A stretch of DNA of 64,000 bases, taken from Oscillatoria sp. FACHB-1407 (GTDB lineage: Bacteria; Cyanobacteriota; Cyanobacteriia; Elainellales; Elainellaceae). The number at the start of each line of letters is the position of its first letter. Within the stretch, counting starts at the first letter, position 1. Shown in pieces: positions 1-64,000 of this stretch. Location of the stretch: assembly GCF_014697545.1 (NCBI RefSeq), contig NZ_JACJSA010000024.1, positions 62,001 through 126,000 of the forward strand, written 5' to 3'. The notes beneath the pieces were generated by a model. It did no database searches. It was given only the letters and a program-made list of their open reading frames with translations, and was not told the origin of the DNA. The position numbers and the translations under genes were made by a program.

Positions 1-87
1 TGAAGCTACACTGGAATTATCTAAAACTTGAGTGCGGGGACAGGGGCTAAATACCAGCTCTTAAGCTCCCTTACTATAAACAGGGTG

Positions 88-124
88 AAAGCTACCAGGA
101 GACTTTAATGCGCCTGGTAGCTTT
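88..124. terminator. Perfect 12-bp hairpin, probable bidirectional terminator
   Basis: A perfect 12-bp inverted repeat (AAAGCTACCAGG / CCTGGTAGCTTT) with a 13-base loop is followed on the plus strand by a T-rich run. It lies downstream of the minus-strand pilin gene and could end that transcript as well as a plus-strand gene entering from left of the window. The T tract is clearly better on the plus strand. Confidence 0.7.
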
Positions 125-254
125 TTATTTGGCTTAAATTTGCTAGAAAAGCTGCGAATTGGTGAGGCGGGGCGATTACCCAATCGGGAAAAGGCTTTGC
201 GTCGCGTTTGCCTGGCAGATGCAACGTCGTCCCACCAATTAACAGTTTCAGAAA

Positions 255-743
255 CTATGGGCAAGCAGTCTTACCAGATACGGTAGGAGTCAAGGAAGGA
301 GAAGTACCTTCACAGAGGATTGCCAGTGTAGTAGCCGTGTTGTCGCTACCAACGCCAACCCATACACGACCTGCATAGCCCTTCAGAGTTGCGATGGGGC
401 TAGCTGTGGTAACTGCTTCAGAAGTTGTACCAGATCCACCGGGCTTAGAAGCATAGGTGTAGTTCTTGGTATCGCTGATACCCAGTTCCAGGTTAGACAG
501 GTTACCAAATTGGTTCTTTTCAAGGAAGTAAGCTTGCTGACCCCGGTTGATGGAACCAACATAGGTGGAAGCTTCAGATTGACGAGCTTTGTTTGCCTGG
601 TTCAAGAAGGAAGGCAGAGCGATCGCTGAGAGAATACCGATGATGATGATAACAACGAGCAGTTCAATCAGAGTGAAACCTTTGTCACCTTCTTTACGCT
701 CAATCAAGTGCTGAAGGAACTTCGCTTTCAATTCGGTTTTCAT
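255..743 (-). CDS. pilA: Type IV pilin (PilA-like, pilin G/H family)
   Basis: A 162-residue major-pilin-like subunit of the type IV pilus. The leader is long and charged and ends in Gly22. It is followed by the class III signal FTLIEL with Glu27 (position 5 of the mature protein) and a hydrophobic N-terminal helix, so prepilin peptidase PilD should cleave after Gly22. Two C-terminal cysteines (C144, C161) would close the pilin D-loop. The middle (residues about 65-80) resembles the cyanobacterial pilin G/H family. A good AAGGAG ribosome-binding site precedes the ATG. Two methyltransferase genes lie just upstream on the same strand, and the pilus motor genes pilB-pilT-pilC are about 36 kb away. 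Whether it is the major pilin or a minor pilin cannot be told from sequence alone. Confidence 0.9.
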   Translation of the reverse strand: MKTELKAKFLQHLIERKEGDKGFTLIELLVVIIIIGILSAIALPSFLNQANKARQSEASTYVGSINRGQQAYFLEKNQFGNLSNLELGISDTKNYTYASKPGGSGTTSEAVTTASPIATLKGYAGRVWVGVGSDNTATTLAILCEGTSPSLTPTVSGKTACP

Positions 744-869
744 GGAACGTTTCTCCTTGAGTTGCGGGAATGTTTGGATTGCTAAATCCTGGATATAACT
801 TGCCCAGCTTTTATGGAATTCATATCACCTGCGGCAAAAAATCTATCTCTTTTTTTCCTAAAACGAACG

Positions 870-2210
870 TCATTTGGGCTCTAGCAGGACATAGCAAAAC
901 GCCTCCAGTTGTTCTAGCAGTTGCTTCACCTCCTGGAAGGCTGTTTGTTCGGCTACAGGCTCCAACGTAGCTGGATGCAGCGGGCGGATCTGAAGATAGC
1001 GGTGAACAAGAGCCTGTATGGGTTGGGGTTGCTCCCAGAGGGGTAACAGCGTGGCAGCCAAAGGACTATCCAGCATGACTGCACCCGGAGCCGAGAGTTT
1101 GATATATCGACTGATTTCAAACGCTGTTGAAGCGTCGATACAAGCCTTCAAGTGCTCTCTCACAGGGTCAATGCGTAAAAGAGGATGGAGGTGAACCGTG
1201 CAGCGTTGCCAGGTTGCCTCATCCCATTGAGCGACTGGAGTTGGAGGATTACTTTGCCGGGGATGGCCACACCAAAAATCAAACAGTCGATTGACCGGAT
1301 GTAACAATTCAAACAGGTGTAACTGTTCGGCGACGGATGTTTTGTCGAGCAGAGCTTGCCAGCGGGGAGGCAACTGAGTGGGATCTTTAAACAGACTTGG
1401 CAGTTGCCATTGCAGCCAATTCACCATGCTGATGAACTCCAAGCCTGCCTCCGCAAACATGGCAAATAATTGAGGAATCGTGAAGCCTTTGTCTTCCAGG
1501 AGCAGATGGTTTGCCAGAATTTCTGCCATGACCTGATCGGGATGGTCGCCTGCCTCGTAGCGCGGTCCCCATGCCTGAACTTTGAGCCGAATGTCATTTT
1601 TGAGAGTTTTCATGGTTTCAGTGACAATCCCAATTTCAAACTCTTCGGGGTTACCGTCCATTAACCCCATCATTCTGAACAGGTCTTGAGCCTGGTAAAA
1701 GTTTTCTCGTTGAAAGTAACTATGCAGGTTACCCCGAATGATGCCATCAGGTTTGAGCACCGATCGCAGAGCGGTCAACCCTAATGTGGGATTGGGTAAT
1801 AGATACAGCGTTTCGTCACAGTTAATGAAATCAAACTTTAGCCCCAACTCCGGTAGATCTTCGAGGGCGATCGCGTGAAATTCGGCATTGGTGATACCGT
1901 GGTGTTTCAAGCGCAGATCTGCCAGTTCAACCGATGCGGGGGATAGATCCACCCCGACCACACGCGCCCCAGGGTTGGACAACGCCAACGTCAATGCTTT
2001 GTAACCACTGCCACATCCCGCATCCATAATTAATGCGCCATTCGTATCAACCACCCGTTGGTGCCGCAGATAGTAGGGCGTCACCATGTTGTGTAGAAAC
2101 AGCGAGTGATAGTCCTCTCGGGGTGATTTATCCAGGGGCACCCTAGGATAGGGGGCAAAGTCAAACTGCTGCCGAATCCTTTCCAGCTTTTCGGGGGTTA
2201 GGTTATCCAT
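870..2210 (-). CDS. Class I SAM-dependent methyltransferase with C-terminal extension (paralogue A)
   Basis: 446 residues. The Rossmann methyltransferase motif I DAGCGSG sits at residues 63-69, followed by the acidic motif II (VVGVDLS) and the motif IV region DFINCDETLYLL. Residues from about 230 on form a long C-terminal part shared with the next gene but not assigned to a named domain here. The protein is clearly a paralogue of its upstream neighbour: same length, same motif positions and an FDxAP(Y/F)PR(V/I)PL motif near the N terminus. Its ATG overlaps the end of that gene by 8 bases, so the two are translationally linked. The pilin gene follows 126 bases downstream on the same strand. 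The substrate is unknown; modification of pilin or of a glycan is only a guess from context. Confidence 0.8.
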   Translation of the reverse strand: MDNLTPEKLERIRQQFDFAPYPRVPLDKSPREDYHSLFLHNMVTPYYLRHQRVVDTNGALIMDAGCGSGYKALTLALSNPGARVVGVDLSPASVELADLRLKHHGITNAEFHAIALEDLPELGLKFDFINCDETLYLLPNPTLGLTALRSVLKPDGIIRGNLHSYFQRENFYQAQDLFRMMGLMDGNPEEFEIGIVTETMKTLKNDIRLKVQAWGPRYEAGDHPDQVMAEILANHLLLEDKGFTIPQLFAMFAEAGLEFISMVNWLQWQLPSLFKDPTQLPPRWQALLDKTSVAEQLHLFELLHPVNRLFDFWCGHPRQSNPPTPVAQWDEATWQRCTVHLHPLLRIDPVREHLKACIDASTAFEISRYIKLSAPGAVMLDSPLAATLLPLWEQPQPIQALVHRYLQIRPLHPATLEPVAEQTAFQEVKQLLEQLEAFCYVLLEPK

Positions 2211-3537
2211 GGTGGGGTTGTTCTAACAAGACGTAGAGAAATGGGTGTAATTGATTGAGGAGACGCTTGACTTCGGCGATCGCCACTTCGGTGCTTGTCG
2301 GGTCTAAGGTAATGGGATCACGGGTCTGCACCTGTAAAAAGCGATCGACCAGCGTCATCAAAGATTGGGGTGACTCCCAAAGCGGCAACAGACAGGCAGC
2401 CTGGTGACTCTGCAACAACACAGGTGCCAGGGTCGGCAGATCGACAAATTTGCTAATTTCAAAAGGTTTGGTGTTGACGATACTCGTGATTAACTCGGTT
2501 TTGGCGTGATCGTGTCGGAGTTGAGGATGGAGATGAATCACTGCCGCTTGCCAATCGGCATCTGTCCACTCGTCAACGGGTCGCTGATCGCCATCCGCAT
2601 CGGGCAGTGTACACCAACAATCTAACAAGCGACTGACCGGATGGAGCAACTCATAGAGGCGTAACCGTTCGGCGATCGACGCTCCCTCCAGACTCATTGC
2701 CCAAATCGCAGGTAAATTGTCGGGGTCTTGAAACAGATCGGTCACATCCCAGTGTCGCCAGTTCACCATGCTGAGGAACTCCAGATCGGCTGCCTCCAGC
2801 AGAGCAAACAAATCAGGAATGGTGAACCCTTTATCCCCTACCAGGAGATGATTTGCCAGGATCTGCCCATGGTTGTCTGGTTTTGCCCATTCCCCTTTCC
2901 AGGTTGTGGTTTTGAGTCTGACATCATCCTTCAAGGCACTCATGGTTTCGATCACACCCTCAATGGCGTCATCCGTCGAATCCTCCATCAACCCCATCAG
3001 TTTAAATAGAGCTTGCCCCCGATAAAAGTTGCGGCGTTGCAGAGCACTGTGCAGGTTTAGCCGCAAGATCCCCTGGGGTTTCAGGAGCGATCGCATCACA
3101 TTTAATGCGCCGAGAGGATCGGGAACTAAGTAGAGCGTCTCATCGCAATTAATATAGTCAAACTCAAGTCCCAATGTGGGTAGGTCTTCGATCGCCAGGA
3201 CATGAAACTCAGCGGAATCAAATCCGTGATACTTTAGCCGCTCTCTTGCTAACTGAATCGAGGCATCTGAAATATCAATCCCAATAATGGTGGCACCAGG
3301 GTTCGCTTCTGCCAGGGTGAGTGCATTAAAACCACTGCCACAGCCTGCATCCAGAATCACTGTGTTTGTAGTATCAATTACCCTCTGGTATTTCAGATAG
3401 TAGGGTGTGATTAGATTGTGCTTGTAGAGCAGATTATCGTTTGTTTTGGGGGATTCTTCGAGGGGGATTCGAGGGAAGGGGGCGTGATCAAACAGGCGGC
3501 GAAGTTTCTCTAGGGATTCGGAGACTTGACTGTCCAT
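2203..3537 (-). CDS. Class I SAM-dependent methyltransferase with C-terminal extension (paralogue B)
   Basis: 444 residues, colinear with the following paralogue. Motif I DAGCGSG is at residues 63-69, then IIGIDIS and DYINCDETLYLV. The N-terminal segment (FDHAPFPRIPLEESP) and the closing sequence LLNQLHPFLYVLLEQP both have counterparts in the neighbour (EQLEAFCYVLLEP), so the whole gene, not just the catalytic core, was tandemly duplicated. It is the first gene of a likely methyltransferase-methyltransferase-(pilA) transcription unit. Family membership is secure; the substrate is not. Confidence 0.8.
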   Translation of the reverse strand: MDSQVSESLEKLRRLFDHAPFPRIPLEESPKTNDNLLYKHNLITPYYLKYQRVIDTTNTVILDAGCGSGFNALTLAEANPGATIIGIDISDASIQLARERLKYHGFDSAEFHVLAIEDLPTLGLEFDYINCDETLYLVPDPLGALNVMRSLLKPQGILRLNLHSALQRRNFYRGQALFKLMGLMEDSTDDAIEGVIETMSALKDDVRLKTTTWKGEWAKPDNHGQILANHLLVGDKGFTIPDLFALLEAADLEFLSMVNWRHWDVTDLFQDPDNLPAIWAMSLEGASIAERLRLYELLHPVSRLLDCWCTLPDADGDQRPVDEWTDADWQAAVIHLHPQLRHDHAKTELITSIVNTKPFEISKFVDLPTLAPVLLQSHQAACLLPLWESPQSLMTLVDRFLQVQTRDPITLDPTSTEVAIAEVKRLLNQLHPFLYVLLEQPHHG

Positions 3538-3867
3538 AGGTTGGTACTAATGCGAGTGTCCTGGTGCGGTGTCCCAAAAAAGGCAGGGGCAGAGGCGCGT
3601 TACTTACGTGTTCTGGGTTCAGTATTCCCACTTGCCTATTCTTTGTTACTTCATGAAGGAACTGTCATCAGGGAATGATTTTCAGCAACAATCCCCAAAT
3701 GCTTGAAGGACGAGACGCAGAAACCCGGTTTCTCTAAGAAAAACCGAAGATTCAGTCAGTATTTTCTTCACCTGAATCCTGTCCCTAACTCGGTGGTATC
3801 CCCAACGTGAACTAATTGACGTTAGGATATTTGAATACCTAATTTGATAAAGGCTTGAAGTAGAAGG
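3538..3867. other. Intergenic region between divergent genes
   Basis: 330 bases separating the minus-strand methyltransferases from the plus-strand peptidases, so it should hold two promoters. It contains a short palindrome of the widespread cyanobacterial type AGAAACC-C-GGTTTCT near 3720. It also has an imperfect inverted repeat (TATCCCCAACGT at 3797-3808 against ACGTTAGGATA at 3819-3829). The inner part of the second arm, read in reverse (TAACGTCAATT), matches the terminus of the MITE-like repeat found at 11.5 and 22.4 kb, so this could be a remnant. No gene was seen. Confidence 0.5.
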
Positions 3868-5139
3868 TTGACTGCACTTCTAACAACGTCAGAATTTCCG
3901 GCTCGTCTCCATAAATTGGATAATGGGCTGACGGTTCTTCACCAATATATTTCTGCCACGCCTGTGGTAGCCGTGGATGTGTGGGTCAGGGCTGGGGCGA
4001 TCGCTGAGCCAGAGCAGTGGGTCGGCATGGCTCACTTTTTAGAGCACATGATCTTTAAGGGCACGGATGACCTGCCTCCAGGCTACTTTGATCAGGTGAT
4101 TGAAAATCGGGGTGGCATCACCAATGCAGCAACCAGCCACGATTATGCTCACTATTTCATCAACACCACCGCTGCTCATTTGCCTGACACGTTGCCCTGT
4201 TTAGCAGAGCTATTGATTAATGCCGCTATCCCAGAAGATGAGTTTTGGCGCGAGCGAGATGTGGTTTTAGAGGAGATTCGTCAGGCGGAAGATGACCCGG
4301 ACTGGTTAGGATTTCAGGCATTGATGGAGAGCGTTTATCAGTGCCATCCATACGGACGATCGGTGTTGGGCAGTGCGGAGCAACTGCTGGCGCGATCGCC
4401 CGAAGAGATGCGCTGCTTTCACCGGGCACACTATCAACCCGAAAACATGACGGTAGTGGTGGTCGGCGATGTGGATGAAGACACCACCCTGAGATTAGTG
4501 GAACAAGCATTTCACCGCTTTCCGACTCGTCCCCATTTGCCTTCTCTCTCCATTGAAGCAGAGCCTCCGATTACCGAAATTCGTCGCCAGGAATTACACT
4601 TGCCCCGGTTAGAACAGGCACGTTTATTAATGGGTTGGGTGGGTCCAGGGGTCGATCAGTTACGGAGTGCCTATGGACTCGATCTGTTGTCGGTGGTGCT
4701 GGCTGGTGGGCGATCGTCGCGTCTGGTGCGCGAATTGCGGGAAGAGCGGCAGTTGGTGCAAGGGGTCAGCAGTGGCTTTTCGTTGCAGCGCGATTCTAGC
4801 TTGTTCACGATTCACGCCTGGTTAGAGCCGGAATATGTGGATGTGGTCGAAGGCATCATTGGCGATCGCCTCTCTGAGTTGATGACCCAACCCATCAGCG
4901 ATGCCGAATTAGCTCGCCACAAACGCTTGCTCTGCAATGACTACGCCTTCTCAACGGAAACATCAAGCCAACTGGCGGGTCTGTATGGGTATTACAACAC
5001 CATTGCTCAAGCAGACATAGCCGTTCAGTATCCCAAGCAAATTCGCAGTTTTGAGGCACAGGAACTACAACAACTGGCAAGTCAATATCTGTCGCCCTAC
5101 CACTACGCGGCTGTCGTGCTCAAGCCACTTCCAATGTAG
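3868..5139 (+). CDS. M16 family zinc metallopeptidase, catalytic subunit
   Basis: 423 residues of pitrilysin/processing-peptidase (M16) type. The inverted zinc motif HFLEH is at residues 56-60, with the downstream third ligand in the LEEIRQAE segment (E135/E136), so this copy should be catalytic. The C-terminal half carries the LAGGRSSRLVRELREERQ region typical of the second M16 domain. The start is a TTG preceded by a purine-rich GAAGTAGAAGG; no in-frame ATG fits the conserved N terminus. The next gene, 72 bases downstream, is an M16 protein lacking the zinc motif, so the two probably form a heterodimer like other bacterial two-subunit M16B peptidases. The substrate is unknown. Confidence 0.88.
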   Translation: MTALLTTSEFPARLHKLDNGLTVLHQYISATPVVAVDVWVRAGAIAEPEQWVGMAHFLEHMIFKGTDDLPPGYFDQVIENRGGITNAATSHDYAHYFINTTAAHLPDTLPCLAELLINAAIPEDEFWRERDVVLEEIRQAEDDPDWLGFQALMESVYQCHPYGRSVLGSAEQLLARSPEEMRCFHRAHYQPENMTVVVVGDVDEDTTLRLVEQAFHRFPTRPHLPSLSIEAEPPITEIRRQELHLPRLEQARLLMGWVGPGVDQLRSAYGLDLLSVVLAGGRSSRLVRELREERQLVQGVSSGFSLQRDSSLFTIHAWLEPEYVDVVEGIIGDRLSELMTQPISDAELARHKRLLCNDYAFSTETSSQLAGLYGYYNTIAQADIAVQYPKQIRSFEAQELQQLASQYLSPYHYAAVVLKPLPM

Positions 5140-5211
5140 ACCACTCATCTCAATTCATCTGCTGCTTGCTGTTCGATTCCGTGTGTTCTTCACTTTTAAA
5201 TTCCCTTCGTT

Positions 5212-6531
5212 ATGCCCGTAAATCTATATGTGGCGCAGACGCTACAGAACCGTAATGTGCATCGTGCCGTTTTAGAAAATGGTATGACGGTTTTAACCGT
5301 TGAAAATCCTGCCGCTGATATCATTGCCGCCCGTATCTTTATTCGAGCTGGCAGTCGCTATGAAGTCGCTGCACAGACAGGCATCTCTCATCTTTTGTCG
5401 GCCGTCATCACTAAAGGAACGGCTAACTTCTCCTCACAACAAATTGCCGAACAGGTCGAGTCGGTGGGAGCCAGTCTGGGCACAGATGCTGCCTCAGACT
5501 ACTGTTTACTGAGCCTCAAAACTGTCTCGGCTGACTTTGTCGAAATGTTGAAACTGGCTGCTGAGATTTTGCGATCGCCCATCTTTCCGGCTCCTGAGGT
5601 TGAACTTGAGCGACGGCTAACGCTTCAGGGCATTCGCTCTATGCAAGAACAGCCCTTTGCCATTGGTCAAAATCAGTTGCGACAAGCCATGTATCAGCAA
5701 CATCCCTATGCCTTTTCAGGGTTAGGGACAGAGGCGACCGTGTCTCAACTGACACAAGCCGACCTGCAAACCTATCATCAAACCTACTTTCGTCCCGACA
5801 ATTTAGTGATCAGTATTGCCGGACGAATCTTGCCAGAAGAGGCGATCGCCCTGGTGGATCAGGTATTTGGTGATTGGCACCCGCCTCAACAGGATGGGCA
5901 AATTTTGCCACTCCCCTCCCCGGAGTTACCGCCTGTCACCTCTGATCCCCGACCTGTCATCACAGTGCAGGAGACTCAACAGGCAATTCTCATGCTGGGA
6001 TACTTGGCTCCAGCAGTCAAAAATGCAGACTATGCTGCCCTGAAATTGTTGAGCACCTACCTGAGCAACGGGCTATCTAGCCGTTTGTTTGTCGAGTTGC
6101 GGGAGAAACAAGGACTGGCGTACGAGGTGTCTGGGTTTTACCCGACCCGGCTCGATACTTCACACTTTGTGGTTTACATGGGCACTGCTCCCATCAACAC
6201 CGCCGTGGCGATCGAGGGATTGAGACGCGAGGTTGACCGCCTCAGTCAAACTTTGCTCAGTGCCGATGAGCTGCAAGCCTCTAAAAACAAGCTATTGGGG
6301 CAATATGCCCTGGGCAAACAGACCAATGCTCAAATTGCTCAAACCTTTGGCTGGTATGAGACATTGGGCTTGGGTATTGAGTTTGATCAGACGTTCCAAC
6401 AGGCGATCGCCAATGTCACGGCTGAAGCGGCTCAAGACGCTGCCTGCCGCTACCTGGGAGAACCCTACCTGTCTTTTGTTGGTCCAGCGATCGCCGTAGA
6501 TGCCCTGTCCGTGATTACTTCCCCACAATAG
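5212..6531 (+). CDS. M16 family peptidase-like protein, non-catalytic partner
   Basis: 439 residues with the M16 fold. Where the catalytic HxxEH should lie it has HLLSA (residues 60-64), so the zinc-binding Glu and second His are missing. It keeps the C-terminal substrate-binding segment (LSSRLFVELREKQGLAYEVSGFY) with the conserved Arg and Tyr. Together with the active neighbour this matches the alpha/beta division of labour seen in mitochondrial processing peptidase and in bacterial heterodimeric M16B enzymes (family knowledge). No close ribosome-binding site was noted. Loss of the zinc site is seen directly; heterodimer formation is inferred. Confidence 0.85.
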   Translation: MPVNLYVAQTLQNRNVHRAVLENGMTVLTVENPAADIIAARIFIRAGSRYEVAAQTGISHLLSAVITKGTANFSSQQIAEQVESVGASLGTDAASDYCLLSLKTVSADFVEMLKLAAEILRSPIFPAPEVELERRLTLQGIRSMQEQPFAIGQNQLRQAMYQQHPYAFSGLGTEATVSQLTQADLQTYHQTYFRPDNLVISIAGRILPEEAIALVDQVFGDWHPPQQDGQILPLPSPELPPVTSDPRPVITVQETQQAILMLGYLAPAVKNADYAALKLLSTYLSNGLSSRLFVELREKQGLAYEVSGFYPTRLDTSHFVVYMGTAPINTAVAIEGLRREVDRLSQTLLSADELQASKNKLLGQYALGKQTNAQIAQTFGWYETLGLGIEFDQTFQQAIANVTAEAAQDAACRYLGEPYLSFVGPAIAVDALSVITSPQ

Positions 6532-6584
6532 GCTGAACCGCCTACAGATCGTCCCTCCAAACTTAGGAGTCCAGGAGACAAAAT

Positions 6585-6650
6585 ATAGCCCTAGTCACCT
6601 CAGTTAAAACAAGGCACTCAACAGGACAGACGCGATTAATCGCGTCTCTC
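6585..6650. repeat. Dispersed repeat copy 1, with an 18-bp palindrome
   Basis: The first part (TAGCCCTAGTCACCTCAG and following, to 6624) is nearly the same as bases 59013-59052, with a few mismatches over about 40 bases. It is joined to a perfect 18-bp palindrome (GACGCGATTAATCGCGTC, 6629-6646). A version of that palindrome recurs at 21398-21415 and a half copy near 60943-60956. This is a composite of two small dispersed repeat types in the gap after the M16 pair; no ORF of substance lies here. Confidence 0.6.
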
Positions 6651-6857
6651 AGCAGAACTCAAATTCAATGTCCTAATGGTTGTGGCGATCGCTACACCTG
6701 TAAGGACGTTTGCAAAACACCCCTACCAAAAACCAATTGGTAGATTCTTGCTCAGAAATCTCCTTAAGCTTGCTACACTCGCCCATTCAATAGAGGCTTT
6801 GGATTCTCTCAACGCTTTGGGTAATCTCAAGGATATCTTGTCAATTTTGGATGAAGA

Positions 6858-6964
6858 TATAGCCCTACGCATATGCATTAGGACATAGGGGGGTGTGGGG
6901 GCTGCGCCCCAAGCCAGGGGTTCCACCCCTGCACCCCGTTCTAACCTTAGTGAGTACTGCTATA
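6858..6964. repeat. Structured repeat bounded by TATAGC/GCTATA
   Basis: About 107 bases that begin with TATAGC and end with its reverse complement GCTATA. Inside are two strong hairpins: GGGGCTGCGCCCC near 6897-6910 and CAGGGGTTCCACCCCTG near 6915-6931. The start (TATAGCCCTA) is the same as that of the repeat at 6585. This looks like a small non-coding interspersed element. It lies directly upstream of the TPR-GT61 gene and could affect its leader. Confidence 0.5.
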
Positions 6965-7007
6965 CATCCCTCCTATCCACAATCGCCAATTCAAAATCCA
7001 GATTTGT

Positions 7008-9623
7008 ATGGGCACAAGCTTAGAACAACAAGCTGCCGTCTGCCTGGCTCAAGCTGATTACGCAGGGGCGATCGCGCTCTATAGTCAGGCGATCGAGGCG
7101 AATTCAACTCTCAGAAGCAACTACTGGTATTTAGGCTTAGCTCATGTGCTGGATGGAGATAGCTGGGAGGCACAGGCAGTATGGCTGTCAGTCTTGACCA
7201 ACGCCACCCCAGAAGAAGTCGATGGCTGGACGGCAGAACTGCGAGACATTTTGATAGAAGCGGCGCAGACATCTACAGATGCCGCCCGATTGCAACAAGC
7301 CACCCAGATTTATGAGCAAATTTTGGAACTGGATGAAGAACAGGCACCTGTTCACGACCAACTGGGTCAGGTGTTGGCATTACAAGGCAGATTAGAAGAA
7401 GCGATCGCCTGTTGGCGGCGGGCAATTGAGTTAGCTCCTGATTGCGTGAACACATATCTACAACTGGCAGACGTTCTACAAAAGATAGAGCTGTTTGAGG
7501 AAGCCGCTTCTTACTATTTCAACTTCCTGAACCGAGTCTCTAATGATTGGTATGCTACTTACAATTTAGGGCTTTGTTTGTTGCATCTAAATCGCTCAGA
7601 CGATGCTATTTTCTATCTCAATCAGAGCATTCAGTTAAACCCTAATTTTGTCCCTCAATACGGGGATTTAGGCATCGCCTGGTTAAAGAAAACTGATCTC
7701 AAAAAAGCAATTTCGTGTTGGCATCAAGCGATCGCCATAAACCCTGATTTCGCGCAGTACTACATTGCCTGGGCAGACTCATTAAATCAGGAATCTCGGC
7801 TCGATCAAGCTACTGCAATGAATGCCGATCTTCTACGGGGATTGCTCCATCAACCAGAGTCCCTTGAAACCTACCTTGCCCTGGGCAAACTGCTAGCAAA
7901 TCACACCGCTCTAGAGAAGATGGGGATTTCGGATCAGGTTGCAATCGCGGCGTTTGAGACGGCTTTAGAGTATGATCCCAATTCTGCTGAGGCATATTTA
8001 GAGTTGGGAAAACAACGATTGAAACTGGGTCAAGTCGATCAGGCGATCGCTGCATTTAAACAAGCCCTAAGCCTTGAATCTGGCAGTTCAGAAATTCTCT
8101 TAGAGATGGGTAAAGCCTTGGTACAAAACTATCAATTGGAGGAGGCGATCACTTGTTATGAGAGAGTCATTGAGAGCAATGCAAACTTGACAGAGGTCTA
8201 TTTTCACCTGGGGGATGCGTTGTCCTTAAAGGGAGATAAACAAGCCGCCATCAGAGCTTATCAACAGAAAATACAACACCAACCAGAAGCATATGATACC
8301 TATGATGCTTACTTTCGGTTAGGCGTTTTGTTTGCAGAGCAGGGACAGCTTTCAGAGGCGATCGCCCATTTCAATCAGGCAATCAAATTAGCCCCTCGAT
8401 TAGCACACGCTGTTCATACCATTTGGGAAAAACTTCAGCACAAACAGCCCAGTTTGGACTTGCGATCGCTGCCTTTGCCAGTTGATCCGCCCGATGGTTT
8501 CTATGAATCAACAGAGGAATGGGCGATCGCTCATCAATTAGAGAAAAGCCATTACTTCCCAGTTCATTTCAATCATCCCATCCAACTCAAACCACCCCAA
8601 ACATTGGAACCCAGTATTGATTTGCGTTTTCGCTTTGGGGAGGTTTTAGAATTACCAAATTCCTTTGTGGCGATCGTTCCACAAGGACGTTATTGGATCG
8701 ATGAGTGGAACCGTACGGCAGTCATAACATCGGATAATAAACTATTAGGAGATGTGTCACCTGACTTTCCTATTTTGAGTCCAAATCATCCTGACAAACA
8801 TCCCAGCAAGCACTCTGCCTTGACCGTTCAAAAATTACCTTTTATACAACCTATTGCAGGAACGGTTGCTGTATTATCAGCCCTCTTTAATGATGCCTAT
8901 TTTCACTGGATGTTTGATGTTCTTCCTCGGCTAGAACTCATCCGTTCTAGTGGAATAGATCTTGCAAAAATTGATTATTTTCTAGTTAATCAAAGCCTTA
9001 CCTTTCAGCAGGAAAGCTTAGCCCAACTGGGTATTTTATCAAGTCAAATTTTAGAACCGAAAGATTATCCTCACATTAGAGCTGATCAACTAATCGTTCC
9101 CTCGTTTCCAGGAACAATTTCCTGGATGCCTGAATGGACGTGCCATTTTCTCCAACATCTCTTCTTAGATAACACTCTAATAGCTCAAACTAAACCCATT
9201 GAACGGCTTTATATCACCCGTCATCAAACGAGTAATCGTCGTGTGATTAATGAGGCTGAAGTCATCGAGGTATTGGAGCAGTTTGGGTTTCAAAGTGTGG
9301 CTTTAGAATCGATGACCATTGCTGAACAGGCTGCCCTAATTCACCATGCCAAAGTAATTGTTGCTCCCCACGGTGGAGGCTTGACCAACATTGTGTTCTG
9401 CCAACCGGGAACAAAGATTATTGAATTGTTCTCCCCCAACTATGTCTATTCGTGTTACTGGTTTATTAGTAATTTGCTCCAATTTGAGCACTATTACTTG
9501 TTGGGCGAAGTTCCTTTAGGGTTTCAATTCAATCATCTCCTGCATCCAAATGCTCGGACAGAGGATATATTAATCAACATTACTCGATTGACCGATACAT
9601 TGAGGTTGGCAAATGTTATCTAG
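7008..9623 (+). CDS. TPR protein fused to a GT61-type glycosyltransferase
   Basis: 871 residues. Residues about 1-470 are tetratricopeptide repeats (recurrent 34-residue units such as AIACWRRAIELAPDC and AIAAFKQALSLESGS). The C-terminal part (about 520-871) matches the GT61/DUF563 glycosyltransferase family: FNDAYFHWMFDVLPRLELI, YITRHQTSNRRVIN and the late VAPHGGGLTNIVFCQPGTKIIELFSP. The enzyme should transfer a sugar to a glycan or protein; donor and acceptor cannot be read from sequence. The ATG gives the first TPR directly. A second TPR-glycosyltransferase of a different family follows after 27 bases, so the two are probably co-transcribed. Confidence 0.85.
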   Translation: MGTSLEQQAAVCLAQADYAGAIALYSQAIEANSTLRSNYWYLGLAHVLDGDSWEAQAVWLSVLTNATPEEVDGWTAELRDILIEAAQTSTDAARLQQATQIYEQILELDEEQAPVHDQLGQVLALQGRLEEAIACWRRAIELAPDCVNTYLQLADVLQKIELFEEAASYYFNFLNRVSNDWYATYNLGLCLLHLNRSDDAIFYLNQSIQLNPNFVPQYGDLGIAWLKKTDLKKAISCWHQAIAINPDFAQYYIAWADSLNQESRLDQATAMNADLLRGLLHQPESLETYLALGKLLANHTALEKMGISDQVAIAAFETALEYDPNSAEAYLELGKQRLKLGQVDQAIAAFKQALSLESGSSEILLEMGKALVQNYQLEEAITCYERVIESNANLTEVYFHLGDALSLKGDKQAAIRAYQQKIQHQPEAYDTYDAYFRLGVLFAEQGQLSEAIAHFNQAIKLAPRLAHAVHTIWEKLQHKQPSLDLRSLPLPVDPPDGFYESTEEWAIAHQLEKSHYFPVHFNHPIQLKPPQTLEPSIDLRFRFGEVLELPNSFVAIVPQGRYWIDEWNRTAVITSDNKLLGDVSPDFPILSPNHPDKHPSKHSALTVQKLPFIQPIAGTVAVLSALFNDAYFHWMFDVLPRLELIRSSGIDLAKIDYFLVNQSLTFQQESLAQLGILSSQILEPKDYPHIRADQLIVPSFPGTISWMPEWTCHFLQHLFLDNTLIAQTKPIERLYITRHQTSNRRVINEAEVIEVLEQFGFQSVALESMTIAEQAALIHHAKVIVAPHGGGLTNIVFCQPGTKIIELFSPNYVYSCYWFISNLLQFEHYYLLGEVPLGFQFNHLLHPNARTEDILINITRLTDTLRLANVI

Positions 9624-9650
9624 TTCACAATTTGTCGGTTAATTGATGAC

Positions 9651-11435
9651 ATGGATTTAGTGAACTTACACCAACAGGCAGCGCAGCATTTCGTGCAAAA
9701 CCAGTATGCGGAGGCGATCGCTCTCTATGAGCAGGGCATTGAAAGTTCCCCACAGGAAACCTCGCTCTATTGGCATTTGGGTTTAGCTATCCTGCTGCAA
9801 GGCGATGAATTTGCGGCACAATCTACTTGGTTGTCCATCTTGAGCCAGGATGATCCGGAGCAAAGCCAAAGCTTAGCGTATGAATTAATTGCAGTCCTGG
9901 AAAACGCTGCTCAACAACGGTTACAATACGCTGACTTTGTTGCTGCCGAAAAGATTTGTCGGCAGATTTTAGAGTTGGATACAACCCATGAGCAAGCTGC
10001 TCTCAATTTAGGGGATGTGTTGTTTAAACAGGGCAAGTTGGATGAGGCGATCGCTTGCTATCAACACCTACTTCAACTGAAGCCAAACGACACCCATCTC
10101 TATAACAACCTGGGAGTTTTGTTTGACTTACAAGGACAATTTCAAGAGGCAATGGAGTGCTATCGAGCCATCATTGCTATCGACCCCAATAACGCCACCG
10201 CTTATTACAACTTGGGGCAATTGTTAGAGCAACAGGGTCAGTCTGATGAAGCGATCGCTCACTATCAAACGGTGATTCAATTGCAACCTGATAATGTAGC
10301 TTCCTACTACAATCTGGGGCACCTACTCGATCGGCATGGACGATTAGAAGAGGCGATCGCGTATTATCGAGTCTTGATTACGATTGACCCCGATTCGCCC
10401 AAAGCGTATAGCTATCTAGGCTTTGCCTTGAGCCAACAAGGAAAGTTTGATGCAGCGATGGCTGCCTATCAACAGGCGTTAGACCTTAACCCTGATGACC
10501 CCGAAACACACTGGTACAAAGCCTTCTTGCTGTTGCAGTTGGGCAACTTGACACAGGGATTTGCTGAGTTTGAATGGCGTTGGCAATTGCCGGGGGCAAC
10601 CAAACCTCACTTCAGCGTTCCCCAGTGGGATGGCTCACCCTTGCAGGGACGCACCATTCTGCTACACACCGAGTATGGGTTTGGCGATACGATTCAATTC
10701 ATTCGCTACGTTGATTGGGTTGCAGAGAGGGGAGGAAGCGTGATTGTTCAGTGTCCTCCGTCCCTGGTTCGCCTCCTATCCTCCATGCCCTCGATTCAAC
10801 ACGTGATCCCCATGGGAATGGAGTTACCTGCCTTCGACGTTTACGCTCCCTTGCTCAGCCTGCCACACCTTTTCAAGACAACGCTGGATACTATTCCCCA
10901 ACAGATCCCCTATCTGGCACCTCCTACCCAGGGCACGTTTACCCTCGAAGCCCCCCAAAACACACACCTTAAGGTGGGGATCGCCTGGGCAGGCAACCCC
11001 GATTACCCCAGAGATCACAGTCGCTCCTGTTCACTCCAAGAGTTTGCCAATTTACTAACAACCCCAAAAGTCGCCTTTTACAGTCTGCAAAAGGGAGAGC
11101 GGGTCGCAGAATTAGTTGATTTGCCCGATGCGATCGCCATTCAGGACTTGAGCGGATTATTGAATGACTTTGCCAATACAGCAGGGGCGATCGCCCAACT
11201 CGATCTGGTGATTACCACCGACACAGCAGTGGCTCATCTCGCAGGCGCATTAGGTAAACCCGTGTGGGTGCTGCTTTCGTTTGTTCCCGATTGGCGGTGG
11301 TTGCTCGATCGCGAGGATAGCCCCTGGTATCCCACCATGCGCCTGTTTCGCCAGTCACAACTGGGAGACTGGGCAGGGGTGTTTGACCGAGTAACGCAGG
11401 CATTACAACAGCGGTTGATCGAGTCAGGGCTTTAA
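9651..11435 (+). CDS. TPR protein with a GT9/GT41-like C-terminal glycosyltransferase domain
   Basis: 594 residues. The N-terminal ~310 residues are TPR units (DEAIACYQHLLQLKPND, EAMECYRAIIAIDPNN, EAIAHYQTVIQLQPDN, EEAIAYYRVLITIDPDS). The C-terminal part has LLHTEYGFGDTIQFIRYVDW and TTDTAVAHLAGALGKPVWVLL, the pattern of the heptosyltransferase-like (GT9) domain found behind TPRs in many cyanobacterial proteins. The first ~80 residues, with the layout AQHFVQNQYAEAIALYEQGI, parallel those of the preceding gene, showing common ancestry of the N-terminal modules. It probably works with its neighbour in surface glycan or protein glycosylation (inference). Confidence 0.82.
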   Translation: MDLVNLHQQAAQHFVQNQYAEAIALYEQGIESSPQETSLYWHLGLAILLQGDEFAAQSTWLSILSQDDPEQSQSLAYELIAVLENAAQQRLQYADFVAAEKICRQILELDTTHEQAALNLGDVLFKQGKLDEAIACYQHLLQLKPNDTHLYNNLGVLFDLQGQFQEAMECYRAIIAIDPNNATAYYNLGQLLEQQGQSDEAIAHYQTVIQLQPDNVASYYNLGHLLDRHGRLEEAIAYYRVLITIDPDSPKAYSYLGFALSQQGKFDAAMAAYQQALDLNPDDPETHWYKAFLLLQLGNLTQGFAEFEWRWQLPGATKPHFSVPQWDGSPLQGRTILLHTEYGFGDTIQFIRYVDWVAERGGSVIVQCPPSLVRLLSSMPSIQHVIPMGMELPAFDVYAPLLSLPHLFKTTLDTIPQQIPYLAPPTQGTFTLEAPQNTHLKVGIAWAGNPDYPRDHSRSCSLQEFANLLTTPKVAFYSLQKGERVAELVDLPDAIAIQDLSGLLNDFANTAGAIAQLDLVITTDTAVAHLAGALGKPVWVLLSFVPDWRWLLDREDSPWYPTMRLFRQSQLGDWAGVFDRVTQALQQRLIESGL

Positions 11436-11475
11436 CCACAGGAGTTGCAGCCCGTTATCGTGATGAACGATTATG

Positions 11476-11635
11476 CCTAATCTAATGTCAATTCGGGTTA
11501 AGCACCTGGCGAAGCAATTCACAGAGTACGAAAATCAAGGGTTTGCCGAACCGATATTAGGTCGGTCTTGCTCTTGTAGCTGCGGTTTCAACCGCCAAGA
11601 TCCGGATCCCAAACTCAGGTGAATTTACGAAGAGG
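11476..11635. repeat. MITE-like dispersed repeat, copy A
   Basis: About 150-160 bases that align, as the reverse complement, along their whole length with 22294-22472. Matching blocks include the end (AATGTCAATTCGGGTTAAG against AACGTCAGTTTGGTTTAAG), the CCTGG-GAA-AATTC segment, the hairpin GAACCGA...GTCGGT, the block GCGGTTTCAACCGCC and the other end GAATTTACG. This copy lacks about 38 bases (one hairpin) that copy B carries and has a ~9-base extra segment near its right end. The ends are imperfect inverted repeats. There is no ORF inside, as expected for a non-autonomous element. Confidence 0.7.
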
Positions 11636-11665
11636 CGAGTCCCCAAAAGCCACGGAATAATTGCA

Positions 11666-11893
11666 ATGGCACAGACGATTCAAGCCCATCTGATCAAGCT
11701 GTCTGAGTTAAAGAACAAATTTGGGTTACCGCTGGTTCGCGATCCATGATTTTTCCCAGAGTGGACAGGTACGACGGCAGAAATCAGCGAGTTAGAGCAA
11801 TTCTGGCTGGATCGGGTGCAGACTAACTTCACGTCATTACTCGAAGATCCACTTGTATTGGAGAACAGTTTAGTCTTTCCTGCTTTCTTGTAA
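11666..11893 (+). pseudogene. Truncated, stop-interrupted remnant of a conserved cyanobacterial nuclease-like gene
   Basis: Translation from the ATG gives MAQTIQAHLIKLSELKNKFG..., then an in-frame TGA (11747-11749) after 27 residues. The same frame then continues sensibly (FFPEWTGTTAEISELEQFWLDRVQTNF...) to a TAA at 11891. From memory this matches the N terminus of a common cyanobacterial protein of about 200 residues often annotated as a restriction endonuclease or type I restriction subunit R-like protein; the C-terminal nuclease part is absent. Its 3' end runs into the tail of the converging methyltransferase gene, and the MITE-like repeat lies 30 bases upstream. Both the premature stop and the truncation indicate a dead gene; the family name is from recall. 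Confidence 0.6.
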
Positions 11894-13120
11894 CGTCCAC
11901 ATTCCCGTATCGAGTTGTGTGATGCGTTGGTGGCGAAATTGCTCCAGGGAGACGATCGCCAGATGGTCGGCTTGCGCCTGAGCGATCGCCTCTTCAGACT
12001 CACAAGACAATTTCAGTCGGGCATGAAGTTGGAGCCGTAACACCTGCCACTGAAACGGTTTTAATTTGCCGGTGAGGGAGATTCCGGGTTCCTCTGTCAC
12101 CTCAGAGGCTTGCTCAGCCAACAGTTCCATCAGCAGGCTTGAAATTAGGAGTCCCGCATCCTCTTCCGCGATCGCCGTGGTATCAATTAGCAGAGCAACT
12201 TCGGCGCGATCGGGATGGGCCATCACCGCTTCAATAATAGGAGACAGAGCAGATTGAATTTCCGCTTCAGAAGCCGACCAATCGGGGAAGACAATCAGGT
12301 TTAGGCTACGAAGATTTTTGAATACTCCATAAATCTGATCAAAGGCATCTCGGCTCAGGGTTTCACTGATGGGTTTGTGATAAGTGAGGGGAGTCGCCGG
12401 AACATCCAGTGTTAATTTGAATGGCTCAACTTGTTTAGTTAATTCGATCACCGCCAGCCCATTGCCATAGGGATAGACCCATCCATAATCGGTTTCTGCC
12501 ATAGCTTCTGGTTGGGTTTGAAGCCATAGTTGCCGGGGATTAAGCTCCACTAATTCGGTGGCAATTCGCTGAAAGTAACTCGTGCTAATTGCAGGTGCCG
12601 GAATGCCATAGGTTGAGGTCAATAAGTTGAGATAGTCCTGGCTAAATTGGATATACCAACCCCCATCCAACAACTTACCAAAAGGCACTGTTACGAGTGC
12701 TTTGCCCGCTGGTTCTAACAGGTCATAAATTTTGGCGATCGCCTTCAAAGGTGCTTCAAAGTCGTGATCTTCAGCATGTCCGGCATAGCCTTGACCAACA
12801 TGCTCGACCGTAGAAATGCAAACGATCGCATCAAACTTTTCAGCCGAAGGTAACTCCATTAAGTCGATATTCTCGACTCCTAAAGCCACCTCAAACTTGT
12901 CAATAATTCGGCGCGATCGCAACCCCAGATAGTCACTTAAGGCATTCTCATAATTCGAGAGAACGTTGCCAATTTCTAACAGGTTTTGTCGCTTCTCAAG
13001 CTGCGCCAGAAACATAAATGCAATGGGAATTTCTACTGACCGTTCTGCCAAATTATTTTGGTCAATGCGGTTGTAATACAGCGGTTTCCCGTTCCACAAA
13101 AATGTATTTTTCCAGCGCAT
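11870..13120 (-). CDS. SAM-dependent methyltransferase-like protein with C-terminal accessory domain
   Basis: 416 residues. The first ~220 resemble a class I methyltransferase (LLEIGNVLSNY as motif I, KFDAIVCISTVEHVG as motif IV, then LLEPAGKALVTVPFG). The motif I glycine pattern is EIGN rather than ExGxGxG, so SAM binding may be unusual. Residues about 265-400 form a separate module (NLIVFPDWSASEAEIQSALSP..., LLIDTTAIAEEDAGLLISSL...) that I recall from cyanobacterial TPR/glycosyltransferase proteins. That fits the TPR-glycosyltransferase genes just to the left. The stop codon side overlaps the remnant gene on the other strand by 24 bases. Confidence 0.7.
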   Translation of the reverse strand: MRWKNTFLWNGKPLYYNRIDQNNLAERSVEIPIAFMFLAQLEKRQNLLEIGNVLSNYENALSDYLGLRSRRIIDKFEVALGVENIDLMELPSAEKFDAIVCISTVEHVGQGYAGHAEDHDFEAPLKAIAKIYDLLEPAGKALVTVPFGKLLDGGWYIQFSQDYLNLLTSTYGIPAPAISTSYFQRIATELVELNPRQLWLQTQPEAMAETDYGWVYPYGNGLAVIELTKQVEPFKLTLDVPATPLTYHKPISETLSRDAFDQIYGVFKNLRSLNLIVFPDWSASEAEIQSALSPIIEAVMAHPDRAEVALLIDTTAIAEEDAGLLISSLLMELLAEQASEVTEEPGISLTGKLKPFQWQVLRLQLHARLKLSCESEEAIAQAQADHLAIVSLEQFRHQRITQLDTGMWTLQESRKD

Positions 13121-13132
13121 AATTCACTGCTC

Positions 13133-13408
13133 TTACTCAGAGGTTTCAGTCCCAGGCATCCCGTCATCGGCTGTATCACCTGTGACGGGATCAATATACT
13201 GACTTTCGATGAGAAACGCACCCCTGGTAAAGCGAACCCCCCAATATCCACCCGGTCGTCGATCTAAAACTGTGCCCTCTTCGCCCACTTGAATGACATT
13301 GGGAGGACGCAGCATCGGCATCGACTCTGCCGTTTTGACATAGGGGGGTAGGGCAATCACTCGGACGCGATCGCCAACGGCAAACTCTTTTTCCTTGGCT
13401 TCAGACAT
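13133..13408 (-). CDS. sipA: SipA, NblS-interacting regulatory protein
   Basis: 91 residues from the ATG at 13408; a longer reading exists upstream but its added residues are not protein-like. The core FAVGDRVRVIALPPYVKTAESMPMLRPP followed by GEEGTVLDRRPGGYWGVRF is the SH3-barrel DUF3148/SipA family. In cyanobacteria SipA binds the histidine kinase NblS (Hik33), which controls high-light and nutrient-stress genes (family knowledge). The tail after residue 70 (YIDPVTGDTADDGMPGTETSE) is a short acidic, probably disordered extension. The gene ends 12 bases before the methyltransferase gene that follows it on the same strand. Confidence 0.85.
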   Translation of the reverse strand: MSEAKEKEFAVGDRVRVIALPPYVKTAESMPMLRPPNVIQVGEEGTVLDRRPGGYWGVRFTRGAFLIESQYIDPVTGDTADDGMPGTETSE

Positions 13409-13495
13409 AGGGCTGTTGGTGTAATAAATAGGCTCGATGTGGATTGTAAATGTTGCCCGGCACCAACAACCCATCTATCTTGTCACGGTGAGTTT

Positions 13496-14683
13496 TTAAG
13501 GAACCTGCCAGGCGCGATCGTGGTACTGATCAGGCTCAGCGTAGGGGTCAACCGCAGCGTGCCCATGACCATGATCGTGTCCGTGAGCATGCCCGTGGCT
13601 GTGACCATGATCGTGCCCATGACCATGATCGTGCCCATGACCGTGATCGTGCCCATGACCATGATCGTGCCCATGACTGTGATCGTGCCCATGACCATGA
13701 TCGTGCCCATGACCATGCCCGTGGTCATGCCCGTGAGCATGACTATGCCCATGATCATGCCCGTGAGTTACCCCATTTTGGACAGCTGCTAAACGAAACT
13801 TACACATCTCGCAGTTCATCTGCACCTGCCCCAGTTGGGTTTCAATCTCGCGATCGCGCAACACTGCCATCAATTGAGGATGCATTCCCATTTCAGGGAG
13901 ACAGGTCATGGAGATCTCAGGGTATTGCTCCTGCTGCTGCGCTGTGATGTCAAAGATTTTTTTGACCAGTGCTCCAGTAAAGAGGAAATAGGGCAAAACG
14001 ATGATGCGTTTGGGGTTGTACAGGCGGGCACGGCGGAAGCCTTCTTCTAAGCGTGGGTGAGTGATGCCGATAAAGCAAATTTCAACGGTGCTGTAGCCAC
14101 TACCCTCCCAGAGAATGCGAGCCAGCTTGAAAACATCGCCATTGGCATCAGGGTCACTGGCTCCCCGTCCGACAAACAGCAGCACCGTGTCAGCACGAGA
14201 GATACCGTTGGGATTCCAGCGGGGTTGATCTAACTCGGCAAGGCGCGATCGCCACAGGTCTAAAATCCCAGGGGTGATACCAAAATGCCGCCCATAGTGG
14301 AAGGTAACCTGGGGATGCCGTTGTCGGGCGCGATCCAGTTCGTTAGTGACATCAAATTTGTTGTGGCGTGCGGCAAAGAGCAACACGGGCAAGACTGACA
14401 AATCGGTGTAGCCCTGTTCAACGCAGAGATCGACTCCCTGCTGGATGCTCGGCTCGGTCAACTCCAAAAAGCAAGGAACCACAGGACGGGAGGTGTCGAG
14501 TGCCTGATACGCTGTTGCAAAATCAAGCAAGCTTTGCCGTCCGTCGTTGTCTCGACTGCCATGCCCCACCAGCAAGACGGGACGCTGAATCGGCAGTGGG
14601 GGCAATATAATTTCCTCGGATGAGGCAAAATCCAACGGATGGGTTACGGAAAAAGAAGTGGAATGTTCGGTAGGAATCGTCAT
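13496..14683 (-). CDS. cbiX: Sirohydrochlorin cobaltochelatase CbiX, long form with Fe-S motif and His-rich tail
   Basis: 395 residues. Two CbiX chelatase repeats are visible ([18 protein letters not shown]... and [19 protein letters not shown]...), inserting cobalt into sirohydrochlorin for cobalamin synthesis. Near residue 305 the sequence MNCEMC is the MxCxxC motif known to hold a 4Fe-4S cluster in CbiX-long of Bacillus megaterium. It is followed by about 60 residues that are almost pure His/Gly/Asp (HGHDHGH units), a metal-storage tail. The start was placed at the ATG at 14683, behind a GGAG ribosome-binding site. The longer upstream reading frame runs through the cobalamin riboswitch RNA and is not real protein. 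Product feedback by cobalamin is therefore expected. Confidence 0.9.
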
Positions 14684-14697
14684 TGGGAAATTAAACT

Positions 14698-14885
14698 CCT
14701 TTCCTGTGCGACGCAGGAAATAGAGTGAATAAGCAGCCCGGCGGCATCCTGGCTCGTAGTTTGGAATCACAAGATAAAGCAGGCGATCGCACTCATCTTC
14801 GATTGAAAGCCCGTTGATCCTTGCTACATTACAGTTGCGGCACAGCACCGGAATTAAACCGGACTTTCCCGACAGAGCTACTGTT
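14698..14885 (-). promoter_or_regulatory. Cobalamin (AdoCbl-type) riboswitch upstream of cbiX
   Basis: Read on the minus strand the leader has the class hallmarks in order: GGGAAAGTCCGG...TTCCGG (14850-14870), the near-invariant GCCGCAACTGTAA (B12-box core, 14829-14841) and GAGCCAGGATGCCGCC (14740-14755). These are followed by a hairpin TTTCCTG...CAGGAAA (14700-14720) that directly abuts the GGAG ribosome-binding site (14696-14699). That layout suggests control of translation initiation: cobalamin binding would restrict ribosome access to cbiX. The motif match is direct; the mechanism is inferred. Confidence 0.9.
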
Positions 14886-15035
14886 CACTAGTGCTCCGTT
14901 ATCTTACCCTATTGGCGATCGCCCCAAAATGCCGGGAGTGGGGAGCCGCAAGAAAAAGGCTGAAGGATGAAGGCTCAAGGCTAAAAGAATTCCAATCTAT
15001 AGCCATCCTAATTTGATTCATGAAAAAGTTTGAGA

Positions 15036-15103
15036 TATGGTCAATGGTCAATCGTTAATCGTCAATCGTCAATCGTCAATCGTCAATGGTCAATCGTCAA
15101 TAG
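15036..15103. repeat. Heptanucleotide tandem repeat (GTCAATC type)
   Basis: About nine copies of a 7-base unit (GTCAATC, with GTCAATG and GTTAATC variants) lie in the 370-base gap between the chelatase leader and the K+ channel gene. The same unit in reverse complement (GATTGAC) forms the array at 27495-27655. Further right in the same gap, a second 7-base motif (CTTTAGC, near 15186-15208) is followed by a pyrimidine-only stretch up to 15255. Such short tandemly repeated heptamers (STRR) are known from filamentous cyanobacteria. Confidence 0.75.
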
Positions 15104-15257
15104 TTGCTGACCATACACAAATGACGCATGAAAGAGTAGGTTTCACGATCGATTTAGAACTGCTATATGATGCATCTTTCTTCCTTCAGCCTTTAGCCTT
15201 TAGCCTTTTCTTTTTTTCTTCTTCCTTTTTCCCTCTTCTTTTTTCTTTCTTCTGAAT

Positions 15258-16106
15258 ATGTCTTTGAAGCAACAGATTTCATTTTATTTAGAGGATATTG
15301 AAACTCCATTAGGACGAGCAATTAACTTTGTTATCACAGGGTTAGTATTGCTCTCTTGTGTTATTTTTATAACGCTTACTTATCCCATTCCTGACTCAAC
15401 ACGAGCCACGTTGAATGCCCTAGATAACGGCATTCTGCTGATCTTCATAGTGGAATATCTATTGCGATTTTGGTGCGCTGAAGACCGGGCAAAATATGTT
15501 TTCAGCCTTTACTCTATGATCGATTTAATAGCCATTCTGCCTTTCTTTTTAGGTGCGACAACCGACATTCGATTTATCCGTTTATTTCGCTGGTTCCGCA
15601 TTTTGCGATTAATTCGCTTTATCGAAGGAAGAACTATTTTTGGTTATGTCAGTAGCGAGGATAGTGTCATCGTTACTCGCATTTTATTTACTATTTTTGC
15701 GATCGTTTTTGTCTTCTCAGGGCTGATTTATCAGGTGGAACATCCTTCCAACCCAGAAGGATTTAAAACCTTTTTAGATGCAATTTATTTCTCGGTGGCG
15801 ACGATGACCACCGTTGGCTTTGGGGATGTCACACCAAAGTCAGAATTGGGGCGGTTTCTGACCGTTCTCATGATCCTCACAGGCATTGCTCTGATTCCCT
15901 GGCAATTAGGGAATCTGATCAAGCGATTGGTCAAAACCACGGATCAGGTTGAAATTCCTTGTTCTTGTTGTGGCTTATCGGTTCATGATGACGATGCCCA
16001 CTTTTGTAAAGCCTGTGGGGCAAAGTTGGGGAGTGGGGAACGGAGAGTAGGGAATGGGGAACAAGAAGTAGGGAGTGGGGAACAAAATTCAGGATTGACA
16101 ACGTAA
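15258..16106 (+). CDS. Voltage-gated potassium channel (Kv-like) with C-terminal zinc ribbon
   Basis: 282 residues, six transmembrane segments plus a pore loop. S4 is RFIRLFRWFRILRLIRF (about 105-121) with regularly spaced arginines, and the selectivity filter TVGFGD is at 185-190. After S6 a four-cysteine ribbon (C235/C238 and C250/C253, in CSCCG and CKACG) replaces the usual KTN or cyclic-nucleotide domain. The last ~25 residues (GSGERRVGNGEQEVGSGEQ) are encoded by a GGGGAGT-type repeat and are probably not functional. It should conduct K+ across the plasma or thylakoid membrane in response to voltage; the ribbon may bind metal or act in assembly. Confidence 0.85.
   Translation: MSLKQQISFYLEDIETPLGRAINFVITGLVLLSCVIFITLTYPIPDSTRATLNALDNGILLIFIVEYLLRFWCAEDRAKYVFSLYSMIDLIAILPFFLGATTDIRFIRLFRWFRILRLIRFIEGRTIFGYVSSEDSVIVTRILFTIFAIVFVFSGLIYQVEHPSNPEGFKTFLDAIYFSVATMTTVGFGDVTPKSELGRFLTVLMILTGIALIPWQLGNLIKRLVKTTDQVEIPCSCCGLSVHDDDAHFCKACGAKLGSGERRVGNGEQEVGSGEQNSGLTT
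16026..16084. repeat. GGGGAGT-type repeat translated into the channel tail
   Basis: A purine-only stretch of GGGAGTGGGGAAC-like units forms the last codons of the K+ channel gene. It is the complement of the CACTCCC repeats at 24420-24446, 55841-55874 and 60959-60975, so the gene's 3' end appears to have been extended by a dispersed repeat. Confidence 0.65.
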
Positions 16107-16136
16107 CCACACTCAATCGCGTCCTTGCCGATGCCC

Positions 16137-18116
16137 TCAACTAACGGCGGTCTGACGTTGTGCCTGACGCATTTGAATCTGCTCCAAGTTACCCACCGGA
16201 ATCGCCGAAATCAGTTGACGAGTATAAGCCTGCTGAGGTTCGCGGTAGATTTGCTCTGCTGGACCCAACTCCTCAATCTTGCCCCGATTCATCACCACAA
16301 TGCGATCGCTCATAAACTTGACCACACTCAAGTCATGGGAAATGAAGATGTAGGTCAGCTTGAATTCCTCCTGCAACTCCTTGAGCAGGTTCAACACCTG
16401 TGCCTGCACCGACACATCCAACGCTGACACAGATTCATCGCAGATGATGAACTTGGGGTTGAGGGCGATCGCCCGTGCAATACAAATCCGCTGACGTTGT
16501 CCACCAGAGAACTCATGGGGATACCGATTGCTTGTGCGGGGATCTAAACCCACCCGCTCCAGCAGATAGGCAACCCGTTCTTCGCGATTGCGCTTGCTGC
16601 TGCCGACCTGGTGAATTCTCAACGGTTCCATCACGGCTTCACCAATGGTTATGCGGGGATCGAGGGAGCTAAACGGATCTTGAAAGATAATTTGCATCTC
16701 TCGCCGCAGCTTCCGGAGTTCCTTGGGGTTAAGGTGAGTAATCTCGCGTCCCTCAAACCAGATCTGCCCACCCATCGTTTTAACCAGACGCAACAGGGTT
16801 CGTGCCAGGGTGGATTTACCGCAGCCCGACTCACCCACTAGCCCCAATGTCTCACCCGGATAGACTTCAAAGGAAACATTGTTCACCGCCATCAGATAGC
16901 GTTGGGTCTGCCCCAACACACCCCGAACGGGATAGCCAACTTGCAGATTTTTGACTTGAATCAGCGGTGGCTGTTGTTGCAGTTCAACTAATCGTTGTCT
17001 GAGTTCGGCTTCGCTGACCTCGGCATTCATTCGCAACGCCTGATCAACATCTAACTGCTTCTCTTGAATGACCTTCTCCCCGTTGGGCTTGACTTCAACC
17101 TCCATAAAGTCAGCCACCGTCGGCAAATACTTCAAACGGCGATCGAGCTGTGGACGGCAGGTCAACAAGCCCTTGGTATAAGGATGTTGAGGATTGGAGA
17201 AGATATCCAGCACAGGTCCATATTCCACGATCTTGCCCTGATACATTACAGCAACCGTATCAGCGATATCGGCAATGATGCTCAAGTCGTGGGTGATGAA
17301 GAGGATAGACATACCCCGGCGATCGCGCAGTTCTCGCAGCAGATCCAAAATTGTCGCCTGCACCGTCACATCCAACGCCGTCGTCGGTTCATCGGCAATC
17401 AACAGTGACGGATTGCAGGAAATCGCCATCGCAATCATCATCCGTTGGATTTGCCCACCCGAAAGCTCGTGGGGGTAGCGATCGAGAATCGCGTGTTTCT
17501 GACGGTTAACCCCCTGACGAATATCACGCTCTGAGGGAGCCTCAGCCAGTCTGCCAGATTTAGACTGCTGTTCCTGCCACTCCTGCAAAAACCGCTGTTC
17601 CAACTCCTCGTCACTGGGCAACAGCTTGACTTCTTGTAGCAGGTTGATGGCTCGGCGGCGTGCCTCTGGCACGGGAATATTTTCGTGTTGTTGGATCGCC
17701 TCAATTAATTGAAAGCCACAGGTATAGACCGGATTGAGCGAGCTCATCGGCTCTTGAAAAATCATTGAGATTTTGCCGCCCCGATAGCTCTGCATTTGCC
17801 CCTCCGACAGGGCGCACAGATTCACCGGATCAACTGGAGCCGTGTCAGATGCCACTGAAGCAGAGTCTGTGACGGCTTCTCGAAACCAGATCTCGCCTCC
17901 CACAATTTTTCCGGGTGGAGTAGGAACAAGTCGCATCACAGACAGGGCAGTCACTGATTTGCCAGATCCGGATTCACCTACAATTCCCAGGGTTTGACCT
18001 CGTTTGACCTCAAACGAGATGTCATCTACCGCCTGGATAACGCGAGTATCAGTTTGAAACCGAACTCTTAGATTGCGAACGTCTAGAACAAGGTCACTCA
18101 TGGAGGAGGCACTCAC
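16137..18116 (-). CDS. Fused dipeptide/oligopeptide ABC transporter ATPase (DppD-DppF type)
   Basis: 659 residues with two complete nucleotide-binding domains. Domain 1 has Walker A GESGSGKS, signature LSGGQIQRM and Walker [13 protein letters not shown]. Domain 2 has [17 protein letters not shown] and [12 protein letters not shown]. Each is followed by the oligopeptide-type C-terminal segment ([22 protein letters not shown]). This is the single-chain form of DppD+DppF, as in GsiA/YejF, and energises uptake of peptides or glutathione-like compounds. An insert of about 60 residues separates Walker A and the signature of domain 1. No permease or binding-protein gene lies nearby, so its partners must be elsewhere. 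Start: ATG with GGAGG just upstream. Confidence 0.9.
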
Positions 18117-18225
18117 AAGGCAAATATGCCGAAGTCGATTAAATGGATTTTAACAGTGGCACAGCGGTTGATGTGTCATTTACATCAGTTTTGCCCTGAA
18201 AAGCCTTTACATCTCCCCCTGACTC

Positions 18226-18672
18226 TCAACTCCTCACACCCTTGTGCCTGACCTTCACGCGATCGCCCTCGTAGGAGCGATGCAACAAACCCAATGACTC
18301 AACCTGCTGAAATGCTTGTTCTACGGTCAATCCCTGGCTAACAGCAACATGGATTAATGCTATTGCGGCTGCAACGACCGCGTTACTACAGTGGATCAAA
18401 ATGGGTTTTGCTAACACATTAATTTGTCGCAAGACTTGCAGCGTCAGGTCACAATCGAGCGTCTCAGGATTGACCGGAACGTTGCTGTAATGCAGCCCTA
18501 ACAATTCGGCTTCTTGCTGTTCGGTATCGGGGAAACCGACTTCGTTGGGCGATCGCAAATTCAGCACCGAATGATAGCCCTCAATCGCAACTTCTTTCAA
18601 CTGCGCTGACGTGACTTGTCCGGCGATCGCCAGATCATCATTAATTCTGCGAATAGTACTAAAACTAAGCAT
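18226..18672 (-). CDS. DSP/PTP-like (DUF442-type) phosphatase-fold protein, catalytic Arg missing
   Basis: 148 residues from the ATG at 18672, chosen because AGGAGG sits 5 bases upstream. The N terminus FSTIRRINDDLAIAGQVTSAQLKEV and the VLNLRSPNE segment fit the beta-lactamase-hydrolase/DUF442 branch of dual-specificity phosphatases. The P-loop reads HCSNAVVAAA: Cys95 is present, but the HCx5R arginine (position 101) is alanine, so normal phosphate binding should fail. It may be a pseudo-phosphatase or may bind another ligand. It is monocistronic, with no functionally obvious neighbour. Confidence 0.7.
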   Translation of the reverse strand: MLSFSTIRRINDDLAIAGQVTSAQLKEVAIEGYHSVLNLRSPNEVGFPDTEQQEAELLGLHYSNVPVNPETLDCDLTLQVLRQINVLAKPILIHCSNAVVAAAIALIHVAVSQGLTVEQAFQQVESLGLLHRSYEGDRVKVRHKGVRS

Positions 18673-19103
18673 TGCAGCCTCCTGCAAGTTACTCATTACG
18701 GGGCATTCATGCTGAGAGATCGTGGACAAAGGTTGCCTTAAATTGAGCGGAGCAAATTCTCAATCCAACATTCAGAACTCATCAGACATTCATCCTCTAA
18801 CGGCAAAGAGGTTTATCGTTTCAATTAAACTGACATTTAGCAACAGCCATCCCCATTAGGATGAAGGACAGGGGTCAAAACCCCTGAATGAGGGCAATGC
18901 CCCCATACCTCCTTCACTGCCTAATCGATGGCAATAGCTAACCAGCTTAAAAGCTCATCAATAAGCTTCTAAACCTGATATCAAGGGGTAGATTATTGCT
19001 CTTACAACCCAGAAGGGTTAGCCGGTGATTAGAAAAGCTAGATTTACTTAGCCTTAGCTTAAAGTTACGAAAAGAATATGAGGAACTTGTGAGGAGTAAT
19101 TCC
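18673..19103. other. Intergenic region, no gene seen
   Basis: About 430 bases. The only structure noted is a pair of adjacent hairpins near 18868-18905 (CAGGGGTCAAAACCCCTG followed by GGGCAATGCCCCC), similar in style to the hairpins of the repeat at 6858-6964. No credible coding frame or RNA gene was recognised. Confidence 0.4.
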
Positions 19104-19349
19104 TTAAACCTTTGAGCTATCAACGACTTGCCGCCCTAAAAGTTTTTGAAAGGGTTTGCTTTTAACCAGATGAATGACGGAATAAGTCACGGTGACAATC
19201 ACCAGAATGATGGAAAGCCAATGTAACCAGGGCAAATTCCACCCTAGACGCGCCAGACCTAATAACAAAGCGTCATCCAGTAGGCTAATTAGAAACGGCA
19301 ATAGGGACGTTAAAACAAGCTGGGAAAGATTTTCTAAATCAATATTCAT
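19104..19349 (-). CDS. Small two-helix membrane protein, function unknown
   Basis: 81 residues. Two hydrophobic helices are predicted (about 9-31 and 41-62), separated by the short GWNLPWLHW linker, and followed by a basic tail (KSKPFQKLLGRQ). The pattern is that of a real small inner-membrane protein, but I do not recognise a family. It stands alone: the gap on the promoter side is about 410 bases. Confidence 0.55.
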   Translation of the reverse strand: MNIDLENLSQLVLTSLLPFLISLLDDALLLGLARLGWNLPWLHWLSIILVIVTVTYSVIHLVKSKPFQKLLGRQVVDSSKV

Positions 19350-19710
19350 ATACAGACTGATTTTTTAATTATTGGTTATAAGCACTCATTTCTGAGAGCG
19401 GCGATCGCGCAGAGTTGAAGCTAGAATTACCGCCACTTCAAGAATTAGAAGGTAGCCGATTATGAGCAACCACACAGTTCGCAATCAGTGATTCAAAGTC
19501 TGATTGCACGCTCCATTGTTGCAGTCATTATTGAAGTTTTTGAGGAATGCTCGAAGAGCTGATGTTGTTGAAATTGAGTTGTGGTTAACTTCAGATCAAT
19601 CTTTGTTGTGAGATAGTATTGACGTGCCCTGTGACAGCTTATTGTCAACAACAATAACGGATCTGAGAAGCCATTTTGGCGCAATTCTGCATTTCGCAAT
19701 CTTGCGCTAC
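19350..19710. other. Intergenic region, no credible gene
   Basis: A 68-codon minus-strand frame at 19493-19699 exists, but its composition (many His/Thr/Gln, no hydrophobic pattern) and lack of a ribosome-binding site argue against it. Nothing else was seen apart from the hairpin at its right edge, listed separately. Confidence 0.4.
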
Positions 19711-19747
19711 AAAACGTAACTTGATTATCCTTACAAAGTTACGTTTT
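19711..19747 (-). terminator. Perfect 12-bp stem terminator after the FG-GAP gene
   Basis: AAAACGTAACTT (19711-19722) pairs with AAGTTACGTTTT (19736-19747) around a 13-base loop. On the minus strand it lies 13 bases after the FG-GAP/UnbV gene's stop and ends in TTTT. A T run is also present on the plus strand, so it could work in both directions. Confidence 0.75.
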
Positions 19748-19760
19748 TAACTGGAATGTT

Positions 19761-21140
19761 TTAGGAGTTGGGGTGGGGCACACGAATTAACTGATTGGGT
19801 TGTGGGGCAACAAGTTTGGCGGTCGCTCCATCCAACCAGCGCACTTCTACTGTCTCAATCTGTGTCGTTGTTCCTAACCCGAAGTGAGCAACAGGCTCCA
19901 TCTGGCAAAGATAACCACTCCCCGCATCGATCGCCTTGGTCTGTCTGCGTTCTGCCGTGGTTAACGTCACCACTGCGCCGCGTGCTGGAGCACCATAGGG
20001 AGTCAGTGGCAACACCCGCAACCAGGAATAACTACTAGAGGCTCCGTTGCTAGCAACGTGGTAGAGCGACAGCGGTTGAGCACCGGACTCGCCATGCGCA
20101 ATGATCAGTTCCAGTCGTCCATCTCCGTCAAAGTCTCCCACAGCGGCTCCGGTTCCCAAGCCAGATGGCTCCAGAGCGTCTCCCGTATCAAGCGAAATCC
20201 ACTTACCATTCCGCCAACCAAACAACCGATTGGGTTGCCCAATGTTGTTGAAAAACAATTCGTCGTAGCCGTCATTATCAAAATCAGCAGCAATTACGGT
20301 GCGAATCCGCGAAGGAATTGCCATCGCCAGTGGGGCACTTTCACGAAACTTGCTGGGTTCCTGTTGTAAATAAAGGCGATGCGGTCCTTCCCAGTTGCCG
20401 TAAACCAGGTCAAAGCGACCATCTCCATCAGCATCCAAAACAGCAATGCCGCGCCCATGTTCGTAGGGGTCACTCAAGTTGGCGATCGCCGCAATTTCAA
20501 CAAAGGTGCCATCCCCTTGATTGCGAAACAAAAAATTAGCCCCATTCTCGTTAGCCGCAAAGATGTCCATTCGCTCTGACACTAACGGTGCCGCGACTAA
20601 CCCTCGCCCCCCGGTTTTGAGGTTGATGCCTGCTTCAGGAGCCACATCAGCTAACATGCCATCCTCATTCAACTCATAGAGCCGCATTGAACCGCCATAA
20701 TTAGCGACAATACAACCGTATTTTCCAGAACCATGGCGATCGACCCAGGCGACCGATCGCCCTGCCGTGAGATTCAGAGCATCCTGATTTTGTGGCAAAG
20801 AAAATAAATCCTGCCAGATGCCATCCTGCCAGTCAAACAGGCGATCGCCAAATTGCTTGCGACCTGCAAAGGCATCGGTATTTAACACATAAATTTCTTC
20901 ACGCCCGTCGCCATCTAAATCAGCCGCAGCTACCCCAATTGCCCGTCGCCCATCATCGGCTAGTGTTGCATCTGCAATATCCACAAACCCGGTTTCCTGC
21001 CATTTGAGCACCAGGTTGCGCTCTCCAAACCCTGCCACAAATAACTCAAACGCACCATCGCCATCAATGTCGGTAACTGCAACGCCGTAGTTAAGCTGTG
21101 CCGGATTGTGAAGCAAGAGAGAACTTTTGTCGATAAACAT
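19761..21140 (-). CDS. FG-GAP/VCBS repeat protein with ASPIC/UnbV domain (CRTAC1 family)
   Basis: 459 residues from MFIDKSSLL; a reading 30 codons longer is open but looks unlike protein of this family. Six or more FG-GAP/VCBS-type blades carry the Ca-binding DxDxDG signature (DIDGDG, DLDGDG, DADGDG, DFDNDG, DFDGDG), predicting a seven-bladed propeller. The C terminus (GAPARGAVVTL..., HFGLGTTTQIETVEVRWLDG) is the ASPIC/UnbV domain. Such proteins are usually extracellular or cell-surface Ca-binding proteins; no clear signal peptide is visible with either start. Role unknown. Confidence 0.82.
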   Translation of the reverse strand: MFIDKSSLLLHNPAQLNYGVAVTDIDGDGAFELFVAGFGERNLVLKWQETGFVDIADATLADDGRRAIGVAAADLDGDGREEIYVLNTDAFAGRKQFGDRLFDWQDGIWQDLFSLPQNQDALNLTAGRSVAWVDRHGSGKYGCIVANYGGSMRLYELNEDGMLADVAPEAGINLKTGGRGLVAAPLVSERMDIFAANENGANFLFRNQGDGTFVEIAAIANLSDPYEHGRGIAVLDADGDGRFDLVYGNWEGPHRLYLQQEPSKFRESAPLAMAIPSRIRTVIAADFDNDGYDELFFNNIGQPNRLFGWRNGKWISLDTGDALEPSGLGTGAAVGDFDGDGRLELIIAHGESGAQPLSLYHVASNGASSSYSWLRVLPLTPYGAPARGAVVTLTTAERRQTKAIDAGSGYLCQMEPVAHFGLGTTTQIETVEVRWLDGATAKLVAPQPNQLIRVPHPNS

Positions 21141-21452
21141 AGAGGCTACGCCGAGGCTGCACCCAGCAGAATGCGTGAAAAAACTCAATTCAAGATTCAG
21201 AACAGGTGCGATCGCCACCTGCGTCCCCAAATGGGTTGTTATTCCAATTATCCTGCCAGGGTTGTGCTCCTTTGACCAGAACCATTTTGAAAAACGCTTC
21301 TAAAATCAAAAGGGAGGAACCACGGGTCAATCGTCAGCCACCAATGACCCTCTACTCCCCATTCCCCTACTCTCTTCCCTTTCCACTCATCAAGACAGAC
21401 GCGATAAATTGCGTCTCTTCCTACCCTCCCACTCTCCTACCCTCCCACGCTT
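21141..21452. other. Intergenic repeat-rich region
   Basis: Between divergent genes. It contains pyrimidine-rich CTACTCCCCATTCCCC-like sequence (21350-21390), a copy of the GACGCGAT-AATTGCGTC palindrome (21398-21415, compare 6629-6646) and a two-copy ~16-base repeat CTACCCTCCCACTCTC (21421-21449) directly in front of the ferritin-like gene's ATG, where a ribosome-binding site would be expected but none is obvious. Confidence 0.5.
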
Positions 21453-22211
21453 ATGAACTTTTGGACTCATCTCTTACATCTAGCTGGTTCCGGCGCGGTC
21501 GCTTACATCACTGCTGCCAATATCCGAGACTCCAAAACGCGCCCTAACGTATTAGCAGGCTTTCAATTAGCAGAATCTGGGTCAGTGCCGTTTTTGGAGG
21601 CGTTAAGCCAACGTGCCGCTAACGAAGGCGATGAATGGCTAGCAGAGCGGTTGGCTCGCCACGCTCAAGATGAACGGCGACATGGTCAAATCTTTGCTCA
21701 AGCACTCAAACGCTTGAATAAGCAAGTGATTGACTTCAAAAGTTTGCCGAAGACTGATACAGATGAACGGCGTCGCAGTCCGTTCTTTGAAGCCTATTTT
21801 GAGGGGTACAGTCCAGAGCAGTTAAGCCCTCAAACCATTGACTGGATGGTGTTTTTTGCCAGTACTTACATCCTTGAGTTGGACGCCAGCAAGGAGTTTG
21901 CTCGGATGGCGAGAGCACTTCCCGATGATGATGCCAGTGTTTTTCTTCAGAAAGGATTGCTCAGTATTGCGAGCGATGAGACAGGGCACGCTGCCTATCT
22001 ACATGAAGCTATGCAGCGACGTGTTTCATATGCTGAGGCGGAGGAAGCGATCGCCCACTGGCGCACACGCAAAGTCAACGCGCTGTTGGCAATGGTTGGC
22101 AATCTCTTTCAACGCAGCGGTAAGTTTCCGTCAATGGTGCAGGATGGCGTCTCTCCTGAAATGGCTGCCCTGGCAGAAGAACCTGCTGCGCCTGAGTTGG
22201 CTTCAGTCTGA
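21453..22211 (+). CDS. Ferritin-like di-iron protein
   Basis: 252 residues, mostly helical, with the carboxylate/His pairs of a ferritin-like four-helix bundle: an early Glu in LAESGSVPF, ExxH in DERRHGQ, a Glu in YILELDASKEF and a second ExxH in DETGHAAYL. This predicts a di-iron site. The N terminus is hydrophobic and Ala-rich (LLHLAGSGAVAYITAANI). The biochemical role (oxidase, hydroxylase or iron handling) cannot be fixed. The family is widespread in cyanobacteria as 'ferritin-like domain-containing protein'. The start ATG follows a repeat and has no clear Shine-Dalgarno. Confidence 0.8.
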   Translation: MNFWTHLLHLAGSGAVAYITAANIRDSKTRPNVLAGFQLAESGSVPFLEALSQRAANEGDEWLAERLARHAQDERRHGQIFAQALKRLNKQVIDFKSLPKTDTDERRRSPFFEAYFEGYSPEQLSPQTIDWMVFFASTYILELDASKEFARMARALPDDDASVFLQKGLLSIASDETGHAAYLHEAMQRRVSYAEAEEAIAHWRTRKVNALLAMVGNLFQRSGKFPSMVQDGVSPEMAALAEEPAAPELASV

Positions 22212-22293
22212 GCACCAGTAGATCAAACCTCTAACGCCTGAGAAGGGTCTTGGCAATGCTAAGCCCCGTACAGCAATTTGTCCCGTTGGTAGT

Positions 22294-22472
22294 CCTATTT
22301 AACGTAAATTCGGGATAAGGATTTCGGTGGTTAAAACCGCCGCTATCGGAGCAAAACCGACCTGCGTCGGTTCGTCAAATCCTGCCTTTTCCGGAGTCCG
22401 CGTCGGTGGACTTCGCTCTAGTAGCCGCGAATTCATTCACCAGGCTCTTAAACCAAACTGACGTTATTTAGG
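22294..22472. repeat. MITE-like dispersed repeat, copy B (inverted relative to copy A)
   Basis: About 175 bases filling the gap between the ferritin-like gene and mobA. The ends CCTATTTAACGT and (reverse complement of the other side) CCTAAATAACGT are imperfect terminal inverted repeats; a TATTTA on each side could alternatively be a target duplication. Inside are three hairpins: GGTGGTT/AACCGCC (22328-22343), AACCGAC/GTCGGTT (22355-22372) and AGTCCGC/GTGGACT (22395-22412). The first two match copy A at 11476-11635; the third is missing there. No coding frame. Confidence 0.72.
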
Positions 22473-22576
22473 AAAGGATGGGATTAAGAAAGCGAGAGTG
22501 AGGGAGTATGAGCGTGGGTATTCTCACTCTTTTACCCTCTCACCATCCCTCCCGCTAGGACACTACCGTCCCGTTT

Positions 22577-23203
22577 TCAATTCAAATGACTATCAGCCCA
22601 ACGCGCCAAGTCCGCTGGGGTATTGCAGTTAAACAGAATCGAGGGATCATCCAGGTGTAACTCAGCCACTACTTGCGTCGCTAACCACCGTTGAAACGAT
22701 CGCCCCCCTGACTCGATAAACCCCTGTAACTCCAACAGACACGATCGCCGATAAAACCCACACAGTGGCTCCCAACGGTTTGATTGGCGTGGTAAACAGG
22801 CGATCGCTTCTGATGGAACGGTGGGTAACTGGGCGATCGCCGCTTGCAACACATCCGCTCTCAATCTCGGCAGGTCACACGCCAACACGAGCACCCAATC
22901 CGTCTTGACCTGAGTCAGTCCTTCTGCAAACCCCACCAGAGGTCCCTGAGGTTTCCAATCTGGAATTGCTTCCCCTTCCTGAATCACCCAACAACCCTCT
23001 GGGATAACCTCGTAATACCGCTCACCCCATCCTGTAACCACATACACCGGATCAGCGCACTCCTGCGCCATCTGGCAAACCCACCGCAATAAAGGCATCC
23101 CATTGACCGGGAGGAGTGCCTTATCGCACCCCATCCGTGAACTGGTACCTCCTGCCAGAACGATCGCCGCCACCTCAGACTGTGTTGCATCTACAGGCTT
23201 CAT
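22577..23203 (-). CDS. mobA: Molybdenum cofactor guanylyltransferase MobA
   Basis: 208 residues, a nucleotidyltransferase that attaches GMP to molybdopterin. The N-terminal signature IVLAGGTSSRMGCDKALLPVNG is diagnostic (LAGGxSxRMGxDKA), followed by VLACDLPRL for metal/GTP binding. Length is typical. It lies 6 bases after the GIDE-like gene and probably shares its transcript. It supplies the bis-MGD cofactor of nitrate reductase and similar enzymes (family knowledge). Confidence 0.92.
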   Translation of the reverse strand: MKPVDATQSEVAAIVLAGGTSSRMGCDKALLPVNGMPLLRWVCQMAQECADPVYVVTGWGERYYEVIPEGCWVIQEGEAIPDWKPQGPLVGFAEGLTQVKTDWVLVLACDLPRLRADVLQAAIAQLPTVPSEAIACLPRQSNRWEPLCGFYRRSCLLELQGFIESGGRSFQRWLATQVVAELHLDDPSILFNCNTPADLARWADSHLN

Positions 23204-23209
23204 GGGCTT

Positions 23210-24007
23210 CTATCTAGCCACTAGACCAACCAACACCAAAACCGCTCCAACTGCCAAACAACCAACCATGCCGTAAAAGGCTCCTTTCGCATTCCGGTCA
23301 GCTGCTTTGGTCAATTCCTCATCCGTTCTCAACGAAATAATAAATTGCTGTTCAGATTCAGGTGGTTTTTGAATCACCAACCCCCCACTATCACTGACCG
23401 TGCCCACGACTAATACTTTGCGGTAGAGCGGCAAAATGGACTCGGAATAACGATAGCCCAGCGTTCTGCGATTGCCAAAGGAAGAGTTTACAGCCAGAGA
23501 AAACCCGCCGAAGGATAACAATCCGCCAACGGCTTGCTCTGGACGAAATTCATCCAAAATCTTTACTGTTTCAATATTGGCTCCATCGGGGTTGACCTCG
23601 ATCGCCCCTCTGTCATCCTGAATCGTGAAGGGAATCGACTGCTGATTGCTGGAGATGACTTCAGACCCCCGTTGTGTATCCTGATACGATTTACCCTCAC
23701 TGTCCTGCTTCGTCACCTTCTCCTCGTACTCGCGCCGCACTTCCATCTTGTAATAAACACACGGTTCCTGCTTCAACTCGGAGGTAATCGGGCGATCGCA
23801 CTGAATCACCCCCGACAGCTTGACATAATCACGCCAACTACCACCCCCAATCTCCTGGGCGATCGCTTTTGACATATCCTTCAACTCAGTGGTCGTTACC
23901 GGACGAGCCGATCTCAGACAAAACGCTTTATTTTTTTGGTTCTTTTGAATAAAAAAGAGGACGACGCCTACAATCATCAAAATGACGCCCACAATCAGGA
24001 ATCCCAT
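23210..24007 (-). CDS. GIDE/E3 ubiquitin-ligase-like membrane protein
   Basis: 265 residues. An N-terminal transmembrane helix (residues 3-20, FLIVGVILMIVGVVLFFI) and a C-terminal one (about 243-263) flank a soluble domain. Its pattern (SGVIQCDRPITSELKQEPCVYYKMEVRREYEE..., GAIEVNPDGANIETVK, YSESILPLYRKVLVVGTVSD) matches the GIDE domain named after the human mitochondrial E3 ligase MULAN. The bacterial versions lack the RING finger, and none is visible here, so ubiquitin-ligase activity is not implied. Function in cyanobacteria unknown. It is third in a run 2TM protein - [2Fe-2S] protein - this - mobA. Confidence 0.75.
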   Translation of the reverse strand: MGFLIVGVILMIVGVVLFFIQKNQKNKAFCLRSARPVTTTELKDMSKAIAQEIGGGSWRDYVKLSGVIQCDRPITSELKQEPCVYYKMEVRREYEEKVTKQDSEGKSYQDTQRGSEVISSNQQSIPFTIQDDRGAIEVNPDGANIETVKILDEFRPEQAVGGLLSFGGFSLAVNSSFGNRRTLGYRYSESILPLYRKVLVVGTVSDSGGLVIQKPPESEQQFIISLRTDEELTKAADRNAKGAFYGMVGCLAVGAVLVLVGLVAR

Positions 24008-24100
24008 CTACTCCGCTCCCATTTACCTGGCTTGAGCTATATAGTTCCCAAAACCATCTTGGCTGAGCAACTGCCGGATTGCGGGAAATGATAAAGAGAG

Positions 24101-24412
24101 TTACACAGATTCAGAAGGAATAAAAGCATCATCACGCGGGTGAAATCGCGGATGTAACAATGCCTCAACGGGCTGATCGGCTTTGAGGTGCTGTTCCACG
24201 ATCAGGGGCACATCCTCCACCTTGACACGGCAATACCAAACCTGATCAGGCATCACCTGTACGGTTGGTCCAGACGCACATTGCCCCATGCACTCACTGC
24301 CACTAGCAAACACAGTCGGCAAATCGGTTTTTTGAAACGCAGCTAATACGTCTTCTGAGCCACTTCTGGCACACGATCGAGCTTGACAAACCAGAACGCA
24401 GCGACGCTTCAT
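24101..24412 (-). CDS. Thioredoxin-like [2Fe-2S] ferredoxin domain protein
   Basis: 103 residues. Cysteines in VCQARSCARSGS (two, near 9 and 14) and in SECMGQCASGPTVQV (two) give the CX4-5C ... CX3C arrangement of the thioredoxin-like [2Fe-2S] ferredoxins related to the NuoE/HoxE subunit. The WYCRVKVEDVPLIVEQHL segment completes the fold. It probably carries electrons; the partner is unknown. The gene lies 43 bases after the 2TM gene and 93 bases before the GIDE-like gene. Confidence 0.82.
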   Translation of the reverse strand: MKRRCVLVCQARSCARSGSEDVLAAFQKTDLPTVFASGSECMGQCASGPTVQVMPDQVWYCRVKVEDVPLIVEQHLKADQPVEALLHPRFHPRDDAFIPSESV

Positions 24413-24455
24413 CTACTACTCCCTAATTCCCTACTCCCCACTCCCTGAATACCTT

Positions 24456-24920
24456 CTATCGCAACCATCGATCAAAAAAGGTATTAATCGATTTCTTAAT
24501 TAAACGGCGACGACGCCACTTCTGAAAGGCATCCTCGTAGTCGTCTCCATCCATCTGCCGCAACTTCCAGACACTCAACGCCGTGAAGACACCCCACCCT
24601 AAAAGGACATACAGTGACCACGTCAACCCACCCGCTGTCAGTAGATTCAACACAACCAAAAAGGCGTTGACAATGAGAAAGCGAGTTAACCGCTGTTTGA
24701 GCCGTTGTTGCCGATAAAGATTAAAGGTTTGTCGCTCTCGGTTCTCACCTTGTCGTGTCAGCCATTCCTGCTCAGCTAACTGCAAATCCATAGGGGAAAT
24801 CCCTAGCTCATCAGCGATCTCCAACAGTTGGGCACGAGTCAACTCACCCGCATCCGTTTGACGGGCGATCGCCAACTGCAAAATCTCTTGAACATCTTCC
24901 TGGCTATACAGATCAGTCAT
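24456..24920 (-). CDS. 2TM domain-containing membrane protein
   Basis: 154 residues from MTDLYSQEDVQ; upstream in-frame ATGs lack a ribosome-binding site. Residues about 1-60 form a soluble helical domain (YSQEDVQEILQLAIARQTDAGELTRAQLLEIADELGISP cut into two helices). Two transmembrane helices follow (RFLIVNAFLVVLNLLTAGGL and SLYVLLGWGVFTALSVW), then a charged tail, the layout of the 2TM family. First gene of the run leading to mobA. Role unknown. Confidence 0.65.
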   Translation of the reverse strand: MTDLYSQEDVQEILQLAIARQTDAGELTRAQLLEIADELGISPMDLQLAEQEWLTRQGENRERQTFNLYRQQRLKQRLTRFLIVNAFLVVLNLLTAGGLTWSLYVLLGWGVFTALSVWKLRQMDGDDYEDAFQKWRRRRLIKKSINTFFDRWLR

Positions 24921-25288
24921 CGCCGCTTCAGAGGTGAGCATGAGGACATACAACCCAGACCTACAATTCCGTTATACGAAAATCTAACCCCCAGTGACAT
25001 TGGGTTAGGGTACGGATATCAAGACAGAGACAGAATAAGATTTGTATCTTATTCCAGCTAAAGCATGGCTATTTTTAGATTTCAGTAAGATTCGCAAATT
25101 AGATTATTAAGAGATTCCTATGATTTCCTGGCTAAATCTTTCAGTTGAGCTAGCCAGCTCGTTTTATAATGTGGTGTGGGAATCTTTTTTAAAAAAACTT
25201 TTTACAACTGCGACAAGTCCTGAGATTGACGGTTTGAAGCAGATTTTTTCACGGTCATAGCTAAAGATTGATTCAGAGGGATTGACTC
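24921..25288. other. Divergent intergenic region
   Basis: About 370 bases between the minus-strand 2TM gene and the plus-strand repeat protein. AT-rich, with an A/T run (TTTTTTAAAAAAAC) near 25185-25200, a plausible promoter region for the repeat-protein gene. No coding frame or recognised RNA. Confidence 0.4.
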
Positions 25289-25798
25289 ATGGACGCTACG
25301 AACCCAGTCAGGCGTAACGGTCGCAGAGGCAAGGCTACAAAGGAGACAACAGTGGAAAGCACGACGGATAGTCCAGCAGCAACGGAGCAAAATATGGCTG
25401 AGCAAACAAAAACGACCAGCAATGGTGACGCAAAGACTGAGATAACTGCCCTGTCCTTGAAACCCAACGCTGAACAAGCGTCTAGTGGTGTTGCTGGGAT
25501 GATTTCTGTATCGGGCGATCGCCCCATTGCAGTGAGCAATCTAGACGTATACGGCACGATTCTTAACAACCGTCCCATCATGGCAAGCCATATCAAAGTG
25601 TTGGATGTCACTGCTGTGGGAGGGCGTCCCATTTTTGCGAGTGACCTCGTCATCCGAGAAGATTTGTCGCTTCCTGGTGGTCGTCCTGTATTTGCTAGCG
25701 ACCCTCATCTACTAGAAGCGTCTATGTTGCCGGGTGGTCGCCCCATCGCTTCAAATGAAATCGATGACGCTGAGACACTGATGGGTTTCATCGACTAA
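25289..25798 (+). CDS. Protein built of GGRPI-xAS repeats, function unknown
   Basis: 169 residues. The first ~70 are polar and probably disordered (rich in Thr, Ser, Lys, Glu). Then five short repeats follow: GDRPIAVS (76), NNRPIMAS (93), GGRPIFAS (111), GGRPVFAS (130) and GGRPIAS (149), spaced 17-19 residues with hydrophobic residues between (LDVYGTIL, IKVLDVTAV, LVIREDLSLP). This regular period suggests a small beta-solenoid or stacked hairpins. No signal peptide, membrane segment or cysteine is visible. I recall similar 'RPI' repeat proteins only from cyanobacteria. An AGAGGG ribosome-binding site precedes the ATG and a strong terminator follows, so it is a stand-alone gene. Confidence 0.7.
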   Translation: MDATNPVRRNGRRGKATKETTVESTTDSPAATEQNMAEQTKTTSNGDAKTEITALSLKPNAEQASSGVAGMISVSGDRPIAVSNLDVYGTILNNRPIMASHIKVLDVTAVGGRPIFASDLVIREDLSLPGGRPVFASDPHLLEASMLPGGRPIASNEIDDAETLMGFID

Positions 25799-25846
25799 TT
25801 CCCGCAATAGGTGTCATAACCCTCATCCAACGAATTCTGAATAATA

Positions 25847-25874
25847 AAGGGTCTAGAGAACTAGACCCTTTTTT
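25847..25874 (+). terminator. Rho-independent terminator of the GGRPI gene
   Basis: A perfect 10-bp stem AAGGGTCTAG / CTAGACCCTT with an AGAA tetraloop runs into a T tract on the plus strand. It is followed by a duplicated 16-base TTTTTGTTTTTACAGG segment. Confidence 0.88.
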
Positions 25875-25894
25875 GTTTTTACAGGTTTTTGTTT

Positions 25895-26656
25895 TTACAG
25901 GGATGGATTGACATTGCCTGGGACTGCCTGGTGCGACTTTGCCCCCAGATAAAGCTCTCCCACCTTGGGATCATTCAACAAATCACTGCCGCGCCCCTCA
26001 AAGCGATCGCGTCCCGTATCCAGAACATATCCCCGATCTGCCATTGCCAGAGCTTTACGCGCGTTTTGCTCCACCAGGGCGATCGCCGTTCCAGACTCGT
26101 TAATTTGCTTAATCCGATCCAAAACTCCCTGAACCATTTGCGGAGATAGGGCAGCGGATGGCTCATCCAACAAGAGTAGGCTAGGCTCCAGCATCAAGGC
26201 TCGCCCCATTGCAAGTTGCTGCCGCTCTCCACCAGAAAGCGTTCCGGCTCGCTGTCGTCGTCGCTCAGCCAGCACTGGAAACATCTCAAAAATCCGTTGC
26301 TTTGACGAGCCTAGGGACGCCTCTCGAACAAATCCTCCCATCTCCAAGTTCTCTTCGACCGTGAGTGAAGGAAATACGTTTGAGATCTGTGGAACATAAC
26401 ACATGCCCCGACGGACAATCTGATCCGATTTCAGTCCAGCAATATTCTCGTCCTGAAAGAGAATTTTGCCCCGGTGGGGAGAGAGCAACCCAAAGATAGT
26501 TTTTGCCAAGGTGGATTTACCCGCTCCATTGGGACCAATAATTGCCACGAGTTCCCCCGGATACACCCTGAAGTTAATCCCTTGCAAAATATCCAAATCT
26601 TTTATGTATCCAGCGTAGACATCCTCTACAACTAGCAGCGGGGTCATATCACCCAT
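25895..26656 (-). CDS. Branched-chain/neutral amino acid ABC transporter ATPase (LivF/NatE type)
   Basis: 253 residues from MGDMTPLL. Walker A is GPNGAGKS, the signature LSGGERQQLAMGRAL, Walker B LLLLDEPSAALS and the switch His region VEQNARKAL, as in LivF/NatE. The VEDVYAGYIKDLDILQGINF start is characteristic of the LivF branch. It would energise uptake of hydrophobic or neutral amino acids. LivG, the permeases and the binding protein are not adjacent, which is common in cyanobacteria where the Nat genes are scattered. Residues upstream of 26656 are open but unlike the family. Confidence 0.88.
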   Translation of the reverse strand: MGDMTPLLVVEDVYAGYIKDLDILQGINFRVYPGELVAIIGPNGAGKSTLAKTIFGLLSPHRGKILFQDENIAGLKSDQIVRRGMCYVPQISNVFPSLTVEENLEMGGFVREASLGSSKQRIFEMFPVLAERRRQRAGTLSGGERQQLAMGRALMLEPSLLLLDEPSAALSPQMVQGVLDRIKQINESGTAIALVEQNARKALAMADRGYVLDTGRDRFEGRGSDLLNDPKVGELYLGAKSHQAVPGNVNPSL

Positions 26657-26773
26657 AGATTCATCTCTGACAACAGTGCGATCGAGGGCACTAACCGTTA
26701 GCAATAACAGCACTTACCCATTCAGCCATTCTTGCATATCTAAGCGGTTAGCTTTCAACCCTGACTTCTATCC

Positions 26774-27205
26774 CTAGTCTCCCCCAACGTTAATGTCACT
26801 GCCCCAGACCTCAGCCCCTGTCAGGTTAATACCCGTCAAAATAGCTCCGGCAGTGTCAGCCTGGTGGACTGTCGCATCCGTCAAGTTTGCATTGGTCAGA
26901 TTCGCCTGAGTCAGGCTAGCGTTTGTCGCAAATGCCCCTGTCAAGTTGGCATTGGTTAGATTCGCGCCCGTCAAATCTGCACCCTCTAGATTGACATTGA
27001 CCAGAATGGCGCGCTCTAAGTTCGCGTTTCTCAAATCAGCCCCAATTAAATGAGCACCTGTTAAATCTGCACCCCGCAGATCGCACCCGGCACAAGCTCC
27101 CGTTTCTAACAATTGCTGGACCTGAGCCGGATCAGCTGCATTCACCGGGAGGGCGATCGCTGCTGATACCAGGACACCAACCGCTGTCAGTACTCCAAAT
27201 TTCAT
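26774..27205 (-). CDS. Secreted pentapeptide-repeat protein
   Basis: 143 residues. A signal peptide (MKFGVLTAVGVLVSAAIALPVNA, cleavage after Ala) leads into QLLETGACAGCDLRGADLTGAH. About 14 pentapeptide units of A(D/N)L-x-x type follow, forming a right-handed quadrilateral beta-helix. The two-cysteine entry motif CAGC is common in cyanobacterial lumenal or periplasmic pentapeptide proteins. Function unknown. A GGAGGTAGAG ribosome-binding region lies directly before the ATG. Confidence 0.85.
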   Translation of the reverse strand: MKFGVLTAVGVLVSAAIALPVNAADPAQVQQLLETGACAGCDLRGADLTGAHLIGADLRNANLERAILVNVNLEGADLTGANLTNANLTGAFATNASLTQANLTNANLTDATVHQADTAGAILTGINLTGAEVWGSDINVGGD

Positions 27206-27494
27206 ATCTCTACCTCCAAAAACGCCAGGGAAGTGCGGAGGTTATCTTTGAGAGAACAGGTGTGCTCTAAACCTCTCATTGTTAGCGTGACACAGGCAGT
27301 AGCACCCTATCTTCGTTCCATTGATGGAATCGTCAAGACAATCTATCCTCCGTTAGGATTAGCCTGACAGTAGTGCAATTCCACAGAAAACCTCCGCTGT
27401 ACCGTTAGATACAGCACGCAAGATAAGAATTCCTGACAGAGATCGAATCAGCCAACCGCGCACGATCGGTAGTCAGCAGTCCTTAAGGAGCAAT

Positions 27495-27655
27495 GAACCA
27501 TTGACCACGGACGATTGACGATTGACCGTTGATTGACAATTGACGGTTAACTATTGATGATTGACCACGGACAATTAACGATTGACCGCGAACGATTAAC
27601 AATTGACCGTTGATTGACGATTGACCACGGACAATTGACCGTTTACTATTGACAA
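27495..27655. repeat. Degenerate GATTGAC heptamer array
   Basis: About 160 bases made of GATTGAC-related units (GATTGACC, GACAATTGAC, GACCACGGACAATT variants) fill the space right behind crtB. It is the reverse complement of the unit at 15036-15103. The rest of the gap (27206-27494) holds nothing recognisable. The array is too irregular, and its units too short, to be CRISPR. Confidence 0.75.
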
Positions 27656-27658
27656 TTC

Positions 27659-28588
27659 CTACAGCACCTCAGCCCGCAACTTCGCTAGAGGCAGGCAGAG
27701 AAACTTTTCCCAGTTCGGCACAAAGGCTCGTTTGTTAAACACATCATACTGGTTGCGCTCAATCACATCCAGAATTCGACGATAAAACATGAGAGCCGCC
27801 CACAATGGGAAGCGAGCATCAGGGCTTAACATCCGAATGCCCCGCTCAGCACTGGCATAAAACTTGCGCGCTCGCTGGATCTGGAACTTCATTAGCTCAC
27901 ACCAGCGATCGTCGATCACGCTGTTGAGCAAATCCTGCTCGGTGTAGTTAAACAGAGCTAATTCTTCTAAGGGGATGTAGATTCGACCGCGACGTGCATC
28001 TTCCCCAACATCCCGCAAAATATTGGTCAGTTGTTTAGCAATGCCCAGTGCGATCGCCTCTTCTCTGGGAATGTACAGTTCTTGCTGCTGAAACCAGGGA
28101 GCCGTATGCTGTGTCGTGTCTAACCCCATAATGGCTTTTGACATTAAACCAACTGTTCCGGCGACGCGATAACAGTACAGGTTCAACTCCTCAAAGGTGT
28201 CATAGCGGCTGCGATATAAATCCATCCGCTGCCCCGCAATCATGTCCCGAAAGGGCTGAATCTCCACGGGATATCGCTCTAACGTGTCTACTAAGGCAAC
28301 ATCAAAGTCATCGATGGGGTGACCCGCAAACACCGACTCCAGGCTATGTTCCCACTGGTCAAGCGTTGCTTCGGTCGTGAGTTCAGCGAGTGGTCCATCA
28401 ACTAACTCGTCGGTGCGACGGCACCAGGCATAAATTGCCCAAAATGCCTGTCGCTTACCGGGAGGAAGCAATAACGTGCCCAAATAAAACGTCGTGGAAT
28501 GCTTTGCGATGACTTGACGGCAAAGCTCATAGGCATCCTCCAAGGAAGCCAGGGGGGTGATGCGGGGAGATTCAGGCAATTGCAGCAT
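27659..28588 (-). CDS. crtB: Phytoene synthase
   Basis: 309 residues, squalene/phytoene synthase family: condenses two geranylgeranyl diphosphates to phytoene. The two aspartate-rich motifs appear as DELVD (in YAWCRRTDELVDG) and DVGED (in TNILRDVGEDARRGRIYIP). YCYRVAGTVGLM and the AERGIRML segment are diagnostic. It lies 110 bases downstream of the phytoene desaturase gene on the same strand, the conserved cyanobacterial pds-crtB order, so the first two carotenoid steps are co-expressed. Confidence 0.95.
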   Translation of the reverse strand: MLQLPESPRITPLASLEDAYELCRQVIAKHSTTFYLGTLLLPPGKRQAFWAIYAWCRRTDELVDGPLAELTTEATLDQWEHSLESVFAGHPIDDFDVALVDTLERYPVEIQPFRDMIAGQRMDLYRSRYDTFEELNLYCYRVAGTVGLMSKAIMGLDTTQHTAPWFQQQELYIPREEAIALGIAKQLTNILRDVGEDARRGRIYIPLEELALFNYTEQDLLNSVIDDRWCELMKFQIQRARKFYASAERGIRMLSPDARFPLWAALMFYRRILDVIERNQYDVFNKRAFVPNWEKFLCLPLAKLRAEVL

Positions 28589-28698
28589 TACATTGCAAGC
28601 TGGTGGATAGACTTTAAAACTATCAGCATTTGGTTACAATCTTTAAGCTTTTGTGTATTTAAGCCAAAGCTTATTTGGGCGATCGCAACCAACAAATC

Positions 28699-30159
<1,461 letters not shown>

Positions 30160-30291
30160 CTATCCTTCGATATGCTTGATCATCGTGTTCCATTAATTAT
30201 ATGTTGCAATCCGTAACATTTTGATCGCCGAAACTTTCTTTTCTGGCAAATTCCCAAAGAAATCAACCGATTTACTCTCATTTTGGATGTT

Positions 30292-31428
30292 TCAGTTGTC
30301 CTCTTCAGTCAGCAACTCGGCATCCCGATATAAATCCTTGAGGGCTTGTTTCTGAGTGCGGCGAGAAGGACGGCGATATTTCTTAGTAGCCAGTTTGGGT
30401 TCCGTTTCAATCTGTCCCTCCTGGCGAATCTTTTGTTTTACCGTCGATTCCACTGTGCCCGATCGCTCCAGTGCCGTTTGATACGCGATCGCCTCTTCTA
30501 AAAATGTCAGGTAATGCTCATATCGCTCCCAATCTCCGCGCACTGCACAGTTGGGTTCATCCCGGTGCAGACAATCGCTAAACTGACAACTTGCTTGACT
30601 CAGGCGATGGCGAGCTTCAGGAAAATAACTGGCTAATTCTCTAGGGGTGCAGTCGATGTCGGGTTGATTGAACCCCGGCGTATCTGCCAGCAGCCCTCCC
30701 TGAGGTAACGTGAATAGCTCTACGTGGCGAGTCGTGTGACGCCCCCGACCTAACTTACCGGAAACCGCCCCCACTCGCACTTCGATTTCCGGAATTAGAT
30801 GATTGATTAAACTTGATTTACCAACCCCAGAGGGACCAGAAACAACGGTAATACGATGCGCTAACTGAGCCTGGATCGCGTCCAACCCCTGGTTCCTCTG
30901 AACGCTCATTGCAATAGGGTTGTAGCCCCACTCTCGCAGGCGATCGCCCCAACTCTGCAACTCCTGTGATGAAATCAAGTCGCTTTTATTCAGGCACAGA
31001 CCTACAGCTAACCCAGTAGACTCGGCTTTCACCAAAAATCGGCTCAGTTGCAACGGTTCTAACGTCGGTTCCGCCAGCGCAAATACCAGAAAAATCTGGT
31101 CTACGTTCGCCACTGGAGGACGATCCAATTCCGTATGGCGAGGCAAGACTTGTGCGATCGCCCCCCGCTTGCTAACCCAGTCCACTTCTTCGACCTGAAC
31201 GCGATCCCCCACCATAACCTGTTGCCCAATTTTCTTCAGGCGCGATCGTCGAGTACACAGCAATATCTCAGGCTGCACCCCAGAGGAAGGTCCAGCTCCA
31301 TCAAGCTGCACCCAGTAATAATTGGCTTGAACCGCTAAGACAGTTCCCAGGAATGGCGGTTTGCTCGAAACGGGTGAGACTGGGTTTGCCTCGCCAACAG
31401 ACGTGAGTGGATCGACATCAGCACTCAT
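30292..31428 (-). CDS. rsgA: Ribosome small-subunit-dependent GTPase A
   Basis: 378 residues. An N-terminal OB fold is followed by a circularly permuted GTPase: G4 (LNKSD) comes before G1 (GPSGVGKSS) and G3 (DTPGF). A C-terminal zinc site (CQFSDCLHRDEPNCAVR) follows. RsgA releases maturation factors from the 30S subunit. The lysine/arginine-rich tail (KKYRRPSRRTQKQALK) is a likely rRNA-binding extension. Last gene of the grpE-dnaK-dnaJ-tusA-like-rsgA run. Confidence 0.94.
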   Translation of the reverse strand: MSADVDPLTSVGEANPVSPVSSKPPFLGTVLAVQANYYWVQLDGAGPSSGVQPEILLCTRRSRLKKIGQQVMVGDRVQVEEVDWVSKRGAIAQVLPRHTELDRPPVANVDQIFLVFALAEPTLEPLQLSRFLVKAESTGLAVGLCLNKSDLISSQELQSWGDRLREWGYNPIAMSVQRNQGLDAIQAQLAHRITVVSGPSGVGKSSLINHLIPEIEVRVGAVSGKLGRGRHTTRHVELFTLPQGGLLADTPGFNQPDIDCTPRELASYFPEARHRLSQASCQFSDCLHRDEPNCAVRGDWERYEHYLTFLEEAIAYQTALERSGTVESTVKQKIRQEGQIETEPKLATKKYRRPSRRTQKQALKDLYRDAELLTEEDN

Positions 31429-31482
31429 AACTCAAACCCTTCAGACTCTGGACATCCATTCGCCGCCGCTTAAGCGATTAAG

Positions 31483-32930
<1,448 letters not shown>

Positions 32931-32987
32931 TTAGCAGTGCTCCAACACCTGACAGTCAACGCCCCATATCTACTAGCCTATCCTAAC

Positions 32988-34955
32988 CTAATCAAGTGGT
33001 TCGTAGGGAACCGTAACCGTATCATTGTCATCGAAAGTGTAATCGCCAAAATCTTCGGTTGGTTGAGACTCAGCATGATTATCACCACTCCAATCTCCAG
33101 CATCCGGATCATAAGACGGGTAGTAATCGCTATCGTCCTTATTAGCTTGCTGATAGACCGCTGCACCAACACCGAGAAGTGCTTGTTGCAGGGCATCTAG
33201 ACACTGCTTCATGGCTTCAACCGTAATGTTGGGGTCAATAACAGCACGCCTTAGATCTTTGGATCGAGCATCCGCTTCGGCTTTCAGCTCTTCGCTAATA
33301 AGGTCAGCATGTTCTCGCAAAGTGGACTCATAGCTGTAGAACAGACCATCTGCCTGATTGCGTAGTTCAACCAGATATTTACGGCGACGATCCTCTTCAG
33401 CATAGATTTCAGCTTCCTGACGTGCCTTTTCGACCTCTGCCTCGCTGAGACCACCCGTGTTGGTAATCCGGATACTTTGCTCACGCCCAGTACCTTTATC
33501 CCGCGCGGAAACTTGCAGGATGCCGTTGGCATCAATTTCAAAAGAGACCTCAATTTGAGGAACGCCTCTAGGAGCAGGTGGAATACCTGTTAACTGGAAC
33601 TTCCCTAGGCTCTTGTTATCTTTCGCCATCGCCCGCTCACCCTGGAGGACATGAATCTCAACAGAGGTTTGACCATCTGTGGCGGTGGAAAAAGTCTGCG
33701 TCTTGCTAGTGGGAATGGTGGTGTTCCGGTCAATGACTTTAGTGAATACTTCACCCAACGTTTCAATCCCCAGGGAAAGTGGGGTTACATCCAGCAGCAG
33801 GATCTCCATGCCAGGCTCGCGACCCAGCACCCCAGCCTGAATCGCCGCGCCTAGTGCCACGGCTTCATCAGGGTTAATCGAGCGATCGGGGTTTTTGCCA
33901 CCAAAGTATTGTTTGATAGCTTCTTGCACCGCTGGGATTCGAGTTGAACCACCAACTAACAGGATGCGATCAATTTGATCCGGAGACAGCCCACAATCCT
34001 TAAGAGCTTGAGTCACAGGGTCAATCGTTCCCTGAATCAGATGGCTGACCAGTTCCTCAAACTTGGCACGAGTTAGCTCCATCTCTAGATGCTTGGGTCC
34101 CGTTTCATCTGCTGTGATGAACGGTAGGTTGATGGTTGTTGTCAGCATATTGGAAAGCTCGATTTTGGCTTTTTCAGCCGCCTCTCGCAATCGTTGCAAT
34201 GCCATTTTGTCGGTCGAGAGATCAATTCCTTCTTGTTCTCTGAAGTTACTGATTAACCAACGCACCAAAGCATTGTCAAAGTCATCTCCTCCAAGGTGGT
34301 TATTCCCAGAGGTAGCTTTGACCTCAAACACCCCATCTCCAAGTTGCAATACGGAGACGTCAAACGTGCCACCCCCTAAGTCAAACACCAGTACGCTTTG
34401 CTCTTGGTCTTGCTTATCAAGACCAAAGGACAGTGCAGCAGCAGTGGGTTCGTTGATGATTCTAAGAACCTCTAAGCCAGCAATTGTGCCCGCATCCTTA
34501 GTTGCCTGCCGCTGTGCATCCGTGAAGTAAGCTGGAACCGTAATAACCGCTTGAGTCGCAGGTTCACCCAGGTAATTTTCAGCGTCCTGCTTGAGTTTCT
34601 GCAAGATCATCGCTGAAACTTCTTGAGGGGTATACGTTTTTCCTCGAATTTGAACGTTTACAGTATCGTCTTTACCTTTGATACAGGTATAGGGAACCCG
34701 GCTCCGCTCGTCTACAGTATCGTCCCAACGACGACCAATGAATCGCTTGATACTGAAGACCGTGTTTTCGGCATTTGTCACCCCTTGCCGCTTGGCGAGT
34801 TGTCCAACGAGGCGTTCGCCTGATTTTCCAAACCCAACGATGCTGGGGGTCGTGCGTCCGCCTTCCGAGTTTGAAATGACGACTGGCTGACCGCCCTCTA
34901 AGACTGCGACGCAGCTATTTGTCGTGCCGAGGTCAATACCGATGACTTTTCCCAT
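32988..34955 (-). CDS. dnaK: Chaperone protein DnaK (Hsp70)
   Basis: 655 residues. The N terminus [18 protein letters not shown] and the ATPase signatures [13 protein letters not shown] and [14 protein letters not shown] are canonical; the substrate-binding domain ([14 protein letters not shown]) follows. The acidic, Tyr/Asp-rich C terminus ([16 protein letters not shown]) ends in a non-EEVD sequence, as in the bacterial house-keeping DnaK2 type. Between grpE and dnaJ, the classical order. No CIRCE operator was found upstream. Confidence 0.97.
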
Positions 34956-35133
34956 AATTAGCGGCTATAAACGTATTCAAGTGAATGAGCACAAATGGTG
35001 TGGCTTAGGAATTGAACTCATTTCTAGCAAGTATTCCGCAATCTTCCGGGAATCTGATCACTTACCATGAAATCTTTTTAATGACGTCTGGGAAGTAATT
35101 GGACAGACACGGAATCTTGGTTTTTCATGCAGA

Positions 35134-35925
35134 TTAACCTTCTGTTTCATTGGAATGAGTTTCTTCAGCCATACCCTCTTCTGGTGGAGCGGCGACCTTC
35201 ACCATGGCATGGCGCAGGACTCGCTCTCCCAATAGATAGCCCCTGACCAATTCCTCGATGACTGTGCCTTCAGCAAATTCTTCTGTTGGCTCTCGCATCA
35301 CCGCCTCATGAAGATTTGGATCAAACTCTTTGCCTTCAGCACGCATTGGAGCAACTCCAATACGTTTTAAGCGATCGACCAGGTCTTTGTAGACCCCCTG
35401 ATAGCTCTTGTGAATGGTCATTTCTGACTCAGTCTGAGGCTTAATTTGCAGACGTGCTCGTTCAAAGTTGTCCACAACAGGCAGAAGCTCTATGACTGTG
35501 GAGCATTTGACCTGTTGCTCTAAGTCCTCTTTCTCTTTCTGAGTCCGTTTCCGGAAATTGTCAAAATCAGCTGCCATCCGCATACACTGACTGGTACGCT
35601 CGTCAACCTGAGATTTCAGGGTTTCGATTTGCTTAGTCAACTCGTCAATTGTGACTTGATAATCGTTCTGTAGTGGTAACCCATTTTCAGAAGCAGCGTC
35701 AAAGATAGGCTCTGCGCCCTCGTCACTCAGAGCTTCGTCTACTTCTTCGATTGGAATATTGTCTCCCTCTACTGAAGGCATCGGTGATTCAGTGTTCAGG
35801 GTTGGGTCGCCCATAGCACTGTTCTCAGCAGATGTTGCTTTATCTTCGGTGTTCTGTGAAGTCCCCGACTCGTTAATACCCATTGTCTCTCGTGTGTTGT
35901 CTAGTTGCTTTTCCTTATCAAACAT
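35134..35925 (-). CDS. grpE: Nucleotide exchange factor GrpE
   Basis: 263 residues. A long acidic, probably disordered N terminus (about 1-90) is followed by the coiled coil ([31 protein letters not shown] cut at the RK pair) and the compact beta domain with [20 protein letters not shown] and [23 protein letters not shown]. It exchanges ADP on DnaK and acts as a thermosensor. First gene of the chaperone operon, divergent from pilB across a 600-base gap. Confidence 0.96.
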
Positions 35926-36524
35926 TGTGCATCAATTTAAAGTGATTGATGTAATCACAGATTGATCACCTGAAAGCGGAGAAAAATAGAAGGCGATCGC
36001 CATTCCGACATAAAACTTCTATCGAAATTACCCAAATGGTAATTCACATGCCCTTGCTCATCCTCAGTACGGGATATTATTTGGGCACAACTTTATGAAA
36101 TATCTATGTACTAAAGTGCTTTTACGGGGGTTGACCCTGCAACAACGAGCTATCATCTTGAACAGATACCAGCGTCTACCTAGAGGCTTAAACAATATTT
36201 GTTAAGAAACTGAAACAAGTCAACTGATTTCCCCATAATACTCTACGCATCTCGCTTTGAGAGTAGACTACGCCTCTTCGCCACTATTGAATTACTTCTA
36301 GGGATCATGATGCAGATTACAAATGTAAAGATTTTTTACAATCCAGGCTGCACATATCCCTTGACGTAGTTTTGTTGATTCATTTCCAATAGTGCTAAGC
36401 CTCAACTATTTGGCTGCAATCGCTAGAAAAACGATACCATTCGTTCATCGTGTAGATGTTTCAGAACCGATTCGGTAACCCTGTCCCCCCGGCTCCACTC
36501 AATTAAGACATTCTCCCACCCGCT
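35926..36524. other. 600-base divergent control region between grpE and pilB
   Basis: No ORF of substance. It must hold the heat-shock promoter of grpE and the pilus-operon promoter. Seen: an inverted repeat TGTAAA-GATTT-TTTACA (36324-36340) and an imperfect CTCTACG/GAGAGTAG pair near 36241-36268. The CIRCE sequence (TTAGCACTC-N9-GAGTGCTAA) is absent, so HrcA control is unlikely. The length could also hide a small RNA, but no recognised family was seen. Confidence 0.5.
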
Positions 36525-38534
36525 ATGACTAACTCCTCGTCACAAGCATCGCGCAAAGCTCTAGTTTTAAAGCACTCTTTCTCACCCTTTAGTACTCAGT
36601 TGGTGAAGTCTGGTTATGTTAACAACGACCAGATGCAACAAGCTTTAGTTGAGAGCCGGAAATCAGGCAGACCCTTGCTTGAAGTTCTTGAGAACATTAC
36701 TGGTCTGCCACTCCCCCCAGAGTTGGTGCGCCAGTACAAGAAGCAACAGCTATTTGAGTTAAAGATTCTTTACGGGGTTGAATCCCTTGATCCTGAGATC
36801 AGCCAGATCGCTACATCACAAGTCAGTACATTAATTGACACGCTGATCCCAGTCGATGTTTGTCGTCGCTATCGTTTGGTGCCGCTTTCTAAAACTGAAC
36901 AGGAGCCATTTTCAGTCCTGGTAGCCATGGTTGATCCAGATAACCTGGATGCTCAGGATGACCTCAATCGTATCCTGCGCCCTCAAGGACTGGCACTCCA
37001 GCGCATGGTCATTACCGCTGAAGATTACCAGCGAATTATCTCTCAATATCTCGATGATCAGGTTGAGCGGCAGAAACAGCTTGAGCTGCAATCGAAGGTT
37101 GACGTTAAAGCAGACTTAGAGGGGTTAGAGTATCTTGACCTGGAAGAAGTATCTGACGATGCAGATGCCAACCTGGACGTTGCACTGGCAGATGCGGAAG
37201 CGGCTCCTGTCATTGCTCTGGTCAATAAAATTCTGGTCAAAGCTCTCCAGGAGGGTGTTTCAGACATTCACATTGAGCCTCAAGAGGAATACCTGCGAAT
37301 CCGCTTTCGCAAGGATGGTGTGTTGAGAGAGGCATTTGAACCACTACCTAAGAAAATTATCCCTGCGGTCACGGCTCGCTTTAAGGTGATTGCCGACCTG
37401 GATATTGCAGAACGCCGGATGCCACAAGACGGTCGGATTCGCCGGATTTTTGATGGACGGAAAATCGATTTCCGGGTCAACACCTTACCTAGCCGCTATG
37501 GCGAGAAAGTCGTTTTACGGATTCTTGATAACTCTGCGACTCAATTGGGGTTAGATAAGCTCATCACTGACCCAGACACTTTGCAGATCGTGCAAGATAT
37601 GGTGGCTCGACCCTTTGGACTCATTCTGGTTACTGGACCAACGGGTTCTGGTAAAACGACAACGCTTTACTCGGCTCTGGCAGAACGAAACGACCCTGGG
37701 GTCAACATCAGTACGGCTGAAGACCCGATTGAATACACCTTACCCGGTTTAACCCAGGTACAGGTAATTCGTGAGAAGGGCATGGATTTTGCCTCCATTC
37801 TGAGAGCCTTCCTACGACAAGACCCGGATGTGATTCTGGTGGGTGAGACTCGCGACAAGGAAACTGCCAAAACCGCGATCGAAGCTGCTTTAACCGGACA
37901 CCTGGTTTTGACGACACTGCACACTAATGATGCCGCCAGTGCGATCGCCCGTTTAGATGAAATGGGGATTGAGCCGTTCATGGTGTCGAGTTCTTTAATC
38001 GGTGTATTAGCACAGCGTCTCATGCGACGGGTCTGTTCTGAATGCCGCATCCCCTACACTCCTGCCCACGAAGACTTAGCCCGATTTGGGTTGTCTGCCT
38101 CTAGAGAGTCAGATGTTATTTTCTATAAAGCCAACTCACTCCAACCTGACGAAATTCAAGCGGCAAAAGCCAAGAACATGTTGTGTTCAACCTGCAAAGG
38201 AATTGGCTATAAAGGTCGTTGTGGTGTGTACGAAGTCATGCGGGTGACAGAGCGCATTCAGACATTGATTACCGAAGGTGCTCCTACAGAGCGCATTAAA
38301 GAGGTTGCCGTTGAGGAAGGGATGAAGACGTTGCTGGCGTACAGCTTGAACCTGGTGCGTCAGGGATCAACCACTCTGGAGGAAGTAGAACGGGTTACGT
38401 TCACAGACACCGGACTGGAAGCTGAATTAAAAGCAAAACGCAAGAGCTCTCTGACCTGCAATACCTGTGGAGCTGAGTTAAAACAGGAGTGGCTCGACTG
38501 TCCCTATTGCACCACGCCTCGCTTCCAGGATTAA
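36525..38534 (+). CDS. pilB: Type IV pilus assembly ATPase PilB
   Basis: 669 residues: the extension motor of the type IV pilus. An N-terminal MshEN-like domain (about 15-190) precedes the secretion-ATPase core with Walker A GPTGSGKTTT, the Asp box (ISTAEDPIEYTLPG), Walker B (RQDPDVILVGETRD) and the His box (HLVLTTLHTNDA). A tetracysteine zinc site (CSEC...CSTCKGIGYKGRCG) follows. The far C terminus adds a second zinc ribbon (CNTCGAELKQEWLDCPYC), a feature I recall from cyanobacterial PilB. First gene of pilB-pilT-pilC. Confidence 0.96.
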   Translation: MTNSSSQASRKALVLKHSFSPFSTQLVKSGYVNNDQMQQALVESRKSGRPLLEVLENITGLPLPPELVRQYKKQQLFELKILYGVESLDPEISQIATSQVSTLIDTLIPVDVCRRYRLVPLSKTEQEPFSVLVAMVDPDNLDAQDDLNRILRPQGLALQRMVITAEDYQRIISQYLDDQVERQKQLELQSKVDVKADLEGLEYLDLEEVSDDADANLDVALADAEAAPVIALVNKILVKALQEGVSDIHIEPQEEYLRIRFRKDGVLREAFEPLPKKIIPAVTARFKVIADLDIAERRMPQDGRIRRIFDGRKIDFRVNTLPSRYGEKVVLRILDNSATQLGLDKLITDPDTLQIVQDMVARPFGLILVTGPTGSGKTTTLYSALAERNDPGVNISTAEDPIEYTLPGLTQVQVIREKGMDFASILRAFLRQDPDVILVGETRDKETAKTAIEAALTGHLVLTTLHTNDAASAIARLDEMGIEPFMVSSSLIGVLAQRLMRRVCSECRIPYTPAHEDLARFGLSASRESDVIFYKANSLQPDEIQAAKAKNMLCSTCKGIGYKGRCGVYEVMRVTERIQTLITEGAPTERIKEVAVEEGMKTLLAYSLNLVRQGSTTLEEVERVTFTDTGLEAELKAKRKSSLTCNTCGAELKQEWLDCPYCTTPRFQD

Positions 38535-38629
38535 GGCTTCCCATCCTAATCTGCATATCTAAATTAATAAGTTGAATCTGGTTCAAATTTTGACACTTGC
38601 ACTGCTGACTTTGGCTAAGGAGAAGCAAC

Positions 38630-39754
38630 ATGGAATTGATGATTGAAGACCTGATGGAGCAGCTGATCGAGATGGGCGGCTCTGATATGCACCTGTCTGC
38701 GGGGTTACCTCCCTACTTTCGACTCAGCGGTCACTTGACTCCGATTGGGGATGAGCCAATGACAGCAGAGCAATGTCAGCGTCTCATCTTCAGTATGCTG
38801 AACAACACTCAGCGTAAAAACCTGGAACAAAACTGGGAGCTAGACTGCTCCTATGGGGTGAAGGGTTTGGCTCGATTCCGGGTCAACGTTTACAAGGATC
38901 GAGGCACCTATGCGGCTTGCTTACGGGCACTCAGTTCCAAAATTCCTAGTTTCGATAAATTAGGACTGCCTGATGTGGTGCGAGAGATGTCAGAAAAGCC
39001 CAGGGGGTTAATCCTGGTGACGGGTCCCACCGGATCTGGGAAAACGACCACACTGGCAGCCATGATCGACTTGATCAATCGGACACGGGCGGAGCATATT
39101 CTGACCATCGAAGATCCGATTGAGTTTGTCTACGAACCCATTAAGAGTCTGATTCACCAACGGCAACTCGGGGAAGACACCAAGAGTTTTGCCAACGCTT
39201 TGAAAGCTGCTTTACGGGAAGACCCCGATATCATTCTGGTGGGTGAAATGCGGGACTTGGAAACCATTTCGTTGGCAATCTCAGCGGCAGAAACAGGTCA
39301 CTTGGTGTTTGGTACATTGCACACCAGTTCTGCGTCTCAAACCGTTGACCGGATGATCGACGTGTTTCCCTCGGAACGGCAACAACAGGTGAGGGTACAG
39401 CTCTCCAACTCGCTGGTAGCCGTATTTAGCCAAACGCTGGTTCAACGCAAGAATCCTAAACCGGGTGAGTTTGGTCGGGTCATGGCGCAAGAAATCATGG
39501 TGATCACTCCGGCGATCGCCAACCTGATTCGAGAAGGCAAAACCTCCCAAATCTACTCTGCTATTCAGACGGGGGGTAAGTTGGGAATGGTAACTCTGGA
39601 GAAAGTGCTGGCTGATCTCTACAAATCAGGGGCAATTTCCTTTGAGTCAGCCATGGCTAAAACGTCTCGTCCAGATGAATTCCAGCGGTTGATTGGCGGT
39701 GTTGGACCCGCACCCACTGGAGCGCGTCCCGGTGCTGGGACTGCTGCTCGTTAA
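38630..39754 (+). CDS. pilT: Type IV pilus retraction ATPase PilT
   Basis: 374 residues: the retraction motor. PilT hallmarks are GSDMHLSAGLPPYFRLSGHL at the start, Walker A GPTGSGKTTTL, Asp box ILTIEDPIEFVYEP, Walker B LREDPDIILVGEMRD, the His box HLVFGTLHT and the AIRNLIREGK-like segment AIANLIREGKTSQIYSAIQTG in its C-terminal part. An AAGGAGAAGCAAC ribosome-binding site precedes the ATG. It is needed for twitching motility, phototaxis and DNA uptake (family knowledge). Confidence 0.96.
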   Translation: MELMIEDLMEQLIEMGGSDMHLSAGLPPYFRLSGHLTPIGDEPMTAEQCQRLIFSMLNNTQRKNLEQNWELDCSYGVKGLARFRVNVYKDRGTYAACLRALSSKIPSFDKLGLPDVVREMSEKPRGLILVTGPTGSGKTTTLAAMIDLINRTRAEHILTIEDPIEFVYEPIKSLIHQRQLGEDTKSFANALKAALREDPDIILVGEMRDLETISLAISAAETGHLVFGTLHTSSASQTVDRMIDVFPSERQQQVRVQLSNSLVAVFSQTLVQRKNPKPGEFGRVMAQEIMVITPAIANLIREGKTSQIYSAIQTGGKLGMVTLEKVLADLYKSGAISFESAMAKTSRPDEFQRLIGGVGPAPTGARPGAGTAAR

Positions 39755-39901
39755 CCCCACACCAGTTGAGTACTTTAATCGCCCGGTTGGGCAACCTACA
39801 TCACATCGCCCCCTGATTTTGAAAACCATTTCACTCAGTCATTGGCAAAAGACTGACTAGTCAACATTCCTGTAACCCCTATCGTCATTGGGACGTGAGC
39901 C

Positions 39902-41137
39902 ATGCCTACCTACGTTGTTAAAGCTCGGGATTCAAAAGGGAACCCCAAACGCCAGAAGATCACTGCTGACACCCCAGCTGAAGCCCGTTCTGCTTTGCGG
40001 GAACAAGGCTTATTTGTACAAGAATTGACCGAAGATCGGGGTCTGTTTGAGAGCATGAACAGCTTCGATCTGAATCAGCTCAAAGACTCCTTAGCCAAAG
40101 TTACGGTCAAAGACAAAGCTATCTTTTCCCGCCAGTTTGCCGTACTGATCAATGCTGGGGTCGCTATGGTGCGCGGATTGGGGATTCTGTCGGATCAGTG
40201 CCCGAATCCAAAACTCCGAAAGGCATTACAAGAAATCAGCTCAGACGTGCAACAGGGTACCAACCTATCCGATGCCATGCGGAAGCACCCTGCTTGCTTT
40301 GACGCACTTTATGTTGCCATGGTACAAGCAGGCGAAGTGGGTGGTGTCTTGGACGAGGTTATGAACCGCCTGTCCAAGCTGCTGGAGGATATGGCTCGTC
40401 TGCAAAACCAGATCAAGTCTGCCATGTCCTACCCCATTGCCGTAGGGACGATCGCCGTTCTAGTGTTTCTGGGCATGACCATGTTTTTGCTGCCCATCTT
40501 CGCCAACATCTTTGAAGAGCTAGACGCAGACTTACCTACCTTCACCCAACTCATGTTGACGATCAGTACCGTTCTCAGAACACCGTTGTATTTCGGTTCG
40601 GCGGTGGTTGTGGTCGTCATTCTGGTCTTTTCCTATCAGCAGTACTACAAAACCAAGGTGGGGCGCGAAACGCTCGATCGCTTCTACCTGAAAATGCCTT
40701 TATTTGGAGATCTGCTGCAAAAAACCGCTACGGCTCGCTTCTGCCGTACCTTTGGTTCGCTGTCTCGTTCTGGGGTGCCTATCCTCACGGCATTAGAAAT
40801 CGTTCGAGATACCGCTGGAAACGTCGTGATTGCTAACGCTGTGGATGAAGCCCGCAAAGAAGTTCAATCGGGTGGCATGATCAGTATCGCTTTACAGAAG
40901 GAGCAAGTCTTCCCGATCATGGCAATTCAGATGATCAATATCGGGGAGGAAACTGGGGAAATCGATACCATGTTAATGAAGGTTGCTGACTTCTATGAAG
41001 ATGAAGTGGAGCAGGCGGTAAAAGCTCTAACCAGCGTCATGGAACCCATTATGATCCTTGTTCTGGGGGGAATGGTTGGCTCCATTCTGGTAGCCATGTA
41101 TCTTCCAATCTTTGCTGTGATGGACGCGATTAAGTAG
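39902..41137 (+). CDS. pilC: Type IV pilus inner-membrane platform protein PilC
   Basis: 411 residues, GspF/PilC family. Two copies of the T2SF domain are visible: the first from FSRQFAVLINAGVAMVRGL and the second from FCRTFGSLSRSGVPILTAL. Transmembrane helices lie near 175-197, 220-240 and 380-405. It anchors the PilB/PilT motors to the pilus base. The N-terminal YVVKARDSKGN strand pattern is typical. It ends the pilB-pilT-pilC unit. Confidence 0.95.
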   Translation: MPTYVVKARDSKGNPKRQKITADTPAEARSALREQGLFVQELTEDRGLFESMNSFDLNQLKDSLAKVTVKDKAIFSRQFAVLINAGVAMVRGLGILSDQCPNPKLRKALQEISSDVQQGTNLSDAMRKHPACFDALYVAMVQAGEVGGVLDEVMNRLSKLLEDMARLQNQIKSAMSYPIAVGTIAVLVFLGMTMFLLPIFANIFEELDADLPTFTQLMLTISTVLRTPLYFGSAVVVVVILVFSYQQYYKTKVGRETLDRFYLKMPLFGDLLQKTATARFCRTFGSLSRSGVPILTALEIVRDTAGNVVIANAVDEARKEVQSGGMISIALQKEQVFPIMAIQMINIGEETGEIDTMLMKVADFYEDEVEQAVKALTSVMEPIMILVLGGMVGSILVAMYLPIFAVMDAIK

Positions 41138-41263
41138 GAAAACCCTGCCACCAATCGTAAACTAGCCCCATCATCATGAGGTAGCCCTGATGTAGGAGAT
41201 GTCGCCATTGTGAGACATCTCCTCAGTTGAAACGATTACCCCTAAAGCACAGCCCGTGATGTT

Positions 41264-41860
41264 ATGTCTTTGAAACAAGCCCGTTATGAGGAGTTGCTGG
41301 CAGAATACAGCAATCATCTAGGGGCGATCGCGCTGCTTAAACAACATCGTCCTTATTTGGAGATGATTCCTAGTATGCGCCGTCCCAGCGAGAGCGTGAT
41401 CCCGATTCCATTGCCCATTATTCGGGTAAGAAATCCCATCTCTTCGGTTGGGTCTGGAGGAGGTGCGGTCGCATCAGGGGAAGTTCTGCGTTTACCCTGT
41501 GATATCTCAATTTTGATGTGTGACCCTGAATGGAAGATTAAAACGGGAGTTGAAATTTTCGTTTTTATCTACCGAGCCCAGGAAGACTTTTCAGATTTGT
41601 TGGGACGGTGGCGACAAACTCAAATTTGGCTTGACAAAGGCTATGAGTGGTTGATGCCACCCCGTTATCAACACATCCTGAGCGAAGGGGCAGATCACAC
41701 TCATCCCCTGTTTGTCGTTTTTCCAGACACCCCCGATCGGATCAAACGCGGACTACGCGGAGCATGCCTGCCATTTGTCATTCAAGACATCCACATGCCT
41801 GAGGAGGTGTCAACCTCCGTGGAATCGCTTCCCCCAGAGGCATTAGGTGCAGAAGATTAA
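41264..41860 (+). CDS. Conserved-looking protein of unknown function downstream of pilC
   Basis: 198 residues; I do not recognise the family. The N terminus is helical (QARYEELLAEYSNHLGAIALLKQH), followed by a Pro/Ile-rich linker and a Gly-rich stretch (SVGSGGGAVASGE). A mixed alpha/beta domain then has LPCDISILMCDPEWKI, VEIFVFIYRAQEDFSDLLGRW and HPLFVVFPDTPDRIKRGLRG. There is no signal or membrane segment. It begins 126 bases after pilC on the same strand and is followed by a terminator, so it may be the last gene of the pilus transcript; a motility role is only suggested by position. Confidence 0.6.
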   Translation: MSLKQARYEELLAEYSNHLGAIALLKQHRPYLEMIPSMRRPSESVIPIPLPIIRVRNPISSVGSGGGAVASGEVLRLPCDISILMCDPEWKIKTGVEIFVFIYRAQEDFSDLLGRWRQTQIWLDKGYEWLMPPRYQHILSEGADHTHPLFVVFPDTPDRIKRGLRGACLPFVIQDIHMPEEVSTSVESLPPEALGAED

Positions 41861-41952
41861 ATATCCCTGATGCCCTGTCTGACAACTCTGGCAGAGCGGT
41901 AGACAATCAATTTATTAATTCACTACATAGACCCATTTCTATAACATTGTGG

Positions 41953-41987
41953 AACTGCCTGAAATTCAAGATTTGAGGCAGTTTTTT
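41953..41987 (+). terminator. Rho-independent terminator after the pil operon
   Basis: An 8-bp stem AACTGCCT / AGGCAGTT with a 15-base loop runs into TTTTTT on the plus strand, about 90 bases after the preceding stop codon. The remaining ~270 bases before the next gene are AT-rich leader/promoter sequence with no gene. Confidence 0.8.
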
Positions 41988-42259
41988 GATCCTGGCGATC
42001 GCGCCAGTTTAGAGCGTGATGTTCTTGACTGAGCCTCGAAGTTAAGGGAGACTAACAATTAACTGAGTGAGAGCCTCAGCCTTCTACAAAGTTTTCTTAC
42101 GTTTTTGAACAAAGTGATTCTAAAAATCTGGATGGATTTAATAGAATCAGAATGTTTGGTTCAGTCGTAAGTTTCTGTCTCAGGTCACATGTTTGGGAAC
42201 GCCTGAACGATTTAGATTGGTGAAAGATTTCCTTAAAGTCTCTTAAAGTTGGTTTAAGA

Positions 42260-42469
42260 ATGGAAACGTTGGAATTTATTATCTATCCAGATGGTCGAGT
42301 ACAAGAAAAAGTCACTGGAATTACAGGATCTTCTTGTGCTGAGGTGACAGCCGCGATTGAAGCGCAACTGGGTCAAGTTTTGACTCAAGAGCCGACCTCT
42401 GAATACTATGCCCAACCGTTACAATATTCTGTTTCAGATACAAATCAGGCCACGTTTAGCCAGTGGTAA
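42260..42469 (+). CDS. DUF2997 small protein
   Basis: 69 residues. METLEFIIYPDGRVQEKVTGITGSSC followed by an AIEAQLGQV helix is the DUF2997 pattern (beta hairpin plus helix, with one conserved Cys in GSSC). In cyanobacteria it is regularly the first gene of a trio with DUF1257 (Ycf35) and a ferredoxin, as here; the next gene starts 53 bases later. Biochemical role unknown. Confidence 0.8.
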   Translation: METLEFIIYPDGRVQEKVTGITGSSCAEVTAAIEAQLGQVLTQEPTSEYYAQPLQYSVSDTNQATFSQW

Positions 42470-42522
42470 CCCTTTTAGTAAAAACAGTTTCTCTCACCTA
42501 GATTGATTACAGTAGGAAGCCC

Positions 42523-42909
42523 ATGTCACACTTTAGCCAAATTAAAACTCAAATTCGTGATTTGACCGCTTTGCAGTCTGCCTTGACGGATGTTGGGGTT
42601 GAGTGGAAATCCGGCCCTCAAGCCGTTAGAGGTTACCGGGGTCAAACCAAAACAGCTGATGTCGCCATTGAGCAAGACAACGGTTACGATGTTGGTTTTA
42701 GCTGGAACGGTCAAGAATACGAATTAGTAGCCGACCTACAGTACTGGAAGCAGCCTCTCACTGTAGAAGGGTTTTTGAACCGTGTGACTCAGCGTTACGC
42801 TTACCACACTGTGGTGAAGACAACGTCTCAGCAAGGGTTTCAGGTAACTGAACAACAGCAACAAGCTGATGGCTCTATCCGCCTGGTGCTTCAACGTTGG
42901 AGTGCGTAG
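42523..42909 (+). CDS. DUF1257 protein (Ycf35 family)
   Basis: 128 residues. MSHFSQIKTQIRDLTALQSALTDVG is the clear Ycf35/DUF1257 start; the YRGQTKTADVAI and YDVGFSWNGQEYELVADLQYW strands and the RVTQRYAYHTVVK helix follow. Plastids of red algae keep this gene as ycf35, so it is an ancient photosynthetic-lineage protein of unknown role. Between the DUF2997 and ferredoxin genes, probably one transcript. Confidence 0.88.
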   Translation: MSHFSQIKTQIRDLTALQSALTDVGVEWKSGPQAVRGYRGQTKTADVAIEQDNGYDVGFSWNGQEYELVADLQYWKQPLTVEGFLNRVTQRYAYHTVVKTTSQQGFQVTEQQQQADGSIRLVLQRWSA

Positions 42910-43037
42910 GGTCATGCATTGAACCCAACGCAATCATGATCGGTTAGAAAAACTATTTTCAGAACTGGGAGGTTTCTCGCTGCTGTTCTAATCAGTGGAT
43001 CGTTAGAAGCCTCCCTGTTAAGTTATTTGGAGGTCCT

Positions 43038-43535
43038 ATGAGTGACTTCACATTTCGCATGAATCCTGAGCAGGAGACTCACCCCCCTGCCAGTCAGAGA
43101 GAAACGGTTGACAGGCAAACTGGGTTGGAACCAGAGCTTGGTGGCTATTGGCGGGATGCACCTGAGCGTACGGGTTTAGAGCCAGAGTTGGGCGGTTTGG
43201 TGCGGCAAAAGGGAGTTTATGTAGATGAGGTGACATGCATCGGGTGTAAACACTGCGCCCACGTTGCTCGTAATACTTTTTATATTGAGCCAGATTATGG
43301 GCGATCGCGGGTGATTCGGCAGGATGCTGACCCCGAAGAGGTGATTCAAGAGGCGATCGACACCTGCCCTGTAGATTGCATTCATTGGGTAGATTACACA
43401 GAACTGAAGCATTTAGAGGAACAACGCAAAGACCAGGTAATTCCTGTTGCCGGTTTTCCAGTGGATCATGCGTTAACAACCATTCAGCAGCGACAACGCC
43501 GATTAAAGCGACAAGCACGCGATCGCCACAGTTAA
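43038..43535 (+). CDS. Ferredoxin-type Fe-S protein of the Ycf35 cluster
   Basis: 165 residues. The core VYVDEVTCIGCKHCAHVARNTF ... DTCPVDCIHWVD supplies CxxCxxC plus a distant CPxxC, a single-cluster ferredoxin fold (residues about 65-130). The N-terminal ~60 residues contain a duplicated nonapeptide TGLEPELGG, once before YWRDAPER and once before LVRQ, seemingly a disordered tail. An electron-transfer role with the two preceding proteins is inferred. GGAGG ribosome-binding site 7 bases before the ATG. Confidence 0.85.
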   Translation: MSDFTFRMNPEQETHPPASQRETVDRQTGLEPELGGYWRDAPERTGLEPELGGLVRQKGVYVDEVTCIGCKHCAHVARNTFYIEPDYGRSRVIRQDADPEEVIQEAIDTCPVDCIHWVDYTELKHLEEQRKDQVIPVAGFPVDHALTTIQQRQRRLKRQARDRHS

Positions 43536-43646
43536 GTCAATTGCCAACGCCCAATAATAGAGAGTTGCCGATTGAAGGATGAAGTCGAAAAGCTGGGGCG
43601 TCAAGACAGCCATGATAGGATGTCGTGCTCCGAACTCAAGTCACAC

Positions 43647-46262
43647 CTACAGCAAGTTCAATGGGTCTACATCAATCGTCAAGCTAACCTCACTGGGACA
43701 CTGTTGCCGCAATGATTGCAAATTGGGTAACCCCTGCAACTGAGCAGTGCGGTATTTCAGCAAAATTTGCCATCGATATCGTCGGGCGACTCGCTCGATC
43801 GCCGCTGGAGCCGGACCCAACAGATCGTAACCCAGCTGAGTTTGATTGAAGCGCAGTTTTTCACCCAGTCGCTCAGCTATGCGGCGCACTAACGCTGGAT
43901 CTACACCGCTTAACCGTAGCAACACCAGATGACCAAAGGGAGGATATCCCAGGGCTGTGCGTTGTTGTTGCTCCGTCTCGATAAAGGAGTCATAGTCATA
44001 GCGTTGCACGGCCTGAACAACCGGATGCTGTGGGGAGTAGGTTTGCAGTAGAACTCGACCGGGTTGGCTCCCTCGTCCGGCTCGACCTGCCACCTGTGTC
44101 AATACCTGAAAGGTGCGCTCACTGGCGCGGTAGTCAGGCAGATGCAACATCCCATCCGCAGCAACCACCCCAACCAGCGTGACCTGAGGCAGATCAATTC
44201 CTTTCGTCAACATCTGAGTACCAACCAGCACATCTGCTTCTCCTCGTGCAAAGCGATCGAGCAGTGCTCGATGGGCTCCTTTAGTGCGGGTTGTGTCACT
44301 ATCAAACCGCAGACAGCGCAACGTAGGAAACTGCTGAGTGATTTCTTGAATGACTCGTTGAGTACCACTGCCAAAATGTTTGAGATAGGGAGATTCACAG
44401 GAGGGGCAGCGATCGGGATGTGCCTGTCTAAAGTTGCAGTAGTGACATCGCAAGAAAGCAGCACTCTCTGCGTGGGGTTGGTGATAGGTCAGCGAGATGT
44501 CGCAATGGGGGCATCCCAACACAAACCCACAACTGCGGCAGGAGACAAAGGTGCTGTGTCCACGTCGGGGAACAAACAAAATCCCCTGTTGTTGCTGGTC
44601 TTGTAGAGTGTGGAGCGCAGTTTGGAGAGCACGGCTGAACATCGAGCGGTTGCCCTCCAGCAACTCCTGTCGCATATCGATAATGTCAATTGGAGGCAGG
44701 GGTCGAGCATGAACTCGCTCTGGCAGTGCGAGGTAGAGAGGTTTGCTCTTTTCAGGAAACGGTGTGACTGTTGGGGGATGGGTATCCGAGGCAGAGATAT
44801 GGCCGACAAAGCCGCCTTGAACCTCAACCCAGGTTTCAATAGATGGGGTTGCAGACCCTAAGATCAGCGGGCAATTTTCTGACGCCGCTCGCCAGTGAGC
44901 CACCGTACGAGCGTGATAGCAGGGAGTAGGTTGGTCTTGCTTGAAGCTGCTGTCATGCTCTTCATCAAGGACAATCAACCCCAGATTGGGCAGCGGAGCA
45001 AAGATGGCAGAACGGGTGCCAATCACCACCTGAGGGGTTCCACTCAGCATCTGTCGCCAGGTGTCATACCGCTCACCCTCAGACAGGGCACTGTGGTAGA
45101 CCATTACCTTGCTGCCAAATCGGGCACGAAAGCGATCGGTCAGTTGAGGAGTGAGTCCAATCTCAGGCACCAAAACCAGAGCCGATTTTCCTTGATTTAG
45201 AATTGGGGCGATCGCCTGGAGATAGACCTCGGTTTTGCCCGATCCAGTCACACCATGCAGCAGCACCACCTGATACCGATCGAGCGACTGAATCTTAACC
45301 AGAGCAGCCTGTTGAGCGGAGGTCAGGGCTTTGGGGTGGCTCCCCAGAATCGAGGCTCCACTTTCCGTCCGCAGCACTTCTCGCTGATAGACCACCACAC
45401 ATCCCTTTTGTTGCAAACCCTTGAGCACCGCAGAGCTAGTCTGGCAGGTTTGCAACAGATCCTGAAGCCACATCTCGCCGCCACGTCGCTTCAACACCTC
45501 CAGCACCTCATGTTGGCGAGGGCTGAGGGCAACCGCAGGTTCAGCCACAAAGGTGACGGCTTGCCGTTGTTTAGGTTTAACCGGAGTCGGTGGCTCCAGA
45601 TAGCTCTCGACCCATCCCCGTTGGAGTAATTCCCGCAAACCTCGGGATGCCCCATTTACCTGCCGTTGCAGATATTGCCACGCATAATCGCCCGTCTTAT
45701 GGGACTGGAGTTGTTCCAGAATCTGTTGTGCCGCTGTAGACAAGTCTGCTGGAGCAGAGTTTGGGCAGGTTGGAGTCAAACGAATCCGACGCTGCGATCG
45801 CCCTAGCAAACCCGGCGGTAACGCTGTTCGCACGACCTGGATCAGGGGAGTGCAGTAATAAGTAGCCGTCTGTTGCAGCAGTGACCAATAGCTGGAGGGG
45901 AAAAAGCCCTGGCAAATGACCTCTTCAACATCTCGCACCGCGCTGGGAGGCAGATCCTCTGGCAGTGCTTCAACCCTGCGAATGGCGATCGCCCCAACTT
46001 GCTGTGCACCAAAGGGAACGCTGAGAATATCCCCTGGCTGAACCTCAATATCAGCAGGCACTCGATAGGTATAAAGCCCTTGCGCCCCCGCACAATCGAC
46101 CAACGTCTCGACCCAGCTACCCCGGGGCGAGCGATCGCCCCCTTCAGCAACAGACAACATTTCGGACGACAAGACTTCTGGCATCGTGACACCGTCAATC
46201 AACGGAGTTTTGGGTGAAATATCTGCGGTCTGAGAGCCGTACTGTGGATCTTGAAACGTCAC
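43647..46262 (-). CDS. priA: Primosomal replication restart helicase PriA
   Basis: About 871 residues from a GTG at 46262 preceded by GTAGGAG; an upstream GTG at 46301 would add 13 residues and cannot be excluded. Helicase motifs are GVTGSGKTEVYLQ (Walker A), LIVLDEEHDSSFKQ (DEEH box) and VLGSATPS. The zinc-binding insert has eight cysteines (CRSCGFVLGCPHCDISLTYH ... RCHYCNFRQAHPDRCPSC). It restarts stalled forks. The N-terminal ~60 residues before WVETLVDC are variable. Longer than E. coli PriA, as usual in cyanobacteria. Confidence 0.93.
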   Translation of the reverse strand: MTFQDPQYGSQTADISPKTPLIDGVTMPEVLSSEMLSVAEGGDRSPRGSWVETLVDCAGAQGLYTYRVPADIEVQPGDILSVPFGAQQVGAIAIRRVEALPEDLPPSAVRDVEEVICQGFFPSSYWSLLQQTATYYCTPLIQVVRTALPPGLLGRSQRRIRLTPTCPNSAPADLSTAAQQILEQLQSHKTGDYAWQYLQRQVNGASRGLRELLQRGWVESYLEPPTPVKPKQRQAVTFVAEPAVALSPRQHEVLEVLKRRGGEMWLQDLLQTCQTSSAVLKGLQQKGCVVVYQREVLRTESGASILGSHPKALTSAQQAALVKIQSLDRYQVVLLHGVTGSGKTEVYLQAIAPILNQGKSALVLVPEIGLTPQLTDRFRARFGSKVMVYHSALSEGERYDTWRQMLSGTPQVVIGTRSAIFAPLPNLGLIVLDEEHDSSFKQDQPTPCYHARTVAHWRAASENCPLILGSATPSIETWVEVQGGFVGHISASDTHPPTVTPFPEKSKPLYLALPERVHARPLPPIDIIDMRQELLEGNRSMFSRALQTALHTLQDQQQQGILFVPRRGHSTFVSCRSCGFVLGCPHCDISLTYHQPHAESAAFLRCHYCNFRQAHPDRCPSCESPYLKHFGSGTQRVIQEITQQFPTLRCLRFDSDTTRTKGAHRALLDRFARGEADVLVGTQMLTKGIDLPQVTLVGVVAADGMLHLPDYRASERTFQVLTQVAGRAGRGSQPGRVLLQTYSPQHPVVQAVQRYDYDSFIETEQQQRTALGYPPFGHLVLLRLSGVDPALVRRIAERLGEKLRFNQTQLGYDLLGPAPAAIERVARRYRWQILLKYRTAQLQGLPNLQSLRQQCPSEVSLTIDVDPLNLL

Positions 46263-46525
46263 AACCACTCCTACATCAAGCAGCGAACAGGGCAGCGACA
46301 CAAGGCCAGTTCTGAACGGGACGAAGCCATATCTTCGCTAATGCGATCGCCCTGCCACATGAATCAATCATAAACCTCTCGACTATAACATTTATCGCTT
46401 ACCGTGTAAAATGACAATTTATGTCATCCCTCGCTCGACCCCTACTTCCTTCTCTCCACTTTCCAGCTAGCGTAGCCAGAGCGTAATTGTTACATTAAGT
46501 AACAGCAGCCAATCCAAATAATCCT

Positions 46526-47434
46526 ATGGTTCTGAGCGACTCTCTCCAATCCACATCGGCGATCTGGCAATGGCATGACCTACCCATCCGTTACCAAACG
46601 GCTGGGACAACTGGAGACGCAGTCATTCTGGTGCATGGCTTTGGCGCATCCAGTGACCACTGGCGCAAAAATATTCCTGTGTTGGCAGAAACGCACCGCG
46701 TCTACGCGCTCGATCTGCTGGGGTTTGGTCTCTCTGCCAAGCCCACCCCCGGAGAGCCATTTCTCTACACCTTTGAAACCTGGGGACAGCAAATCGTTGA
46801 GTTTTGCCAAGAGATTGTAGGGACTCCTGCCTTTTTAGTAGGCAACTCGGTCGGATGTATTGCTGCCCTACAAGCCGCCGTCATGGCACCCCAACTGGCA
46901 TCAGGTGTCGTGCTCCTCAACTGCTCCCTCCGCCTGTTGCACGATCGCAAGCGAGCCAGCTTACCCTGGCATCGTCGCTCATCGGCTCCACTGCTACAAT
47001 CCCTGCTGAGCTATCGCCCCTTTGGCAATTACTTTTTTAATCAACTGGCGAAAGCCAAGGTGATTCGCAAAATTTTGCTGCAAGCCTATCGCGATCCATC
47101 TGCTGTCACCGATGAATTGGTAGATCTGTTGCTCCAACCTGCTCTAGAGCCAGGAGCTGCTGCCGTTTTTCTGGCGTTTACCCGTTATTCTCAAGGACCA
47201 TTAGCAGAGGATCTGCTCCCTCAACTGACTTGCCCTGCACTGATTGCCTGGGGAGACGCTGACCCATGGGAGCCGATCGCCCTTGGACGAGAGTTAAGCA
47301 ACTTTCCAGCCGTTGAGGACTTTATCCCCCTAGAAGGGGTAGGTCACTGCCCACAGGATGAAGCCCCGGATCAGGTCAACACGATTTTACAGAACTGGTT
47401 TGACAAACATCGTAGTAGCAAAGCAAACCCTTGA
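46526..47434 (+). CDS. Alpha/beta-fold hydrolase
   Basis: 302 residues. Oxyanion region HGFGASSDHWRKN, nucleophile elbow GNSVGC (Ser), acid in GDADPWEP and catalytic His in GVGHCPQDEAP complete the triad. Such hydrolases in cyanobacteria are often annotated as haloalkane dehalogenase/epoxide hydrolase- or MhpC-like; the substrate is not predictable. Divergent from priA. Confidence 0.88.
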   Translation: MVLSDSLQSTSAIWQWHDLPIRYQTAGTTGDAVILVHGFGASSDHWRKNIPVLAETHRVYALDLLGFGLSAKPTPGEPFLYTFETWGQQIVEFCQEIVGTPAFLVGNSVGCIAALQAAVMAPQLASGVVLLNCSLRLLHDRKRASLPWHRRSSAPLLQSLLSYRPFGNYFFNQLAKAKVIRKILLQAYRDPSAVTDELVDLLLQPALEPGAAAVFLAFTRYSQGPLAEDLLPQLTCPALIAWGDADPWEPIALGRELSNFPAVEDFIPLEGVGHCPQDEAPDQVNTILQNWFDKHRSSKANP

Positions 47435-47678
47435 TGCAAAAGAAACAATGGGTGTTGCTAATCCAAGATGTGAATCTCGTAGAGGCGTTTCGCCAAACAT
47501 CCGTACAACGGGTGTGAGGTTTAATGACTTTTGGACAAGGTTTTACCATCAACGGTAAGAGACACGAACGATATTAATGGCTAATACCTGAAGACAATAA
47601 TTTCTATGTGACATCAGTGCATAAAGGAACATCCCTTCGTACAATAGAGTTCTATTGATTGACGAGGAGAACGAAGCC

Positions 47679-47984
47679 GTGCCATTTGCCGTTGGTGTCA
47701 TTCAAACCCTTGGGTTTCCGGGCGTATTGGCTGCGGCAGATGCAATGGTGAAAGGGGCGCGCGTCACCCTGGTGTATTATGGCTTAGCCGAACGGGGCGA
47801 GTTTATCGTTGCCATTCGAGGTGCGACATCGGAGGTAAAACCTGCGATCGAAGCGGGTATCGAAGCGGCAAAAAAAACGCCAGGTTGTGCCGAAATTTCC
47901 TACTACATCGTGCCGAACCCCCCTGAAAACCTGGAAGCGGTCTTACCGATTCAATACACTGCAAAAGTTGAACGGTTTATATAG
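47679..47984 (+). CDS. ccmK3: Carboxysome shell protein CcmK3
   Basis: 101 residues, a single bacterial-microcompartment (BMC) domain: VGVIQTLGFPGVLAAADAMVKGARVTL ... SEVKPAIEAGIEAAKKTPG. The start is the GTG at 47679, behind GAGGAG; an upstream TTG frame does not fit the family. The pore loop reads GLAERG instead of the KIGS of CcmK1/2, as in CcmK3. CcmK3 is known to form heterohexamers with CcmK4. The ccmK4 gene follows after 130 bases, the usual satellite locus away from ccmKLMNO. Confidence 0.88.
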   Translation: MPFAVGVIQTLGFPGVLAAADAMVKGARVTLVYYGLAERGEFIVAIRGATSEVKPAIEAGIEAAKKTPGCAEISYYIVPNPPENLEAVLPIQYTAKVERFI

Positions 47985-48114
47985 GTTAGTTAAGACTTCT
48001 ATAGAGCCGTCTCAAATTAAGTGCGAACCCTGAGTTTTGGTAAAAGCTGGGGCGATCGCCCGTACAATAAACAATGAATTCACCCATCATCTGCGTTTTT
48101 AATAGGAGTTAGAC

Positions 48115-48453
48115 ATGCCCGTTGCGGTTGGAGCACTGGAGACAAAAGGTTTTCCTGCTGTATTAGCGGCAGCAGATGCAATGGTGAAAGCAGGTCGCGT
48201 CACCTTAGTTGGTTACATTCGAGCCGGAAGTGCTCGATTCACCGTAATGATTCGTGGCGACGTGTCAGAGGTCAAAACTGCAATGGATGCAGGCATTCAT
48301 GCCGCAGAAAACACCCCCGGTGGCACGTTAGAAACCTGGGTTATCATTCCCCGTCCCCACGAAAATGTGGAGTGTGTGTTGCCGATCGCCTTCACCCAGG
48401 ATGTTGAGCGGTTCCGCGAATCGGTCGAAACGCCCATTCTGCCAGGACGATAA
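48115..48453 (+). CDS. ccmK4: Carboxysome shell protein CcmK4
   Basis: 112 residues, one BMC domain (VGALETKGFPAVLAAADAMVKAGRVTLVGY ... VSEVKTAMDAGIHAAENTPGG), with pore loop RAGSAR. It forms hexameric facet tiles of the beta-carboxysome shell, probably mixed with CcmK3, adjusting permeability to bicarbonate and RuBP (family knowledge). TAGGAG ribosome-binding site and ATG. A strong terminator follows, closing the ccmK3-ccmK4 unit. Confidence 0.92.
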   Translation: MPVAVGALETKGFPAVLAAADAMVKAGRVTLVGYIRAGSARFTVMIRGDVSEVKTAMDAGIHAAENTPGGTLETWVIIPRPHENVECVLPIAFTQDVERFRESVETPILPGR

Positions 48454-48482
48454 ACTGGTCTATTCCGAGTCTCAAATTCCCC

Positions 48483-48520
48483 AGATCTCCAACTTCTTCA
48501 ACAAGTTGGAGATCTCTTGT
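48483..48520 (+). terminator. Terminator of ccmK3-ccmK4
   Basis: A perfect 13-bp stem AGATCTCCAACTT / AAGTTGGAGATCT with a 7-base loop, followed by CTTGTTTT, 29 bases behind the ccmK4 stop. Confidence 0.88.
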
Positions 48521-48634
48521 TTTATAGCCGTAGCCACATTTGATGAGGCGGAGGCGAGCCAGAAAGCTTTCCCAGAAGCCGGGTTTGAGCCATTACCTTT
48601 GCCTTAAGCTTTCTGACCAAAGCCATATAAGCAA

Positions 48635-48667
48635 AAAACTCCGGCTTCCCAGAGAAGCCAGAGTTTT
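48635..48667 (-). terminator. Terminator of mraY
   Basis: A 14-bp stem with one mismatch (AAAACTCCGGCTTC / GAAGCCAGAGTTTT) and 5-base loop; on the minus strand it ends in a run of six T. It lies 18 bases past the mraY stop. Confidence 0.85.
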
Positions 48668-48685
48668 GAGAAATCAAAGCCTGAT

Positions 48686-49783
48686 TTACAGGTAAAGTGC
48701 GATGCAGATAAGTGCCAGCAGCCCACCTACCAGATAGAAACGAGCCACGACTTGAATCTCACTCCATCCAGTCAGTTCCAAATGATGATGCAGGGGAGCC
48801 ATTTTGAATAGACGCTTACCCACCCCGTTACTATCTTTAGTCGCTTTGTAATAGCTCACCTGAGCAATCACCGATAGTGTCTCCGCAAAGAAGATGCCAC
48901 TGAGGATGAGTAACCCAAGCAAGTTTTGAGTCAAGATGGCGACTGCTGCCAGAGCACCCCCCATCGCCAGTGCTCCGGTGTCACCCATAAACACCCGTGC
49001 AGGATTGTGATTATGCACCAAAAATCCTAGAAAACTACCTGCCATACAAGCGCAGAACACCATCAAATCTGGAGAGGTGGGAGAAACCAGAACGGCTAAC
49101 CCAAACAGGGCGATCGCCCCCGTTCCTCCAGCCAAACCATCCAAACCATCGGTCAGGTTGGTCGCATTGCTCTCAGCTACCAACACAAACCAGGCAAGGG
49201 GATAAAACAAAAACCCTAATGGAAGCGTCAAACCCAGCGGTAACGCTAATCCAGTGATATTAGTCGATTGACCACTCCACATGGCCCACAAACAAAATAA
49301 TGCCCCAAAGCCAATCTGGAGCATCAATTTCAAGCGCGGAGAAATGCCTTTATTTGATTTACGTCGCAAAATTTGCCAGTCGTCTAGCCAGCCAATAAAA
49401 CCATAGGCAAGTGTCAGAGCGGCTACAGCGACAACATTTGGCGTAAACCCTGACCAGAGCAGTGCGATCGCCACACCCGTTGGCACGACAAACAACCCAC
49501 CCATGGTCGGCGTTCCAGCTTTTTTTAAGTGCGCCTGGGGACCGTCTTCACGAATAAATTGCCCCATCTTTAGGCGACGCAGTTGAGGCACAACCCAAAA
49601 CCCTAAGAGCGCAGTTGCGATCGCACTAACCCATAGGGGCAGTGTTAAAGCGACACCCCAGGGAGTGCGACCTGCAAGCATATCAAGCAGGGGAGCAATG
49701 CCCAGGAGAACGGTTCCCAGAATAATGGATAGCACCCTACCTGAAAGACCTATCTGTTCATTCGGCGATAATTTAGCATCCAC
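48686..49783 (-). CDS. mraY: Phospho-N-acetylmuramoyl-pentapeptide transferase
   Basis: 365 residues, about ten membrane helices: makes lipid I, the first membrane step of peptidoglycan synthesis. Signatures are KKAGTPTMGG, ESNATNLTDGLDGLAGGTG (catalytic aspartates), FMGDTGALAMGG and KMAPLHHHLELTGWSE. Stand-alone gene with its own terminator. The start ATG gives a longer N terminus than E. coli MraY, as in other cyanobacteria. Confidence 0.96.
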   Translation of the reverse strand: MDAKLSPNEQIGLSGRVLSIILGTVLLGIAPLLDMLAGRTPWGVALTLPLWVSAIATALLGFWVVPQLRRLKMGQFIREDGPQAHLKKAGTPTMGGLFVVPTGVAIALLWSGFTPNVVAVAALTLAYGFIGWLDDWQILRRKSNKGISPRLKLMLQIGFGALFCLWAMWSGQSTNITGLALPLGLTLPLGFLFYPLAWFVLVAESNATNLTDGLDGLAGGTGAIALFGLAVLVSPTSPDLMVFCACMAGSFLGFLVHNHNPARVFMGDTGALAMGGALAAVAILTQNLLGLLILSGIFFAETLSVIAQVSYYKATKDSNGVGKRLFKMAPLHHHLELTGWSEIQVVARFYLVGGLLALICIALYL

Positions 49784-49913
49784 GATTGTGTCATCTCACT
49801 TCACACCACACCTCAAAGACTGCAAGCCAGTCTTGACCAAATCAGGAATAATCTTCACACATGTCAACGATTTTGAAAATACTTAATTAAGCAAGTATTT
49901 CTTAACGTCCTGT

Positions 49914-50150
49914 CTATTCATCGAGATCGAGGACATCGTCATCGTCGTCATCCATTTCAAAGCTGTTGTCTTCGCCTGCCATCAGCTCATTGATTTCTTC
50001 TTCATCGTCACGATAGTCAAAATCCCCAGTATCGCGAGCTAGAAGACGACCCGTACCCTCCAACCAATCGAGAATAGAGGCATCCCGTTGGGGCGGGATC
50101 ACAGGGGCGGGTTTATTGCGAGGCTCTTCACGTAAGGCGCGATTTTCCAT
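49914..50150 (-). CDS. DUF3134 small acidic protein
   Basis: 78 residues. The N-terminal half LREEPRNKPAPVIPPQRDASILDWLEGTGRLLARD is the DUF3134 signature as I recall it from cyanobacteria. The C-terminal half is almost entirely acidic (MDDDDDDVLDLDE). No catalytic motif; function unknown. Divergent from the fibrillin gene, with 160 bases between. Confidence 0.75.
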   Translation of the reverse strand: MENRALREEPRNKPAPVIPPQRDASILDWLEGTGRLLARDTGDFDYRDDEEEINELMAGEDNSFEMDDDDDDVLDLDE

Positions 50151-50310
50151 AAAAGTTCTGCGTAAGGGTAGGGTTTAGACAAAATTGCCCAAACTCCAGT
50201 GTATGTCAAGATGTGAGGATGGGATTGTAGATAAAAAGGCTTTATAAATTGTCGTCGTAGATAAGCTCTAACCTATCTATAGTGAAGACAGAGCTTAGGA
50301 GCGCAGCACC

Positions 50311-50898
50311 ATGATTGGCAAGACGGCACTGTTAGAGGCGATCGCAGGTAAAAACCGGGGCTTGTTAGCCACCGATGCCGACCAGAGAGCCATTCTTGCT
50401 GCCGTTGCTCAACTTGAAGATCGCAACCCCACCCCTCGCCCTGTTGAAGCACTGGACAAACTCGATGGCAATTGGCGGTTACTGTATACCACTAGCCAGG
50501 ATTTGTTGCGGGTTGAACAAGTGCCATTCCTCAAGCTGGGGCAAGTCTATCAATATGTCCGCGCCAATGCAGCCAAGATTTACAACGTTGCTGAAGTGGC
50601 TGGTCTACCTTATCTAGAAGGGTTGGTGAGTGTCGCCGCTCGATTTCAGGCAGTCAATGAACGTCGGGTGGATGTTAAATTTGAGCGATCGATCTTGGGA
50701 CTTCAGCGATTGGTTGACTATCGCTCCGTTGACTATTTCGTAGCCCAAATTGAAGCGGGTAAAACGTTTACGGCGATCGACGTCAGTCTGGAAAATCGCG
50801 ATCGCCAGGGTTGGTTAGACATCACTTATTTAGATGACGACTTGAGAATCGGACGGGGCAACGAGGGCAGCGTCTTTGTTTTAACCAAAGTTAACTGA
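50311..50898 (+). CDS. PAP/fibrillin family protein
   Basis: 195 residues of the plastid-lipid-associated protein (fibrillin) family, a lipocalin-like barrel linked to thylakoid lipid and plastoquinone homeostasis. Typical segments are LDGNWRLLYTTSQDLL, FLKLGQVYQYV, VSVAARFQAVNERRVDVKFERSILGLQRLV and WLDITYLDDDLRIGRGNEGSVFVLTK. It is followed after 16 bases by the nuclease-like gene. Confidence 0.9.
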   Translation: MIGKTALLEAIAGKNRGLLATDADQRAILAAVAQLEDRNPTPRPVEALDKLDGNWRLLYTTSQDLLRVEQVPFLKLGQVYQYVRANAAKIYNVAEVAGLPYLEGLVSVAARFQAVNERRVDVKFERSILGLQRLVDYRSVDYFVAQIEAGKTFTAIDVSLENRDRQGWLDITYLDDDLRIGRGNEGSVFVLTKVN

Positions 50899-50914
50899 TG
50901 AGTGCTTGGAAATA

Positions 50915-51694
50915 ATGGTCATACGCTTATCCCAGGGGCAGCTTAGCTTGCTAGAAATCTGCCCTCGCAAGTTTCAACACAGTTATCTAGACCAGCTTGG
51001 CTCGCTGACTCCGGTCGAGCAACAGGAACGCTTGATCTGGGGACAACAGTTTCACCGGCTGATGCAACAACATGAGTTGGGCTTGCCACTCACGGTCTCT
51101 TCAGATGAAGCGGCTCCACTCAAAAACCATGTTGAAGCCCTGGTTAAAGCAGCACCAGAGATCTTCCACACCCCCAACGTTTTGTTGCGGCAGAGCGAAC
51201 ATCGGCGCACCGTGGAATTTGCAGGGTATCTGTTGACGGTGGTTTATGACCTGCTGATCCTGGAGGACAGACGAGCGCAGATTTTAGACTGGAAGACCTA
51301 TCCACGCCCTACCCAGTCACGATCGCTAGAACGCAACTGGCAGACGCGCTTATATCCATTCGTCTTAGCTGAAACAACCGATTACCGACCCGAAGATATC
51401 TCCATCACCTATTGGTTTGTCCAGGGGAGAGCAGAAGATGGCGAGGCGGCTCAACCTCAACACCTGACATTCCGCTATAGCCCTACTCAACACCAGCGCG
51501 ATCGCCAAGATATCGCCCGTCTACTCGGTCAACTGACCCAGTGGCGATTGGCTGAGGAGCCGTTTCCCCAAGTAGATCCATCTCAGGGATATTGTACGAG
51601 TTGTCCGTTTGCGATTCGATGTCGTCGTAGTGGGTATGAGCAAAACGATGGAATATCGCTCACGCTCGCTGAGATTCAAGAGGTGACATTGTAG
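50915..51694 (+). CDS. PD-(D/E)XK nuclease family protein with Fe-S-type cysteines
   Basis: 259 residues from the ATG at 50915 (a TTG 3 codons upstream is weaker). The nuclease core has the acidic strand LLILEDRRAQILDWKTYPRP, where the D-x-K of the PD-(D/E)XK motif is visible. One Cys near the N terminus (LLEICPRKFQHSYL) and three near the C terminus (YCTSCPFAIRCRRSG) fit the 4Fe-4S staple seen in AddB/Cas4-like nucleases. No cas genes or helicase lie nearby. The stop codon is inside a 14-base tandem repeat. Confidence 0.8.
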   Translation: MVIRLSQGQLSLLEICPRKFQHSYLDQLGSLTPVEQQERLIWGQQFHRLMQQHELGLPLTVSSDEAAPLKNHVEALVKAAPEIFHTPNVLLRQSEHRRTVEFAGYLLTVVYDLLILEDRRAQILDWKTYPRPTQSRSLERNWQTRLYPFVLAETTDYRPEDISITYWFVQGRAEDGEAAQPQHLTFRYSPTQHQRDRQDIARLLGQLTQWRLAEEPFPQVDPSQGYCTSCPFAIRCRRSGYEQNDGISLTLAEIQEVTL

Positions 51695-51721
51695 AGGTGA
51701 CATTGTAGAGGTGACGTTGCA
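51680..51721. repeat. Three copies of a 14-base unit across a stop codon
   Basis: The unit GAGGTGACATTGTA is repeated three times (the third copy has two changes). The nuclease gene's TAG stop (51692-51694) falls at the junction of the first and second copies; since 14 is not a multiple of 3, the extra copies change the reading frame beyond the stop. Confidence 0.8.
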
Positions 51722-51828
51722 GAAATGCATAAATCGCTACATTCGTAAATATTCCCTCAACAAAAGTTTGCACCATTCTCAGAAATCTTGTTACAGTGCA
51801 GATATCGCTCCACTGTCACTAACTCCTC

Positions 51829-52209
51829 ATGCCTAGATTTCTTGGAATCATTCCGGCTCCACCAAAACTGCAATCCCGCTCACGGGTTTACGATCTCAAA
51901 AGCCGTTTGGATTGGGGCGAACCTGCCCTGACAATCATCGATGTCCGCGATCGCACCGAGTTTAATCAGGGACACGTCATGGGTGCCATTTCGATACCTA
52001 TGAAGGAATTGGTCAAGCGTGCTTTAACCACCCTGGAGCTTGACCGAGATATTTATGTGTATGGCGATACCGACGACGAAACGGCGATCGCCGCTAACTC
52101 CCTGCGCGATGCTGGATACTCCCATATCTCCGAGTTACGGGGTGGGGTCGCTGCCTGGAAAGCGGTCGGTTATCCCGTCGAGTCGGCTCTCATCTTTAGA
52201 GCCTCTTAA
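51829..52209 (+). CDS. Rhodanese-like domain protein without catalytic Cys
   Basis: 126 residues, one rhodanese fold: LTIIDVRDRTEFNQGHVMGAISIPM and ISELRGGVAAWKAVGYPVE. The active-site loop, normally C-x5-(R/S), reads YGDTDDETA and has no cysteine, so sulfur transfer is unlikely; a regulatory or binding role is more plausible. It converges on uppS across 8 bases. Confidence 0.85.
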   Translation: MPRFLGIIPAPPKLQSRSRVYDLKSRLDWGEPALTIIDVRDRTEFNQGHVMGAISIPMKELVKRALTTLELDRDIYVYGDTDDETAIAANSLRDAGYSHISELRGGVAAWKAVGYPVESALIFRAS

Positions 52210-52217
52210 TACAGCGG

Positions 52218-52970
52218 TTACTTCACTCGCCCAAAACGGCGATCGCGCTGTTGATAAGCACACAACGCTCGGTGAAACTCGGCTCGGTCAAAGTCGGGCC
52301 ACATCGTGTCAGTGATGTAAATCTCTGCGTATGCCATCTGCCACAGCAGAAAGTTGCTGATCCGCATTTCGCCACTAGTGCGAATTAATAAGTCAGGATC
52401 ACACACTCCACGGGTGTAAAGGTGCTGTTCAAACAGCGATTCATCGATGTCTTCGGGTTGAATCAACCCCTGCTGAACCTGAGTGGCGATCGCGCGACAC
52501 GCCTGCACAATTTCCTGGCGACCCCCGTAATTTGTCGCCACTGAAAACTCAATGCCTTGATTGTGTTGAGTTTCAATCATAGAGCGTTCGATTTCTGCCC
52601 GGAGCGATGGTGGTAGTGCGCTCAAATTACCCACAAAGCGAATCCGAACATCCTCTGCCATCATCTCGCGCAACTCTTGTCGCAGCACGCGCTCGAACAA
52701 AGTCATCAAAAAGTCCACTTCTTCGAGTGGACGTCCCCAGTTCTCTGTCGAGAATGCATAGGCTGTCAAGGCTTTGATACCCCAGTCTTTACAACAGCGG
52801 AGCATGTCCTTGAGTGTGTCTACCCCCCGACGATGCCCCATAATCCGAGGCAACCCCTGTCGCTTTGCCCAGCGACCATTGCCATCCATAATCACAGCCA
52901 CATGTCTTGGCAATCGTTCCCGATCTAAATCGGCAGGTAACTCTCTTAAAAGGGTGGAATTTGCTGTCAT
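52218..52970 (-). CDS. uppS: Isoprenyl transferase (undecaprenyl diphosphate synthase)
   Basis: 250 residues, cis-prenyltransferase. Motifs are [26 protein letters not shown] (catalytic Asp, diphosphate-binding), [22 protein letters not shown] and [26 protein letters not shown] in its C-terminal third. It makes the C55 lipid carrier for peptidoglycan and glycans. Its ATG overlaps the cdaA stop by 4 bases, so the two are translationally coupled. Confidence 0.95.
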
Positions 52971-53890
52971 TTTTTCTCCCGAGAAGCCGACAATAAAAAG
53001 CGGACAAAACGCGAAAACAACACCGTGACTTGAGTTCTAAGCTGGCGACCCAAACTCCGTAGTTGGGGGGCAACCGCCTCTCGTTCAACAGATTGAGAAA
53101 ACCGCGCCATTAATAGTTCCCTCAATTTATTGCTGGTTAGCGGTCGGTTTAAAACTCCTCGTTCGGCTAACGAAATAGACCCTGTCTCTTCGGATACAAC
53201 AACGCAGATGCAGTTTTCGACTCGTTCAGTGATTCCCATAGCAGCTCGGTGGCGAGTTCCTAACTGACGAGATGCTGTCCGCTCCGAGAGTGGCAGAATC
53301 ACCCCCGCAGCGACAACACGCGAAGCACGGATTAGAACCGCACCATCGTGTAACAGAGTCGTCGTTTGGAAGATGGTTTGTAGCAACTCCTTCGACACTT
53401 CTGCATTCAGTTTGACCCCTGGCACTGAAAAATCGCGTTCATCTATGGGACGGTTTGTTTCTAAAATCAGCAGTGCCCCTGTTCGGTTTTGCGATAGTTC
53501 CTTCACAGCGTCCACAATCTCATCAATGACACTATCGGGCTTCGGAATCGCCTCATGCGAGGGCTGAAAGAGTTGCAAGATCTCCCCCCGCCCTAACTGC
53601 TCCAGAAACCGACGAAACTCTGCCTGGAGGATAAATGCCATCGCCACCGCAGATCCAATCACCAGCTTTTCTAACACAAAGTTGAGCAGTTTCAGTTCAA
53701 AATAACTGCTCAACGCCGATGCCAGCATCAACAAAATTAACCCTCTGACCATCCAGAGGGTACGGCGTTCTCCAATAATGACCAGCACAATGTAGGTCAG
53801 AGCCAGAACCAACCCAACATCAATGACAGACCGTAGCAAGGACTGATCCCAGCCAAGGTTTGTCAGCCATTGCTTTAAGAGAGATGCCAT
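52967..53890 (-). CDS. cdaA: Diadenylate cyclase CdaA
   Basis: 307 residues from MASLLKQWL; the frame is open for 51 more codons but those are not family-like. Three N-terminal transmembrane helices (about 18-85 of the full domain region) precede the DisA_N (DAC) domain with the catalytic DGA (LLHDGAVLI) and RHR ([10 protein letters not shown]) motifs. It makes c-di-AMP, which controls K+ and osmotic balance and, in cyanobacteria, night survival (family knowledge). Order lysA-cdaA-uppS links second messenger and cell-wall synthesis. Confidence 0.93.
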
Positions 53891-54076
53891 CTGATTGATC
53901 TGGATGAACCATAACATCTGAAACAAAGCGAAGTTTAACAGGATGAAGGACAAAGTGAGCGCGTTAGGGTAAGAGCTAGTTTGAATGTTAGGCAGTTTGA
54001 TCACGTCAGCAAGATGCCTGCATGATCGTAGCCAAATTGCCACTCCCTCCTAGTCTGATCCTTCATCCTTTATCCT

Positions 54077-55480
54077 TTATGCTTGTTTGATCAGTCTTTC
54101 TGGTAGACGATCTTGTCGAATTAAATCTTGATAAGTTTCCCGTTGCAAAATTAAGTTTGCCTCTCCTGCATTGACTAAAACCGCCGCTGGACGAGGTAGA
54201 CGGTTGTAGTTGGATGCCATGCTGTAATTGTAGGCACCCGTTGCCATAACCACGAGGGTATCTCCTGGTTGAGTTTCAGGTAGATCAGCACTCTTAATGA
54301 CAATATCGCCAGATTCACAGTGTTTTCCGGCAATTGTCACGGTTTTTGTCAACGGTTCCCGCATACGATTGGCAGCGATCGCCCGATACACAGATTGATA
54401 CGTAATCGGACGGGGATTGTCCGACATACCGCCATCAACCGTAATGTAGGTGCGAATAGTCGGGATCTCCTTCTGGCTCCCTACGGTATAAGCAGTCACA
54501 CAGGCAGACCCAATCAGCGATCGCCCCGGCTCTACAATCAGTTTTGGCAGAGCAATGTTTTGAGCCTTGCAAGCTTGAGCCACACCTTCACCAACCGCCT
54601 TCACCCAGGCATCAATACTGGGGGGATCATCGGATTCAGTGTAGCGGATACCCAATCCACCACCCACATCTAACTCTTGCATCGACAAGCCATAACTTGC
54701 CGCTTTACTAAGCCACTGCACCATCACCCCTGGCAGATCTGCATGAGGTTGCAACTCAAAAATTTGGGAGCCAATGTGAGCGTGTAACCCAACACAATTT
54801 AGAGCAGGTTGTTGGCTGACAAACTGAAAGACCTCATCCAGTTGGTCGGGATCAAAGCCAAATTTGCTGTCTAAATGCCCCGTACGAATGTATTCGTGGG
54901 TGTGGCACTCAATTCCTGGGGTGAGGCGCAACATAATCCTGACTGGAGTCGCCTCTTCGTGCTTGTTTAGCTCGACCAGGGTTTTTAACTCATGCCAGTT
55001 GTCTACAACGATCGTGATCCCAGAGGCAATGGCAAACTGCAACTCGTCAACTGACTTATTATTACCGTGCAAATAGAGCTTATCAGTGGCGACTCCAGCT
55101 TCTAGAGCCGTATACAGCTCACCACCAGACACAACATCAATCCCCAGATTTTCACTGGCAACCACTGCACAGACGGCCAGACAATTCCATGCTTTGGAGG
55201 CATAGATCACCAGTGACTCACCCGGATAATACTGCTTCAACGCATCGCGATACTGACGGCAAGCCGTACGCAGCGTTGCTTCATCGAGGATGTAAAGCGG
55301 TGAGCCAAATCGATTGACCAGTTCAACGACATCACATCCACCAATTTCAAGATGGTTTTGAGCGTTAACCTGAGCGGTCAGAGGAAGCAAATACTGATTA
55401 GGAGAAGGGTTGTCTGACTGAATCTGAGGAAGATACTGGACACCACAACGCTCTGCCGCTGTAGCGGGAGTTGATACCAT
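54077..55480 (-). CDS. lysA: Diaminopimelate decarboxylase
   Basis: 467 residues from the ATG at 55480 (AAGGA upstream); a TTG start 12 codons earlier is possible. Fold III PLP enzyme: PLP-lysine in VIYASKAWNCLAV, HGNNKS, GLHAHIGSQIFELQPH, VDGGMSDNPRP and the catalytic Cys in GKHCESGDI. The last step of lysine synthesis. The N terminus (about 45 residues) is longer than in E. coli. First gene of the lysA-cdaA-uppS run. Confidence 0.95.
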   Translation of the reverse strand: MVSTPATAAERCGVQYLPQIQSDNPSPNQYLLPLTAQVNAQNHLEIGGCDVVELVNRFGSPLYILDEATLRTACRQYRDALKQYYPGESLVIYASKAWNCLAVCAVVASENLGIDVVSGGELYTALEAGVATDKLYLHGNNKSVDELQFAIASGITIVVDNWHELKTLVELNKHEEATPVRIMLRLTPGIECHTHEYIRTGHLDSKFGFDPDQLDEVFQFVSQQPALNCVGLHAHIGSQIFELQPHADLPGVMVQWLSKAASYGLSMQELDVGGGLGIRYTESDDPPSIDAWVKAVGEGVAQACKAQNIALPKLIVEPGRSLIGSACVTAYTVGSQKEIPTIRTYITVDGGMSDNPRPITYQSVYRAIAANRMREPLTKTVTIAGKHCESGDIVIKSADLPETQPGDTLVVMATGAYNYSMASNYNRLPRPAAVLVNAGEANLILQRETYQDLIRQDRLPERLIKQA

Positions 55481-55582
55481 CGTGTTCGATTTTTCCTTAA
55501 ATAATGAGGAGGGCAAGTGCGGTCTATATACCTAGTGTACAATTGAGGGCTGTGCATCCCGACCGATCTCCTTAACGGTTCT

Positions 55583-56299
55583 GTGAATTTTCTGACACTC
55601 AAGCCACTAACAGAAGACCTCCTATCCGCCGCGATCGCTCTGGATCAGCAATGTTTTGGTGGGTTGTGGACAATAGAGGGCTATCAGCGAGAGCTAGATA
55701 GTCCTTTTAGTGATTTATTGGTGTTGCAGCGAGACAGTAGTTCGACTTCGCCCACTACACCGAAAATTCCAGAACATTATTCATCACCCCTCTACCCCTC
55801 TAACGCCTCACCTATCAACTCAGTTACCCCTTGCCCCCCGCACTCCCCACTCCCCACTCCCCACTCCCCACTCCTGGGTCTTGGTTGCCTGTGGGCAATT
55901 CTTGAAGAGGCACACATCACTATCCTGGCGATTCACCCCGATTATCAACGACAGGGGTTAGGGCAATTTTTGCTTTATCGGCTGTTAATAGCGGCATGGC
56001 AACGAAAACTAGAGTGGGTCACACTAGAAGTACGGGTTTCCAATCAGGCAGCGATCGCCCTCTATCAAAAGTTTGGGTTTGAGATAGTGGGTCAACGCCG
56101 CAATTATTACCCTGATACAGGTGAAGATGCGTTGATCTTGTGGCGCAGCGGCATTCAAAAGCCTGAATTTTGCGAGATGTTGCGAATACAGTATCAGGAG
56201 GTTTGCGATCGCCTTTTACAGTCAGGTTGGCATCTCTCTAAAGAGCTGACTGATCTCGACTTTTTCAAATTCCCCCTTGACGTAAATTCCCCTTCCTGA
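55583..56299 (+). CDS. rimI: Ribosomal protein alanine N-acetyltransferase RimI with repeat-encoded insert
   Basis: 238 residues, GNAT fold. Acetyl-CoA motif A is HITILAIHPDYQRQGLGQFLL, followed by WVTLEVRVSNQAAIALYQKFGFE and RRNYYPDTGEDALIL, typical of RimI. The start is a GTG. Residues about 52-96 are a Pro/Ser/Thr-rich insert between two beta strands, containing the heptad HSPLPTP, and are encoded by a 7-base tandem repeat. After the GNAT domain about 40 extra residues follow. Divergent from lysA. Confidence 0.88.
   Translation: MNFLTLKPLTEDLLSAAIALDQQCFGGLWTIEGYQRELDSPFSDLLVLQRDSSSTSPTTPKIPEHYSSPLYPSNASPINSVTPCPPHSPLPTPHSPLLGLGCLWAILEEAHITILAIHPDYQRQGLGQFLLYRLLIAAWQRKLEWVTLEVRVSNQAAIALYQKFGFEIVGQRRNYYPDTGEDALILWRSGIQKPEFCEMLRIQYQEVCDRLLQSGWHLSKELTDLDFFKFPLDVNSPS
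55841..55874. repeat. ACTCCCC heptamer array inside rimI
   Basis: Almost five tandem copies of ACTCCCC are read in frame within rimI; because seven is not a multiple of three, the protein shows a seven-residue period. The same heptamer type occurs in gaps and in the K+ channel tail in this window. Confidence 0.85.
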
Positions 56300-56474
56300 C
56301 AAGAATTTTTTCATTGGAGGATTCCTTGATCCCCGAAAAGACTCTTGATTAAAGCCGCTCTTTCCAAACTTCGGTAATTTCTACTCCAGACCTGTTGCTT
56401 AGGTATAGCAACCGGACGATTTCCCTATGCTAGAATCAGCAGTACCGGCACGCAGCAGGTGATAGAAAACCGCC

Positions 56475-58949
56475 ATGTTTGAACGCTTCACAGAAAAAGC
56501 CATTAAGGTGATTATGCTTGCCCAGGAAGAAGCTCGTCGCCTGGGACATAATTTTGTGGGTACAGAGCAGATCCTCCTGGGTCTGATTGGAGAAGGGACC
56601 GGCGTCGCCGCCAAAGTTCTCAAATCGATGGGTGTCAACTTAAAGGATGCCCGGATCGAGGTCGAAAAGATTATCGGTCGCGGTTCCGGATTCGTTGCTG
56701 TTGAAATCCCATTTACTCCACGAGCCAAGCGCGTTTTAGAACTGTCGCTTGAAGAAGCCCGCCAACTCGGACACAACTATATCGGTACCGAGCATCTACT
56801 GCTAGGGTTGATCCGAGAAGGAGAAGGGGTCGCTGCACGAGTGCTCGAAAATTTGGGTGTTGACCTGTCCAAGGTCCGGACTCAAGTTATTCGGATGTTG
56901 GGCGAAACTGCTGAAGTTTCCGCAGGAGGGAGCCAGGGACGGACTAAGACTCCAACCTTGGACGAGTTTGGCTCCAACTTGACGCAAATGGCGGCTGAGG
57001 GCAAGTTAGATCCAGTCGTGGGTCGTCAAAAAGAGATTGAACGGGTCATCCAAATCCTGGGTCGTCGTACTAAAAACAACCCTGTGTTAATTGGAGAACC
57101 TGGTGTCGGTAAAACGGCGATCGCCGAAGGCTTGGCACAACGCATCTCTAATAACGACGTACCCGACATTCTCGAAGAAAAACGGGTCGTCACTCTCGAT
57201 ATTGGTCTACTCGTTGCAGGCACAAAGTATCGGGGTGAATTTGAGGAACGCCTCAAGAAAATCATGGATGAGATCCGTCAAGCCGGAAACGTCATTCTGG
57301 TCATTGACGAGGTTCATACCCTGATTGGGGCAGGTGCGGCAGAAGGGGCGATCGATGCAGCTAACATCCTGAAGCCTGCACTGGCACGGGGTGAATTGCA
57401 ATGTATCGGTGCAACCACGCTGGACGAATACCGCAAACATATTGAACGAGATGCCGCTCTGGAACGCCGCTTCCAACCTGTGATGGTCGGCGAACCAACG
57501 GTTGATGAAACCATTGAGATCTTGCGTGGCTTGCGCGAACGCTATGAGCAGCACCACAAGCTCAAGATTTCAGATGCGGCTTTAGAGGCAGCGGCTAAGC
57601 TGTCTGATCGTTACATTAGCGATCGCTACTTACCCGATAAAGCGATCGACTTGGTGGACGAGGCAGGATCTCGTGTCCGCTTAATCAACTCGCAATTGCC
57701 TCCCGCTGCTAAAGAATTGGATAAAGAATTGCGCCAAGTCCTCAAAGATAAGGACGATGCCGTTCGTTCTCAAGACTTTGACCGGGCAGCAGAACTGCGC
57801 GATCGCGAAATGGAAATCAAAGCTGAAATCCGGGCGATCGCTCAAAACCGTAAGGCTGAGAGTACAGATGGCGAAGATTATTCACCCATTGTGGATGAAG
57901 AAGATATCGCTCAAATTGTGGCATCCTGGACAGGCGTTCCAGTCAACAAGTTGACGGAATCCGAGTCTGAGAAACTGCTACATATGGAAGACACGTTGCA
58001 TAATCGCTTGATTGGTCAAGATGAAGCGGTGAAAGCCGTGTCTCGCGCAATTCGTCGTGCCCGTGTCGGTCTGAAGAACCCCAACCGCCCGATCGCCAGC
58101 TTTATCTTCTCTGGTCCTACTGGGGTTGGTAAGACTGAGCTAACCAAGGCGTTGGCTTCCTACTTCTTCGGCTCCGAAGATGCCATGATCCGACTCGATA
58201 TGTCGGAATACATGGAGCGTCACACCGTTTCCAAGCTGATCGGTTCGCCTCCCGGCTACGTCGGTTACAACGAGGGTGGTCAGTTGACCGAAGCCGTTCG
58301 TCGTCGCCCTTATACGGTCGTGCTGTTCGACGAAATTGAGAAAGCTCACCCTGATGTCTTCAACATGCTCCTGCAAATCCTGGAGGATGGACGTCTAACT
58401 GACGCGAAAGGTCGTACGGTGGACTTCAAGAATACCCTGCTGATCATGACCTCCAACATTGGATCGAAGGTCATTGAGAAGGGTGGTGGCGGTCTTGGCT
58501 TCGACTTTGCCTCCGAAAGTGCGGCTGATTCCCAGTACAACCGGATTCGCTCTCTGGTTAACGAAGAACTCAAGCAATACTTCCGCCCAGAGTTCCTCAA
58601 CCGTCTCGACGAAATCATCGTCTTCCGTCAGTTGACCAAGGACGAGGTCAAAGAGATTTCCGACATTCTGTTGCGCGAAGTCTTTGGACGTCTCAGTGAG
58701 CAGGGCATCACGCTGGAAGTCACCGAACGGTTTAAAGACCGATTGGTGGAGGAAGGCTACAACCCGGCTTACGGTGCTCGACCCCTGCGTCGTGCCATTA
58801 TGCGCTTACTCGAAGACTCCTTAGCAGAGGAGATTCTGTCAGGTCGCATTAAGGATGGCGATGTTGCAGTGGTCGATGTCAACGATGAAGGTCAGGTTAA
58901 TGTCCTTCCCGGTGAAAAGCGCGAGCTATTGCCTCAAGCCGTTGAATAA
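56475..58949 (+). CDS. clpC: ATP-dependent Clp protease ATP-binding subunit ClpC
   Basis: 824 residues: Clp_N repeats (5-145), first AAA+ domain with GEPGVGKTA and [12 protein letters not shown], a UVR/middle domain ([19 protein letters not shown]), second AAA+ domain with GPTGVGKTE and [13 protein letters not shown], and the D2-small domain. The class I ClpC architecture, the plastid-type Hsp100 that feeds ClpP/R. Essential in cyanobacteria (family knowledge). Followed by a clear terminator. Confidence 0.97.
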
Positions 58950-58971
58950 CTTCTAATAGATTGAAACGATT

Positions 58972-59006
58972 AAGCGGTGGGAGTGACTACTTCCACCGCT
59001 TTGTTT
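58972..59006 (+). terminator. Terminator of clpC
   Basis: Stem AAGCGGTGG / CCACCGCTT (58972-58980 and 58993-59001) extended by imperfect GAGT/ACTT pairing, followed by TTGTTTATTT, 23 bases after the clpC stop. Confidence 0.85.
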
Positions 59007-59011
59007 ATTTC

Positions 59012-59059
59012 ATAGCCATAGTCACCTCAATTAAGACAGAGCACTCAACAGAGGGCTAT
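59012..59059. repeat. Dispersed repeat copy 2, with CATAGCC/GGCTATAG ends
   Basis: About 48 bases bounded by ATAGCC and its complement GGCTAT. The inner 40 bases match 6586-6624 with a few changes. It sits at the 3' end of mazF, overlapping the gene's last codons by a few bases. Confidence 0.6.
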
Positions 59060-59394
59060 AGCAACAGTGGTTCGATTTTTGCCTGGACTTCTTTAATCAC
59101 CTCATCAGGTACAGATTCAACAAAATGCACCCTACGTGCCCTCCAATCTAGACACTTAATTTGATCTGCCAAAATCACTCCTTGAGTTTCTAACCCAGAT
59201 GGTAAAGGAACTTCAAATGGGTAACCTTTTCGTTGCCTCGTAACTGGCACCAACAGTGACAGGGAGCTTTTTTGGTTATAAGCGCGAGGCGACAGAACCA
59301 AAGCAGGTCGATGCCCTCGTTGCTCATGCCCTTTAGTGGGATCAAAATCTAAAAAAATAATATCCCCTCGATCAGGAATGTAAGGTGCTACCAA
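59056..59394 (-). CDS. mazF: MazF/PemK-type toxin
   Basis: 112 residues. PDRGDIIFLDFDPTKGHEQRGHRPALVLSPRAYN is the MazF signature; VPVTRQRKGYPFEVPL and VILADQIKCLDWRARRV complete the fold. MazF cleaves mRNA as a ribonuclease and is neutralised by the antitoxin encoded just upstream (7-base overlap of the genes). The conserved Arg/Thr active-site region (PVTRQRKGY) is intact, so the toxin is probably active. Confidence 0.92.
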   Translation of the reverse strand: MVAPYIPDRGDIIFLDFDPTKGHEQRGHRPALVLSPRAYNQKSSLSLLVPVTRQRKGYPFEVPLPSGLETQGVILADQIKCLDWRARRVHFVESVPDEVIKEVQAKIEPLLL

Positions 59395-59630
59395 ACTTCA
59401 TTCCCCACGGCTGTACTGCTGTCAATCTCAGCATGACAATTATCGGGCGTAATTCCTTGAACTAGCTCATCTAATGAGTACCGCTTGTGACTTTTTGGTT
59501 TCACAAGCAGATTCCCATCCACCACGACGAGATCAACCTCAACCCCTTCTGCCAGTTGGATTTCCTTGGCTAACGCCTGTGGAATACGAATAGCAAGGCT
59601 ATTTCCCCACTTTGCGATTGTTGCTGCCAT
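59388..59630 (-). CDS. mazE: MazE/AbrB-type antitoxin
   Basis: 80 residues from the ATG at 59630, which has GGAG upstream; an ATG 5 codons earlier lacks one. The swapped-hairpin AbrB domain AATIAKWGNSLAIRIPQALAKEIQL binds DNA, and the acidic C-terminal tail binds and inhibits MazF. First gene of the module; probably autoregulates at the palindrome 28 bases upstream. Confidence 0.9.
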   Translation of the reverse strand: MAATIAKWGNSLAIRIPQALAKEIQLAEGVEVDLVVVDGNLLVKPKSHKRYSLDELVQGITPDNCHAEIDSSTAVGNEVW

Positions 59631-59657
59631 AGCACAAGTCTCCATTCTGCTAAACAG

Positions 59658-59676
59658 GTATATACATAGTATATAC
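59658..59676 (-). promoter_or_regulatory. Palindromic candidate operator of mazEF
   Basis: GTATATAC-ATA-GTATATAC: each half is itself an 8-base palindrome, so the site reads as both a direct and an inverted repeat. It lies 28 bases before the mazE start, in the spot expected for a MazE/MazEF operator, overlapping the likely promoter. Function inferred from position. Confidence 0.6.
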
Positions 59677-59684
59677 GGTCGGTT

Positions 59685-60809
59685 TCACATCCGGAGATTG
59701 GGACGCAGGAGCCAAAGATTTTCAGAACCTGTTAAATCATCAACGCCTTCTTGCTGAATGCCTGCCTGATCAAATTGAGCCTGGGCAAACGAAACGGTGC
59801 CATTAGTTGTAAATTGGGTGGCGATCGCCACGCGGGTATGTCCCCCATCTGCCACTTGGGAGCCGGGGTGATCTTGTAGCAAAAAGTCACCCGGTTTCGC
59901 TTTAGCTAATAGATCGGCGATCGCCCGTTTGCTGGCTTCCCACTCCATTGAGGCTGGAGCAACTTCTGCAATCAATTGAAAATGGACTCGATTGCCAAAT
60001 CGGGGAGCGTGCTTGTCGCTCCACTTAAACCACTGGTTGGCATTGGGATATTCTCCTTTGCCCTGATTGCCATAGTAAGGTGGCTCATAGCCTCCCTTGC
60101 GCAACACGTTGCCGCCAAACAGATTACATTTCCAACGATTGACCAGCAGCATAAAGGGGCGATCGACCGGAACGTTGTGATTTGGGTCTATGTTGATCCA
60201 TGGCTGTGGCACTCCATAATTCAATGCCACTGACCCTGTACACAGTTCCTTAGCTGCCTGCACCAAATCCGCCGGGGAAGCCGTCATGATACCGGGAACC
60301 TGGGTATTCCGCAGGGCTTGATCAATCGCTTTTGCGGTTGCCGGGTTGACCTTACCTGTCACAGGTAGCCCATTTCGTTGTTGAAAAGCTCTGACTGCCA
60401 ATGTCGTCTCATTGCCATAGACTCCATCGGCTCCGCCCTGCGGTAGCATGTAGGCGACTTGTTGGGTTCGGTTGGCGAGGGCAATTAACGCCCGTTGCAC
60501 AGATCGCACCGATGCATGTCGCTGTCCGCTATCCGGCAAGATGACTTGACCTGTGAGCAACCCTTGTTCCTGCGCAAGATTGGCAATGGGGGCAGCGATC
60601 GCGGTTGAACTCCCTAAACTTTGTAGTAGCTCTCGCAACTGATTGCCTACCCCCGCTTCTAGCGTATCGGCATACTGAGTGGCGATCGTCTTTGCGTCCT
60701 CAACCGTTGCCGTACGCGATCGGATTGCCTGTCGCAGTGCCACCAGATCGGCTGCTGTAAATCGAGCATTGTTAATCAGCACTCTCGCAGGTGGACGCAA
60801 AACAGGCAT
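59685..60809 (-). CDS. Peptidoglycan-binding domain protein
   Basis: 374 residues from the ATG at 60809 behind TTTAGGAG. Residues about 85-165 form a PG_binding_1 domain (VRSVQRALIALANRTQQ..., GNETTLAVRAFQQRNGLPVTGKVNPATAKAI in two parts). The C-terminal ~200 residues (ALNYGVPQPWINIDPNHN..., KPGDFLLQDHPGSQVADGGHTRVAIATQF) look like a separate globular domain of unknown type with an NlpC/CHAP-like GDFLL...GHTRVA pattern. No signal peptide is evident, so export is unclear. Confidence 0.75.
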   Translation of the reverse strand: MPVLRPPARVLINNARFTAADLVALRQAIRSRTATVEDAKTIATQYADTLEAGVGNQLRELLQSLGSSTAIAAPIANLAQEQGLLTGQVILPDSGQRHASVRSVQRALIALANRTQQVAYMLPQGGADGVYGNETTLAVRAFQQRNGLPVTGKVNPATAKAIDQALRNTQVPGIMTASPADLVQAAKELCTGSVALNYGVPQPWINIDPNHNVPVDRPFMLLVNRWKCNLFGGNVLRKGGYEPPYYGNQGKGEYPNANQWFKWSDKHAPRFGNRVHFQLIAEVAPASMEWEASKRAIADLLAKAKPGDFLLQDHPGSQVADGGHTRVAIATQFTTNGTVSFAQAQFDQAGIQQEGVDDLTGSENLWLLRPNLRM

Positions 60810-60961
60810 ACAGTAGTCTCCTAAATGAGGACGGGGCAATATCCCTACGTCGCAATCTACAGCCTTAATTCATTGGATTCCGTATAGTCCTTGTCGGAGT
60901 GATAAATCTACATGCGGGAAGTGAAGGAGTAGGAAAAGATAGGATTAATCGCGTCTCTTTA

Positions 60962-62164
60962 CTACTCCCCACTCTCCTTCACTCTTGCCTCTGGCAAAAT
61001 CAGCATTGCATCTCCAAAGGAATAGAAGCGATATTTTTGAGCGATCGCCTCTTGATACAACGCTAATAAGCGCGATCGCCCAATCAGCGCACTTACCAAC
61101 ATCATCAAGCTTGACTTGGGTAAGTGAAAGTTAGTGATTAGCCCATCAATGACGCGCCAGCGATAGCCCGGATAGATATATAACTCCGTTTTGCCACAAT
61201 AGGGTCGCAGCGTTCCTCCTTGTGCCGCTCCTTCTAGAGCACGGGTTGCAGTCGTCCCAACTGCAATCACTCGTCCTCCATTGGCTTTAGTCTGGCAAAT
61301 TTGCTCTACTACCTCTGCCGAAACATCTAACCATTCCCCATGCATTTGATGGGCCGTGATGTCTTCCACTTCCACTGGGCGAAACGTGCCGACACCCACA
61401 TGGAGCGTGATGAACACCTGTTGAATTCCCCTGTCTTGCAGCCGAGCCAACAAGTCTGGAGTAAAGTGTAGCCCTGCTGTCGGAGCAGCAACTGACCCTA
61501 CCTGTTCGGCATAGACGGTTTGATATTGCTCAGCAGTCGCTTGTGATTGGTTGATATAGGGTGGCAGGGGAACCTCCCCCAATTGATGAACCACCGATAA
61601 CAAAGACTTGCCAGAGGGCACCTGAAAGGTCAATATCCGCCCGCCAGTTGCTTCATCTCGTGCGGTCACTGATGCAATTAACCAGGGTTCCGACCCATCG
61701 GTATCCTGCTCAGCCGTTGCGCCCCCAAACAAGATGGTTGTTCCAAGTTTCAAGCGTTTACCCGGCTTGACCAGAGCCAACCACTGCTGCGGAGCCTGCT
61801 CTTCTAACAGCAATACTTCTACTCTTGCCCCCGTCGTTGTACGACCAAAGAGACGAGCAGGAATGACCTGAGTATTGTTGAGCACTAATAGATCGCCGGG
61901 CTGGAGTAGATCGGGCAAATCCCGAAAAATGTGGTGTTGATGGCCAGCCTGCGAAGTAACAACCAATAGCCGAGAGCTATCGCGAGGAACCGCTGGATTT
62001 TGGGCAATCTGCTCAGGAGGCAATTCGTAATCATACGCATGCAGTTGTAAATCTTCCTCGTTGGAAGTTGCTCCGTAGTTACACTCCATATCTACGGTGC
62101 CTGTTGCATCAAGTTGATCCGCTGGAACATGAGAAATCACTGGATTTGAATGGATTTCTGTCAT
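60962..62164 (-). CDS. queA: S-adenosylmethionine:tRNA ribosyltransferase-isomerase QueA
   Basis: 400 residues. The family start YDYELPPEQIAQNPAVPRDSSRLLVV is at about residue 45, then LLVLNNTQVIPARLFGR, SVAAPTAGLHFTPDLL, VGVGTFRPV and TNFHLPKSSLMMLVSALIGR. It builds epoxyqueuosine in the tRNA wobble position. The 44 residues before the conserved start are unusual; a later start (ATG for MECNYG) is possible. Confidence 0.93.
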   Translation of the reverse strand: MTEIHSNPVISHVPADQLDATGTVDMECNYGATSNEEDLQLHAYDYELPPEQIAQNPAVPRDSSRLLVVTSQAGHQHHIFRDLPDLLQPGDLLVLNNTQVIPARLFGRTTTGARVEVLLLEEQAPQQWLALVKPGKRLKLGTTILFGGATAEQDTDGSEPWLIASVTARDEATGGRILTFQVPSGKSLLSVVHQLGEVPLPPYINQSQATAEQYQTVYAEQVGSVAAPTAGLHFTPDLLARLQDRGIQQVFITLHVGVGTFRPVEVEDITAHQMHGEWLDVSAEVVEQICQTKANGGRVIAVGTTATRALEGAAQGGTLRPYCGKTELYIYPGYRWRVIDGLITNFHLPKSSLMMLVSALIGRSRLLALYQEAIAQKYRFYSFGDAMLILPEARVKESGE

Positions 62165-62325
62165 ATGACATCGCCTGCTTCATGTATTAGACAATCACCC
62201 GGTTAGGTGAAAGTTGGGTGAAGTTCCCTATAACAGGTCGGGGATTCTTCCCCTATTAACATCCGTAGTTTCTCGTCAGAATAAAGATGTAGCGTTTGCT
62301 CGCGCCCTACCCGCGCCTCAAATCG

Positions 62326-62715
62326 ATGGAATATCTTTATTACCTCGCCAATGCCAGTCTCACCTTGCGGGTTGTTGAATACCTCCACACAACTCCCTGG
62401 CTGCCACTGCGCTTTATGACCGTGATTCACCAAATTGATGGCTGGGTTGTTAAGGTTAAGCTCAATTATGCCTTGAACGCGCAGCAAGATGGTGATTTTC
62501 GTGCTTTTTTGAATGAGTTGGGCATTGCCTATGAACCCGAAATTCGAGTTCGGATGGCACTTTGGGGATTAGAAACAGGTCAATCTCCGGTGGATGTAAT
62601 GCGCCGTTATCAGGTTGCCGTAGTTTCCCATGGTCATCCCGATCGCAGTGAGATTGAAGAGTTTCGTAAGCAATTCGTTCAAGGATTAGGGTATTGTCCT
62701 GAAACCCTCGCTTAG
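62326..62715 (+). CDS. Hypothetical protein, conserved in cyanobacteria
   Basis: 129 residues from the ATG at 62326. The protein is regular alpha/beta (MEYLYYLANASLTLRVVEYL, WVVKVKLNYAL, RMALWGLETGQSPVDVMRRY, AVVSHGHP). I recall close relatives only as hypothetical cyanobacterial proteins. There is a competing minus-strand frame, but this one has the coherent hydrophobic pattern. Divergent from queA and followed by a terminator. Function unknown. Confidence 0.65.
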   Translation: MEYLYYLANASLTLRVVEYLHTTPWLPLRFMTVIHQIDGWVVKVKLNYALNAQQDGDFRAFLNELGIAYEPEIRVRMALWGLETGQSPVDVMRRYQVAVVSHGHPDRSEIEEFRKQFVQGLGYCPETLA

Positions 62716-62788
62716 GTATTGTGCAACACTTCATCAAATTGCCTAACGCCCAAGGGTTCATGATTACAAGTCTGGGTTGATGAGATTG

Positions 62789-62816
62789 GGGACGTACACG
62801 TTACGTCCCTTTTTTT
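62789..62816 (+). terminator. Rho-independent terminator
   Basis: GGGACGTA-CACGT-TACGTCCC followed by seven T on the plus strand, 74 bases past the hypothetical gene. It sits in the gap before the converging yraN gene. Confidence 0.9.
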
Positions 62817-62836
62817 GCATATTTTTATTCAAATGT

Positions 62837-63310
62837 TTATTCAAATGCTGCTGGGATGTAGTGGTGCAAGCAGAATTGGTAGTCTCCCAAAGGCACAAAC
62901 ACACCTGACTCAATGGCGATCGCAGGTGGAGCTTTGATTGATGAGGGCTGGGATTGTCGGGCTAGAAGCGATCGATAGCTCACCAACGCCACATCAAACC
63001 GACAGGGACAGTCTGCCCATTCTGGGTGCTCTGTTAGAAAAAGCTGGGCAGTTTGCCAGAGTTTAGCTTGCTTTTGTGCGGTGATGGCAAGCAACCCGTT
63101 CGCATCCCAATTTTGACGACGACGGGCTTTGACCTCGACAAACACAACCGTCGGCAAATCACCGGAGTGGAATGGGGGAGATTGAGCAATGATGTCTAAC
63201 TCGCCCCAACGGCAGTGCCAGCGGCGTTCTAACACGGTATAGCGGTGAGCCTCTAGCCAGAGTGCTACGAAATCTTCTGCTAGAGCACCAACGGTTAAGT
63301 TTGCTGTCAT
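62837..63310 (-). CDS. YraN family (UPF0102) endonuclease-like protein
   Basis: 157 residues from MTANLTVGALAEDFVALWLEAHRY; the 20 codons before it are not family-like. The PD-(D/E)XK-type core is WGELDIIAQSP followed by VVFVEVKARRRQNW, and the AxxWL-x10-LERRWHCRWGE layout is typical of YraN. The in vivo role is unknown. Extra residues at the C terminus (FVPLGDYQFCLHHYIPAAFE) form a last strand. Confidence 0.9.
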   Translation of the reverse strand: MTANLTVGALAEDFVALWLEAHRYTVLERRWHCRWGELDIIAQSPPFHSGDLPTVVFVEVKARRRQNWDANGLLAITAQKQAKLWQTAQLFLTEHPEWADCPCRFDVALVSYRSLLARQSQPSSIKAPPAIAIESGVFVPLGDYQFCLHHYIPAAFE

Positions 63311-63529
63311 GACGATTTCTTTTAACCCGTTTGGGCGGACATCTCTACAGCCCAGAATTCCCAAATTCAAGAAGGTGGTGCGTAGTGCTGACCTGAATAC
63401 GCCATAGATTTGCCAAGTTCAGAAAATGATTCATCGTTGGGGGATGGAGTTGAGTTAGGCTAAAGAGTGGTCTGTGCTACTGCGCAAAGGCTAAGCCGCT
63501 ATAATCTCGAATCCTATTTTGTTTCTTGC

Positions 63530-64000
63530 ATGAGTTTTCAATTCTGCTGGTTTCGTAGGACAAATGGGCAGGGATGGGCAGCCCGATGGCTCATTCGTCA
63601 GATTTGTCTATTTGCCATATGTCTGAGCATTGGAGGCTTCTTTGTTTTGGGAGTTCCCGCCAACGCGGAAGCCACGGATTACAATAAGCAGTTTTTAGTA
63701 GGGGCTGATTTTTCGGGGCGATCGCTCACAGATGACAGTTTTACTAAAGCCAACCTCCGCTACAGCAACTTCAGTCATTCTGACCTGCGGGGAGTCAGCT
63801 TTTTTGGGGCAAACCTGGAGGGGGCAAATCTCGAAGGAGCGACCCTGAGCTATGCCACCCTTGACTCTGCCCGTTTTGTTGAAACTAACCTCACCAATGC
63901 GGTGCTAGAAGGAGCTTTTGCCTTTAACGCCAATTTTGACGGAGCAACCATCGACGGAGCAGATTTTACCGATGTGTTGCTGCGGCAGGATGTGCAGGAA
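63530..64000 (+). CDS. Secreted pentapeptide-repeat protein (cut by window end)
   Basis: The first 157 codons of a gene that continues past the window. After a basic start a hydrophobic signal segment (ICLFAICLSIGGFFVLGV) ends in PANAEA, a good signal-peptidase site. The mature part begins DYNKQFLVGADFSGRSL and continues as pentapeptide repeats (A(N/D)L/F-type units: NLRYS, DLRGV, NLEGA, NLEGA). A TATAAT hexamer at 63500-63505 is a possible -10 element 25 bases upstream. It resembles lumenal pentapeptide proteins such as TL17; role unknown. Confidence 0.85.
   Translation, partial: MSFQFCWFRRTNGQGWAARWLIRQICLFAICLSIGGFFVLGVPANAEATDYNKQFLVGADFSGRSLTDDSFTKANLRYSNFSHSDLRGVSFFGANLEGANLEGATLSYATLDSARFVETNLTNAVLEGAFAFNANFDGATIDGADFTDVLLRQDVQE

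Follow-up and report, generated by a model that had tools for sequence, protein, structure and literature searches.

Two copies of one element in the window

The window, that is, the whole 64,000-nucleotide stretch of DNA analysed here, carries two copies of a short element in opposite orientation, both of which lie between convergent genes. The earlier note had described blocks at 11476–11635 and 22294–22472 as reverse complements of each other including both ends, and this was borne out: blastn within the window aligns them in reverse complement over 94 bp at 73% (E = 1.35e-12), and a profile built from 77 seeds detects both, copy B at E = 6.5e-53 and copy A at E = 3.1e-23. As the seed pattern called for 120–150 bases between the ends, which exceeds the spacing in copy A, this copy should not have contributed to the profile as a seed. 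The pair is real, although the element proper occupies 11485–11620 and 22302–22464 rather than the full blocks.

Copy B (22302–22464, minus strand), the limits of which were set from its ends and its duplications, is a full element of 163 bp with 95.7% identity to the consensus. Its left TIR, ACGTCAGTTTGGTTTAAG, lies at 22447–22464 (minus strand) and was compared with IS982 ends, its right TIR, read from the outer end, lies at 22302–22319 (plus strand), and the element is flanked by an exact 6-bp direct repeat, TATTTA, as a target duplication on its low (22296–22301) and high (22465–22470) sides. A four-hairpin REPIN-like core, recognized by its separability from the ends and by its structure, corresponds to consensus positions 24–139 and was placed by counting at 22326–22441 (minus strand).

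Copy A (11485–11620, plus strand) is a diverged copy of 136 bp with 74% identity to the consensus and a left end of the AACGTCAATTCGGG kind. It was said to have lost about 38 bases; its net shortfall is 27 bp and the missing part is hairpin 2, and the remaining core, placed by counting and by alignment, covers 11508–11596 (plus strand). The sequences TAATCTA (11478–11484) on its left and GAATTTA (11621–11627) on its right agree by eye at five of seven positions and constitute a putative target duplication. The outer CCTAA, read previously as the end of the element, turned out to be target DNA, the ends themselves beginning with ACGT; it derives from the target duplications of the family, which are mostly of the form T-A-N(1–3)-T-A and are often bounded by C...G.

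At a supposed solo end near 3814–3824 the 11 letters are present, but the profile gives no match there at E ≤ 1. A decayed gene had also been proposed at 11666–11893 (plus strand): the sequence does show a broken frame, interrupted in frame by a stop codon after 27 codons, and the remaining, larger piece of 47 amino acids matches no Pfam family. The sole match in the window at an Rfam gathering score is a cobalamin riboswitch (RF00174) at 14723–14892 (minus strand), with 32 bits against a gathering score of 31.5; in this search the element copies matched no Rfam 15 family at the gathering score.

Copy number, target sites and IS982 ends

The family is much larger than the two copies from which it was recognized. 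In the draft host genome (8.13 Mb in 66 contigs), there are 293 (148 + 145) occurrences of the end pattern TAACGTSARTTCGGK, one mismatch being allowed, versus nine (4 + 5) of the reversed control, and at least 41 element matches were obtained with 40 of 332 candidates scored. Within 1.02 Mb of host sequence, which was chosen largely around ends and is not a fair sample, the profile matches 152 places at E ≤ 1e-3, 71 of them near full length; 51 of these 71 copies are 89–98% identical to the consensus, and a second group with the left end AACGTCAATTCGGG shows about 76–82% identity to it. The exact 31-base left-interior pattern had no match in a named genome collection that may omit the host. 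Like a MITE, the element is short (163 bp), is without a transposase gene and is present in many copies. A further repeat, GTGTTGCGAACACAA...TTTTTTGCTGTACTAG, some 100 bp long, was seen at the same point inside three element copies (L040:1741–1840, L051:6876–6973 and L084:9133–9232), and is also found elsewhere, including L050 and L071.

Exact direct repeats of 6–8 bp flank 37 of the 71 near-full copies (6 bp in 22, 7 bp in 14 and 8 bp in one), whereas 1000 shuffles average 2.4 and never exceed nine. The other 34 copies lack any exact duplication of at least 4 bp; if one mismatch is allowed, 15 further copies are gained, a number not clearly above the 10.7 of the shuffles. These lengths fall within the range of the IS982 family. 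Element limits of AACGT...ACGTT were rejected, since they give duplications of 4–5 bp; the limits ACGT...ACGT are preferred because they give duplications of 6–7 bp with a better margin over the shuffles and agree with the AC ends of IS982. When the joined flanks of the 71 copies were searched in the same host sequence, 20 found a relative, with a modal gap of 4 in nine, of 5 in two and of 0–3, which is ambiguous, in nine. Since the element was counted here with one extra base at either end, a gap of 4 corresponds to a duplication of 6 bp and a gap of 5 to one of 7 bp. The clearest of these empty sites are at C30:20898 (8/8 relatives with gap 4), C22:76845 (4/4), C12:133417 (2/2) and C10:60931 (32/35 with gap 5), so that within-genome relatives of the empty site exist for some copies. 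A multi-copy host repeat, ACAACTCGTCGTAAATAAGGGTGGGAAT...GGGGTGCAGGGG (L082:9227–9300, L076:15104–15183, L059:1594–1670 and others), has been hit by the element repeatedly and accounts for several of the empty sites.

Among 386 genomes drawn from the phylum, the exact end pattern occurs in 35, the host included. In two of these (G332 and G305), pairs of ends 0.92–1.09 kb apart enclose a transposase of the NCBIfam IS982 family (165 and 192 bits; cut-off 130) with the Pfam domain DDE_Tnp_1_3, so a transposase lying between like ends was found, in genomes other than the host. At 18 IS982 loci checked, like ends (at most four mismatches) are present on both sides at eight, on one side at two and on neither at eight; one pair is asymmetric in the same way as the MITE, GGTTTAAG / GGGATAAG, and other pairs read GGGTTAAG / GGGATAAG. 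The TIRs therefore match those of IS982-family insertion sequences, beginning with AC. A scan of named genomes located a 20-base end, TAACGTSAGTTCGGGATAAG, in no fewer than 117 stretches. At 80 of these loci the sequence inward of the end was examined: an IS982-like transposase is present at 12, 27 without a transposase stop within 350 bp and 41 are without a transposase despite room for one. In 27 of these 41, a second end lies 62–312 bp away (21 with at most two mismatches), and these are further MITE-like elements, in records titled as members of the cyanobacteria, Chloroflexi, Acidobacteria and Bacteroidetes, among others. Taken together, it is close to certain that the element has IS982 ends and has transposed in the past.

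In three genomes of the host's own family (G012, G015 and G003), the host element matches, among the matches listed, are confined to the terminal 35 bases, and same-family genomes contain 122-bp elements in which ends of the IS982 type enclose another interior. Such 122-bp elements were noted at L175, L178 and L180 (same-family genomes) and at L189, L209, L243, L247 and L252 (Leptolyngbya sp. FACHB-8); they have two long hairpins, the stem sequences of which differ between copies. In another phylum, 101-bp elements with IS982-type ends were seen at L215, L227, L229 and L258 (Chloroflexi MAG NC_groundwater_1991).

No IS982 transposase was matched in the host by protein or family search, the assembly being a 66-contig draft in which a collapsed or unassembled insertion sequence is possible. 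A search for an autonomous partner inside the host gave the same outcome, as 16 partial ends read inward enter other sequence and lead to no IS982 gene. In the IS982 family search 16 of 21 genomes matched at E ≤ 0.001, nine of them above the cut-off, and in a second search three of ten genomes passed it; G145 and G122 contain the ends with no IS982 match at E ≤ 0.001, and G003 and G012 contain many IS982-type ends with only weak IS982 matches, below the cut-off. A parental IS982 in the same genome, absent from these results for the host, is found in G504, a genome of the same family, which has one intact IS982 gene (261 bits, an open frame of 303 amino acids). The element around this gene is bounded by ACGTGAGTACGGGATAAG / ACGTCAGTACGGGTTAAG, and inspection by eye finds it flanked by an exact repeat of TAGCTA. 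G504 contains 18 long matches to its own version of the composite element, five of them 98–100% identical to the query, and ten of the 18 have exact duplications of 6–8 bp (shuffled mean 0.81, maximum 4). Given the gene, the near-identical copies and the duplications, the element gives the impression of recent activity in a genome that has the transposase.

The four-hairpin core and the Y1 transposase gene

The core of about 116 bp consists of four hairpins in two inverted halves. The first half comprises a hairpin GGCGAATnAATTCGC, a strand GGCTAC.. and a hairpin AAGTCCGCC..GCGGACT, and after a spacer the second half comprises a hairpin AACCSACG.AGGTSGGTT, a strand ..GTAG and a hairpin GCGGTTT.AACCGCC. 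When the consensus was searched in 291 genomes of the class, with two candidates scored per genome and hence as a lower bound, matches at E ≤ 1e-5 were found in at least 25, including the host. G504 matches consensus positions 1–163 and G554 positions 14–163, and in the other 22 genomes the listed matches all fall within positions 10–141. The core is accordingly separable, occurring without IS982 ends in 22 other genomes of the class; a first reading, based on 29 relatives without a match, that the interior was private to the host was overturned by this wider search. A full-length relative with 75% identity is present in filamentous cyanobacterium LEGE 07170 (locus L242).

Covariation was assessed on 24 cores from 18 genomes, with the structure written from the first sequence. 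Of 785 cells, 94.4% pair; changes on both sides are seen in 14 of 33 pairs, compared with 8.3 (s.d. 1.3) for shuffles, and the covariation score is 0.233 versus 0.102 (reached in 0/500 shuffles), falling to at most 0.069 when the partners are slid by 1–3 columns. As in REPINs, tagged palindromes are paired in inverted orientation, the tag being GTAG or ATAG in these cores. Among the 51 closest host copies, which are young and offer little power, no covariation was detected (one doubly changed cell versus a shuffled mean of 1.96), all 71 host copies give little signal (seven versus 5.5), and RNAalifold on the 71 finds almost no consensus structure. Stems and ends of the host copies change less than the unpaired positions (0.042 versus 0.074), which is some sign of constraint. 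The earlier description as a non-autonomous transposable or structured-RNA family thus stands in its first part, with many copies, inverted ends, duplications, empty sites and a transposase family whose ends match, and in so far as the element is structured with stems that covary between genomes; an RNA function would be no more than putative, in view of the lack of clear covariation among the host copies and of any Rfam match at the gathering score.

At 50 loci with Y1_Tnp genes (from 66 places listed), the surroundings of the gene were examined. The host Y1 gene at C8:252246–252590 (locus L338) has three core units upstream (two forward, one back) and two downstream (back). Its three closest relatives, in G504 (73% identity), G058 (58%) and G091 (54%), belong to three genera and adjoin one, seven and ten units, respectively; three of the other 46 loci have weaker core matches (E from 2e-5 to 3e-3), and in a control a core match was found at one of 30 IS982 loci. 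A Y1 gene flanked by the same repeats, as in REPIN systems, is therefore found with the core. Against the IS200/IS605 model the host Y1 protein scores 75.7 bits, above the cut-off of 55, and against the REP-transposase model 31.3 bits, below the cut-off of 80, for which reason the core is termed REPIN-like. From this arrangement of genes and repeats, the core is probably cognate to the Y1 system. Beside the Y1 gene of G091, a tandem array (L361:2–1413) of eight full cores and one cut by the end of the locus repeats with a 164-bp step.

The core is also found between other ends. In a loose test of 137 host core places, a sample chosen around IS982 ends, IS982-type ends were found on both sides at 66 and on one side at 44, type B ends and type C ends on one or both sides at five each, and none of these at 17, five of which are the units at L338. 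In a stricter test, type B (GGGTGCATCTG, 158–183 bp) has both ends at four of five places, and of these four, three have direct repeats (8/8, 9/9 and 8/9) and the fourth has none; type C (CCTGAYTGMCTGACAAA, 168–221 bp, mostly 195 bp) has both ends at five of six places, with repeats of 8/8 in G573, 7/7 in G320 and 6/7 at the other three (two in the host and one in G021). The repeats of both types were counted with no shuffled control, and for the type C end the host has 16 occurrences versus none for its control. The same core is thus enclosed by ends of three kinds, which differ in the length of their duplications. Whether the REPIN-like core, an HUH palindrome, was captured independently by at least three MITE classes (the IS982, GGGTGCATCTG and CCTGAYTGMCTGACAAA types) is, in our estimation, evenly balanced; if it was, the core hitch-hikes on several transposition systems, which could explain the spread of the palindrome between cyanobacterial families.

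Origin of the element and comparison with known systems

The pair in the window is, with good probability, two copies of a composite MITE in which IS982 ends carry a REPIN-like core. The outer part would consist of the roughly 18-bp TIRs belonging to an insertion sequence of the IS982 family, and a DDE transposase of this family, acting in trans at the ACGT ends (ACGTSARTTCGG ends), would have inserted the element into TA-N(1–3)-TA-like targets with duplication of 6–7 bp. The inner core of about 116 bp would be a REPIN-like element of a second, Y1 system (HUH, IS200/TnpA-type), carried as cargo between the IS982 ends; this is suggested by the units that flank a Y1 gene and that occur without IS982 ends. 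The copy number, the identity of the ends, the duplications, the empty-site relatives, the separability of core and ends and the core units at the Y1 gene are directly established; that an IS982 transposase, the gene of which is now not found in the host, was the mover there, that the Y1 protein acts on the core, and that it was the MITE that captured the core rather than the other way round, are what we infer from them. Several results count against this explanation: the lower rate of change in stems and ends, which is not what one would expect of a core carried as a purely neutral passenger; the lack of a host IS982 gene and the four genomes (G003, G012, G145 and G122) that have ends without a qualifying match; the eight of 18 IS982 loci without such ends, the 34 of 71 copies without an exact duplication and the nine ambiguous gaps among 20; and the failure of the host Y1 protein in the REP model together with the core match at one of 30 control loci.

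The ends and the duplications would by themselves be those of an ordinary IS982 MITE formed by internal deletion, inside which the hairpins arose in no relation to a second transposase, and elements with IS982 ends and unrelated two-hairpin interiors do exist; however, the core is found without these ends in 22 genomes, with other ends and around Y1 genes, and this origin is unlikely. Another explanation is prompted by the location of the copies. Only two of 107 elements lie inside an open reading frame, versus 62% of random 160-bp positions (on a simple ORF map, with 11 elements unplaced), and of the 94 intergenic elements 40 have convergent genes as neighbours, versus 21% of random intergenic positions. 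This excess, the covariation of the stems between genomes and their lower rate of change than unpaired positions in the host would suit an element kept mainly as a functional RNA, for example as a bidirectional terminator between convergent genes. Nevertheless, paired changes are not in excess among the 51 host copies, the folding of copy A does not surpass that of mononucleotide shuffles (z −0.6; copy B, z −2.9) and the purging of insertions near promoters also explains the location, so that a role of this kind is highly unlikely to be the main reason for the element. The intergenic and convergent placement is in keeping with a purging of insertions that are harmful and with the reported location of REPs, often between convergent genes (PMC3733652, available text), without establishing a terminator role. 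Movement of the whole element by the Y1 transposase alone, with incidental IS982-like ends, would account for a host with a Y1 gene and units and no IS982 gene found, yet it is barely credible, as the copies end at ACGT with 6–7 bp duplications, which transposition of the IS200/IS605 type is not known to generate.

The element described here is a new family of IS982-type MITEs, a known kind, the twist being an interior that is the palindrome of a second transposon system. In its available text, the description of MITECca01 of Cardinium cOegib, an IS982-derived MITE with 169 copies, gives an element that is likewise short, lacks a transposase, has the ends of an IS982-family insertion sequence and is abundant and lineage-specific (PMC9769881). 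Unlike the window element, MITECca01 is about 240 bp long, has its parental insertion sequence, ISCca4, in the same genome and has conserved insertion-sequence DNA beside its ends, and no REP-like core is described in that text (PMC9769881). From the accessible part of the IS982 paper, the family shares with the window element ends beginning with AC, a similar inverted-repeat length and a variable duplication length; the parent element is about 1 kb, whereas the window element has no gene, and its ends fit the published AC(N)6T but do not follow with TT exactly (PMC7335449). The word MITE does not appear in the accessible text of that paper, nor IS982 in the main text, as available, of a review of prokaryotic MITEs (PMC10969869). 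REPs with a GTAG tag have been published for cyanobacteria, as have Y1 subclasses with double-foot REPs, and the core resembles REP/REPIN systems with a Y1 protein (RAYT, TnpAREP), in the available text of these sources, in its GTAG-like tagged palindromes, its inverted pairs and its units around a Y1 gene (PMC3733652, PMC6006769). In contrast to REPs and REPINs, most copies of the window family examined, in a sample chosen around such ends, lie inside IS982-type ends, and the host Y1 protein passes the IS200/IS605 model and not the REP model. Small dispersed repeats of Nostoc are reportedly structured, 21–27 nt in length and subject to compensatory changes, some of them inside mini-transposons (Elhai, 2008), and would resemble the core in these respects but for their length. 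Full-text literature searches, mostly outside subscription papers, found no announcement of MITEs of this kind with a REP-like core.

It is usual to regard MITEs and small palindromic repeats as distinct classes, each with its own mover. One core that occurs without ends, around an HUH transposase gene and in three kinds of MITE suggests a testable route by which REP-like palindromes may enter new genomes, and the host provides a case of a MITE that outlives its transposase or is fed by it in trans. Among other repeats of the host, runs of heptamers such as CATCCTT / TATCCTT were observed at L057:12317–12710 and L079:9892–10010, and in the window at about 15173–15208.
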